Shown in pieces: positions 1 through 64,000 of a stretch of DNA of 64,000 nucleotides. The stretch spans positions 930,001-994,000 of the forward strand of contig NC_052484.1 in NCBI RefSeq assembly GCF_009730915.1. The letters are read 5' to 3'. The stretch's first letter is position 1; every line of letters begins with the position of its first letter. A model generated the notes under the pieces. It searched no databases. It was not told the DNA's origin and saw nothing but the letters and a program-made list of their open reading frames with translations. The stretch is from Dioscorea cayenensis subsp. rotundata. Its lineage: Eukaryota; Streptophyta; Magnoliopsida; Dioscoreales; Dioscoreaceae. The translations under genes were made by a program, and so were the position numbers.

Positions 1-64
1 TTATTCCAACTAAAATATCACACACAAATTAATTATCACAACCAATTAGCATTCAACAAAAACA

Positions 65-118
65 AGCACTATATAATATGAAGAAATACAAGCAAAGCTT
101 ATTCTTCACTGAATAACA
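65..118 (+). promoter_or_regulatory. TATA box and leader of the NPF transporter gene
   Basis: A TATATAA motif lies at 70-76, about 45 bases before the ATG at 119. The short distance to the start codon implies a very short leader or a slightly different initiation site. Assigned by position and sequence only. Confidence 0.4.
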
Positions 119-2082
119 ATGGCAGAGAACTTAGAGAATGGGCAAGGAGATCATCACTTCACTAAGGATGGCACCGTTGATCTCAAGGGCAATCCTGTTC
201 TTAGGTCTAAGAGAGGTGGATGGAAGGCTTGTTCTTTTATTGTAGGTATGTAAATCTTAATATATAAGTTTAAGTCTTTTAATTTGATTTAATTTTCTTC
301 TTTTTTTCTTTAAAACATGTGAGCAAGTCATGGATTTCTCTCAATCTTTGATTTAGAAGAAAAAAATAAAATACTAATTCTCTTATTGTAAAGATGATTT
401 TGAGTCTCTTATTTCATATAAAAGTCAGATCTTTTATTTTATTAACATAAATATTATGAAAAGAATGTATATGCACATGCGTTGTATGAAATATATATTT
501 GAGAGAATAATGCTATATATATTGAATATTTCATCATATTTGCTTAATATTTGATGTAAATAAGAATATATAAGTGTCTCATTCTATTGGTGTGGATGCA
601 GTGTATGAAGTATTTGAGAGGATGGCATATTATGGGATATCATCGAACTTGTTTATTTATTTGACAAAGAGACTTCATCAAGGAGTGGTTGAGGCTGCCA
701 ATAATGTTACTAATTGGGCAGGGACTGTATTTTTAGTTCCTCTTGTTGGTGCTTATATTGCCGATGCTTATCTTGGGAGATATTGGACTTTTGTTGCGGG
801 ATCTGTAATTTATGTAATGGTAAGAATTTTACTAACTTTGGCTTCAGTACTTTATTATTATTATTTTTTTTTTTGAGGTAGGGCGACAAGCGCCAACCCT
901 CAGGGATATACGTGGGGCAGGGGTATCGCCGCCACGTCCTCACCCTCTGGAAAGCGGGGAGTGCGGTTCATGGGAATCGAAACTCCCGCCTCCCCAACAC
1001 GAGGGGACCCAGGGTACTGCTGGGCTCCTCATCCGTTGGTTACTTTATCTTTTACTTAAAAAAAAATATTTATTTTGAATTTTTAAGTTATTTTATTTTA
1101 GTTTTATATTTTTAAATAAAAACAGAAATATGCGATGAGAAACAAAGTTATGCATTGATCTTAATATAACGTTTTTTCAAAATATTTTTTACTTCTTCAT
1201 TTGAGTAAAATAAAAGTAGTGTAAGTAGTAAGTGTAATGTTTTCAAATAGAATATATTATGTTAATAATAGACGGTTATTATGTCATCGATATTTAAACT
1301 CCATAAAAGAAAGTTAAGAGATGGTTTAGGAGAACTTAATTGCAAGTAGCAATGTTCATCTAGAACACAAAATAACTTTTATTTTTATTTTTTAAATATT
1401 GGACTAATCACAAATATGATTGATTTGATTGATTTATTCATTGTGAATTTTCTTTTCTTTCTTTTGGCATCTATGGACTTTTAGTTTTCCAAGCCAACAA
1501 TTAGTGAGCTTGCTTGTTGACTTTGACTTTCACTTTGACTTATCTTTATGAAGAGTTATGAATGGCCCCTTGATGTTGAAAAGAAGCTCACCAATGTTGA
1601 AAAAAAGACCACACTTTTACCTTTCTTTCCTAAATATTTGAAGCAAAGAGATAAGTGTTGACTCTAGAATTAAATCCATAGTACTGTACTTGGTTGAAAT
1701 AGAAACAATTTTTTTAAAAATATATATATATATATATAATAATTAAATAGAATTAAATGTTATCAATTAGTATTGATGGAAAAAAAAATTAAATTATTTA
1801 TTTTACTATTATAAATATAGATATTATTAAAATAACAATATATTTTTTTTTATAAAAATTATTTAATTACTAGTTGATGTTTCATTAGAACATATTCACT
1901 TATATTTAATTTTATAAATACATAAATCCATAACAAATTTAATATTCTCTTCCTTAATTCCCAACTTAACTAGAAATATAATAATAAATGCTTTTAATGT
2001 TTGACTTGAAAAAGAAATGCAGTATCACTCTTTTATTATAGAGACAATCACGAACATATATATAGTAATGAACATGCCCAAG

Positions 2083-2120
<38 letters not shown>

Positions 2121-4024
2121 TTGTTTTATATGATAAAAAATTAACTTGTTATGGTGTGGTGCAATAGGGAATGTGCTTGTTGGTAATAGCAGTGTCCATA
2201 CCATCACTAAGGCCACCACCTTGTGCAACAACATGCAAACCAGCAACCACAATGCAACTAGCCATCTTCTTCTCTGGCTTGTACATACTTGCACTTGGAA
2301 ATGGTGGCACCAAACCAAACATCTCAACAATGGGTGCAGACCAATTTGATGACTTTGATCCCATTGAGAGGACTCACAAGCTCTCTTTCTTCAATTGGTG
2401 GATGTTTAGCATCTTTTTGGGCACTCTCTTTGCCAACACTGTCCTTGTTTACTTACAAGATAATGTGGGATGGTCCCTTGGTTATGGTATCCCTTTGCTT
2501 GGCCTTGCTGTCTCTGTTTGTATCTTCTTGTTTGGGACTTCTTTTTATAGGCATAAGGTCCCCCAAGGGAGTCCTTTTACAAGGATGGCTAAGGTTGTTG
2601 TGGCTGCTTTGAAGAAGTGGAGGGTTGTTGTTCCTAGTGATCCTAAGGACCTTCATGAGCTTGACTTGGAGGAGTACGCAAAGAAGTCAAAGACAAGAAT
2701 TGATTCCACTGATTCATTGAGGTTGGTTTTTCTCTGTTTTTTATTGTGATTATATTTAAATCATACATATAAACACATGATCTTTTTATTACATACAAAA
2801 CTTGATATTTTGTTTAACTCATCATAAGTACCATTCAAGCAATTCAATATGATTTCAATTTTACTTTTTTATGCAAATAGAGTTGTTTTTGATAAACACA
2901 AGCTCATAATTATCTAGTTATGTAAAGATTATTTGAGTAAAAAAGTAGAATTATAATTTGAGTATAGTTATCTATTCTTAATTTGAGTAAGATTAATCAT
3001 TTTGAATCTTAGTAGAAACTGGTTTAATTTGTTCTAGTGTGATGGTGTGATGATGTATTCATTGACCATGAGAGTGTTAATAAGTTAATCTCATTGAGTA
3101 CTTATTCATTATCAGTTGTTTCCCCCATCTTTTCATTATTTATACTTCTAACAAAAGAATCTATCTAATATGGTATCAAAGTCTAATACCTTTGTTTAAT
3201 GTATGAAATGTAGATTTCTGAACAGAGCTGCAGTGAAAAATGGCAAGACATCTCCATGGATTCTATGCGCAGTGACACAAGTAGAAGAAACAAAGCAAAT
3301 TTTCAGAATGCTTCCAATTATCATCACAATGTTCATCCCATGCACAATGATAGCTCAAGTGAACACTCTGTTCATCAAGCAAGGAACAACATTAAACCGA
3401 CACATCGGTCCTCATTTCCAAATCCCTCCGGCGAGTCTCGCCGCATTTCTCACAATATCCATGCTTGTTTCAGTCGTCATTTATGACCGATTCTTCGTGA
3501 ATTTCATGAGAAACATTACTAAAAACCCCAGAGGAATCACATTGCTGCAAAGAATAGGAGTTGGAGTGTTCATTCAATCATTAATCTTTGTGATTGCTGC
3601 ATTTACTGAAAGATGGAGACTAAGTGTTGCAAGAAAGCATGGATTGGAAAAAGGCGGCCAAGTTCCTTTGTCTATATTCATAATTCTGCCTCAGTTTGTT
3701 ATAATGGGAATATCAGATGCATTCTTGGTTGTGGGAAAGCTTGAGTTCTTTTATGATCAAGCTCCAGAAAGCATGAAAAGTTTGGGGACAGCTTGTTCTT
3801 TGACAGCTTATGGAGTTGGGAATTTTCTAAGTAGTGTTTTACTTTCAACAGTGACTGAAATCACAAGAAGGAATGACAATGCATGGGTGATGGACAACCT
3901 CAATGCTTCTCATTTGGATTATTATTATGCACTCCTTGCTGTTCTTAGTTTTGTGAACTTCTTGGTCTTCCTTCTTGTTAGCAAGTTTTATTCTTACAAA
4001 GCCGAAGATTTTAATAAGGCGTAA
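119..4024 (+). CDS. NPF5.2: NRT1/PTR FAMILY (NPF) proton-coupled transporter, NPF5.2/PTR3-like
   Basis: Four exons join in frame: 119-245, 602-819, 2168-2721 and 3214-4024, all with GT-AG borders, giving 569 residues, the usual NPF length. NPF proteins are 12-helix major facilitator proteins that import nitrate, di/tripeptides or hormones together with protons. Visible hallmarks are the proton-coupling ExxER motif (EVFER, residues 45-49) in helix 1, the FYxxINxGSL-equivalent region replaced by LALGNGGTKPNISTMGADQF in the third exon, and the C-terminal FFYDQAPESMKSLGTA segment. The N-terminal stretch TKDGTVDLKGNPV followed by GGWKACSF is typical of the NPF5 clade and matches my memory of Arabidopsis PTR3/NPF5.2 best. 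The substrate cannot be read from sequence; NPF5.2 relatives are linked to peptide transport and wound or pathogen response. No break was seen. Intron 2 carries a SINE and long AT-rich stretches. Confidence 0.93.
856..1040 (-). mobile_element. tRNA-derived SINE in NPF intron 2
   Basis: A 170-base GC-rich block stands out in AT-rich intron sequence. Read on the minus strand it ends in a poly(A)/AATAAT-type tail (the T-run at about 863-875 on the plus strand) and contains a B-box-like stretch (GTTTCGATTCCC) of RNA polymerase III promoters. The insert is bounded by the direct repeat TACTTTAT at 848-855 and 1041-1048, which is the target-site duplication expected for retroposition. A clear A box was not found, so the 5' end may be shortened or diverged. 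The family was not identified. Confidence 0.7.
2880..3190 (+). other. Possible LTR-element remnant in NPF intron 3
   Basis: A TGGTATCAAAG motif near 3171 resembles the initiator-tRNA primer binding site that follows a 5' LTR. No internal coding region and no second LTR are seen, so at most this is a short broken fossil. Weak call. Confidence 0.15.
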
Positions 4025-4556
4025 AACCGGTCGATCTCTAATGGCGTTGTGTTATGTACTCGATATCGATTGCATATATATATATATATATGTAATTGTT
4101 TCTCTTGTTTTAGAGTACAATTGAAACTTAAATAACATTATGAAGGTGTGTTTGGATGCAAAATTTTTTTATTTTTTTTGTGCTGATAGATGTTTTAACT
4201 TATTTTGCTAATGAAAAATAACAGATTTGGTGTTTTCTGTAATTATGGAAGAATGTTCTTACATGGTCATCATCTTCTGACAGCTCCATCTGCTTTTATG
4301 TATATTTTTCATCTTTAGAGATGCCTAATTTTGTTTTTAATATTTGGCATTCATTTTGATTAATATATATATCCATTGTACATCATTCAAAATGTATGCC
4401 AATTAATTTTTTAAGCAATATCTTCCATTAATCTTGTTACATAGCAACATTTATACATAAAACAAAACTCCAATGAACCAAGAGAAAACAAATTATTTGC
4501 TCCAAAATAAGAAACAAGGAAAAACAAAAGAAGGCATTTCATTTTGTCTAATTTTC

Positions 4557-4865
4557 TCAAGAAACAAAGTGCTGTTGTTCATTGAGAAAACCATCATCAA
4601 AGTTCTGAGAATAACTCTCTGGATCATACCCAAACCTAACACCCCCACTCTGCTTCAAAGAAGAAGAAGAACAAGAACAAGAACAAGAAGACCTCAATGC
4701 TTGTTTCCACTGAGACTTAACCTTGAAAACAACTTGCTTCATTGAGAGAAAACAAGAACACATAAATCCTTTTTTCTCTCCAACAACAACAAACAATGAT
4801 CTCTTTGCCCAAGTTATTGCATGAACCTTCTTCTTGTTTCCCATCATGCAAAGAAGAGAAGCCAT
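4557..4865 (-). CDS. Small conserved plant protein of unknown function (102 aa)
   Basis: Single-exon reading frame of 102 residues starting MASLLCMMGNKKK. It is basic and cysteine/serine-rich in the middle, with a run of CSCSCSSSS. The C-terminal half contains MKQVVFKVKSQWKQAL and then VRFGYDPESYSQNFDDGF, a combination I recognise from unnamed short proteins found across flowering plants; no biochemical role is known to me. There is no signal peptide or clear membrane segment. The minus-strand sequence upstream (4870-5100) is AT-rich and holds no other start, so the annotated ATG is preferred. It lies tail to tail with the NPF gene, 530 bases beyond its stop, and is probably independently transcribed. 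Confidence 0.75.
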   Translation of the reverse strand: MASLLCMMGNKKKVHAITWAKRSLFVVVGEKKGFMCSCFLSMKQVVFKVKSQWKQALRSSCSCSCSSSSLKQSGGVRFGYDPESYSQNFDDGFLNEQQHFVS

Positions 4866-5276
4866 CTTGATTTGAACTCTTTAGAGGTTTATAAATCAAT
4901 GAGAATGATGAGAAAAAGAGTGTTTATAAAGAGTTGATGAAAAGAAATAATAAAAGAGTAGGATTGAAGGAAGAGGAAGACATGAAAAATGTTTCTGAAG
5001 ATGCAGAGCAATAATGTAGGTAATGGACCTGCCAAAAACAAGAACAGCAGAAAAAAGGCAACCACAACTGTCAGTGGACCATAAGACCAGCTTCATTTTC
5101 TTATTTTTTGGTTCAAGAATAAAGGGTAATTTATTTTTATACCCTTCTACACAAGTGTGTAATTACTAATATACTACTATAAAACTCATATTTAATTATA
5201 TTCTCTTTCAAATTAAATTTTTATCATTTTTGTAAGATGAATGAAATGACGCACATAAAGAGTAAGAGTATGTAGC

Positions 5277-5406
5277 CAGAGTACCGTAATGACCGAGTGG
5301 TAAGGTATTCGACTTTCATGTAAAATGTCAAAGATTAAACTCAGAGTGCCGTAATGACCGAGTGGTAAGGTATTCGACTTTCATGCAAAATGTCAAAAAT
5401 TAAACT
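5277..5406 (+). repeat. Tandem pair of 65-bp tRNA-like units
   Basis: Two nearly identical 65-bp units (5277-5341 and 5342-5406) each contain TGACCGAGTGGTAAGG, which resembles the D-arm/A-box of a class II tRNA, followed about 35 bases later by a degenerate B-box-like AGATTAAACTC. They are too short and too poorly paired to be working tRNA genes; a SINE head or tRNA-derived repeat is more likely. Confidence 0.55.
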
Positions 5407-6740
5407 CTCTAAATGTGTGGTTGAAATCTAAATAGGTTGTATGCTGACATATTTACGTTGTCCAATATATATATATATATAATTATATATTTGCTGAAAG
5501 AGTTATCCTTAATAATGCTTAAAATAAATGTAAAAGAAAGGATGAGGTAATGTTTGAGTGTACATAGTTTCATAAAAATAAACTTTCTCAAAATCAAAAT
5601 TTATAAAATTTGATCTATTTTAAAAATAAAATTTTCCAAATGATCATTGTCATTTATGAATTTTTTTTTTTAACTGAATATATAACTTCAATGGTTTTTC
5701 TCTTCAATATTCAAAAAGTCTATATAAAATCTTATTTGTATAAATAATATTATTTTACAATTTTTTTTTTGTAGATAATTCCATGAAATCATACCATCTC
5801 AATGATTTATTTATTTATTTTGGTGATGTACTAATTACACATTTTAATAGGGGCAATAACAAGCAAAAGACAAGAATGAAGGAATCTAGGCAGAGAAATG
5901 TGGGCCTTGAAGAACATGATAAAGAGACTTGGTTCAATGATTTGAGCAATTGCCATTGAATCATAAGCTAAGGATGTCGGACATATAAATAAATATATAT
6001 ATAATAATTTAATATTAATTGAGAGAATTATCACCAATCAATTTACATAAATTTATCTAACCTTTTGATGAAACAAATAAATAATAAATAAATAAAAGAA
6101 CACATAAATTCACACTTAAAAAATCCTAAAATATATTTAAATAGTTCCACAATGACCAAAATTTGAATTGATGTGGATTCAATCTCGACTATAACATAAC
6201 TCTGCTACTTGTTTGATTATTTATTTATTTTTTAAATAAGTCTATAAATGGGAGTTTTGCCCTCGCACCCGATGAAATTAGTGGTAGGCTAAGAACCAGT
6301 TTTTTGAGCCGTATTAAATTGAATGCATATCACAAACTCTAACATAATCATATCAAAAAATTTCTTTCAACTCGAAGAATCACATAAGTCATAGTATCAA
6401 CTTTTCGAGCCATATCAAATAGAATTCAGATCACAAACTATAACAAAATCATATAGTTTCATATTATTATTAATGTTTCATATTATTATTAATGTTTCAT
6501 CTTTCTCTCTTGCTAAATTAGCAAAAAGTTGCCATCCATTACTGCATTGTGAACTTGTACTAATTTACATATATTACTTTGCAAAACAAAAAGCAAGGGT
6601 TAACATTACAAACACATGGATCAAGACCTACACAAAAATTCACATCTATTTCACTGAACTAATCCTTTCCATTTGTTTTTTTTTTTCTTTTTTTAATATC
6701 CTATAATTTCACAAACCACAAAAACAAAACCTTTCTCTCT
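5407..6740. other. AT-rich intergenic DNA
   Basis: No supported gene. The only structure seen is a loose direct repeat at about 6300-6450 (two blocks built on GAGCC-ATATCAAAT and ATCACAAACT-TAACA) and a short TTTCATATTATTATTAATG duplication at 6457-6498. Confidence 0.6.
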
Positions 6741-8444
6741 TTACCTGCAAAAGTTTTGATTGAAAGCTTGAGTTTGGGAATGTATGATAGCCACTCCTAC
6801 AGAGAAACATTGCAGAGCAGAAAGAGTTCGATCGAAGTAGAGGCAGTGAAGTCCCTCGTCGGCATTCACCATTTTCAGTATCGGTTCGCCCTTTTCTCCA
6901 CCCTGAAATAATTGCAGCAAAAAATCAAATAAAAATTATAGTTACAAACCAATATGCATGTATCACATTGAGCTAGTTTCTATATTAGATTCTTACTTGA
7001 ACATTCATAGAATACGAGAAATTTAAGTGAAGTCAATACTATATATATACACACATACCTTTGTAAACAAATAAACAGGTTTAGAATCTTCTTTTGAGTG
7101 TTCCTCTGGAGAAGATTTTGCTGAAGATGGAACTTGGTTGAGGACGGTGAGTGCACATCCGAGATCCCATCCGCCGCAATCACAATGTCCACCTGACCTC
7201 CATCTTTGAATAAGACTCGATGGGCCGCCAATTATGGTGTTCGGACCACCGTGAAAACCATCCGGCACTATCACATTCACAATCTTCTCATTTTGCCTTG
7301 TTGTATTGGAATTGTCCAACTTAACCTTTCTGAGAAATTTAAGTCCCCAACCACCGATTTCCGGCTTGTTCTTCGTACTATTACATTGAGAATCCTTCAC
7401 AACAACAGAAGCCAGCTCGAGATTAGGAGGAAAATTAAACTCAAGGTATTTCTTTGAGTCTATTCCATCAGCATTGCATAATTCGAACAGAAATGGTGGC
7501 TTTACTAGTTCATCATATTGAAAGCTTGGCTTACGCTTGTTGAATGAATATTCTGGTTTGAATATACTTGACATCTTCTTTGACAAAGTCTTTCCTTTGA
7601 TTGAAGCAGAGGATGAAATTTTTAATTCCATCGGTCGGTCTTCACTAGCGACAAACAGAACAAACTTGGTCTCTGTGACTTTAGAACTGCTCGAGTTTAG
7701 AACAAGTGAACTGGACACATTCATTTTCGCAACAAACTCGCAGGAATCAGTGATGGAAATTTTGGTACCCTTTTTACGACATTTTCTTGCATGGAACAAG
7801 TATGCGTACTCCAAAGCTTCATCGGTAATGGATTCAATCTTATAAGGATTGGCGACAAACACCTCTTCCCAATTATCATCCATTGTGAACACAAAATTCG
7901 GCAAGCCATCTTTCCATACACAACGAAGATATGCTTTGGAAATGGAACCATGCAAGAGCTCGCTCGATTGATCTGACCCACATACAGAACTCTTCAATGC
8001 AGAAACCTTTTCAAGCTTTTTCATTGAACCATTAGTTAACTCAGGGGATTCTAGACATTTGGTATAAGCTGATCTTCGGCTGAATCGGTTCACATTATCA
8101 TTTAGAAGGGTCTCAGCCTTGACAATAGTCGCTGGTGAATCATGAGTATTTTTCCCTGAGGAACTAAGATCTTCATTTCGGAGACCAGCTGCCATGAAAT
8201 ACTCGAAAATAAGTTCACTCACATTATTCACACTTGTTGTTTTCTGAAAGACGAACTCAGAGGATCTCAAATTCAATGGGATGTGTAACAAGGAAGCTGT
8301 CAAGCATGTTTTAGATTGCAACACACCCAAGGAATGCCAACGACTGACATTATCCGAAAGTTTGAGTTCGTTACTGCACTGGCCTGATTTCTCTCTACAT
8401 CTTTGTCGACAATTCCGTTGGTCTGCATTCAGATTCAAACTCAT
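6741..8444 (-). CDS. DUF3527 domain protein
   Basis: Two coding exons on the minus strand, 8444-7059 and 6902-6741, join in phase 0 to give 515 residues. The N-terminal 170 residues are serine/asparagine-rich and poorly structured. From about residue 171 (AYLRCVWKDGLPNFVF) the protein matches the plant DUF3527 family, including DEALEYAYLFHARKCRKKG, the segment VNVIVPDGFHGGPNT and the closing GGPSSLIQRWRSGGHCDCGG WDLGC block, and the last exon supplies the conserved ending LHCLYFDRTLSALQCFSVGV. The family has no established biochemical function. The start ATG is directly preceded by an AG, so a leader intron probably ends there; the likely transcription start lies near the CT-rich tract (minus strand) at 9750-9950. 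No break seen. Confidence 0.9.
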
Positions 8445-9749
8445 CCTACTAACTCCTTGTTTGATTCTAAAGCAATGGACTATGGTTCATCCGCACAAAG
8501 TCGCAGTATTTAAAATATGGATGAAAGTGAATGTTCATGAAATCAATCTGCAGAGCATTATGAAAAGATCTTACCACCAACTCATTGCGAAAAAGAAAAA
8601 GATGCATCAACTAAGATGTAAGATATTGCGGAAAAAAAAATTTATCGGTAATAGGCAAAACATAAGTGAGAAAGAAGCAGAGATCATCATATCACACAAA
8701 CAAATGCAAAAGAACAATCAAATTCTGACCTTGAACATGGAGAAACTCACTAATAACAATGAAAATTTTGAAATAATCCACACATTTTTTGTTTCTCAAG
8801 GTTTGTGGATGATATCAAGTTTGTTCTTCTTCTTGATTTAGTGCTTTACAAACAACATGGCACACATTGATGAAATTCCTTTTCAACATAACAAAATGCA
8901 AAATTAAAACCTGACTTTTTTTTTTTGTTTGGCACATTCACTGAACAAGGTACTGTAATTACTGACAATCCAAACTTGGAAGGTAGGTGTAAATGACTTG
9001 CCGAAGATAGTAAGTAATGAATTACGGCAATAATGGAAGTGGATTAATGCCACTCCAGGATCAACCCGGAAAACATTTTCACAGGATTCAATCAGATAAT
9101 AAATTTTGACAATATAATGCATTCTATTGCTTCATGAACTATCAAATGCAAATTTCTCCATTACAACACCATGAAGGAATACAAACAAGAACACCATGAA
9201 AAGTAAAATAAAAAACTGAAAACTAAGTTAATAGAATGAAGAGCAGATCACTATTCAACATGGATTAAATAACTCACAAAATGCATAAAAGAAGAATTAA
9301 TCAGAAAGTTAAAGACTAGAGATACTGAATCACAAAAAGCACAAGGTTTCTTACTCCATAGACACCCAAAGCTCCAATCTCTCCATGCCAATCTCTGTAA
9401 AGTTAAGCAGAAAAATATGATTTTTAGCACAAAAAAAAAAAAGCAACAAAAAAAGTTTTTTCCTTTGTTTTTAAGAGAATCCAAAAATGGAGAAAGAGAA
9501 GACTTCTTGTTTTGCTCAATGATTTAAGCCACTAAGATAAGATAAAGTACCACTAGTCTTCTCTAAAGCCATGACTTTTAAAGAGAAGGATTCAAAAGGA
9601 CCCACAGAGCACCAAGTATTCCTTCAAGGAGAGAGAATGAGGAAAAACGCGTATAAGAAAAGAGAAAAATCAAACCTTTTTCAGTGATTTCCGGATAATT
9701 TCATCTTCCTTTTGTTTCAGTAAACATATTCAACTGTTATTGCTCCACT

Positions 9750-9945
9750 TGGTTGCCACCCAATGGTGAAGAAGAAGAAGAAGAAGAAGAAGAAGAGAAG
9801 GGGGAAGTAGGGACTAAAAGTGTTGGCTGTTTGCAAGCAAGATGTAAACCATTTTACACTGTGGAGCTTGAAAAGGATGGAAAGAGAAAGACAAGGACAA
9901 AGAGAGAGCGAGAGAGAGAGAGAAAGAGTGAGGCCTTGTGAACAG
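9750..9945 (-). promoter_or_regulatory. CT/TTC-rich tract, candidate leader of the DUF3527 gene
   Basis: On the minus strand this region is a pyrimidine tract: (TTC)n at 9771-9797 and (CT)n at 9900-9930. Such tracts are common at plant transcription starts and leaders, and the DUF3527 gene is the only minus-strand gene downstream of it. Placement is inference. Confidence 0.3.
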
Positions 9946-10129
9946 TAGAAAACGGTGGCTTGTGTCCAAATTGCAAGTGGGTAGCTGATGCAAACGTGTG
10001 CTCAATAGTAACTCCACCCATTTCCCATCATACCATCTCTTTCTTTCTCTTTAACGTTATATATATATATATATATATATACTAAAGATACAGGTGAGAT
10101 TAGAAATTAAAGAGACAACAGACAATCTG

Positions 10130-10440
10130 TTATGCACACAAGTGGCAAAGACAATATGTTATTCATATAAGTGGTGAGGATATATACAAAGAGTCTATCT
10201 CATAGTCGATTTAAGATTAAAGGGGTTCATTATAATACTCCACTAAGACTGACGCCTTTGTTAGTCTGGGTAATTTGAGTGACGCTCTCGTCACTCCGGA
10301 TAATCCAGGCGCTTGACACTCAACAGTATTTTACTCAAAGTACCACCTGGTCAGAACCTTCAATGATGCCCACCACTTATATATATATACATGAAGTCTA
10401 TCTCATGACCGATATGAGACTAAAGGGATTCATTACATGA
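10130..10440. repeat. Unidentified interspersed repeat with direct and inverted parts
   Basis: The stretch TCTATCTCATAGTCGATTTA with following AAAGGGGTTCATTA at about 10193-10232 recurs, diverged, at about 10397-10434. Between them TATAAGTGGTGAGG (10167) is mirrored by CCACCACTTATA (10371-10382). This looks like part of a repeat family, but I could not name it or fix its ends. Confidence 0.35.
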
Positions 10441-11429
10441 GAATGAAGAGATACGAAGATAAATTGCGATGAATATTTGTAAATTAATATATATGTATGT
10501 GAGTGTATATATATTCTATATCAAAATTAAGTGATTATTAATTACTGGAGTTGGTCTAAATAACAAAGATGTAAATGACTTAAATAACTAGTTTGGAGTT
10601 TGATTTAGAAAAAATATATATGTAAGAAGGGATTTCTTTTCTTATACAACGCCCAGTATCTCTGGTTAATATATTAATTTAGAGTTTGTGACTTTCAGGA
10701 AACTTGTGAGTTAAAGAAAACAAAGATAAGTAATTGTTGCCTGTATTTTATCTTTAAAATATAAGTATAATTATTATATTATTTTTTATAAAAATAAATA
10801 AAACATTATCACTTAATTTATTTTTTTAACAAAAAAAATCCTTATGAGAGATTAATAAGAGTACATATTATTTTATCTCGAGACTAATTTATAGTAGATG
10901 ATTCTTAAAACGTCGATGGTTGAGTGTGATCTTTAAATTATTATTTAAAAATTTTTATCTTAATTTTTATTTTTAAAATTGTATTAATAGAATTAAGATA
11001 AGCTTTAAAATTGTCTAAAAATTTTAAAATGAAGATAAGCTTTAAAATTACGTTGGAAGGCCAAGTTTCATAAAAATTTAAGGTGAAGGACTTTGTGACG
11101 ATTATCAAATATAATCTTAATTTTTTCGATCATTAATCGTAATAAAATTATGCGCAACATTCGATTTAATAAAAGAGTTAGTCTCTCATTGTCTTTTCTT
11201 TTCTTTTATCTAGTACTATGTCTTTTCTTCATTCCTTGTAGATTATGTAGTATTTTTCATATTGATTTTTTTTTTTATCTATTTTAATTTTTTTTATTGG
11301 CACCCAAAAATATTTATCTCCTCTTGCTTTTATTAAATACATCACTCTTTTCAATAAAACTATGATTTATCTATTTTTATAAATAAAATGTGTAAATAAG
11401 TATGGGAATATGAATTTTTGCCATTTAAC

Positions 11430-12161
11430 ACTATTTAAAAATATTTAAATAGTAGATACGAACAACTAATTTACCAATCATTTTTCATATATAAACTCTA
11501 TAAAAAATATAAATAATAATTTCACAAAATAATTTTTTTTTTTTATAATTGTTAAGTATAATTGTGGAATTTAGATCAGGGCAATTTTCAAAGACTATGA
11601 TAATGAAAAAACTCCAAATATTTTAATAGACATTTTTTAAATATATCCCTTACAAAAATAAAAATTTTATAAAAAAATTTCTTTCTGAAAATAAAAATAA
11701 CAATTTTATAAGGGGTTAAGTGTAATTTATTTTTAAGAGAATAAAAATAAATTTTAATAGTGGTTTGAATGTGATTTTATAATTGAGATTTTGAGAAATT
11801 TTAAACGCTATAGTAAAGGAAAATTCACTCTTTTTGAATGGACATCTTTTATAAAGAACCCATAGAGAGTATAATTTACAAAAATCTCTATTATTAAGAT
11901 AAAAATAAAAACTGTATAGGATCTACGTGTAATTTTGCAAATGAGATTTGGCAACTTTTAACGGCAATACGATAGAGGAAAAACTCCAACTTTTCGAATG
12001 GACCTTTTCCATATACAACCTTGTGCTTAAAAATTATAAAAATAATTTTTTTAGAACAAAAATTAAAAATTTATAGGGGGTTAAGCGTAATTTTATAATT
12101 AAGATTTGGACAATTTTCAAAGGAAAAACTCACCTTTTTAAAATGAACATTTTCATATATA
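11430..12161. repeat. AT-rich minisatellite, left part
   Basis: Diverged tandem units of roughly 145-180 bp, each built from the same ordered blocks: a GGGGTTAAGTGTAATTTTATAA core, AATTGAGATTTGG, AATTTTCAAAGGCTATA, GGAAAAACTCCAACTTTTT, GAATGGACATTTTC and ATATATAACC. About four units are visible before the array is cut by the inserted element at 12162. No coding potential. Confidence 0.65.
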
Positions 12162-14566
12162 GGCTAATTTATTAAAATAATGTTATTTTTTTATTAATTC
12201 TCAAAATACGCATTTCTGTAATTATTTACAGAAATGCACATTTTGTATTTTTTTTATTATTTTTTTTAAATTAGCGGATCCCACTGTCATTTTTTAATAT
12301 TTAAATTTTTTTTTTTTAAAACAGAGGGCCCGTTATATTTTTAATATTAAGTTTTTATTTTTTTAAAAACTGCGGGTCCCGGTAGTTTTTTAAATTAAAA
12401 ACATTTTACATCCAAACCCTTATAATTTTTTTTTCACTTCTACTATGTTATTTTTACTTTCACTAATTGTAACTGGCTGTTAATAATTTAAATAAATAAT
12501 TTTAATATTTTTTCATAATAAGGGGGTTGTTGAAATGAATTATTGGTGGCATGTGGCATGTGGCACCTACCCTATTCATGAGAGCCATTGGATGAAATTA
12601 ATACTAAGGGCGTGTTTGGTTCATGGTAGTGAGCCCAGAAGTGATGGAAGTGGCTCACTTCTGAACACTTCCATGAGTTTGGTTCATGGTAGTGAGATTA
12701 GAAGTGGGAAGTCACACTTCTAAAAAAGGTTACTTCCGGGTTTTGACTTCGGAGAAAAAATCTCAGAAGTCCAACTTCCGTGATATTTTTAAATTTTTTT
12801 AAATATTCATTAAAATGACACCGAACTCCCACTTCCGTAATATACGTCATTGCGATAACCCTTCCATCTGAAAACCCTAATCGCGCCATCGTCTCCTGAT
12901 TGCTGCCTTTTTCTTCTCATCTTTTCATGATTTCTCAAAGGTTAGATCTACTTTTAAACCACCATTAAAGTCTTCTTTTCTGTATTTGAGCTCTTGCAAG
13001 AGTTAAAAAATTTTCTTTCCTATTTATCAGGTTTTACTGAATTTTTCATCCGGCGGTGGAGTGCGGTTAGCTCAACCTTCTCTTCGTAGGTGAGTTTTTT
13101 CCCAAATCTAAAAACCCATAGCCAAAAGTGTTATTTTTCATTTTTTTCCCCTTTAATTCCTTGAATTTTTTTAAAAATTTCTGTTTCTCTGATAAGAAAA
13201 TATTTGATCTACATTTTTTTATATTTAATTTGTATATTGTTGAGATATTGATATGGTTTTGTTTTACTAATTTTAACTCAAATCCGTAATTTTTTTTAAA
13301 AAAATTTAGATCATGTACATATTTCATATTTTATGAGGGTTTTTATGATTATTTTTTAATTATATGGATATTTCATTTGTTTGAATATATCTCATCAAAT
13401 CTTATGTGATTACAAGAGATAGGTTTCTGGTTTCAAATGGCAATAGGATTATATTGTTGTTATAAATTGTCTTTCATATAATTATTATATTTACTATTGA
13501 TATGTTAAATACTGTCGTATGTTTATAAATTCAACACAGAGTTTCTTAGTGTTTTCAGTTATTAGTGCCTAAATTGTTGCTTTTTAAAACATGGATATCT
13601 TATAAAAAAAATTATGAAATTTGAGTGATTCCAATGTGCTAATGTTCACTTAGATATTTGTTTGCATTTGAATACCATATTCAAATGTAGTTTTTGGTAA
13701 AATTTACAATGGAAAACAAATTATTTATACAATTTAGAAATTTACATAAAAATTTATTTTTAATAAATTTTTAGGTATTGGTTGGTAACTACACAATTAT
13801 AAGAAATGAGTGATTTTATACCTACTTCTATGCCAGCCAAACACATGGAAGTCTTGAAATGAGAGTTCCAAGCTTTCACTTCTATAAACCAAACATGAAA
13901 AGTGGGATAGAAGTGCATGAACTTTAGTGTGCAACCAAACAGCAGGAAGTGACACTTCCATATAGAAGTGGGACTTCTACAGAAGTGGGAGTTCCTTACT
14001 TTCTCACTTCCATCCCACTTCTATATACCAAACATCCCCTTAGTGTGTTTTAGAAAAGGAATTTGGAGAGTTTATATACGCCTCCACCTAACAAATGGAT
14101 GACTAAGATTAATTCCATCCAATGGCTCTCATGAATGGGGTAGGTGTCACATGCCACCAATAATTCATTTTAACAACCCCCTTATTATGAAAAAATATTA
14201 CAATTATTTATTTAAATTATTAACAGCCAGTTACAATTAGTGAAAGTAAAAATAACATAGTAGAAGTGAAAAAAATTATAAAAAAATTAATAAAAATTAT
14301 AAGGGTTTGAATGTAAAATGTTTTTAATTTTAAAAACTACCGGGACCCGCAGTTTTTAAAAAAATAAAAACTTAATATTAAAAATATAACGGGCCCCTTT
14401 GTTTTTAAAAAAAATTAAATTTAAATATTAAAAAATGACCGTGGGACCCGCTAATTTAAAAAAAATAATAAAAAAAATACAAAATGCGCATTTCCGTAAA
14501 TAGTTACAGAAATGCGTATTTTGAGAATTAATAAAAAAAAAACAACATTATTTTAATAAATTAGCC
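12162..14566. mobile_element. Non-autonomous Mutator-like (MULE) element, 2.4 kb
   Basis: The ends are long terminal inverted repeats of about 440 bp starting GGCTAATTTATTAAAATAAT; the right TIR (about 14110-14566) is a close reverse complement of the left (12162-12606). The element is flanked by the perfect 9-bp direct repeat TCATATATA at 12153-12161 and 14567-14575, the length expected for Mutator superfamily insertion. It sits inside the AT-rich minisatellite. No transposase reading frame is present. Most of its interior is a second TIR element, so little original internal sequence remains (about 14044-14110). Confidence 0.88.
12604..14043. mobile_element. Nested TIR element carrying host-like leader exons
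   Basis: The left end CTAAGGGCGTGTTTGGTTCA is mirrored by the right end ACCAAACATCCCCTTAG. Subterminal regions of about 180 bp are rich in GAAGTG/CACTTC motifs in opposing orientation, and TTTGGTTCATGGTAGTGAG occurs twice near the left end (12616 and 12671). The terminal sequence recalls Tourist/Harbinger-type elements, but I found no clean target duplication, so the superfamily is open. The interior at 12860-13090 looks like a plant gene leader: AAAACCCTAATCGCGCCATCG, a possible donor at 12940/12941, an acceptor ending at 13030 and an exon-like 13031-13089 followed by GTGAG. No transposase was seen. Confidence 0.65.
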
Positions 14567-14575
14567 TCATATATA

Positions 14576-15540
14576 ACTCTATAAAAAGTATAAATTAGAA
14601 AATTTTATTTTTTAGAGAATAAAAATAACAATTAGATATGGTGTTAAGTGTGATTTCATAATTGAGATTGTGAGAATTTTCAAAGGCTATAATAAAGAAA
14701 AACTCGAACTTTTTGCATGGACATTTTTCCTATATAGCCAATTAAAAGTATAAATTACAAAACCTTTCTCTTTCAAAGAATAAAAATAAAAATTTTATAT
14801 GAGATTTAGATTGAAGAAATTTTCAAAATGATATAGTAAGGAAAAGCTCTGAATGAATATTTTTATATACAAACCTTTTGAATGGACCTTTTCCACATAT
14901 GCGTAAAAATTATAAAATCATTTTTTTTGGAGAATAAAAATTAAAAATTTGTAGGGGGTTAAGCGTAAATTTTAAATTAAGATTTGGATAATTTTCAAAA
15001 GCTATAGCAAGGAAAAACTCCATTTTTGTAAAATGGATATTTTCATATGTAACCCTCTAAAAAGTATAAACTAAAAAAAATTTATCTTATAGAGAATAAA
15101 AATAAAAAATTTGTTGGGGGTTAAGTGTGATTTCATAATTAAGATGTGGACAATGATTTTTTTAAGGGAAAATTTTCCTTGTATAACCCCATAAAAAATT
15201 TTAATATTATAATAAGGAAAAGTTTCAACTTTTTAAATGAATATTTTTAAATAAAAACTTATAAAGAGTATCTATTATAAACGTCTGTATCTTTCATAGA
15301 ATAAAAACATAAATTTTATAAGAGGTTAAATATGATTTTATAATTAAAATTTGAATAATTTTCAAAGGCTACAATAAGGAAAAACTCCAACTTTTTGAAT
15401 GTATATTTTTCATATATAACCTTATAAAAAGTAAAAATTATAAAATCTTTCTCTTTCGATGAATAAGAATAAAAATTTTGAAAGTTATTTTAATTTTCAT
15501 ATATAACCTTATAAAAACCCCCAACTGTTTGAATCATAAA
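14576..15540. repeat. AT-rich minisatellite, right part
   Basis: Continuation of the array that precedes the Mutator-like element, with the same ordered blocks; about five further diverged units, with GGGGGTTAAGCG or GTTAAGTGTG cores at about 14641, 14955, 15116 and 15320. No coding potential. Confidence 0.65.
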
Positions 15541-15769
15541 TTAGTTTAGAAATACACTAATTATTTTATTTTTTGAAGTTATTTTAGTTTTGCTTTAACT
15601 GATAAATTTATTGAGATGCTATAAAGGAAAAAAAATCTATTTAGGGTTTGTTTGGCTGCAAAATAAAAAAAAATATGACATAATTTTATTACAGAAATTG
15701 TGGCATATTTTATTCTTACAGAATGAGTGTTTGGGTAACAAAATAAAAAAAAAATTACGGAGACTAGGC

Positions 15770-16120
15770 GATTGAGGAATGGACCGCCAGTGGATCGATG
15801 GCCGATCGCCGAGTTCGGCCGAACTACCGGTGGCCGGTCGTCGGAGGCTAGCCGATAAGCGGTCGGACCGTCGGAGGTCTGTCGGACCACCGGTGGACAG
15901 CCGGCGTATCACCGGAGGTCTGCCAAGCTGCTGGTGGCTGGTCGTCGGAGGTTAGCCGGACCACCGATGGACAACCGGTGTGTCACCGAAGATCGGCTGG
16001 ACCGGGGTCGGTGGTCGGAGACTGGCCGGACCGCCGGTGGCCGATCACCGGAGGTCGGTCGGACCACCGGCCGGTCGCCGCAGACTGGCCGGACCGTCGG
16101 AGGTCGGTCGGACCACTAGA
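15770..16120. repeat. GC-rich minisatellite (CCGG-rich)
   Basis: About 350 bp of very GC-rich sequence in an otherwise AT-rich region. It is built of irregular copies of a 30-40 bp unit combining CGGACCACCGGTGG, CCGGTCGTCGGAGG and TTAGCCGGACC-type blocks. All frames give low-complexity arginine/glycine/threonine strings, so it is not treated as coding. The flanks (15640-15760) are AT-rich. Confidence 0.6.
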
Positions 16121-16979
16121 TTTGTTTGTTTTTATTTCATTTTAGTGTTTATTGTCAAATGATAATCTAAATTAACATTTTGTCTTCATGAACTAATTTA
16201 CAATGTATATCAATAGAGACTATAATTCATTTAATATCACATGTAATTGTTAATAAAGAAAACTATATGTTGAATAGTATTTTATATTAATGAATGTGAG
16301 AAAAGTGTGCAATGTTGAACTTTTTCTAATTTTAATTCCCATGTGAATCACTTTGTGTTTGTGGTTTGTTTTCCCATGTGACTATATCTATCTATGATCT
16401 TTTATATAATTATTTATTAGAAGATATTTAGATAAGTTGAAGGAAAAGTTAATACATGATGTTAACTTAGGCCCCATTAAGACAACAACATTTCAAGGCT
16501 AAAAGACTTTTCTTTTGGTGTGATGTTAATGGTTTTATGTATATATAATGTTAACTAAGATTCCATATATCTCAAAATTTTAATTAATTTAGTCTAAATA
16601 AAAACATCCACTAATTTAATTTTAAAAATAAATTAGCATAAAAATCTCCAAATAATTTAAATTGTATTATAATTTCACTAATTTTACTAATTTTCTATTA
16701 TTTTATGTTTTTTTTTGGGTTATTTCCTTAAACCATACTCATACAATGTAATGCTCCAATTGCACTTATTTATTTATTTATTTTCTCAAGATAAAATTTG
16801 TGATTATAAATGATATAAAAAGGAAATTTACATAATAAGATAATATTGAAAACTTTCCATTAATGCCTCTTCATACATGTCTTGTGAGACAAATATATAA
16901 CTCTAATAAGCCATTCGTTCTATGAACCCTAATTAAATGTAAATAACTAAACTCATATGGTTTTAATTTGTATAGCATT
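16121..16979. other. AT-rich intergenic DNA
   Basis: No gene or named repeat recognised. It lies downstream of the CCT-motif gene and will include its 3' untranslated region next to 16980. Confidence 0.5.
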
Positions 16980-17537
16980 TCATATCCATGACTCAATTGT
17001 GTAGTTGTATTTGAAGGAATTCACTCCACTTATATGAGCAAATATATCCGAAGAATCAAACATATCTTCTTCTCCTTTCACCATAACCTACAAAACATAT
17101 AAGAAATAAATTAATATCAATTTTTATCATTATATATATATATATATTATTTTATATAATTAAATAAAACTTACATCTTCATGTTCATGGTGAATAGAAC
17201 TTGATCTTAGGGTTTCTCCTAACTCATCATTCTTTGCAAATCTCCCTCGTACTCGAGGACGACTATCGGCTAATGTTTTTCGACAAGCATACTAAAAAAA
17301 AACATATATCATCCATATCAAGAGTTAATAAAAAACATTTGAAATATAAATATGTAAACTTATATATAACATATTTTTTGAATTTTTTACCTTAATCTTC
17401 TTAGTAAAATTCCGCTCATTTCTCTTCTTCAAGTATCTATGAATTTTCTCTTTTCTCTCTTGAATAGAAAGCCGCCCAATTTTCAAATTAGAGTCCTCTA
17501 AAATTGGCAATGAAGCAGGACTATGTTTTTTCTCCAT
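16980..17537 (-). CDS. CCT-motif (CONSTANS, CO-like, TOC1) protein, 3' exons only
   Basis: Three minus-strand exons join cleanly: 17537-17391, 17291-17175 and 17087-16980, ending in TGA. The first encodes IGRLSIQERKEKIHRYLKKR and NERNFTKKIK, the second YACRKTLADSRPRVRGRFAK, which together form a complete CCT motif; the third ends with VNSFKYNYTIESWI, a tail typical of the CMF (CCT motif family) group. CCT proteins are nuclear and act in flowering time, clock and sugar/light responses, usually binding DNA with NF-Y partners. The ATG at 17537 is unlikely to be the true start, because relatives have a longer N-terminal part; an exon-like stretch with AG and GT borders at 17655-17623 (11 codons) lies upstream, and the rest is lost in the N gap that begins at 17687. 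Confidence 0.85.
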
Positions 17538-17686
17538 CACGGTACAAATTCAAACCAAAAACTATATCACATATTACATATGTTTTTTACAAATAGATAA
17601 TTGCCTTATCAAGTGTGCATACCTTCACTTTACGATAGAGGTCGAACTCATGATCCTACATATTGCAAAAATTCTAGTGCAATCTA

Positions 17687-18686
17687 NNNNNNNNNNNNNN
17701 NNNNNNNNNNNNNNNNNNNNNNNNNNNNNNNNNNNNNNNNNNNNNNNNNNNNNNNNNNNNNNNNNNNNNNNNNNNNNNNNNNNNNNNNNNNNNNNNNNNN
17801 NNNNNNNNNNNNNNNNNNNNNNNNNNNNNNNNNNNNNNNNNNNNNNNNNNNNNNNNNNNNNNNNNNNNNNNNNNNNNNNNNNNNNNNNNNNNNNNNNNNN
17901 NNNNNNNNNNNNNNNNNNNNNNNNNNNNNNNNNNNNNNNNNNNNNNNNNNNNNNNNNNNNNNNNNNNNNNNNNNNNNNNNNNNNNNNNNNNNNNNNNNNN
18001 NNNNNNNNNNNNNNNNNNNNNNNNNNNNNNNNNNNNNNNNNNNNNNNNNNNNNNNNNNNNNNNNNNNNNNNNNNNNNNNNNNNNNNNNNNNNNNNNNNNN
18101 NNNNNNNNNNNNNNNNNNNNNNNNNNNNNNNNNNNNNNNNNNNNNNNNNNNNNNNNNNNNNNNNNNNNNNNNNNNNNNNNNNNNNNNNNNNNNNNNNNNN
18201 NNNNNNNNNNNNNNNNNNNNNNNNNNNNNNNNNNNNNNNNNNNNNNNNNNNNNNNNNNNNNNNNNNNNNNNNNNNNNNNNNNNNNNNNNNNNNNNNNNNN
18301 NNNNNNNNNNNNNNNNNNNNNNNNNNNNNNNNNNNNNNNNNNNNNNNNNNNNNNNNNNNNNNNNNNNNNNNNNNNNNNNNNNNNNNNNNNNNNNNNNNNN
18401 NNNNNNNNNNNNNNNNNNNNNNNNNNNNNNNNNNNNNNNNNNNNNNNNNNNNNNNNNNNNNNNNNNNNNNNNNNNNNNNNNNNNNNNNNNNNNNNNNNNN
18501 NNNNNNNNNNNNNNNNNNNNNNNNNNNNNNNNNNNNNNNNNNNNNNNNNNNNNNNNNNNNNNNNNNNNNNNNNNNNNNNNNNNNNNNNNNNNNNNNNNNN
18601 NNNNNNNNNNNNNNNNNNNNNNNNNNNNNNNNNNNNNNNNNNNNNNNNNNNNNNNNNNNNNNNNNNNNNNNNNNNNNNNNNNNNNN
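17687..18686. other. Assembly gap, exactly 1,000 N
   Basis: A run of exactly 1,000 N. The round number suggests a placeholder between scaffolded contigs, so the real length is unknown. It separates the CCT gene from the LINE and probably hides the 5' exons of the former and the 3' end of the latter. Confidence 0.97.
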
Positions 18687-20020
18687 GTTTGATCAATCCT
18701 CACGACTAGAGCCGATAGAAGGAATTTTGTGAGTCCAAAAGTTGTGGTTCCTATATTTTAAGTAAAGGATATCTACTCAAATGGAATTTTGCCTATTAAA
18801 ATAGTTGAAAAGATTCTTGGCCATTAAAGAATGCTTAACATTAAGGAGGTTTCTAATACCCATATCCCCTCAATTTTACTAGAGTGATAGTAGACCAATT
18901 GATCAGAGGAATATCTCTGCCATTGACATTGTTTGCACACAAAAATTTCCTAGCAACTTGGGAAATCCTTGAAAATTGGGGCAGCCATTAACACACTATT
19001 AATTAAAAAGCGCTTTTAGTCGGCCTTAGAAAATTTTAGCCTTTTGGCCCAATTTACTCTGATAGTATTGAGATTATCAATCATAGAATTGAAATTGAAA
19101 ATGGCAATTTGCTTATGAGAGATGAGAACCCCTAAATATTTAAAAGGAATTTTGCCTTACTAAAGTTAAGGATAGAACAAATGCGAGAAGATACCCTCTT
19201 GTTAAACCAATTGGGGAAGTAAATCTCAGATTTTAGCCGATTGGCCTTCTGACCAGTCAACTGATGATAAAGATTTAAACAAAAGGTTGACATTTCTAGT
19301 TGACTTCCTTGAGGTTGTGGTAACAATGATAAGATCATCAACATACATGATCAGATGATTAAAGTTATATCTCAAATTGCAATCAAAACCATGAATGGGA
19401 TCAAGCTGCTTAGTAAGATTGAACAAGGCAATTAAATTTTGGGCCACCAAAATAAACACATAGGAAGAGAGGTGTCACCTTGTCTGACCCCTCTTGAAGG
19501 ACAAAACCAATCAGTAGGACCCATTAATGAGAAGAGAAAAAGAGGTAGAGTTAAGATATGCTTTAATATATGAGACCCAGTTGCTAGGAAAATGCATTTT
19601 CACTAGAATAGCAAGAATGGTATCCCAATTTAGAGTATCATAAGCTTTCTCAATGTCAACTTTGATCAACATCTTAGGGGGATGGTTCTATCCATGTTAA
19701 TGGTGTGGAAAGTCTCTTGAACCACCAATATATTATCAACAGGAGACCGGTCAGGAATAAAACCACATTGTTCCTTGGTAACAAGAGTTCCAATCATCTT
19801 CTTAATGTGATTGGCCAGAATCTTGGTAACAATCTTATAAGCAACATTAGAAAGTGAAATTGGGCGAAAATCTAAAACAAATTTAGGGTGCTCTTTTTTA
19901 GGAATTAGAACAATGTAGGTCTGCCCCAGGCTTTAGGCATCACAGCTTCGTCAAAAAAATAAGATATGACTGATATAAGATGATTGTTGAGATCTTCCCA
20001 AAAATATTTAAAGAATTCTA
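18687..20020 (-). mobile_element. Decayed L1-type LINE, reverse transcriptase region
   Basis: Read on the minus strand from about 20020 to the gap, successive frames give the ordered blocks of a plant L1 reverse transcriptase: an upstream EFFKYFWEDLNNHL segment, [34 protein letters not shown], the conserved KVDIEKAYDTLNW block (about 19640-19670), GVRQGD, the catalytic-site variant MYVDDLII (about 19345) and KSEIYFPNW further on. The blocks fall in different frames with stops between, so the copy is dead. The 5' portion with the endonuclease is absent and the 3' end runs into the gap. Confidence 0.85.
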
Positions 20021-20299
20021 TATATATTCAAACCAACTATAATTTATTTTTTCATCTAACCACTAATCATGTCCTCCCATGCCAAGAATTAACTAGCTGT
20101 TTTTCTTTGTTTACATTTGCATAACAGTGACAACCGTTAGAATAACTTAGTATGAATGTGTATGTGTGGATGTGGGTGCACTTTCCTGCAATGTGTGTCT
20201 TAAGCATGTTAATAATCTCTTCAAGGATTCAAATATCATAGTAGTTACAAACGAAGCTAGACATCTTACATGGCTTGGCCTAGGATTTTAGTAAATTGA

Positions 20300-20580
20300 T
20301 TCTGGTTTCATAATGCTAACATTATTTATTTTAATTTAGTTGATTCCATAAATTTCTATTCGAATAGTTTGGCTATATGGCTAAATGATGATGAGCAATA
20401 TCAGTCAGTCATAAATTTTGCGTTTGTGGATGAAATCCCCCAAGAAGAATCTTTAGTTTATTAACTAACTCGGCATTTTACTTTTTTTAATATAATAATG
20501 TGCATCCATGTACTCGTATTGTAATCATTTAAAATTCAGTTAATTCTACATGGTATCAGAGCAAGTATGTGAATTCAATT
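20300..20580 (+). mobile_element. LTR-retrotransposon remnant (Copia-like), end of LTR plus primer site
   Basis: A TGGTATCAGAGC motif at about 20551 matches the initiator-methionine tRNA primer binding site and follows a CA dinucleotide, as at the end of a 5' LTR. No gag or pol region follows and the LTR start was not located. It is a short, old, broken fragment; boundaries are approximate. Confidence 0.3.
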
Positions 20581-23049
20581 TTTTTATATCTTAACCAAGC
20601 CAATGTAGTTATTTATAAAACTTTCATTAAGTGCTAATCTCTTTTATGGTTGCTTGAGCTGTATTTTAAAGTGCAATATATAATGAACATATATTAGTAC
20701 AAAATGTTTATTTAAATAGGAAAAATAAAGACTTACAAGGAGTATTAAACTCTTGACCTTTCTCTTACGAAGAGAATGCACTATCACTATTCTATGGAAA
20801 CGTTGCGGTGAGGGGGTCTTTTTAAAAATTTTAATATTTAGATAATTTAGAATTTTTTTTTTCTAATTACATGATTTTGCTGCTTGATATTTCATTTTAG
20901 ATGGTGAAGTTTGTAGACATCAAGCTTCACTCTTTAGTTACCATCCACTTTTGGAAATGTAATAAAAACTATTTAATAAAAATTAATATTTATAATCAAA
21001 TATAATAATGTGACTTTTTAGCTTTAAATTGATAAAAAAATACTATAAAAATATAAATTACTTGCATTTTTGGTGTTTTTGGGTGGGCGCTTTTTAGATT
21101 TGTTTTGGGTGAGCGCTTTTTCAGGTGATAATTGAAAATTGCATTATAAAAGCACAAAGTGATAAATCTTTTTAGCTTTAAATTGATAAAAACTATAAAA
21201 ATATAAAATTATTTAGCTTTAAATTGATACTATAAAATATAAATTACTTGCATTTTTTTGGTGGGGAGAGCTTTTTCAGTTTGATAATTAAAAATTGGCT
21301 AATAAAAGCACAAAGTGGTAAATCTTGTGCTTTACCAGGAGGCTGGGACCAATTTGTGCAATCTTCAAATGAGGCACCAAAGCTTACAGAAAATCATGGT
21401 TGGCATGAATGGGCAAAAGATTACTTTTATTTTTTCCACATAATATACAATTAATGATTAATTTTAAAATTTATTATTATAAATACTTATTTTTGTTTAA
21501 AAACAAAATTTGTTAAGAGAGTAACAGATTAAATGAATTTTTTGGATTATAAGTGTATCAGTGCAAATAAGAGATTAACAAATTAAATTATGAACTTAAA
21601 GAATAAATTGTGGATTTCAACTATAGGACTAGCCATGGACCGAGCAACTCATGAGCTGACCCGAACCAAATCCAAAAAAGTAGGTCATGGGTTTAAAACA
21701 AAAATTGAATTAGAGTTAAATATGTAAGCCCAATTAATTTTCAAACTAGACTTAAAGTCATACAAATTTTTGCCCCACCCAATCCTAATAATTAATTAAA
21801 TTAAGATGCATCAAAGATTTAAGGTTTGATAATATATCGATATCTTTTTGGCTCCCCTCTTTTATTTTTTGAGTTGTATTGAATTTTTGTCTTCATTTGA
21901 CAAAATATAAGGATTGCAATAGAAATTTAATTTAATTATTTATATTATTGTATAAAATTATATATATATATATATATAATTTATTTTTGTACTAAGCTAA
22001 ACTGGACCTAATACAGTTCTAATAAGATCAGCTTGGGCAAACATCATCTAGCTTAAATATAGCTTGACCCAACCAAACTAGTATGTATGAAAAGAATAAA
22101 CTTTTTATTGTACTCAGTAATGAATGAATCAAGCATTCTTCAATGTCAATGTCCAAAACCCTTGCTTCACTTCAAACAAAAAAAAGCAACAGGATCTAGA
22201 ATAAATTGTATCAGTAATTAATAACAATGGAGAGAAATGACATCATGACAGTATTAACAGAATAAATTAGAATAACCCTAGTCATTATGTTTACAATGTT
22301 ATTCTTATTTTTAGATCTTATTCTTCTCCCTTCCCTTTACATTTAATATTAATTTGTTTTTCTAATTTTGCCCATGTTCTATTAAGATGATGTATTTGCA
22401 ACACAACTCTAACATAAATTTTCACAACTCTACTCAAATTTAGATAATTACTTAATGTTCAGAATAATTTTTGTTCAAATATTTATTAAACCTCTAAAGT
22501 AAGGTTCAACATGGAATGATATATAGCATAGACTTTCAAAAGAAAGATTATAACTTTATGCCAAATAATAAAATCTTTTGTAATTTTTATTTGTGTTAAA
22601 GAAGAGAGTTCTTGAAACAAACAAAAACACATGGATTGTGGTCAAATAAGTTTATATATACTAAAATAAAGCAAATCAAAGAAGACTAAGGTCGTATGAG
22701 CTATCACACAACAAGGGATAAGTAGTGGTTGTTAGTTTAGTAAATATTTTGGAAGCAATGTTATTTTAATAATGTTAGCCTTAAAAATACCCTATCAATT
22801 TATATACACTGATATACACATAAAAAAAATGAAGAATTGGAAATAAAAAATAAAAAAAAAAATCTACCCAAAGAAGCAAAGAAATACAAAAGGTCAACAA
22901 AAGTAATTCAAAATTTCCGAATACAAAACCAACGACAAAATGATGTATTGGTATTCAGATTCTCGTTAAAATTTTTCATAATAGTATATTTTTAAAAGAG
23001 CAAATTATGGTTGTATGCGAGTGGTCTCAATATCTGTATATGCGTGAAC

Positions 23050-23200
23050 TCTACCTCCACTTACTCCATTGAGACTTGTAAACAACTCTGTCATCCATAT
23101 GAATCTTATCACTCATCCTCCACTTATTTCATCGAAACTTGTGCACAACTCTGTCATCCATATGGGTCTTACCACTCATCAATGGCTTCTCAATGAACAA
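23050..23200. repeat. Tandem pair of about 66-bp units
   Basis: TCCACTTACTCCATTGAGAC followed by TTGTAAACAACTCTGTCATC recurs as TCCACTTATTTCATCGAAAC and TTGTGCACAACTCTGTCATC; a diverged single copy is seen near 26250 (TCCACTTGCTTCATTGAAAT). No function inferred. Confidence 0.5.
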
Positions 23201-23299
23201 GATTGAATGGAATGGAGAAAAGATGTAGAAAAAACCTTGTAACGGAGAGTCATCAGCAAGAGCTTCTCCACCACCTTCATCTCCTAACAGCATTTGATA

Positions 23300-23540
23300 C
23301 CTAGAATCAATGAACCTTAACCCTAACCCTAGAAACATGAAGACAAGGAACACAAATGAATTAAAATGGAATGAAGAAAAGATCTAGAGATAACATACAA
23401 AAAACCTTAGAACAGCGAGAGTCAAGGAGAACTACTCCACCACCGACGAAACCAGCATCAGAATCAAAGTGAAACCCTAACCCTAACCCTAGAAACGAGA
23501 AGATGAAGGCACTCAAATGAGCATCAAAGAGCAAGAGAGC
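23300..23540 (-). other. Duplicated leader-like DNA with telomere-type motifs
   Basis: Two related blocks about 160 bp apart each contain CCCTAACCCTAGAAAC (around 23322 and 23487), next to AGAAAAGATCTAG-like and TTCTCCACCACC-like stretches. On the minus strand the order GTTTCTAGGGTTAGGGTT followed by codon-like GTGGTGGAG resembles the leader of a plant gene with a telo-box. No long open frame follows, so this is likely a gene-leader fragment, possibly moved by a transposon. Confidence 0.3.
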
Positions 23541-23936
23541 TCTTCAGCTGAACATGGCAGTAATTTATAAAGTGAAACCCAGAGAAAAATTTTCAATTTA
23601 ATATTTTTCCATTTTTAAAATTAATTTAAATCAATATATACATAAATTTCCAGATATTTATTACAAATTTAAAAGTTAAAAGAAAAAGTAGTAAATTTAT
23701 CCAAAAAAAAAAGAAAAAGAAAAGAAAAGTTAGTATACATAAGTTACATCAAATTAAACTTTCAAGAATGCATTACAGTTAACAACCAGCAATATATAAA
23801 GATTATGATTTAATAGTTTTAAAAAAGAAAAATTAAAAAATAAATAAATAAATAAATTACAAAGATCTGAGTTGTAGAGCATTCCCAAAAGCTAAATGCC
23901 TAACAAAGAAAACAATATGCTCATAATCTCATACTA

Positions 23937-23971
<35 letters not shown>

Positions 23972-24288
23972 ACTTTTTCAACCCCACTATAAAATTCTTA
24001 TTTTTCTCCATTTTATTCTCAATTCTCTCCCTAATTAAAAATTTTTATATATATATAATAATAAAAAACTGATAATATCTAAAACTTGAAGGGATTAGAA
24101 CACTGAGAAGCTTTGTTTGTAGGGCCTTGAGAGAGAATGAGAATGGAAAAAAAGAAAAACCAGCAAAAAACACACAAAAATGTTTTCTTTTCCAAAGCAA
24201 ACGCAATAGAAAAAAAAAAAGCCAAGCAAAGCAAAAGCAACGAAGAGGATTAGTGAACAAGAGAAAGAGAGAAAGAGAGAAACCCTAG

Positions 24289-25206
24289 ATGGAATTCTCT
24301 CATCAATGGCTTCTCATCATCATCTTCGTCTATGGATTCAGAGCACTAACCTCGATCGCCATGGCCGTAGATCTCTACAGCTTGGTGTACAAAGGCTGCG
24401 CCAATGGAACAATCGGCGGAGGATCAACGGCGCAGCAAGCGATCGCCGCGGTGGCGACGGCCCCTAATCGCGCAATCAACGACCTCAAAGTTCTACAAGA
24501 CAACGACGACATCGACGGCGGGGCAAGCATTCTCCGGCCGGTTCCAGTGCCGTGGTGATCTCACACCATCCGATTGCTCCACCTGCGTCTCCAAACTCAC
24601 GCCGATGTGGGGATCTCTCTGCGGGAGCTCCATCGTCGCCGCCGCGCGGGTTCAACTCACCGGCTGCTACGCGCTTTACGAGATCGCCGGATTCCCGCAG
24701 GTCGCCGCCACGGAACTCCTCTTCAAGACCTGCGGATCCGACGGCGGTGGGACAGGGTTCGAGGAGAAGAGAAGCACCGCGTTGTCGAGTCTTCAGAGCG
24801 GGTTATCGGCGAGCGGCGGTGCCGGATTCTATGCGACGAGCTATGAGTCGGTGTACGCCATGGCGCAGTGCGAAGGGGATTTATCGCCGGGGGATTGCGG
24901 CGATTGCGTCGTCGCCGCCGTGGAGAAGGTGGAGGTGGAGTGTGGCGGCGCCGCTTCCGGCCAAGTCTATCTTGATAAATGCTATATTAGCTATAGTTAC
25001 TACCCGAATGGAGTTCCTCGTGGTGCTGGAGCCGGCGCCGGCGCCGGAGAAGGAGATCTTGGAGGTGAATTACTGGATTTGTATAGATTTTTGGAGTGAA
25101 TTTTTTGGGTGGGGATTTGATGGAATTGTTGTGGAAATTAGGGAAGGAAAGAGGGAAGACGGTGGCGATTGTTGTTGGAGGAATAGCAGGGTTTGATTTC
25201 TGGTGA
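24289..25206 (+). CDS. PDLP: Plasmodesmata-located protein (two DUF26 domains)
   Basis: The protein begins with a signal peptide (MEFSHQWLLIIIFVYGF) and then VDLYSLVYKGCANGT, the usual start of a DUF26 ectodomain. Two C-x8-C-x2-C motifs follow, CRGDLTPSDCSTC and CEGDLSPGDCGDC, the signature of cysteine-rich receptor-like secreted proteins with two domains. After a probable short intron (25065-25153) comes GKTVAIVVGGIAG, the start of the single transmembrane helix; with no kinase behind it this is the PDLP class, which sits in the plasmodesmal membrane and tunes cell-to-cell traffic, often by callose. The reading frame changes at the C4 run 24461-24464 (one base too many relative to the conserved protein) and again near 25194, after which the alternative frame reads FLVTCLLFAKK, the expected rest of the helix. 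Either sequencing error or recent decay; I favour error. Confidence 0.85.
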
Positions 25207-25344
25207 CTTGCTTGCTTTTTGCAAAAAAACTTTGACGAAAAGGGAAAAAAATGGTGAGTGAGTTCTTTTTATTTCCTATTTAAATTTATTTCATTTTCAT
25301 TCTATTTTTTTGGTGTTGATGTGATATGTGTGTGTTTTTATGTG

Positions 25345-25372
<28 letters not shown>

Positions 25373-25375
<3 letters not shown>

Positions 25376-25694
25376 CAAAATATTAAAATGGTGTTTTTAT
25401 TTTGCGTTTTTCATTGCTTTTTAGCCCTCAATATAAAATCTGCTTTTTCATTAATCGTATTTTTTTGTATTTGTCTTTTTCGTCTTTTAATTGACTGGAT
25501 TCTGCTTTTTCATTTGCCCTTCCAGATACGAATTAGAGGATCAAAAAAGATGAAAATATGTAAATATGAGGACTAAAAAGATAGATTTTACAACTAAAGG
25601 ACGAAAACGTTCAAACCAAAAAGACGGATTTTATTTTAAAGGGATTAAAAGGGCGGAAAACGAAAAATAGAAGGACTATTTTGATATTTAAACC
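25373..25694. mobile_element. MITE-like element with long diverged TIRs
   Basis: The left end GGTCAAAATATTAAAATGGT is mirrored by the right end, whose reverse complement reads GGTTTAAATATCAAAATAGT. The inverted similarity continues inward for about 120 bp (TTTTTCGTCTTTTAATTG against CAACTAAAGGACGAAAA). No coding region; the target duplication is obscured by (TA)n. Confidence 0.5.
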
Positions 25695-26700
25695 ATTTTT
25701 ATATATATCAACTGGGGAAGTTCTATGTCCGCAACAATTAATCACAGTACATATTAGAGTCATAGTTAATAAGGGTTGATTAAAATTTAATTTGAGTTGA
25801 TTAGTTAGGTGTTTTTTTAAAAAAAAAAATTATTATTAGTATAATAGAAATAAAATTGAATGATTCAAATTTATTTAAATACTGTGTAAAATTGATTGGA
25901 CGATTTATATCAGAATATTGTGCATCTTATTTTTTTATTGTGTTACTGATTATAAATATAGTGACATTATTTATGACACAGTGCATTTAAGCATAGTGAC
26001 AATGTTTATGATACAGGCTGATACGAACGTTGATAGATGATCAATGCTTATTTGTCCACCCAGGGTGACATTGTTTATGTGTGTAATTGACTGATTGAAA
26101 AAAAATATTTTTTTTAGAGATTAATATTTTAAAATTATTTTTTAAAACTGTATTTAGTCTTAATATATTTTGTTTATTATTTAAAAATATATATTTTTAA
26201 CTGAAAAAAAGCATTTCTATGAGTGTAACCAATGATTATGTTCGAGTCCGTCTCCACTTGCTTCATTGAAATTCGTACACACCCCTAAACATTAACTAAT
26301 CATCTAATCATCCAGGAACTATGAAGTTGTAAATGATTATTTATTAATTAGAGAAGCAACAAGTATTTTTGCATTGTGTTTTTGCATTGTGCTTGAATGG
26401 ATTCGAACTTGAGGCTTTTTAAAAATAAGGTAAAAAATTACTAAGTTATACCATGATTTTTTTATAATTTAATTTTGTTTATTTATTTATTGAGAATGTT
26501 TTGTTGTTGATGTGATGGAGATGGGTTTATTTAGTGATTGATTATTTATTTAACTATCATTTTATTTACTTGGATTTGCAGATCACTGAGGAATGAAAGT
26601 TGGAGATTTTTGTGAATAATATATGGGTATAGATTTTGGAAGTCATGATATAATTGATTATAATTTTGTAGTTTTCTCTTTGGATCTGTCTGAGTTTTTT

Positions 26701-26940
26701 GTACAGATAAATTACATTCTAAATATTGTTTTTAAATGGTATTGAGTTTGTGTTTTTACTAATGTACAGTTAAATTACATACTAAATATTGTTTTTAAAT
26801 GGTATTGAGTTTGTGTTTTTACTAATGTACAGTTAAATTACATACTAAATATTGTTTTTAAATGGTATTGAGTTTTTTTTTACTAATTTACAGTTAAATT
26901 ACATCCTAAATATTGTTTTTAAATGGTTTTGAGTTACAGA
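26701..26940. repeat. 63-bp tandem repeat, about 3.8 copies
   Basis: Units start at 26701, 26764, 26827 and about 26888. Each runs GTACAGTTAAATTACATACT, then AAATATTGTTTTTAAATGGT and ATTGAGTTTGTGTTTTTACT. The first three copies are nearly identical, so expansion is recent. Confidence 0.85.
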
Positions 26941-28273
26941 ATCTTTATAGAGTTTATCAGTTGAAATCTCAGCAATATCTTTTTGGACAAAAACGACTAT
27001 ATACACAAGGGGCATTTGCATGAATCGGAAATTAATCATTTAATTCGTGCACCCTCGGATGAGGAGTTTGGGTTGTTAGCTCACGCCTACAACCGATGAC
27101 TCATTATCATTATTGCTTTTAATGAGTCTTAAACTCAAGATTTTTTGAAAATCTCATTATTTTTCCCCACAATAAAGTCAAGTACCAATGGATTTTGAGC
27201 CCTTTGGTTCATGAACATTCTTTTAAATTGATATATAGTTTACGTTAATTAGTAGTATTTTTTTTAATTGGTAAAATGAAAGTTTTAATATGTTTTAATT
27301 TCTTCATAATTGATTTTGACTCTTTCAAATTCGATGAATGAAAAATCCACATTGATTATAATTTCTCTAGCACACCAAGATTTGGTAGAACTAGCTGTTT
27401 TTTGTTTTAATCATAAATTATAAAGTAGTATTTCACCTTTTTTTTTTAATAATTTTATATTGAAATTATTTCACCTGTTTTTTCTCCAAATTTTCATGTG
27501 ATCATAGCCAACTACACAATAAGTATAATACTATTTAAATGAAAAAAAAGTTATTAGATTTGATTATAACTCAAAATTACAAAAAAGAAATAATAATAAT
27601 CTATTAATATCAACATCAATTTCTCTTGTTTTTGTAGATGTCGTCTAAAAGATAATCTAGAAATTTATTGAAATAAAAAGTTAAATAAACAAGTTCCAAA
27701 ATATTAAACAATCGTTTTGTATCAACGCTATAAGTCGAACATTTTTATTTATTTTTCTAAGTCCATCAAAGATTGTTTTAATTTTTAAAATTCTCAATGA
27801 AATCAAGATTGATGGTCTAATAAGTTTTGGTTTCTTCACATCAAAGTAACATTACTTGCCATATTTCCTATCACAAAGTATTAGTTCATTTTTTTTAAAA
27901 GAATACATTTTATATTTTTATTGTTGAAAGTTATTAATTTCATGTTTCTTTCAAAACAAAAAGAATATTATATTAATTTTCCACACTTATTTCTTTCAAT
28001 TCAATTCAAAAAGAAACACCACAAAATACAAAAGACAAATCAAAATCCTAATCAAACCACCACAAATAATCTTCCAAGTAATTATTTAAAGAAAACAAAA
28101 TAAAAGAAAAAAACAAAAAACAAAGAAATGGTCCATTTGTGAAAACAAAATTTGTTGAGCTGTTTGCAAAAACGAGTTACGTAGAAGACATGCATGCAAC
28201 ATGCAATTAAATATATTTTTATTTTTTCCATGATTTAAAAAATTAAAATAAAGTTTCATTTTCAATAAGAAAC
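26941..28273. other. AT-rich intergenic DNA
   Basis: No gene or nameable repeat seen. Confidence 0.5.
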
Positions 28274-28281
28274 GTGTGGTA

Positions 28282-29675
28282 TAGAGGTGGGCACGGGCCG
28301 GTTAACCGGGCCCGCCGGGTCCGGTTCACCGGAAACCGGACCCGGAACCGGCCCGTGCTACAGGGGAGACCCGCCGGGTCCGATTCATTCTGTGAATGAA
28401 CCGGACCCGGCCCGGCTTAGCACAGAACCTGCCGGGTCCGGGCCAGGCCCGTTTGACCCGGCGGGTTTTTGTAAATAATCAAAAAATGTATAGTGGATAG
28501 GGTTTGAACCTAGGACCTCTCACATAGGAAAATAACATTAACCAATTGGCCTATAAATTTTTCTTGTTTTAGTTTAAAACATAAATAAATATAAAGAAGT
28601 TACAACATATTTTTTAAATTTAATCCCAAACAATAAAAAATTTAAAATAATTTATAATAACTTAAAAAAATTTTTAAGACATATCAAAAATAATTTTTAA
28701 AAAGGATAAAAAAACTACATTTTTTTAATTTATTTATCTATCAAATTAAATTATTAAGACACCTTTTTAAGTCGCAATAAAACGATATATATAAGTAGTA
28801 TTCTTATTTTTTTAAATCGAAGTTATCATCAACTTATTTATTTATCAGAATTAGGGTTGGGCTCTAGATTTTTACTTTGTTATCCGACAATAGGGTTATT
28901 ATTGTGCTTTATCATGTTGTTATTGAAAAAAGTTACTAAATCAAAAATAATATGGTGTGAACCATTATTCAAAAGATATTCTTTTTACTAATATATTTTT
29001 TTATAAATTGATTTATATAATTTAAAAAAACAATTTTTTTGTAATTTTATTTTTTTATTTTATAAATTGAAACAAAAATAATCTAATATATATGTGACAA
29101 ATAATAGTGCACTATTTAAGAGAATTTAAAAGTGTGCAGATATGTAGAGATTTAGAACTATGAACCTAAAGACAATTAACAAAAATAATTATTTTTTAAA
29201 AAAATATTTATGAAAAATTTATTGTTTGATACTTTGATATTTTTACTAATTGATTTGTATAATTTTTTTAATTTATTATATGGTTTCTTAATTTTTTTAT
29301 AAATTAAATATATAAAAATATTTTTGATCTATATCCTACATCTATCTATATATAATTCTTTCCAACAAATATTGAAGTAAATTGTAGCTTTCAGTGGTTG
29401 GGTTTTCTTATCCGAGTTCAAGATCATGGGCTCAAATCCCATGACCAACAAAGATCTTAGTATTAAAAAAACAAACAATAACATTAAGCTGGATTTGACC
29501 CTGCCCGCCGGGCTCAACCGGGTTTTTGACCCGGCGGGTCAACCTGCCGGGTCACGGGTTGGGAAAACCCTAACCCGTAACCGCCCGCTTTACATGACGG
29601 GCGGTTGAGGGTCAATGAACCGGCGGGCCGGCCACGGGCCGGGCCGGTTTTCCGGACGGCCCGTGCCCACCTCTG
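28282..29675. mobile_element. Non-autonomous hAT-type element with tRNA-like segments
   Basis: Flanked by the perfect 8-bp direct repeat GTGTGGTA (28274-28281 and 29676-29683), the hAT target-site length. The ends are inverted, AGAGGTGGGCACGGGCCGG on the left and CCCGTGCCCACCTCTG on the right. About 190 bp at each end is GC-rich and packed with CCGGGTC/GACCCGG motifs, the subterminal repeats typical of hAT transposase binding. The interior is AT-rich with no transposase. Just inside each GC-rich arm lies a tRNA-like piece, pointing in opposite directions (about 28496-28556, minus, and 29385-29447, plus), each with A-box- and B-box-like sequences (for example GGGCTCAAATCCC). Confidence 0.85.
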
Positions 29676-29689
29676 GTGTGGTAAACTCA

Positions 29690-30660
29690 AAAGTGCCATT
29701 CTTTCTTATTTATTTTATTTTATTTTATTTATTTATTATTATTTTTTCATGGCTGTTGATTTTGGTCAAACAAGTTGCACACTTTCTCACTCTATTGAGT
29801 TCTTTAAATATTCCACCGACATGAAGTTCCCATGCAACTTGCCATATTTTATTATCATTAACAAATAAATTTTTGTGATGGAGTTGATCTCTGTTTTATT
29901 TTGTTTTTTTTCTATAAAAAAATCTCATTTTTTATATCAAAAAGAATCTTTTTTTGTTTGTTTGTTTCATGTCTCTATTATGAGGAGCACTATCATAGTT
30001 GCTATATCAATAATAACTTTAAAACTAAATTCCTTAATATTCACTTATGAAATTTTATCATTTAAAGCCTAAATAAATAATAGTACTAATAACATATTAA
30101 AAAAATAATTTACATCGTGTGACACCTTAAAAAAGCAATGAATCAAAGACCAAAAATATATATATATATATAAAGGATAAAATTTAACTTCAAGTTTTCA
30201 TTTTGACAAAGTAAAATGAAATTTTGTTTCATATACATTTTTCCAATCTTATGACATATCCAAATTTTATTAATCATCTGTTTCTCACACTTATGGTAAA
30301 TAGCCAAGACATTGAGAAAAATACAAAAAGTTATATTTTAAAATTTAACTTAATTTAATTTGTATTTTTTGTAATGATAAAAAAAATTAAAAAATTCTTG
30401 AGAATCAATCCTTCAAGTTTGATTAATCATTATATGATATTTTAAATTCACATTTCTATATTAGAAATGATTTTTGAATTCAATAGAAAATCTTTTTTAT
30501 TAACAGTACTTTGCTATGTTTATATATATATATATATGATAAAAACGATAAGCACAGTTTTATAAAGAAATATCAAAGAGATAAACATATATGATAATAT
30601 ACAAATTATGTTTATACATTACGAGTTATTTGTAAATATGCATTAAATAATAATAATAAT

Positions 30661-30702
<42 letters not shown>

Positions 30703-31387
30703 TGGCACATTTGAAAGGGTAAAAGAAAAAATCATTGGAAGAAGACAATGCACATGTGGTGGACATGCAACCATACAACAAGGTGGGGACAAAATAGAAT
30801 TTTTAGGCAAGATACGAATCGAATCTTTAAATATACTTAGTCAAGGACTAACGAAAATATTTAATTAAAAATATTTAATTAACCATCATGGTTATATATA
30901 TATAGAGAGAGAGAGAGATAGTTTCTCAAAGTCAGTCAATGAATCTATTGATACAATGAATGTTGTTTGGATGTTTAGCTGTAAATCATGTGATTCTCTT
31001 CACTGCTCACAAGATTTATAGTTTTATATATATATATATATTTAATGAAAGCGACAAATACTGTTGAGAGAAATGAATTATCAAGCCAAAAAAAATAAAA
31101 ATTCTATAAATTTTGTTTGAAGTCATGACTCTCAAAGAGTCCTAGATCTTCTTCACTCCATAAATATATCTTTTGCTTTGCCCTTCATTCAATAATGAGG
31201 CAAGTGGTGATGCATTCAATAAGAGCCTTGCATGTGATACCTCAACCTTTTCCTCTCACCTCCTTTCATTTTATTTGTCACCTTCATTGACAAGTGACAA
31301 CCCTTTCCCAACTAGAAATATTAATGGTGAAATTACTTACATGCCCCTTTGAAATGTTTGTACTTGCTAACTACTCAATGCCAAATT
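29690..31387. other. AT-rich intergenic DNA with microsatellites
   Basis: No gene supported. A long (AAT)n microsatellite lies at about 30644-30702. Confidence 0.5.
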
Positions 31388-32205
31388 CAATTTGGTTTCA
31401 TATATCTAGAAAAAATCAATCCAAAAAATCCAATTAACTAAATTTTTTTATTTAGAGTAATAATATATCTTTTATTTAACTTCCCGCGTAAGGTACAAAC
31501 TAGAAAGACTTATCAACAAATAAAAATTAAGAGAGATTCATTCCGTTTTTAAAACCGCCTCCAAAATAATTTAGAGCCCGTTGTTCTTAAAAAACTTGTG
31601 GGTCTTAAAATAAATTAATTCTTAAATATAAATATATGAAAATATATTTTATTATTTTAAAAAAATTATAAACAAAATTATAATTAGCGATGCCAATGGC
31701 CCTGGCCTTGATGGTGAATCAATTAACTAAAATTTGGAATATGAAAGTTCATTTTACTATTTCAAAAAAAAAATCATAAACAAAATCATAAACAATTTGG
31801 TTTCATATATCTAGAAAAAAACCAATCCAAAAATTCCAATTAACTAAAATTTTTATTTAGAGTAATAATATTATCTATATAATAATATAAAGTTACACAT
31901 TAATCTAAGTAAAGACAAAAAAATGTACTAAGACAAGAACTTACATGATTCAATAATCTTATCTCCCTCCGTCAAATCAAAACAATGATTAGAATTCTCA
32001 AAGAAATTAGTTTTATTTTTAATATATATATATATATCTTTTATTTAACTTAAAAGTATAAAGATCAACCAATAAGAATTAAGAGTGATTTATTCTCTTT
32101 TTAAAACCACCCTTTAAAATAATTTAGAGCCGTTGTTCTTAAAAACTTTTGGGTCTTAAAATAAATTAATTATTAAATATAAGTATATAACAATTCATTT
32201 TACTA
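31388..32205. repeat. 405-bp tandem duplication
   Basis: The block beginning CAATTTGGTTTCATATATCT at 31388 starts again at 31793. Both copies continue with CCAATTAACTAAA, TTTTTATTTAGAGTAATAAT, TCTTTTATTTAACTT, TTTTTAAAACC and AATAATTTAGAGCC followed by GTTGTTCTTAAAAA. Divergence and small indels indicate a moderately old duplication. No coding content. Confidence 0.7.
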
Positions 32206-33347
32206 TTAAAAAAAAAAACGGAGCCGAAGATGAGAAATAATTCTCAGTCAGAGTCGAGGGGCAGGAGAATATTCTCCTGATGCACTTTCAAACTCTAAAA
32301 TATTAAATATTGAATTTAAATATTATATATATTGGTATTTTGTATTAGGGCTTTACCATATTAATTACTCATATTTGTAATTATTAAAAAAATTTATAGT
32401 AATTTTAACAAATGCTTTATAAAATTTATTTTAAATAAATAATAATATTTTAATTTATTAATTATGAACAAGAATCTCCAAACCTGAAAAATCTCACAGG
32501 GATGAGAATGTAAAAAAAAAAATTCCCCATATTCAAATTCGGGACAGAGTCAGAATGAATCTCAGATGAATTTTACCACGTTGAAATCCTGATTCATAAT
32601 CAGAATTCTTAAATTATTAAAAGAAATTAATTTAAATTTTCTATTTTAATCATACATCCTTTTCAACAAGGGTACATAAGTAAATACAAAAATAAAAAAA
32701 TCTTCATCATTTTTACAATCCAAGCATTGATGCAAGTTATACAACCACTAATTTATACATTAAATAAATAAACAAATAAAAATAAAAATCCTTCCATCTC
32801 TCCTTTATAAAACAGGAGGAGCAGAGAGAACTAACAAAACCAAGAAGAGCTTGTCAGCCACTTTGCAATTAGAAACCAGTCACCATCATCATCATTAAAA
32901 ATAAAAAAATAAAAAAAAAATAAAAAAAATAAAAAAATCATACATCATTTTTAACAAGTAAATACAAAATAAAAACCTTCAAAAAAAAATTTTCAATTTT
33001 TACAATCCAAGCATACTACAAGTATACAACAACTAATTTATACATTAAATAAATAAATAAACAAATAAAATAAAACCCTTCTATCTCTCCCATATAAAGC
33101 AGGAGCAGTAGAGAGAACCAGCAAAACCAAGAAGTGCTTGGTAACCGCTTTGCAATTAGAAACCAGCCACCACCATCATCATAAATATATATACATATAT
33201 ATATATATTTTAATCATACATCCTTTTCAACAAGGGTACATAAGTAAATACAAAATAAAAACATTAAAAAAAATTCAAATAAAATCAAATTTTACAATCC
33301 AAGCATTGTTACAAGTTATACAACCACAAATTTATACATTAAATAAA

Positions 33348-33604
33348 GATATAATACCCGAATTATTTTCTTTATTTTGTTCTCATCTCTCTACTAAAAA
33401 TACGACACATTTAAAAATGATCTAATTTAGTTCCTCTACTCTTAATCTCTTCCCATTTAGTCTCTCTACTCTTAAAAATATAACTAATAATTGGCCTAGA
33501 ACGGAAAAGACTAAATAAAACTATTTTCAAAAGTAAAGAGATTAGTGGACTGTATTTCTGAGTAGAAGAAAAAAAAATAAATGGACCAATTCAGGTATTA
33601 TACG
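33348..33604. mobile_element. 257-bp MITE inside the third promoter copy
   Basis: The left end ATATAATACCCGAATTATTT is mirrored at the right end by AATTCAGGTATTATA. The perfect 9-bp direct repeat TTAAATAAA flanks it (33339-33347 and 33605-33613), as for Mutator-type insertion. The other two promoter copies show the empty site. Confidence 0.8.
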
Positions 33605-33646
33605 TTAAATAAATAAACAAATAAAATAAAACCCTTCAATCTCTAC

Positions 33647-33656
33647 TATATATAAA
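33647..33656 (+). promoter_or_regulatory. TATA box of the TPR gene
   Basis: TATATATAAA, 97 bases before the start codon, in the promoter copy adjacent to the gene. Conserved in position in the two upstream copies. Confidence 0.6.
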
Positions 33657-33752
33657 GCAGGAGCAGCAGAGAGAGAACCACCAAAACCAAGAAGTGCTTG
33701 GTACCCACTTTGCAATTAGAAACCAATCATCATCATCATAAAAAAATTAAAA

Positions 33753-36406
33753 ATGTTGCTGAGGAGTTCATCAACACCAATGCTCAACTCTCTCATCAAT
33801 GGTGAAAGCCCTCACCACCACCACAACAACAACAACAACAACCACCATGCTCACATCTCCTGCAACCTCTCCTCTCCCTTCTCCGACTCCTCTCCCTCCT
33901 CCTCCTCCGGAGTTCGCCGTACCCGCTCCGATGGCAACCTTCACTCTCTCCTCTCCGACCACCACCATGAATCTTCTTCCTCTTCTTCTCGTAGATCCAA
34001 CCCTATGCTTGAATCTATCCCTTCTTTCTCTGTTTACAACTCAAAGCTTCCACAAAATCTAGAAGAAGAAAAAGAGGAGGAGGATGAGAAAGATGAAGAT
34101 CAGGAGGAGGGTTTGGGGATTGAAAGGGAGTTTAGTTTCTCTAGAGGGAAACAAGGTCCTTTGTTTCTTGCCCGTGGGCTTGGGATTGATAGGGTTGCTT
34201 CTGGGATGATGCTTGTGGGTGGTGGTGGTGGTGGTGGTGGTGGTGGTGAGATGGTGGAAATGGAGATGTATTATAAGAAGATGGTGGATGAGGATCCAAG
34301 TAATGCTTTGGTGCTTAGGAATTATGCCAAGTTTCTCTATGAGGTGATACTTTTTTCCTTTTATTTATTTATTTTTTTTTTTGTGATTGTTTTTTGGATT
34401 TTTGGTTTTGTTTGTGGTTTTGTGGTGAGGTTTTTTAAGTTTGAGGATTAGTTTTTGGAGATCAATAGAGATGATTGTTTCACATTTCCTTATTGTTGTT
34501 GTTGTTGTTGTTTTGTTGGATTTTTGGTTTTGTTTGCAATATTTTGGTGAGATTTTGTGGATTTGGTGATCTTATTGTTTAGTTTTGTTTGCAATTAAAT
34601 GATTAGATTTTTTTTTCAATTTGTTTTTGTTTGCAATTTTGTAGTGATATTTTGTCAATTTGGTGATCTTCTTCTACTATCACTTCTTCTTTCTTCTTTG
34701 GTTTTGTTTGCAATTTTTTTTGGTGAGATTTTGTCAATTTGGTGATCTTATTGTTTGGTTTTGCTTGCAATATAATGATTAGTTTTCTCAAATTAGTTTT
34801 GTTTGCAATTTTGTAGTGATATTTTGTCAACTTGGTGGTCTTGTTGTTTGGTTTTGTTTGCAATTTAATGATTAGACTTCTCAACTTGGTTTAGTTTGCA
34901 ATTTTGTGATGAATATTTTGCCAAATTGGTGATCTTCTTGTTGTTGTTGTTTGGTTTTGTTTGCAATTGAATATTTAATGGTTACATTTCTTGATTTGGT
35001 TTTGTTAATTTGGTGATTCTTCTTCTTCATATATTTTGTTTAAATACATGATTTTTCAAACCAAAGACCATGTTTCATTGTTTTGAGATTATAGTATACA
35101 AGCATAATAATCTCACATTCATTCACTAAACAAGCTGAATATATAACTCTAGGTCTCTTATCCTCTATTTTAAATTTTCTTAAGTTTGAGCTTTGGTTTA
35201 ATGCTTGGTAAACAGTCTAAAGGTGATCTTCCCAAAGCTAAAGAATTCTACTCAAGAGCTATATTAGCAATGGTTTAAAGATTATAGTATATAATACTCT
35301 TACATTCATTCACTAAACAAGCTTGAATATATACAAGTTTAGGTCTCTTATCCTCTGTAATGGATTTGCTGTGAGTTTGAGGTTTGATTTGATGCTTGGT
35401 GAACAGACAAATGGTAATCTTCCAAAAGCCGAAGAGTACTACTCAAGAGTTTTATTACTGCAGTGCTTCTGATATTACAGTATATATATATAATACTCGC
35501 GCATTTATTCACTAAACAAGCTGAATATATAGAAGTTTAAGGTCTGTTATCCTTTGTTTTGAATTTGCTGTGAATTTGAGGTTTGATTTAATGCTTGGTA
35601 AACAGACAAATGGTAATCTTCCAAAAGCCGATGAGTACTACTCAAGAGCTATATTACCAGTGCCTCTGATATTACAGTATATATATATAATACTCTCGCA
35701 TTTATTCACTAAACATGCTGAATATAAGTTTAAGGTCTGTTATCCTTTGTTTTGAATTTGCTGTGAATTTAAGGTTTGATTTGATGCTTGTAAACAGATA
35801 AAAAGTGATCTTCCGAAAGCTGAAGAATACTACTCAAGAGCTATATTAGCAGAGCCCGGAGATGGAGAGATCCTTTCACAGTATGCAAAACTAGTGTGGG
35901 AATTGCACAAAGACGAAGAACGAGCGTGCACCTACTTCGAACAAGCAATTCAAGCCTCTCCTCATGATAGGTATAACTGATGAAAATCATTCATAATCTT
36001 ATTACAATCTTATTACGACTCAAAACTATCCGTGATTATTGACTATAGATCGAGTTTGCCTTCATTTTGTCATTAATCATTGAAGTTTCAATTTTTGCAA
36101 CTGAACCATCAGTCCAAGTTTATGTCGAAGACTCGAAATTGTCATTTTCTTAAAGAAACTAAACTTACATATCGAAAGCCAATCTGGATTTAATCAAATT
36201 CAAAATGTAGAAGTTTTGATGATTTTAACCTTAATTAAGTTTCGAACAAAAATATCATTTACTGATTTGATTTGTTCATCGTCAGCCATGTTGCGGCGGC
36301 ATATGCGAGCTTTTTATGGGAAACAGAAGAGGATGAAGAAGAGGGAGTGAATGAGTTCAATGGAGCACAAGTTTCTCATGGAACTTTGACTTCTGCTACT
36401 GCTTGA
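33753..36406 (+). CDS. Tetratricopeptide-repeat (TPR) family protein
   Basis: Exons 33753-34343, 35798-35970 and 36286-36406 join in frame (294 residues). The N-terminal half is low complexity: His/Asn runs near residue 20, Ser runs, the plant motif VRRTRSDGNL, an acidic stretch, and a ten-glycine run just before MEMYYKKMVDEDPSNALVLR. From there helix pairs follow in TPR/HAT style: YAKFLYE, then PKAEEYYSRAILAEPGDGEI, YAKLVWELHKDEERACTYFE and HVAAAYASFLWETEED. Related plant proteins are uncharacterised, stress-responsive TPR-like proteins. The last residues are acidic. Both its promoter region and exon 2 are duplicated in tandem. The gene looks intact. Function beyond protein-protein interaction is unknown. 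Confidence 0.88.
34490..35040. repeat. T/G-rich degenerate tandem repeat in TPR intron 1
   Basis: Roughly six irregular copies of an 80-100 bp unit containing TTTGGTTTTGTTTGCAAT, GTGATATTTTGTCAATTTGG and TGGTGATCTT, between the splice donor and the exon-2 copies. Confidence 0.6.
35080..35970 (+). repeat. Tandem array of exon-2 copies in the TPR gene
   Basis: Four copies of a 190-200 bp unit: exon-like parts start after AACAG at 35216, 35407, 35606 and 35798. The last is the real exon 2. The earlier three keep the acceptor, the phase and an open frame through the TPR helix (DLPKAKEFYSRAIL, NLPKAEEYYSRVLL, NLPKADEYYSRAIL) but lose the similarity after about 50 bases and then reach a stop. Each unit also repeats the intron sequence around CATTTATTCACTAAACAAGC. 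Confidence 0.85.
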
Positions 36407-36898
36407 GAAATGGTCTAATTCTGTTCTAATGTTATGGGACTGACTTCTTGTTATCTTTTGTTTTAGTTGTTGTTTGTTAAAGGAATAAAAACAAGAAAGA
36501 AGCTTTGACATTTTCTGTGTAGTAATAATACTGAGTTTTGTAACTTTGTTCATGAATATAAATATATATTATTAGAAATGCAATTTAATGAGAATGCATG
36601 TAGTTTTAATAGTTTGATATACTTTCTCCATTGTTTGGTCTAACATTTTATATACAATTGAGTGTTGTATAAAATTTGAGAGAAGGAATAAAACAAAATT
36701 CAAATTGTAATGGTTCAACCAAACAGGCAAAGAGTATCTCAATTTATATTGTACACATTTTAAACATTAAAAATTTATATTATAAAAAATAATTTTTTTC
36801 CATCTAATATTTAGCATCCATGATGTTTGGATCATAAATTCGGCTTAAATAACATTATTAAGATTGTACTAAAATTTTCAATCTTCAATCTGAATAAT

Positions 36899-36929
<31 letters not shown>

Positions 36930-36999
36930 TTAATTATAATGTTTCAACCAAATAGGCAAAGAGTATATCAAAATTCCCAATCCAAATGAAGGAATGATT

Positions 37000-37205
37000 A
37001 CTAATGACCAGATAATTACTATCGATTGCGAGATCACGATAGAACCCTTCACAAATGGTGAGAGTTCAAATCTTTGGTGAGGGAATATTTCTGAGAGTGT
37101 GAGTAATGTTTATGTGTAGAATGAGTCCCTAGCCCCTATGTCAGTGCCGTGCTCTCACTGCTCCGCTGAGGCTATGTACACCCACTGCTTTTTAGCGGCT
37201 AGGCC
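37000..37205 (+). repeat. Possible SINE-like repeat
   Basis: The stretch has a B-box-like GAGAGTTCAAATC at about 37060 and a GC-richer body ending in GGCTAGGCCGCTC, unlike its AT-rich surroundings. Ends and target duplication were not found; weak call. Confidence 0.25.
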
Positions 37206-37212
37206 GCTCAAC

Positions 37213-38539
37213 TTAAGAAAGAGGAATGATTGTCAGCAACATATAAACATTAGCTCTCAGAATGTGTACACTCTGCCTCATTGCTAAAATTTCTGCAACA
37301 AAACTAGACACTGTACTCAAACAACCTAAAAATCCAAATTGAATTGAGCTCACAATGATCCCACACATCTTTATGTTCATCTCTTTACTAATCGTCGCGA
37401 GAGCTGCCATGATACAACCTGCAAGAATATTAGCAGTTAATGTTCCGATTGGAGCGCCACTTGAGGTTTCTCCTTCCAATTCCCGGCCATTTTAGAGCTT
37501 AACCAGAGAACAGCTCCGTCGCTGACACTATCTAGCTTTCTCTTTGCTAATACACAACTTATGCTGGATAACACTCCGAAGATCAATATCATTGATAGAA
37601 GAACAAGAATACGACGTTCATGAGTGTTTACTCTCAAGTTTTCGACTATTAGTTCGGTTTTTTGAGAGCTTTTGTGATGCCAATTCAATAATTTCAGCGA
37701 AATGCCTCTGCTGTCTCTACGCCGTATTGAATGCTTTCATTGACAATGGCCATCCCTAGAACAATGCCGCCAACGGTGAACACCCAATAGTTAATCCTAT
37801 CACCAAATAATCTGATACATTGCGAATATCAGCCTTGAATATCACACCAAAACATCCCATGAGGAAGGAACCTAGAATATTAGACGGAAGATCAAGGTAT
37901 AGTGCCGAATTATTTCCTGTGAGTTTCAGAAGGCTAGGACCAAAAAAAGTTTTTGCAGTAAGTACCTTGTGAATACCCCCCAGAATTCCAAACACTGCCA
38001 AGTGAACCAGATAAGAAATGTGATCAAATCTCCCCGGAAGCTTATCTTTCTTTTGATTAACAGATGAACTACTATTAATTCAATGCATTTCTTTTGCACT
38101 TGAACGTGATATAACATCAGTTGGAAGTGAAGAAGGAGCTAATTTTGCCATTAATCTCACCGTTATTCATAGAAAACAACTCCGAGCTCTCATTTTTCAG
38201 CATCCAAATCATCAGCTACTCTATCACCACTGTCTCTTGCTTGTGCAAGCAATCTCAAGAGTCATCAAGATCTCTGAGCACCTCCTCCACCAAATCTCTT
38301 GACAAAGTGAATGAATCACGAATCAAATCACACACATCTTGTGAAGGAACTCTCATACTCAAGCTACCCACAGAGCCATCCCTCCGAAAAGTCCCTGAGC
38401 TTCTACTCCTTGCCAAACGATGAACTTTAGATAAATCCATGCTTCTTCTCAAACTGAAGGATCTTGAAATGGATGGAATGCCAATTGCTACATCAACTCT
38501 CCGTGGAGAAGCTTGCAACGCAATGACACCATCTCCCAT
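37213..38539 (-). pseudogene. FEX: CrcB/FEX-type fluoride exporter pseudogene
   Basis: Read on the minus strand, the pieces follow the order of plant FEX proteins, dual-domain CrcB-type channels that expel fluoride across the plasma membrane. The N-terminal region (MGDGVIALQASPRRVDVAIG, 38539 down) is followed by LDLPSNILGSFLMGCFGVIF and RNVSDYLVIGLTIG, the first channel domain; then VFTVGGIVLGMAIVNES; then GTLTANILAGCIMAALATIS and FGFLGCLSTVSSF, the second domain. Several stops and frame changes interrupt it, and at about 37783 the segment expected to carry the first GxLGSLTTFS pore motif is missing, so VIGLTIG runs straight into VFTVGG. The leader has a plausible splice acceptor just before the ATG. 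Too many breaks for sequencing error alone; a working copy probably exists elsewhere in the genome. Confidence 0.8.
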
Positions 38540-38559
38540 TGATGTCTGTTAAGAGCTGT

Positions 38560-41500
38560 AATATCATTTGTTAGGAAAAGAACCTCGAACTTGTGTAATT
38601 AGTAACTTTGTTAATTTGTTCAGGCATTCATGGTGTGAAATCTTACTAAAATTCAAATTAGCTAATCCTAGTCAAATTCAAAGTATACTCAAGTCATAAT
38701 TCTATTTTAATTCAAATTAGTAACTAAATCATTATTATATATAAGAATAATAGGGCTACCAGATTTTTAAAAAAAAATTGCAAAATTTTTCAAAAAAATT
38801 CATATTTTTGAAAGAGCATCGAATTGATCTTAATTTATCACCCATCCTTAAAATTTTAATCTTATTAACTAAATCATCTTCGTCAGCATTTGTTGTAGTT
38901 TGAATCCAGAAATGATACAGATACAAAAATTCAACTTTAAGGTTAAGGTATGATATAATGGAATAAAGACACAGTTAACATACTAAAGTGAGGGGCCATT
39001 ATTTTTAATAGATTCTCACATGACTATAATGGTAATAAAAAATAATTAAGAGAATCTAGATAAAAATAACATTTTTCAGAATACTTGATTTAAATAATTA
39101 AAAAAGTTACTGTTAGTTGTTAGTGTCAGGATTAGATATGAGACATCACTTGTTTGACATAAATCCCAACATCTAGAAAGGAATCTTAATGGTGCATTCA
39201 TTTGATAAAAAAGTAGGGTTTTGGATGATGCTTTTATATTATAAGCATGTGAGTAAATAAATGCATGGTGGTGTATAGAGATTGGCTATTCATAAAATTT
39301 GCTAATACTAATGAACTACGAGGTTTGACTAACATAGGCTTTGTCAAAAACTTTTGACTGTCATGTGTTCTTCCAAGGAATATATTAAACCTTAAATATA
39401 GTTTTAAATGATTATCATAAGCTTTTCAACTATCAGAAGAAGATATTAAATTAACTGCCATTAAAATAACTGATGTACCTGATTTTTTTGTGAAGTTTTT
39501 GGCCTCAAAATCACTGATTTCAGTCTCTATATCAACCTGAATGAAAGCAGAAATTAAAGTAAAACACTCGCAAAGTCATTAGCATCTGCTAATTTCCAAG
39601 TTTTTATACAACGGCATCAGTTTTAAACACTAATGATATTCAAATCATGCATCAAGAATCTGAAGAAACAAATTCAGATATATGCCAAGCTTGAGTTTAG
39701 ATTTCAAACTATTAGTTCACTGAGATGATATTAAAATGCCTGCTGTTAAAATAACTGCAGCACCTGAGATTAGTGTGGAGTTTTTTCGGCCTTGAAGTCA
39801 CCAAGTTGAGTTTCAATTTCCAATGCTGAATTTAGAATTAAAAAGCTTGTAAGATCACTAGCCTCTGCTAATTTCATAGACTTTTTCAAATCCAGTGTTG
39901 AGTTCACAGGTAGCCTTTAGACTTCTCCTTGTCCATTGTGTGGCCATAAGAGTCTTCTGCTTTGGATGATCAACCAATGAACTTGAACTTCCAAAACATC
40001 ATGTTTTCCTCTTATGTCTTGTAAAAGTTTGTTTTTTCAGAGTTGGAGAAAGAAAGGTACCTGAGTACTCTAAATGGAAAATCTAGGAAGGGAAAAACAG
40101 CAATCTTATACAAAGGTGATCTAAAATTCTAAATGTCTCTTTATTTTGTAAATATATATCAGTTTCAAAAGTTTTGAGCATGGATTAGAGAAACAGGAAA
40201 AAAGGTTAGTGGAGTCTCAACAAGTGGCTGTAAATTGCAATGTAAATCACAAAGATCAGATGCTTTGAATATAAACACAAGGGAAGTCTTACAGAAACTT
40301 CTAATCTTGATGGGAAGTAGATGGAAAACAAAATATGAGGATCACTTGTCAATTCATGCAAGTCTTATTCCAAAATATTTACCTAGATTTTCTCCTTGTT
40401 CATCATATCTGATTGAAAAGATAAACTGATCCAAGATTCTGATTGGTGTTCCTCAAAGATATTGCTTTCTTTGTCTGAGAGAAAAGTACCGATAATTCCC
40501 ATGGCTTGTACAAAGAAATCAAATAATAGACTGCTGTTTGCATACCTGATCTTCAAGAAAAATCAGAATTCATGTCAGTCCAGCTTGCTTGCTTTCATCT
40601 GGTCACTCTCTAATTCTACATGAGATTTCAATTTCCATGATTTATCCTCCAAGTGGTTATCTAGCCGAAAAAAATCTGTGCACAGATTTATTCCAGAGCA
40701 ACATAAAGCTTGAATTAGAATTACAAAAAGCGAGAAAAATGAAGGTTTTCGATTACCAACCTTTAACAAAAAGATTTTTTTGTGTCACAATACAATTGCA
40801 AGCACAGCATCAGCAATTAATTACTTTTAAATAACCACACTTAAACAGCAGTAATTGCACAAGAACACTGCAGATAGATAATGAAGAAGATAATTGAAAC
40901 AGTTAAACTTTTGAAGATTTAGAAAGAGCACAAGGGAACAAGTCAAACACTATATGGTTGGTGGCAGGTACAAGGTCTATGCTTTGGAGAAGGAATCAAT
41001 TCTCTTGCAGAATCATGAAGTGGAAATCAACATTGGGATTTCATACGTAAAAAGTGTTACAACATCAATGAAGACAAATCGCAAGAAAATATTCTCTTAC
41101 AGAATCATGGACATCTTCACAACATCAAGAACTCAAACAATCATATTGCTGAAACCTTCAATGGAGTTGGCTTACTTCCCATCATCAATTCAGCATGGCC
41201 TCCCAACATTTGCATAGAAAGGCTTTGGCTAAAAGGGAAGTACATTGGCAATGCTTTAGATGGAAGTCGAAAACACCAGCCATGTTAACTGCAAAGATTA
41301 TTTTAGATGATAATTAATATCCCCGTTATCAACTAATGACTTTGACACATAAACTCCTGGATCTCCAGTAATTACCATGAATCATGCTCCTTGAAGCAAG
41401 TAATTCCCTGTGTCAAACTAACTGTCTCAGTATTTCTGTCAATAAGATAGACAATCATCTGTCGCTTCACCCACAGTTCTGCAGTCAATCAAGTAAAAGA

Positions 41501-42170
41501 GTTTAAGTCACACTATCAGAGAAAAGCAACTGGAAACCCTAAATATGATAATGTCAACCTCGAACTTCTGATAAGATGGTAAACAACATAAGCCTTAAAA
41601 TATAATTAGTTGGCTGTGTTAAGCATCATATCATGCTTCATATCAGAGAGAGTAACTAACCAAAAAATAATAGAAGATCATATTGACCACAAATTTTCTT
41701 CAACTAAAAGCAGTAACCAGAATGAACTCATGGAGAGTAAGTACATTAATGTGGTGCAGGACACCAGGAATTAGAAACCAAAGTATTAATGTATTCTGGT
41801 TGATTAGCAACAAGTGTACCATATATATGAATCTAATGATTTCTGGAGCTCATGGCAACAACCCTGAAAAAAGAAAGTTGGAGCTTCCTTATAATTAAAC
41901 CATTGGGTTGTGCTTAGTCACAGTTTGTTTTTCTTCTATATTACAGTGAGAGAGAATATTTTTGTTTCATTTTCACCACTTCCATAAATGACATAATTTC
42001 AAAGGCCAAGATATTAATGGCTGCTATTTATCAAAATCATGATCGATGCAATGCAAGGGAATGAACACTTACACAATTATCGATAAGTTAACGCATTACC
42101 AGATCGCATTCACCTAAATGCCCAAGCCTCTCAAGTTTGAACATTGCAACACTCATGTCCAGCCATTAGT
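38560..42170. other. Non-coding region with a duplicated exon-like block
   Basis: No gene is firmly supported. Two related blocks at about 39430-39600 and 39705-39890 share the order CATTAAAATAACTG, TTTTTGGCCTCAAAATCACT (or its variant TTTTTTCGGCCTTGAAGTCA) and CTGCTAATTTC. On the minus strand each looks like a short exon with a TTCAG acceptor and a CAG/GT donor (first: VDIETEISDFEAKNFTKKS). They may be leader exons of the FEX gene. Confidence 0.35.
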
Positions 42171-42181
42171 TGAACATCTTC

Positions 42182-43737
42182 TCACAGTTCCACCAATCCA
42201 AATAATCCCTCTAAAACCATATAAATATCTTTAAATCTAGGGTGGAATTTATCACCAGAATAGAACTGGTGCACCTCACTATCTATCTCAATCCAGCTAC
42301 ACCCAGGTAATTTCTTCCCTCCACCCTCTTTCAACAGCTTTCTCACCTTCCTTACCTCCTCCCACTTTCCATTCTCGCTATATAAGTTTGCCAACATAAC
42401 ACCATAGTCAGCATTTTCGGGATCCAACTCCAAAAGTTTTCTGACTGCCAATTCAGCTAACCTTGCATCCCCATAAATCCTACAACCATTAAGCAAAGAC
42501 CCCCACACAACCTCATCAGGTTCTATTCTCATATCCCTCACTATCCCCATCGCATCTTCAAATCTCCCGGCACGGACAAGAAGGTCTATCACGCATCCAT
42601 AGTGCTCAATCTGGGGCTCAATCCGGAAATCCCTGCTCATTGACTCAAAATAGTCAAGACCTTCATCAACCAACCCACCATGTGTACAAGCATTCAAAAG
42701 CCCAACAAATGTGACTTCATCCGGCTCACATCCCTCGCATTCCATCTCTTTGAACATTGCAATAGCACTCTCGCTATGCCCGTGGAGGGCAAGACAATTG
42801 ATCATTGAATTCCAAGTTGTCAAGTTCTTCTCAGACAATGTACTAAAAATCCACCTTGCTTCTCTCAAGCTCCCACATTTCCCATACATATCAATAAGAG
42901 AATTTGAAACATACGGACACTGCTCAATATCATTCTTGGTTATATATCCATGCACCCACTTCCCAAACCGGAGCATACTCAGTTGTCCACAAGCTGAGAG
43001 CACACAAGCCACAGTCGTCTGATTTGGCACCACAAAGGGAAGCTAACATTTTCCGAAAAATACCAACAGCTTCAGAGAAAAGCCCGTTCTGAGTGCAGCC
43101 AGCAATCACCGCATTCCATGAAGGCACATCTCTCGCAGGCATTTCCTCAAACAACGCAACTGCATTCCCAACCATCCCAACCCGCAGGTACCCGGACACC
43201 ATAGCCGTCCAAGATACCACATTTCTCTCACGCAATGAATCAAACAACTGCCGTGCAGTACCTACATCGGAAAATCTCGCGTACCCATCAAGAAGCGATG
43301 TCTGCACAACGCCATGATCCTGGAAACCGGACTTCAAAATGTGCGAATGGACTGATTTCATAAAATCGAGATGAGACGAGTAGAAACAAGATTTTAAGAC
43401 GTGGGGATAGACGAAATGATTAGGGCGGGGACGGGGGCGGGAGAGCATGAGCCGGAAGAGGTGAAGGGGCCGAAGAGGGATCAGGGCAGGAGGAGTAGGC
43501 AGTGATCATGCCGGTGTAGAGGTAGACATTGGGCGATGGAAGTGAATCAAAGATGAGGCGCGCATAGGCGAGGTCGGAGAGGGCAATGGCAGCGAAGCGG
43601 ACGAGCTTGAAGGCAAAGAACTGGGTGTGGGCGTGGCCAACAGCGATGAGGTAGCCATGGATTTGCTTTAGATGGCGCAAGTGAGAGGATTTGGATAGCA
43701 AGGAGAGGACTTGCTCGTCCGGAGAGCCCGCCGCCAT
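42182..43737 (-). CDS. PLS-class pentatricopeptide-repeat protein with E domain
   Basis: Intronless minus-strand gene of about 518 codons. It starts MAAGSPDEQVLSLLSKSSHL with LKQIHGYLI, typical of PPR proteins of the At1g33350 kind, and runs through repeats such as ARLIFDSLPSPNVYLYTGMI, HSHILKSGFQ, ARQLFDSLRERNVVSWTAMV, SLIDMYGKCGSLREARWIF and PDEVTFVGLLNACTHGGLVD, ending in an E domain (PGCSWIEIDSEVHQFYSGD) without DYW. Such proteins bind organelle RNA and mostly specify C-to-U editing or splicing sites; target and organelle are not evident. Two one-base frame changes interrupt the reading, near 43477 (GGG run) and near 43037 (AAAGGG), with perfect family sequence on both sides. Sequencing or assembly error is likelier than gene death. 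GC content is high at the 5' end. Confidence 0.85.
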
Positions 43738-43799
43738 GGATCTCCGGAGAAGCTCAAGCTCTCAAGCTCGCGCGCGAGGACGAGGATCTTGCCTTCATA

Positions 43800-44840
43800 T
43801 ATATATATATATATATATATACAACGTTGTTAAACCACGGAATTTCACAATTACACCCCTGTTAAATTTATAATTATATGTAAACCTTTGTTTATTAAAA
43901 AATTAAGAATGATTTTTAACATGTGAGTCCCTCACATCACCCTCTAATGCCCCGGCTCGCTATAGATATCTACGAGTTTATGAGTCTCCCTGAGATGATG
44001 TTAAGTGTGTATATATATATAGAAAGCGTCGTGTATGAAACTCTCAGAAAAATCCAATTCTATGTTTATCTTTTAATTGTTGGATTTCAATTCAACGACT
44101 TGCAAATCATTCATTATTTTTAAATAATATCTGCAACTGAGTGAATATATACATTTGTTATGAATAATATAAAGTGAGATGCACCGTAAAATTTCATATT
44201 ATTATTATAACCGTAATTTAGACAATTTTAGCCATTCAAATTGATTTTTACTAGTCCCCCCACACCTATGCGGTTAAAAAAACTAATACACCCCAACTAT
44301 TCATCGACTATAAAAAAATACATGGTTTTAACACTATTTATAGCATTATTTTATATCCATAATTGTGCTTGTCTCTCTCTATCTTTATCTTTTTCCAACT
44401 TCAAACATTATGATAAAGTTTGTGGTTGACAAATTCTTATATATATACATATTTTTACTGTTAAAGCTATGGTCTATAAATTTGCGGTTCTTTAAACCAT
44501 AAATTATTCATTACTATTTATATTTTAAGGATTAAAACAATTAATGGCTATATATATATATATATATATTCAACATACACTATGGATGTTTTTTAAATAA
44601 AAACTTTTGTATAAAAATTGATTTTTTTTGGCATATTATTTTTATAAAAACGATTTAATTTTTTGGTTAAACATGAATATATTTTATTTTTATAATGTAA
44701 AAAAATTATTCTTTAAAATGCCAAAAAAAAAACTTCATAATTATTTTTTCACACGGAAGGCTTCATTTAAAAGGAAGCCCATTTCCTACGAGCCCATTCA
44801 ATTCAAGGCCCAAATGAGACCCATTAGGGGTATTATAGTC
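43800..44840. other. AT-rich intergenic DNA between divergent PPR and RPL21 genes
   Basis: Contains the promoters of both divergently transcribed neighbours and (TA)n microsatellites at about 43798-43821 and 44551-44569. No gene seen. Confidence 0.5.
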
Positions 44841-44864
44841 TTTTCAGTCACTTTCCAATCTTCT

Positions 44865-44892
44865 ATAAAACGCAGAAGAAAACTAGGGTTTT
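44865..44892 (+). promoter_or_regulatory. TATA box and telo-box of RPL21
   Basis: TATAAA at 44865-44870 is followed by AAACTAGGGTTTT at about 44880-44892, a telo-box, an element long known in the leaders or promoters of plant ribosomal protein genes. The ATG is 64 bases further on. Confidence 0.6.
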
Positions 44893-44955
44893 GCTTCTTA
44901 GCCTCCATTTCTCTGCTCTTCTTCTCTCTCGAAGCGGCGGCGAGCGGCGGGAACG

Positions 44956-46836
44956 ATGCCGGCGGGACACGGGGTTCGATCGAGGACGCGGGATCTCTTC
45001 GCGAGGCCGTTCAGGAAGAAGGGGTACATCCCCTTGACAACCTACCTCCGCACTTACAAGATCGGCGACTATGTCGACATCAAGGTGAACGGCGCGGTCC
45101 ACAAGGGAATGCCGCATAAGTTCTACCATGGCCGCACTGGCAAGGTCTGGAATGTCACCAAGCGCGCCATTGGCGTCGAGGTTAACAAGCAGGTATTCAT
45201 CTCCTCGCCATTCGATGATCTTATGGTTATGATGTTTTGGATCTTGGTTTTTTTGGTTTTATTGGCCTGCTTTATGGTTAATTTCTTTATGATAATGATA
45301 AAGTTGAGAACTTGATCCAATGTTGGAAAAATGAATTGAGGTTGTCTCTTGTCACTTTACTATTTTCATTGACTTCTCTGCGTATGATTTGTAGTTTTAT
45401 TGTGACGTAGTGTCTTGATTTATGGGTAATTCCTTTGTGATAGTGATTGTTTGTTAGAAAGTTGAAATCTTGATGCAAACTTGCAAGTTTATAGAATTTA
45501 CAGTAAATGTTGTGAAATGTAATGAGATTTTTATTTGGGATCAATATGAGTTTGCCATTCTTATGGAATGCTCATTATCATTAGTGTTTGGGAGCAACTT
45601 GAGCTTGGCTAAAAATTTTGGGCTTTCAAATTGAGCTTGGCTTTGGTTTTTGAGCTCAAATTAATTTCAAGCAGTACTCAAGCTGACCTGAACTCTATCG
45701 ATAGCTTGAAATGTATAAATATATTATAATTTTGTATATATTGAAAACTTTAGAGATTTTGTATTGTTTGTTTATCTTTGAAACAACAATACGCTATAAA
45801 TGAGTCTTTATCAGCTAATTAAATCTACTCTTAATTTTAATTTTCAGATATAAATATAATTAATTTTAATTTCGAGTTAAATTGAGCCAAACTTGAGCTT
45901 TTAAAATTAAAATCGAGCTGACCTTAGGTAGATTTTGTTAGGCTAATTTGAGTTTGAGATATTCAATTTCAAGCCGAGCTCAAATTGGTCCTGGTCTGAT
46001 CCTGGCTGTTTACAGCCCTATATTTGCAAGGAAAGCTTGGGGTGGATCGTGGATGTTGTGTGGCCAATAGTACTTGTGCTGTTATTAAAGTTTAAATCAT
46101 ATGATTGCATTATTGGTTATCTTATTATCTTCGGGACATGTAGCTGGTGGATATTCATGTGTGAGTCATCAATCATACACACTAGACAAGAGGCATGATA
46201 TAGCTACTACACATTAATGGATAATGCTTGAACTTCAAGTTGGTGTCATTTCGTTCCATTATTCTTTGTTTGTCATTCCGTCCCTAATGGTGTCTAATTT
46301 TATCCTTTTATTGTATTTTGTTAAAAGTATATACACTGATACATTTGAAATCGCTCATGAAAGATCACTGACCTTGTGCTATTCTTCGTTGGCTAGTAAT
46401 TGACAGTCAGGTTCTTAAGCATTTGTTAGAAAACTGGTGCATTTGAATATGCTTAAAGTGCAAATAATTGGCATGTTTCTTGAGGGCAAGCATGTATTGT
46501 TGTATGAGGAAATGTAATGTTTAAGCTAACCTAAAAGCGATTAAATGTCTAATATTTACTATCGGCTACTGCATTCAGGTAGGAAATAGGATCATAAGGA
46601 AGAGGATCCATGTCAGAGTGGAGCATGTAATACCTTCAAGATGCACTGAGGAGTTCCGCTTGAGGAAGAAAAAGAACGATGAGCTGAAGGCAGAGGCAAA
46701 GGCCCGCGGTGAGAAAATCAGCACCAAAAGACGGCCGGAGGGTCCCAAGCCAGGTTTCATGGTAGAAGGTGCTACACTGGAGACTGTCACTCCCATTCCT
46801 TACGACGTGGTTAATGATCTCAAGGGCGGATACTAA
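44956..46836 (+). CDS. RPL21: 60S ribosomal protein L21 (eL21)
   Basis: Exons 44956-45192 and 46579-46836 join in phase 0 to give 164 residues, the standard plant length. The sequence is unmistakable: [20 protein letters not shown] at the start, [40 protein letters not shown], then in exon 2 [20 protein letters not shown] and the C-terminal [11 protein letters not shown]. It is a structural protein of the large cytosolic ribosomal subunit, near the 5S RNA. The gene is intact; the first exon is GC-rich and the 1.4-kb intron is AT-rich and carries an old hAT-like insert. A TATA box and telo-box precede it. Confidence 0.97.
45580..46022. mobile_element. Degenerate hAT-like MITE in the RPL21 intron
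   Basis: The left part has GAGCTTGGC repeats (TTGAGCTTGGCTAAAAATTT, TTGAGCTTGGCTTTGG) and the right part AAGCCGAGCTCAAATTGG ending in GGCTGTTTACAGCCCTA. That layout, GAGC/GCTC-rich ends and an end resembling AGGGGTGTAAAC, is common in plant hAT-type MITEs. Target duplication not identified. Confidence 0.35.
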
Positions 46837-47485
46837 GTTGGTTCATGTCATAATTTTCATCAAAATTCTTAGCTTTTCTTATACCCGAAACACTTGTTCT
46901 CAACTATTTGTGCTTTGTGGTGTTCTTGGAAGTATTTTGCTTTTTGTCCCAACTGAAAGACTTGTTTTCATGATTATGATAATCAAATCTGTTTTTTTAT
47001 ATTGTCATAAGTTTTCTTGACAGGTTGAATCTAGAAGATATGAAATGTTCATGAGGTTCATGATCATAATCTAGCATATCTGAATCTTTTTAAAATTTTG
47101 TCATGTGTACCAATTATCTGACAATTTTTCAATGCGAGTTCAGTGTATGCATTTTCAAGTTTCAGAAGAAAAAAAATACAAAGTTTCATAAATTCCAATG
47201 TATCATTGTCTGTACATTATTAAGTTGCAGAAAAAAATATGAAATATCGTTAAGTGCATGGTCAAGAGCTTTTAGACAGATTCATGAACATTAATTGCAC
47301 TTTTTGTGGTTAATAGAAAGATACATAAAAAGAAAAAAACTCAGAAGGTCAGAACTCAAAGCCAATATCCATTCCTGCCGATACGTCGGGAAAGGAACTG
47401 ATGATCACTCATACTCCCTCTCAATCTATGAAATGCAGATCTCTTTCTTTTTTTGTTCTCAGAGGACCTGATTTGCTAATCCTCT

Positions 47486-50024
47486 TTAAATCTCGAACGA
47501 ATTCGAACCATACTCCATCGACACAAATGAAAATGGAGTGAGTCCATGATTCAATTGAGATGCACTTTCATTCCATGAATTACTCTCATATTCTGCAGCA
47601 ATGCATGTCTCTTCATTGTTTTCATCCATGCTATTGCATATCAGCTTCAATGCTTGAACTACTTCTCCCATGAATGGCCTTTGAGATGGTTCCGAGTGAA
47701 CACACATGGACGCAATTACAGCGACTTTGGCCAAGTTATCAAAGTCGAAATTTCCATGGAGCGAAGGGTCTACTAGTTTCTGTAATCCTTCTTGGCTGGT
47801 GAGCAGCGGGCGTGCCCATGTCACAAGGTTCTCCGAACCTTGAGGCTGTGACATGTCCACCGGCTTTCTACCTGTGAGAAGCTCGACCAACACTACACCA
47901 TAACTATAGACATCACTCTTCACTAGTAAATGCCCCGTCATTGCGTATTCCGGTGCCACATACCTGTTCACAAACAAAAATTTTCTTCATTTTCAAAACC
48001 GAAACGTTCAGTTATGTTAGGAATTTCTAATGAATTACCCGAAAGTTCCCATGACTCTTGTGGAAATATGTTTGCTTCCTTCTGATGCTTCCTTTGCCAA
48101 GCCGAAGTCTGAAACCTTTGGAGTGAAATCATCCTTCAATAGAACATTACTCGCCTTAAAATCACGGTGAATGACACAAGGATTCGAGTCTTCATGCAGA
48201 TATGCCAATGCTCTTGCGGCACCGAGTGCGATCTTCAACCGAGCATCCCAATCAAGAAGTCCCTTCCACTTGTCGACACCTAAAAAAAACAGAAGAACAT
48301 GCAGTTAAAAATAAATTATTTGGGTTGTATAGTTATAGTATCGGCATGATCAGTAAATGTACCATGTAAATGAGACTCCACACTTCCATTGCTAACAAGC
48401 TCAAACACGAGGCATCGAATGTTTCCTTCAATGCATATACCGATCAATTTGACAAGATTGCGATGGTGAAGTCGGCTGAGCATCTCAATCTCCGCAACAA
48501 ACTCGCGTTGTCCATTATGGTCCTTTCTTGTAAGCAACTTCACGGCGACCTCACTTTCATCCTCCATGATCCCATGGTAAACACGGCCAAATCCACCTTC
48601 ACCTAGAACTTTTTCAGAGCTAAATGTATCAGTTGCCTTCTCGAGCTCAGACAAGGAAAACGTCTTTACTGAAGCAGGAAGAGTAGCAACATTTGAAGCA
48701 AAAGACATCGATCTCGAACTTGTAACAGCACTAGGAGATTGGATAGACCTAATGCCTGCATAATATAATACAGATACATAAGGTAACATCCAAATACACC
48801 GAACAACAAACAACAATCGAGCATGTCTTTACCGTCTGTCTTGCTTGTTGAAGTGGCAAATGTAGCAGCAATAGCAGATTGTGATCTTCCTACACTCTTC
48901 AACTTCCATAGTACAAAACTCACCCCAAAACACACCAAGGCAAAGGAACAAATAGTGAACACAATAATGGCGATACTTGCGCTGTTCATACTATGCTTCT
49001 TTCTAGGCGGTACATTTGCCGATATAGGATCTTCATGACTTCCAATGGTGGACGGGATGCTACCTGATGATCCTCCTGGCATTGGTGGAGAAGGAGGAAG
49101 TCCTGAGATCATGTTACAAGAATTAACAACAAAATGAAATCGATGACACATGGATAACAAGATTAAAATTAATGGATGCATAAGATTACCAGGATAAAGA
49201 ACATATATCACATTGTAATCACCGAAAAGCGAGACATTTATCGGCACCTTCTTTTGCCAAAATCTCTCATAAATCAGAAATGCAGTCATGTTATCAAACT
49301 TTCCCTCAAGTGGCACCAAATCAATAGTAACTGCTGCTTTTTCAGTATTTCGGGCACTAGCACCAGCACCCATTATTCTGATTTGGCTTTGTTTCAGATA
49401 TGTTCCTGCTGCAATCTCAACTTCTAGCTCAGGAATCATGGTAAAGAGTTGATATGGAGCAACACCAAGATCAATCTCAACTTGAACAGGGTACACACAA
49501 GCACATGGTGAACCAATTGGAGTTAGAGTGAGTGGATCAGAGCATGATATTCCTTCACAATCTACCAACAAAAAATTCCAAAAATCACAAACAATGAACA
49601 ATAACACAACACAAGCTGAGAAATTTCCGCATCAAACCTTGGATTTGAGGAGGAGCACTGTGGTGATACTTTGACAAAGAAGAACTAACTATGAAAAATC
49701 AACAAAAATGAGTTAGATACAGCAGTTGGAAAACATCAAATTGAAGTCTTGCTTTTGTCAAAGGAAAAATTCAATACCACTATGTCTAGGAGAATGAATT
49801 GGTCTCACTGCCAATGGTGGATAACTTGGAGGTATACCTCTTGCTACAAAGTACAAACTCATCAAAATGCTAAATTTAGTTCTCAAGTTATCAAATTTCA
49901 ACTCTCTGAGGAAAACAAACAAACATCTTATGAACAAGAATGAGAAAGAGAGATAGATATACATACCAGGACAAGGAGAGACAAAGAACAAGACACAGAG
50001 TACAAAGACTATCAAAAGGGGCAT
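47486..50024 (-). CDS. ALE2: ALE2-type receptor-like serine/threonine kinase
   Basis: Eight minus-strand exons join in frame: 50024-49967, 49843-49778, 49688-49638, 49561-49190, 49102-48833, 48755-48363, 48279-48039 and 47963-47486, giving 642 residues. A signal peptide ([19 protein letters not shown]) and a short proline-rich stretch lead into the ectodomain with [19 protein letters not shown], the mark of the ALE2 group, then one transmembrane helix ([20 protein letters not shown]). The kinase shows every key element: [11 protein letters not shown] (P-loop), VAVKLL (Lys), [11 protein letters not shown] (catalytic loop), DFGLA (DFG), and the activation-segment end [20 protein letters not shown]. 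Arabidopsis ALE2 acts with ACR4 and the protease ALE1 in specifying epidermis and cuticle. Here the extracellular part is shorter than in ALE2 itself, so this may be a paralogue. It looks intact. Confidence 0.92.
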
Positions 50025-50329
50025 CACTGGAAGATGTTCTCCAGTTCTAACTTCCCATATTCATCAAGCCACCATTGCCAACATTCCTTAGCTGCAAGAA
50101 AAGGTGGCAGCCATGAAAAAGGTCAAATAAAGCTTCAAGATTCAAACTTTAAGCTTGAGATCTGTAAATCTCAATGAAAGAGCAAGAGAATTGCAAAGAA
50201 GATGGTAGGTTTGATGCTGATGTGGAGATTTGAAAGAGCAAAAGTTAAGCTAAAGTAGTGCAAGGACTTCTACGTTCCAACTGTTTGACTCCTGACAAAC
50301 AAACACACAATCTAAAAAAACAAACAACA

Positions 50330-52180
50330 TCAACAAGACACCAGCTTTTTGTTTTTTTCTTTTTTCTTTTTTTTTTTGTTTTTTGTTTTTTGTTTTTATC
50401 AATTAATTCTCGCAATAAAAAAATAGATATAAACTTTTTTTAACTTTTTTCTTTTAAAAAAATGGTTTTTTTAGCTATAATGGAAATTTGATGTATAGTG
50501 AGGGTTTCTATGCAAATCAGGGATTTTTTTTTCTTTGTTTTGTTTTTATTTTTATTTTTATTTTTTCAAGTAACTTTTCAACATACATTTTTCTAAAACA
50601 AATTTAAATGGTTGATTGATAATTTTGCATCTCAAAAACAAAAAAAAAGAACTTTAATTGATTTTTTTTATTTTTTATTTATTGCAATAATTAAACAAAA
50701 GACTATAAGAATATTTTCAAATTTTTTTCTAAATTAATATTTTATTTATCATAATTATTAATAGTGATTTATATTTTTTATTTTTTATAATGTAATTTAT
50801 TATTTAATAACAATAATAAAAAAATTATGATTTTACTCCGGCCCTATTTTCACTAAGACCGTCTTCGTCGAAATATAGCTAAGAGTTTTCTCAAAAAAAT
50901 AAAAATAATAAATAAATAAAAACTATGAGTTAGGTGAGAATTTTATTAGCTAAAAGCCAGGAAGTTTAACTTTTGTTCATTGTTTACCTTTTTTTTTTAG
51001 TTTTTTCTCCAATTAGACGTCAAATACGTAATATATTTATATATTGAAAAAAAAAATAGTTTTCAAATATAAATAAAAATTAGATAAGGGTTTGAATTGC
51101 AAAAAGACAGGGAGAGAATGGGTCCGGGTCCAGCAAACGATGAAAGAGACATCACGTCCGATGAACGATCTTTATAATTAATGCTGATCTTGATGTATTT
51201 GGACGGCTGATATTGATATTTGCTCCTTAAGTTGTTTATCACCGTTCGTTTATAGATTTAAATGCATCGAGATTGGGAATTTGAATTCAATGAGCCCACG
51301 TGGGAAACGCGTGAGTTTACCGCGTCTAGTGGTCGGCCCAAGCCGCCCCCCAGCTTGCTCTGCATCGAGCGCCAGCTTCTGCCTCGAGATTCGTGCACGT
51401 TATCTTCCAAACATGTGAAAACATATTATAAATAAATAAATAAATAAAAACTTTTGGCTTTTATAATTCCGATCATTTCATATAATCTTATTTTTATCAA
51501 CCTTTAAATTTTTTTTAATAAGATCTATAAATCATGATTTTATTAAAAATAAATAAATATAAAGATCAAGTAGAGAAAATGAGTAAAAATAAAATAAATT
51601 ATTCATTTGATGTGTAACGAAAGTGAAAAAAAAAAGTTAATATTTAATATAGAAATAAAAACAATAATTAGACAAAAACTATTACCCGATAGAAGAACAC
51701 AATACAATAAGAAAGACGAGCTGGTTTAAATGATAGTAGTTAGATTCTAAGTGTCAATGGTTGCATGTCAGATTTTGAATGTCAAAATCATATACCCTGA
51801 GTTAATATCTAAAATAGAAAAAAAAAAAGCTATTATCGGACAAAACGATACAACACGACAAGAAAAATTACGTGACAAAAGTCAGATCCTGAATGTCAAA
51901 AGTTACATATCAAATTTTTAAGTGTCAAAAATTGCACATCAAATTTAATTATCAGAATTCCACATCTCAAATATCAAAGCCGTTTTCTCAGATTTGGAGT
52001 ACTTTTCAACAATTTCATGTATTATTTTTTTCTTAAATATCGGAGAATTAATTGTTTTTTTTCCATGGGTAATTTTTTTATTAATTATTAAAAAATGTTA
52101 TTTTAGTGATAACAAACTTATTCTTATGACAATGAAGGAATAAAAAGCATTACATACAACAAACAAATTCTTGTCCGATA
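50330..52180. other. AT-rich intergenic DNA
   Basis: No gene seen. A GC-richer stretch at about 51290-51410 (with CCCACGTGGGAAACGCGTG) stands out but encodes nothing recognisable. Confidence 0.5.
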
Positions 52181-52225
52181 TCAAGTATCAAAATCCCTCC
52201 AAGACAAGCAAACCACCCCATTTTA

Positions 52226-52566
52226 CGCCACGTGTCACAATCATAACCACAATCAGCAACGAAACATCCAGCACATCCCTCGTGATCACCAATCCATGAT
52301 TCCCATCTCCATCACGACACGCGTCCTTTAATCGTGATACACGTGGGACATTCTCATTCGTCCACGACCACAACAAACAGCAAAAGCACCTTCTCTGAAT
52401 CTTCATCTCATCGAGATCGTTAAAAACACACATCTCAAAGCAACATCTACGGCAGATACCGCCTATTTAGATCCACCCAATCCAAGCCGTTGATTCCCTT
52501 ACACCGCAAACCAAAGTCCACGTGGCGATCAAGAGAGGATCAAAAGCTTTTCGAGATTCTTATAAA
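52226..52566 (+). promoter_or_regulatory. Beta-amylase promoter with ACGT-core elements and TATA box
   Basis: Three ACGT-core motifs precede the gene: CCACGTGTC at about 52228, CACGTGG at about 52340 and the palindromic CCACGTGG at 52518-52525. A TATAAAA box sits at 52561, 82 bases before the chosen ATG. G-box/ABRE motifs of this kind bind bZIP factors of the ABF/AREB group; Arabidopsis BAM1 is a known osmotic-stress and ABA target, so the arrangement fits, but regulation here is inference. Confidence 0.5.
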
Positions 52567-52642
52567 ACGCCGACCTTTTCTTTCTACATTTCAGAGTACC
52601 AAAATCAAAAAACAAAACTTCAGAGAAAAGATCGAGTTTTTC

Positions 52643-56578
<3,936 letters not shown>

Positions 56579-56937
56579 TTTTTTAATTCTTACTCATTAG
56601 ATATATATATATATATATACATATGAGTATTGTGTGTCTCATGATGTATATTTGTTAATGCACTGTTATGATGGCATCCTTAGCAGTAAAAGAGAATTAT
56701 AATAAAAATGGAGGGTTGGTTTGGAGGGTTTTTGTCTCCTCAACCCTGGAAAATTGCCATGGTTGTAATATGCTTACTGGTTCCTTGTGTTTTCTATGGA
56801 AAGGTTTATTTGTTTGAAGTTGTTTATGTGTGAAGTTGTTTATGTGTGAATTTGTTTATAGTTGGCCTCAAGGTAATGCTCAATTTGATATCATTTTGGA
56901 GGTAATGCTTAATTTGATATCATTTCGGATTTCTTGA

Positions 56938-56940
<3 letters not shown>

Positions 56941-56992
<52 letters not shown>
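56941..56992. repeat. Compound (CT)n(TA)n microsatellite
   Basis: A run of CT dinucleotides passes directly into a run of TA dinucleotides. Simple repeat between the beta-amylase gene and the inverted transposon pair. Confidence 0.9.
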
Positions 56993-56993
<1 letters not shown>

Positions 56994-57623
56994 ATTCGTA
57001 GAATGTTCGAATTTGAGCACAGTAATAATTATGGAGCTACAGTGAAGATTAATTAGGGTTAAGTTGGGCAAATTATTTTTAAATTTTTTAAAATTACTGT
57101 AAGTCTAGTAGAAAGAGGGTTAAATGTCGTATCTCACTTTTCACTTTGTTATTATTTATCAGCATAGTGACAGACGTTCGTAGTCTTAGATGATGGATAT
57201 TTATATATATATCTATGTATGTTTATATATTTATGTACCAAAGGGTTTAGTATTAATGATATAAAACAAATGAGTGTGAGATATTTAATGTATAGTATTT
57301 TTATTTGAACCTTATATCATGATCGTAATAAATAATAATGAATAAATTAATCTTAGTTGTCCAATTTTATTTGTATTAGATCTATAATTGAAACACAAAA
57401 AACTTAAACTAAACCAAAATCACAGCTGAACAATCAGGGTACTATGCTCAAACACTATTGAGAGTACTGTTTATGCACCCATCTATTCCTATCTTTTTTA
57501 TCTTTATTCTCCCTCAAAATTTTTTAAATCTAGGGACAAACTCCCCAAGATGATCTTTCCTCTGTATATATATATATATATTTTAAAAAGAAAATAAAGT
57601 TTAGATAAAGAGATATGGCAAAT

Positions 57624-58636
57624 GAGTAGTGATCCCACGGACTCGAGTCCGTGGGATCTAAAGTGCAACCGAGACGTGGCTGTTATTCTTTTGCTTTTTA
57701 TAAAAAACTATTTTTGCCAGTCTCCATGAAGCTTAAACTATAAAAATAATAAATAAAAGGGTATTCCGGACATTTTGCTTTTAACCACACTAATAGCTTA
57801 TTTCCTTTCTCGTTGTTTTTCCTCTTTTTGTTATGCAACTCGGTGAGGCCTGCGGAGAGAAATGGTGGCTGTCGTCGCTGTCGTGGATGTTGGATTGGTT
57901 GAAGCGAATGCCCGAACAGATAAAGCAGGCCAAACGCCGCATGGCCGAGGCTGCAGGCCATGTGACCCACCGCACGAGGAAGCCGGGATAGTCGGTGCAG
58001 TCCAAGGTGCAGGAGTCTGGCCGGTGATCGGAGTAATGTGTTCAACTCTTGGAATAAATGAATGAATGAATAGATAAATAAATAAGTTTCCTTTTTAGAC
58101 TTTTTAGATGATGTGAGATTACTGATGTAAATGGTGATTTTTGTTCCTAGTTAACTTAAGTTGCAGAAAAAGAAAAGAGTTGGAAAGAATGATGAATGGT
58201 TTAATTAAGTTGAAGGAAAAGCAAAGAAAAATAAAGAATGATGAATTGCAAAACCAAGTGTAACGAATGAATCAAATATCTCCCACCATTCACCCTGATA
58301 AACAATAGATATAAAAGTGGACATCACAAGGAACAAATTTCTTATAAACATCAAGACTCAAAAACTCACTCAGTTAATCGGGAAAAATTCATACAAGGAG
58401 AGACTCAACAGAAAAAAACTTAGAAAAAGAAGAAAAAAGAAGACGAAAAGAAAGGGAAAAGAAGTTAATTTGGCAGGGTGGTTAAAAGCAAATGTCCGAA
58501 TACCCTTTGTTTATTATTTTTTTATAATTTAAGCTTCATGGAGCCTGGCAAATATAGTTTTTTATAAAAAGCAAAAGCAGCCACGTCTCGGTTGCGCTTT
58601 AGATCCCACGGACTCGAGTCCGTGGGATCACTACTC
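57624..58636 (+). mobile_element. TIR transposon copy A, palindromic ends, captured gene-like sequence
   Basis: The ends are GAGTAGT followed by a perfect 28-bp palindrome made of GATCCCACGGACTC and its reverse complement (57631-57658 and 58602-58629). Inverted similarity continues inward for about 190 bp (AACCGAGACGTGGCTG, TTTTGCTTTTTATAAAAAAC, GGGTATTCCGGACATTT), so these are long TIRs. The middle at 57838-58050 is GC-rich and protein-like (frame reading LGEACGEKWWLSSLSWMLDW), apparently taken from a host gene. No transposase. The length of the TIRs and a flanking 10-bp repeat shared with copy B suggest a Mutator-type element. Confidence 0.8.
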
Positions 58637-58661
58637 GTGTTATTATTAGGGATGGCCATTT

Positions 58662-59694
58662 GTAGTGATCCCACGGACTCGAGTCCGTGGGATCTAAAAG
58701 CGCATATCGAGATGTGGGTCGCACGCAGCCCACGCCTTTTGCTTTTTATAAAAAACTATATTTGCCAGGCTCCATGAATCTTAAATTATAAAAATAATAA
58801 ACAAAGGGTATTCCGGACATTTGCTTTAACCACACTGCCAAATTAACATCTTCTTTCCCTTTCTTTTCGTCTTCTTCTTTTTCTTCTTTTTTTCTAAGTT
58901 TTTTTTTTTTCTGTTGTGTCTCTCCTTGTATGAATTTTCCTGATTAACTGAGTGAGTTTTGAGTCTTGATGTTTATAAGAAATTTGTTCCTTGTGATGTC
59001 CACTTTATATCTATTGTTTATCAGGGTGAATGGTGGGAGATATTTGATTCATTCGTTACACTTGGTTTTGCAATTCATCATTCTTTATTTTTCTTTGCTT
59101 TTCCTTCAACTTAATTAAACCATTCATCATTCTTTGCAACTCTTTTCTTTTCTGCAACTTAAGTTAACTAGGAACAAAATCACCATTTACATTCCAAGTA
59201 ATCTCACATCATCTAAAAGTCTAAAAAAGGAAACTTATTTATTTATCTATTCATTGATTCATTTATTCCAAGAGTTGAACACATTACTCCGATCACCGCC
59301 GACTCTGCATCTTGACTCGCACCGACCGCCCGGCTTCCTCGCATGGTGGATCGTATGGCTCGCACCGGCCATGCGGCGTTTGGCCTGCTTTATCTGTTCG
59401 GGCATTCGCTTCAACCAATCCAACATCCACGACAGCGACGACAGCCACCGTTTCTCTCCGCACGCCTCACCGAATTGCATAACAAAGAGGAAAAAACAAC
59501 GAGAAAGGGAAATAAGCTATTAGTGTGGTTAAAGCAAATGTCCGAAATACCCTTTATTTATTATTTTTATAGTTTAAGCTTCATGGAGACTGGCAAAAAT
59601 AGTTTTTTATAAAAAGCAAAAGATGTGCTGCTATGCAGCCACGTCTCGGTTGCACTTTAGATCCCACGGACTCGAGTCCGTGGGATCACTACTC
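58662..59694 (-). mobile_element. TIR transposon copy B, inverted relative to copy A
   Basis: Nearly complete reverse complement of copy A: same 28-bp palindromes at its ends (58667-58694 and 59660-59687), same TIRs, and the same GC-rich middle at about 59262-59480, where the minus-strand frame reads KRWLSSLSWMLDWLKRMPEQ. Only 25 bp separate A and B, so the pair forms an almost perfect inverted repeat of about 2.07 kb. Small indels and substitutions distinguish the copies. Confidence 0.8.
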
Positions 59695-59828
59695 ATAATA
59701 ACACTAATGCTAATTGTAAAAACATTTTGATTTCATAATTTTCAATAATAATGTAGTTGATTGTGACAAGTATTAAGGAGAAAGCTCTAAAGAGCCTTAA
59801 CTTAACAGAGAAACTTTAATTATTTTTT

Positions 59829-60243
59829 GGGAGAATTGGTTATAAACCCCTCAAAAATTCTATAATTGCATATTTACCCTTAGAAAAATCATAATTGTAT
59901 ATATACCCCTGAAAAATATAGGTAATTGTGGATATGCCCCTACTGTTAGATTTCGGTAATCAAACTTGATTAACAATAGTTATAACTTGGATTAAGATAT
60001 ACAAAAGGACCAAAATAACTCTGGTACAATTTAAAAAAAACTTTTCAAGGGTATATATGCAATGGTATAATGGTAATTTTATATATTTGTTGTTTGTTAA
60101 TGGATGATTTTTCAACTAAATTGAACTCCAAGGGTATATACGCAATTATGTATATTATTCAAGGGTATGTATGCAATAAACTTTTTTTCATGGGTAAATA
60201 TGCAATTTCAAAATTTTTTAAGGGTACACCAGCAAAAAGCCCT
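59829..60243. mobile_element. Candidate MITE with repeated TIR motifs
   Basis: The left half carries ATTGCATATTTACCCTTAG and TATATATACCCCTGAAAAAT; the right half carries the reverse forms, AAGGGTATATA repeats and GGGTAAATATGCAATTTC. Outer ends match loosely and no target duplication was found. Confidence 0.35.
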
Positions 60244-61124
60244 TGGTATCCCTACAAGGTTATTTTTGTTTATTTAATTTTTTTTTTTAAAGAAAAATAT
60301 TGTGAATGACAACCTACATTCCCAATAAGTGAGCCTAGTGACCACAAATCTAGAGTCCACTTTGAGAGTCCACTTTGTGGTTAATGGCATCCCACAAATA
60401 TGCAAATTAATGTGAGATTAAGGTACATAATCACAGTGATTAATTGCATTACATTTATTTTTATATGATTTTATTAAAGAAAAAAACACAAGGCTAGTAA
60501 TTTGATAAACATGTCTTCATGGACCATGGACTTTTTTTTTTGGTTCAACAGTTAACCCACTATCACACCTTTGTTTAAACATTTTTATTTTTATTTTATT
60601 TTTAATTTTTATTATATTTCTCGGTTAGCCAACTTGGATAAAATTTGAAGTTTTAATTACATAATTTATTCTTGTTTGATATTCAAATTATATTGGGTGT
60701 TTTTTTTAAGCATACAACACCAAATCTAATTAATTATCAAATATCATGCAATAATACATGAACGATAGATGAAAATTTTTCCTTTTTAACTCCTTCCATG
60801 CACCCCTTTGTAAACATTTAACATTTACATATATTTATATAGGTTATATATTTTCTATTTTACATTCATATTTATTAAATATAAAAAATTAAATAGAGAT
60901 AAAAAAAAAGTCTAACATTTAATCAGCTTCCACTCTAATTTTTTTTTAAAAAAAATAAATAAATAAACTACAAATTTATTGAAAAAAAACATAATAATAA
61001 TTAAAAGCATATAAATAAAAATACAAAAAGCGAAATAAAACACACAAATAAAAAGCTAAACGCAATCACCAGAAATGAAGCACGTCTCATCTCTAAAAAT
61101 TCAATTTCTTAAGATTATATATTC

Positions 61125-61160
<36 letters not shown>

Positions 61161-61900
61161 ATATGAAAGCAAATTAATCGTGTTAAACCTGACCCAATCC
61201 GACCAAGCCCATATATTTTACAAGATTAGTACTAGAGTGGCTATGCCTACAAAGAAAGGTTGAAAGATACGTGTTTGGAGATCAATTAATCCGTACTAAT
61301 TTATATATATAAAAATTCTAAGATTTGTGATTACCACTCGGTGTAGACTAACTTTCAAATATTTGATTCCAAAGTTAATGACACACTTAGCATGGCCCTT
61401 TTCTATACTTTAAATTTTCCTCCACATTATCAACCTAATTATAGTACAGTCCTTTCCATGCTTAATTATATAATAATAATTATACATCTTATGGTGCTGG
61501 TGTTCTATTATTATATTAAAAACAATTAAATCATTTAAAAATATGTAATTTAGAAAAAAAGAAAAAATAAGTAAGGAAAAAAGTGAATGGAAGAGATGTG
61601 GAATAACTTGATCATGAAGTACTAGTTAATACATTTGATAACACTTAATTATATGATAAGCATATGATGAGGTGTTATATGGCATTGTCCTTTAACATTA
61701 CTTAAATATGGTTTTATATAATATTTAAGATTAACACAAATAACTTTCTAATGATCTCATAACACATCACTCTAACTTTCTAATCTAAACCAACTCTTAA
61801 ATGTACCTCTAATTCCAACAAAAACTAGTGGAGTTTGCATATAATATAAAAATACATCAACATCACATAAACATATATATATATATATATAGACTTGATA
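60244..61900. other. AT-rich intergenic DNA upstream of the MYB gene
   Basis: No gene recognised. Microsatellite (TA)n at about 61131-61156. The stretch next to 61929 will contain the MYB promoter. Confidence 0.5.
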
Positions 61901-61928
61901 GCTAACAATATTATTTCAAGGAGACAAA

Positions 61929-62760
61929 ATGGATAGCCATTTTGGATGGGGAGGTGTAGTTGATGGATGGAGGAAAGGTCCTTGGACATCTCAAGAAGAC
62001 AAGCTTCTTTGTGAGTATGTTAACATTCATGGAGAAGGGAGATGGAACTGTGTGTCCAACATCACAGGTATATATATATATATTTATATTTATATTTATA
62101 TATATATAGTTTAATTGATGAATAAAGTTATTTATATATATATATATATATATATGTATGTTGATGTTGATATTAATGTGAAGGATTGAGAAGGAGTGGG
62201 AAGAGTTGTAGATTGAGATGGGTGAACTATCTTAGGCCAGACTTAAAGAGAGGAAAGATAACTCCTCAAGAGGAGAACATCATCTTAGAGTTGCATGCAA
62301 GATGGGGAAATAGGTAACTAATTAATTATCCATTACATCTCTTTCTTTCTCTCTCTCTCTATATATATATAATATTTTGGGTTGGTGTCAAGAATTCAAG
62401 CTTTCCTTTCATATATATAAATATGCATGTTATTCTAATTAAAAAGATAATAATTTGTTTGGTTTCTAAACTAAATAGATTTGTAAAGTTTTCATCTTTC
62501 TAATTGACATGGATCCACTGTAATTAATGTGACAATTTTTAGTATCTCAGTTGTCACCTTAATTTCAGGGATTAATAAACACAAACAAATTTATCAAGTT
62601 CATTCATTAAAATGAATTTATTTTTTTTACAGACCAAAATGTTTATTGTTATTATTTTCATTAATTTAATCTCGTAAATTCATTCTAAGCAAAGCTCTAA
62701 ATACTTAATATATTTAGATATGGATGCAAGCTCATGCTTTATTATTATTATTATTATTAT

Positions 62761-62809
<49 letters not shown>

Positions 62810-63446
62810 TTTATCTAGAGTTCAATATTGTGAATACTTGGCACTCCAATGACTTCACCCTTTTTTGTTAAAAGCTAGAGTCCAACCATATTATGTTCTT
62901 TTAACCTCTCTCATTGTGTATATATATATATATATATATATGTTTTATGAAATGACTTCTTCCTTTATGTAATATGTATAACTACATGTATGTATAGTAC
63001 ATATATACATGTATAAAGTTGAAGCTCATGGATACATTGGAATTAAATATGTAAATAATGAATTAATGGTATGCATGAAGGTGGTCAACAATTGCAAGAA
63101 GTCTTCCTGGAAGAACAGACAATGAAATCAAGAACTATTGGAGAACACATTTCAAGAAAAGCCAAGTCTTCATCATCAAAAAATTAACCTTCAAAGATCA
63201 AAAATTACCAAAGTCTCTAATCCAACAAGATCAAAAATCATGAAAGAAGATGATGAAATGATGAAAGAAACAGTGATAAATCCACAACAAGTACTACTTG
63301 AACAAACAATGGCAACACAAGACATATTGGAAGATGATGATGATGAGATGATGAAATGCATATGCCCTTTTACTAGTTTTGTTCAAGTAAATGGTGGTTC
63401 TACTTCCATTAATGAAGATTGGAATGAGGATGAAAAACTGGGCTAG
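61929..63446 (+). CDS. R2R3-MYB transcription factor, MYB27-like
   Basis: Exons 61929-62067, 62184-62313 and 63081 onward. R2 reads [20 protein letters not shown] with its tryptophans in place and ends [21 protein letters not shown]3 reads [20 protein letters not shown] then [20 protein letters not shown] and YWRTHFKK. The first R3 tryptophan is replaced by isoleucine, as is normal in plant R2R3-MYBs, and the [17 protein letters not shown] style resembles Arabidopsis MYB27. It is a nuclear DNA-binding regulator; target pathway unknown. Directly after the MYB domain the frame is ambiguous: one frame stops at 63243, while the neighbouring frame, entered if the A run in CAAGAAAAGCC had one more A, continues to 63446 with an acidic, methionine-rich tail ([14 protein letters not shown]). 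The longer form is preferred as the more protein-like. Confidence 0.9.
62762..62801. repeat. (TA)n microsatellite in MYB intron 2
   Basis: Long uninterrupted TA run preceded by (ATT)n; simple sequence repeat. Confidence 0.9.
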
Positions 63447-63626
63447 ATTGTGGAATTTAGAGTAACTAGGAGTTCATGTGTTTATTTCTGTTTTAAGTTT
63501 TTGTTATTTATTATCTTCTTTAATTTCATGTCTCTCTAGATTAGTAGTGCTTTTCTTCTTAAAGAAAAGTTTCATAAGAAATTTTGATATTTCACTCCTT
63601 TTCATTAATCAGTTCATCTTCCTTGC

Positions 63627-63672
<46 letters not shown>
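63627..63672. repeat. (AAT)n microsatellite
   Basis: About 15 AAT units between the MYB gene and the last ORF. Confidence 0.9.
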
Positions 63673-63673
<1 letters not shown>

Positions 63674-63950
63674 CGACAAGACTTAAAAAACCAAAAGGTG
63701 GCAGACATCAAGCGGTGCTCGGTGGAGTTCATGGGAAACATGATATATATCCATGCAGACACGTATTACACCACTTGTAAGCTTACCACCTTCACACACT
63801 GCATCTTTTGCCACGTGTCACTCTTCTCTTCAAATATATATATATATATAGTACAAAAGGGAAAGAAGAAGAAGAAGAAGAAGAGGAAGAAAAGGAAGAA
63901 GGGAGGTGAAGAATAATTTTGGAGGATCAAAACATAAATTAATCATAAAG

Positions 63951-64000
63951 ATGGCAAGGACTGTTGTTGGAAAAAGCATGGTGACACCACTCTTGTTCTT
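63951..64000 (+). CDS. Start of an unidentified protein, cut by the window edge
   Basis: ATG at 63951 opens a frame reading MARTVVGKSMVTPLLF to the window end. A (TA)n TATA-like stretch at about 63836-63850 and an AAG-rich leader precede it. The beginning could be a signal peptide, but sixteen residues are too few to name a family. Confidence 0.35.
   Translation, partial: MARTVVGKSMVTPLLF

Follow-up and report, generated by a model that had tools for sequence, protein, structure and literature searches.

Two copies of a transposon-like sequence, each about 1 kb long and lying in opposite orientations 25 bp apart, raise the question of what they are, how they came to be joined, and whether the pair affects the genome that carries it. 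They lie in a stretch of 64,000 nucleotides from Dioscorea cayenensis subsp. rotundata, the whole of which we call the window. Its genes identify a plant host, the neighbours of the pair including a beta-amylase (PF01373) and a ribosomal protein L21e, and, read by eye, the coding sequence of the beta-amylase appears to stop about 1.0 kb before the pair starts.

Identity and cargo of the inverted pair

The first-pass annotation described the two copies, here A and B, as reverse complements 25 bp apart, and the sequence bears this out:

57624-58636, + strand: copy A, a 1013-bp non-autonomous Mutator-like element (Pack-MULE)
58637-58661, no strand: spacer between A and B, 25 bp, GTGTTATTATTAGGGATGGCCATTT, presumably inverted relative to the ancestral site
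58662-59694, - strand: copy B, a 1033-bp inverted copy of the Pack-MULE in A, its inner end lacking the terminal GA

Aligned with A, the reverse complement of B (taken 2 bases too long in this comparison) shows 72 mismatches in 996 ungapped columns and 19 gap events, and the terminal GA of the family's terminal inverted repeat (TIR) is absent from the inner end of B, which corrects the annotation. The two ends of A itself align over about 205 bp at 86%, so long TIRs are present. Beside the pair, at 59846-60225 of the window, lies a further imperfect inverted repeat with 108-nt arms at 75%, with several CAAGGGTATATATGCAAT-like units in and near it; this is probably a MITE-like or foldback element unrelated to the pair.

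When the plant's own genome (584 Mb, 2249 contigs) was searched with copy A, at least 85 matches were found (40 of 138 candidates scored), and a 34-base end pattern allowing up to 3 mismatches occurred at 26 forward and 24 reverse sites, with none for the reversed control. We compared 33 stretches around family sites, several of which span the same element, and identified, besides this pair and a second one described below, 18 elements with both ends. Target-site duplications were perfect in 10 of these 18 and matched in at least 8 of 9 positions in 14:

Perfect 9-bp duplications: L010, L011, L013, L016, L023, L042, L045
Perfect 10-bp duplications: L014, L017, L040 (in L017, a C followed by a run of T)
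8 of 9 positions: L021, L024, L039, L043
Poorer, counting against the flip model below: L019 (7/9), L020 (6/9), L041 (5/9), L044 (5/9)

A single end was found at each of L046-L051, and no family end in L012, L027 or L028. L010 is a solo copy of the Pack-MULE in A and B, 89.5% identical over its full length and flanked by a clean 9-bp duplication. A longer relative, L017 (5063 bp), has the same palindromic TIR ends and matches both the MULE transposase (PF10551, 3.8e-30) and FAR1 (PF03101, 1.1e-14) domains in split frames, with a SWIM match slightly below the Pfam cut-off; of the other pieces searched, one of L013 and one of L020 match FAR1, and another of L013 matches nothing. The 8-11-bp duplications that characterise Mutator-like elements (MULEs) are thus found in the family, at B only with the spacer flipped and not at A, and L017 supplies the related longer copy with a MULE transposase. 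Judged by these ends and domain matches, A and B are Mutator-like elements of a low-copy family with 5-kb members encoding FAR1/MULE transposase.

Within the copies are two pieces of foreign origin:

57867-58293, + strand (sense): 3' coding part of an oleosin gene with downstream flank in A (A 244-670), 85.6% identical to G000:C5:25268304-25268744
59026-59451, - strand (sense): the same oleosin fragment in B (arm positions 244-669), 84.1%
58295-58428, - strand: 3'-end fragment of an LTR-retrotransposon LTR in A (A 672-805), antisense to A

The parent oleosin gene (C5:25268060) is intact, with a reading frame of 134 aa matching PF01277 at 1.7e-34, and the captured portion comprises its 3' third and downstream flank. 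The fragment in A matches PF01277 at 5.9e-5 (23.2 bits, slightly below the Pfam cut-off of 25) and has a G+C content of 60% vs 32% for the window; its GC-rich 198 bp occur at seven places in the genome, namely six family members and the parent gene. The LTR piece comes from a retrotransposon family seen in L027, L028 and sites on C9, C19 and C82, each of these contigs holding two same-strand matches separated by about 5 kb; its orientation was fixed by the sequence beside the LTR, which we take to be the complement of the primer-binding site. Since the oleosin and LTR pieces have been captured, A and B are Pack-MULEs with two captured pieces, having an identifiable cellular parent gene and no recognised transposase. 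The two longest open reading frames of A and B (149 and 134 aa) have no Pfam match and run on the strand opposite the captured oleosin, and we judged them to be chance frames rather than genes. In the limited literature searched, no match joined Dioscorea or oleosin with Pack-MULEs, though print may hold more.

Palindromic ends and a probably flipped spacer

All four ends of the pair carry one perfect 28-bp palindrome, P1 (GATCCCACGGACTCGAGTCCGTGGGATC):

57631-57658, no strand: P1 at the outer end of A, perfect
58602-58629, no strand: P1 at the inner end of A, perfect
58667-58694, no strand: P1 at the inner end of B, perfect
59660-59687, no strand: P1 at the outer end of B, perfect

No other perfect palindrome of 18 bp or longer in the window has a GC content above 50%. 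P1 starts at base 8 of the element and is perfect in 24 of the 43 ends examined, which belong to elements of 42 bp to more than 5 kb. It differs from the reference at 2.4% of bases vs 18.5% in the next 24, a comparison that ignores indels and is biased by the recognition of ends through P1 itself. None of the 29 substitutions in the 43 ends is mirrored in the other arm, and we rejected the idea that P1 is kept as a hairpin structure; conservation seems to act on the sequence and not on its pairing. Exact P1 had no matches in viral contigs or in prokaryote genomes, as expected for a plant element, and among the matches listed for P1 strings in the literature all look unrelated, mostly clinical and veterinary. 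Intact members have a second short hairpin-like stretch in the TIR, GTGGCTGC-ACA-GCAGCCAC, which has been lost or changed at both ends of A (around 57682-57690 and 58575-58580) and at the inner end of B (around 58705-58735).

P1 equals its reverse complement, so two copies of it are direct and inverted repeats at the same time, and recombination between them could invert or delete the intervening DNA. One locus, L045 (C4:3774208-3774249; L045:509-550), consists of 42 bp reading GAGTAGT-P1-ACTACTC, a solo palindrome whose P1 has a single substitution and which is flanked by a perfect 9-bp duplication, ATATTCAAA; it is the sole such sequence in the genome at up to 3 mismatches and lies 3.9 kb from a 365-bp family member, L011. 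It is possibly the deletion product of recombination between the two P1s of one element, and it could also be a minimal element that transposed.

Three short sequences adjoining the copies bear on the history of the pair:

57614-57623, + strand: TATGGCAAAT, presumed remaining target-site copy of A
58637-58646, - strand: GTGTTATTAT, one copy of the target-site duplication of B, now adjoining A
59695-59704, + strand: ATAATAACAC, the other copy of the target-site duplication of B

The 10-mer GTGTTATTAT after A and its reverse complement ATAATAACAC after B are where the annotation had placed them, and the sequence occurs once per strand in the whole window. As the pair stands, neither copy is bordered by a direct repeat of at least 5 bp. 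Inverting the spacer, as had been proposed, does give B a direct 10-bp repeat, with ATAATAACAC on both sides (10/10). The accompanying claim, that CAAATG would then flank A, holds in part: the repeat is present, but it borrows one base from each TIR of A. Outside the TIRs the match is AAAT only, and A has no full 9-10-bp duplication in either orientation. If A once had TATGGCAAAT as a 10-bp duplication, the deletion of about 8 bp of it in one step would account both for the weak CAAATG and for the missing GA at the inner TIR of B. When the left flank was searched in the genome, 27 matches were found, of which the two near-full ones were both occupied; no unflipped, single-insert or empty allele was among them.

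A second locus and the probable history of the pair

A second pair (copies A2 and B2) lies at C14:1068338-1070412, with the same layout, the same flanks, and a spacer of the same sequence and orientation. Window positions 18708-64000 correspond, with local gaps, to C14:1028130-1074747, and the match continues past the window, positions 994001-1013292 corresponding to 1074748-1094000, where the compared stretch ends. The near-identical stretch begins about 20 bases after a 1000-N gap; the first contig (C14:948687-1020280) is bounded by two such gaps, and its last 7 kb were outside the comparison. The second locus is most likely the other haplotype placed beside the first in the scaffold, and a tandem duplication is possible. 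As the pair has the same layout in a second contig, that layout is confirmed and the flip is probably older than the split between the two loci.

The elements have diverged between loci by more than their flanks have (A and A2 differ at 40 of 1002 positions, B and B2 at 41 of 1021, vs 89 mismatches in the whole 10.2-kb block). Part of this excess comes from indel misalignment and from private changes clustered in B2, which do not explain it in full; the cluster, at C14:1069995-1070186 (L009), lies in the captured oleosin part and is confined to B2. Columns private to one copy in a five-sequence alignment of A, B, A2, B2 and L010 number 46 for A, 15 for B, 7 for A2, 28 for B2 and 42 for L010. 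Many of those in A are one-base length changes, and part of its divergence is probably sequencing error.

The same alignment, summed over windows, retains a trace of exchange between the arms. On the spacer side (columns 421-960), A2 and B2 differ at only 2 of 523 positions and in 6 gap columns, vs 49 of 386 in the outer columns 1-420. This inner near-identity beside outer divergence suggests that the inner halves of the arms were homogenised once they were neighbours, or that B was derived from A with a distinct outer part. The contrast is weaker in the window, where A and B differ at 24 of 511 inner and 42 of 390 outer positions; there a run of identity as long as the observed maximum (129) occurred in 360 of 10,000 random placements, and the differences showed no significant dispersion (1,164 of 10,000). 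B and L010 differ at 22 of 521 inner and 35 of 398 outer positions. At the innermost end, outside the tract of identity, 14 bp missing in A and A2 are kept in B and B2, which counts against exchange. A comparison of the four ends in the window, meant to pair the original ends, was uninformative, three of the four being of one type. Chimerism relative to non-recombined parents may be reflected in the inner half, which is homogenised at the second locus and less so in the window.

We consider it probable that two Pack-MULEs inserted here and later recombined, so that their ends were swapped and the spacer was inverted. In this history, A would probably have been first in, at TATGGCAAAT, with about 8 bp later lost at one junction, and B would have entered next, about 20 bp from A and inverted, creating the 10-bp duplication ATAATAACAC. 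Recombination of the inverted copies would then have swapped their inner ends and inverted the spacer, the crossover lying either within the inner half, where the copies are nearly identical, or within the P1 palindromes at the ends, which are mutual inverted repeats. The spacer of the unflipped pair would read AAATGGCCATCCCTAATAATAACAC, and the empty ancestral site would read ...GATATGGCAAATGGCCATCCCTAATAATAACACTAATGC... The chance of two complete elements lying within 25 bp under independent random insertion is about 2 in 100,000 (about 20 elements in 584 Mb, by after-the-fact arithmetic). Since this is unlikely for independent events, a linked origin is probable, and local transposition of one copy beside the other, for example onto the sister chromatid, appears more likely.

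The annotation had also attributed the flip to recombination between the inverted copies. This is well supported, because a perfect 10-bp duplication appears only when the spacer is flipped, 9-10 bp is the norm of the family, and the arms of the second locus are near-identical only on the spacer side; the part that falls short is the incomplete duplication of A. That incompleteness is also what can be said for two insertions whose ends were never exchanged, the 10-bp match being due to chance: the 6-bp CAAATG of A is weak and A lacks a full duplication in either state. Such a coincidence is very improbable: among 200,000 25-mers picked at random from the window, leaving out any that touched the N gap, only 8 gave a 10/10 duplication in any of four arrangements, and the family's duplication size is 9-10 bp. 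It is scarcely credible that the pair is an assembly artefact in which one insertion was falsely doubled as its reverse complement. The contig does look error-prone, the 10.2-kb block holding the pair showing 89 mismatches and 151 gap openings relative to the second locus and A having its 46 private columns, but an artefact is largely refuted by 23 columns that set A and A2 together apart from B and B2, and by the same layout in a separately assembled second contig.

More probable than these two, though in our view still doubtful, is a local event within the two inner P1s (58602-58629 and 58667-58694) that inverted only the intervening 37 bp, by template switching or by cruciform breakage and rejoining, with no crossover inside the copies. 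Such an event fits the distance of 37 bp between the inner P1s, which are identical and inverted repeats of each other, the presence in the family of the 42-bp solo palindrome expected if P1-P1 recombination within one element loses everything between, and the partial loss of the second hairpin-like TIR stretch at both ends of A. A palindrome event alone, however, leaves unexplained the near-identity of the inner ~540 columns at the second locus. The palindromic ends point to P1-P1 recombination as a specific candidate mechanism for flips and for solo remnants, which can be counted in other genomes.

Hairpin potential and comparison with known systems

Long double-stranded RNA from the pair is physically plausible: the predicted fold of 57624-59694 has an energy of -1625.1 kcal/mol, and 971 of its 981 pairs join A with B. 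Perfect 21-mers in common with the oleosin locus number 54 for A, 47 for B, 54 for A2 and 46 for B2, of which 8, 1, 8 and 0, respectively, fall within the oleosin coding region. The longest run common to A and the oleosin locus (66 nt) lies 215-280 bases past the stop, beyond several AATAAA motifs, and may be outside the oleosin mRNA. Silencing may extend to oleosin, with the 3' flank a readier target than the message. Although A 672-805 has a TATA-like string, we rejected the idea that the LTR piece could be a promoter for hairpin transcription, since it is antisense to A.

Any present effect of the pair is most likely passive, a hairpin that would, if transcribed by read-through, give rise to small RNAs against the family and possibly against the oleosin gene. 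An active RNA-interference locus, transcribed by read-through or from the TIRs, whose long-hairpin small RNAs silence the family and the parental oleosin in trans, seems unlikely. The predicted pairing between the copies and the 21-mers shared with the oleosin locus, including the 66-nt run in A, would suit it, but only 8 of 54 in A and 1 of 47 in B are in the coding region, the 66-nt run is possibly beyond the mRNA, and the antisense LTR provides no inward-pointing promoter. In the excerpted account of Mu killer (PMC3440606), moreover, silencing tracked short antisense transcripts and not read-through ones: effective silencing accompanied the former, and the latter occurred in plants that failed to silence. 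We hold as speculative, and quite unlikely, the broader proposal that recombination between palindrome-ended Pack-MULEs built a transcribed natural hairpin gene that lowers oleosin via small RNAs, in which exchange between the arms would keep the inner stem near-perfect and P1 would prompt both flips and collapse to 42 bp, much as solo LTRs form.

What the locus offers is a compact example, from a plant, of two inverted transposons whose target-site duplications have been exchanged, with a flipped segment of only 25 bp, and one route by which a Pack-MULE could become a candidate hairpin RNA gene with sequence from its parent. Like the Pack-MULEs of rice and other plants, as excerpted from PMC4858842 and PMC3310237, A and B are non-autonomous, about 1 kb long, have long TIRs and belong to a family with 9-10-bp duplications, and carry a GC-rich captured gene fragment with an identifiable parent; unlike those elements as described there, they form an inverted joined pair with exchanged duplications and a perfect 28-bp palindrome near the TIR end. 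Palindromic or foldback termini with Mutator-type duplications are shared with the foldback-type MULEs MuTAnT and FARE (PMC4486113) and Tm1 (PMC3169594), from which, on the portions of those accounts available, the present family is set apart by its 28-bp palindrome from base 8, perfect in 24 of 43 ends, in elements of 42 bp to more than 5 kb.

For the flip, the nearest parallel is with the Galileo inversions of Drosophila buzzatii, where, in the excerpts of PMC2775673, oppositely oriented transposon copies carry exchanged target-site duplications, and such duplications in inverted, chimeric copies are taken as evidence of ectopic recombination. The yam pair likewise has inverted copies and an exchanged duplication for B, that of A being incomplete. 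The flipped segment here is 25 bp in a plant and between Mutator-like elements, whereas that account concerns chromosome inversions and a P-superfamily element, and Galileo has non-inverted chromosomes for comparison where the yam pair has none. For the hairpin, the pair resembles Mu killer of maize as excerpted from PMC3440606, an inverted duplication of Mutator sequence with a potential hairpin RNA, but Mu killer contains transposase sequence and silences MuDR, whereas the yam pair holds an oleosin fragment and no recognised transposase, and silencing by it is hypothetical. Adjacent inverted copies of gene fragments able to form an RNA duplex are also found among the inverted pseudogene pairs of rice in the excerpted PMC2708354, two of which are backed there by small-RNA reads, in contrast to the sequence-based case presented here.
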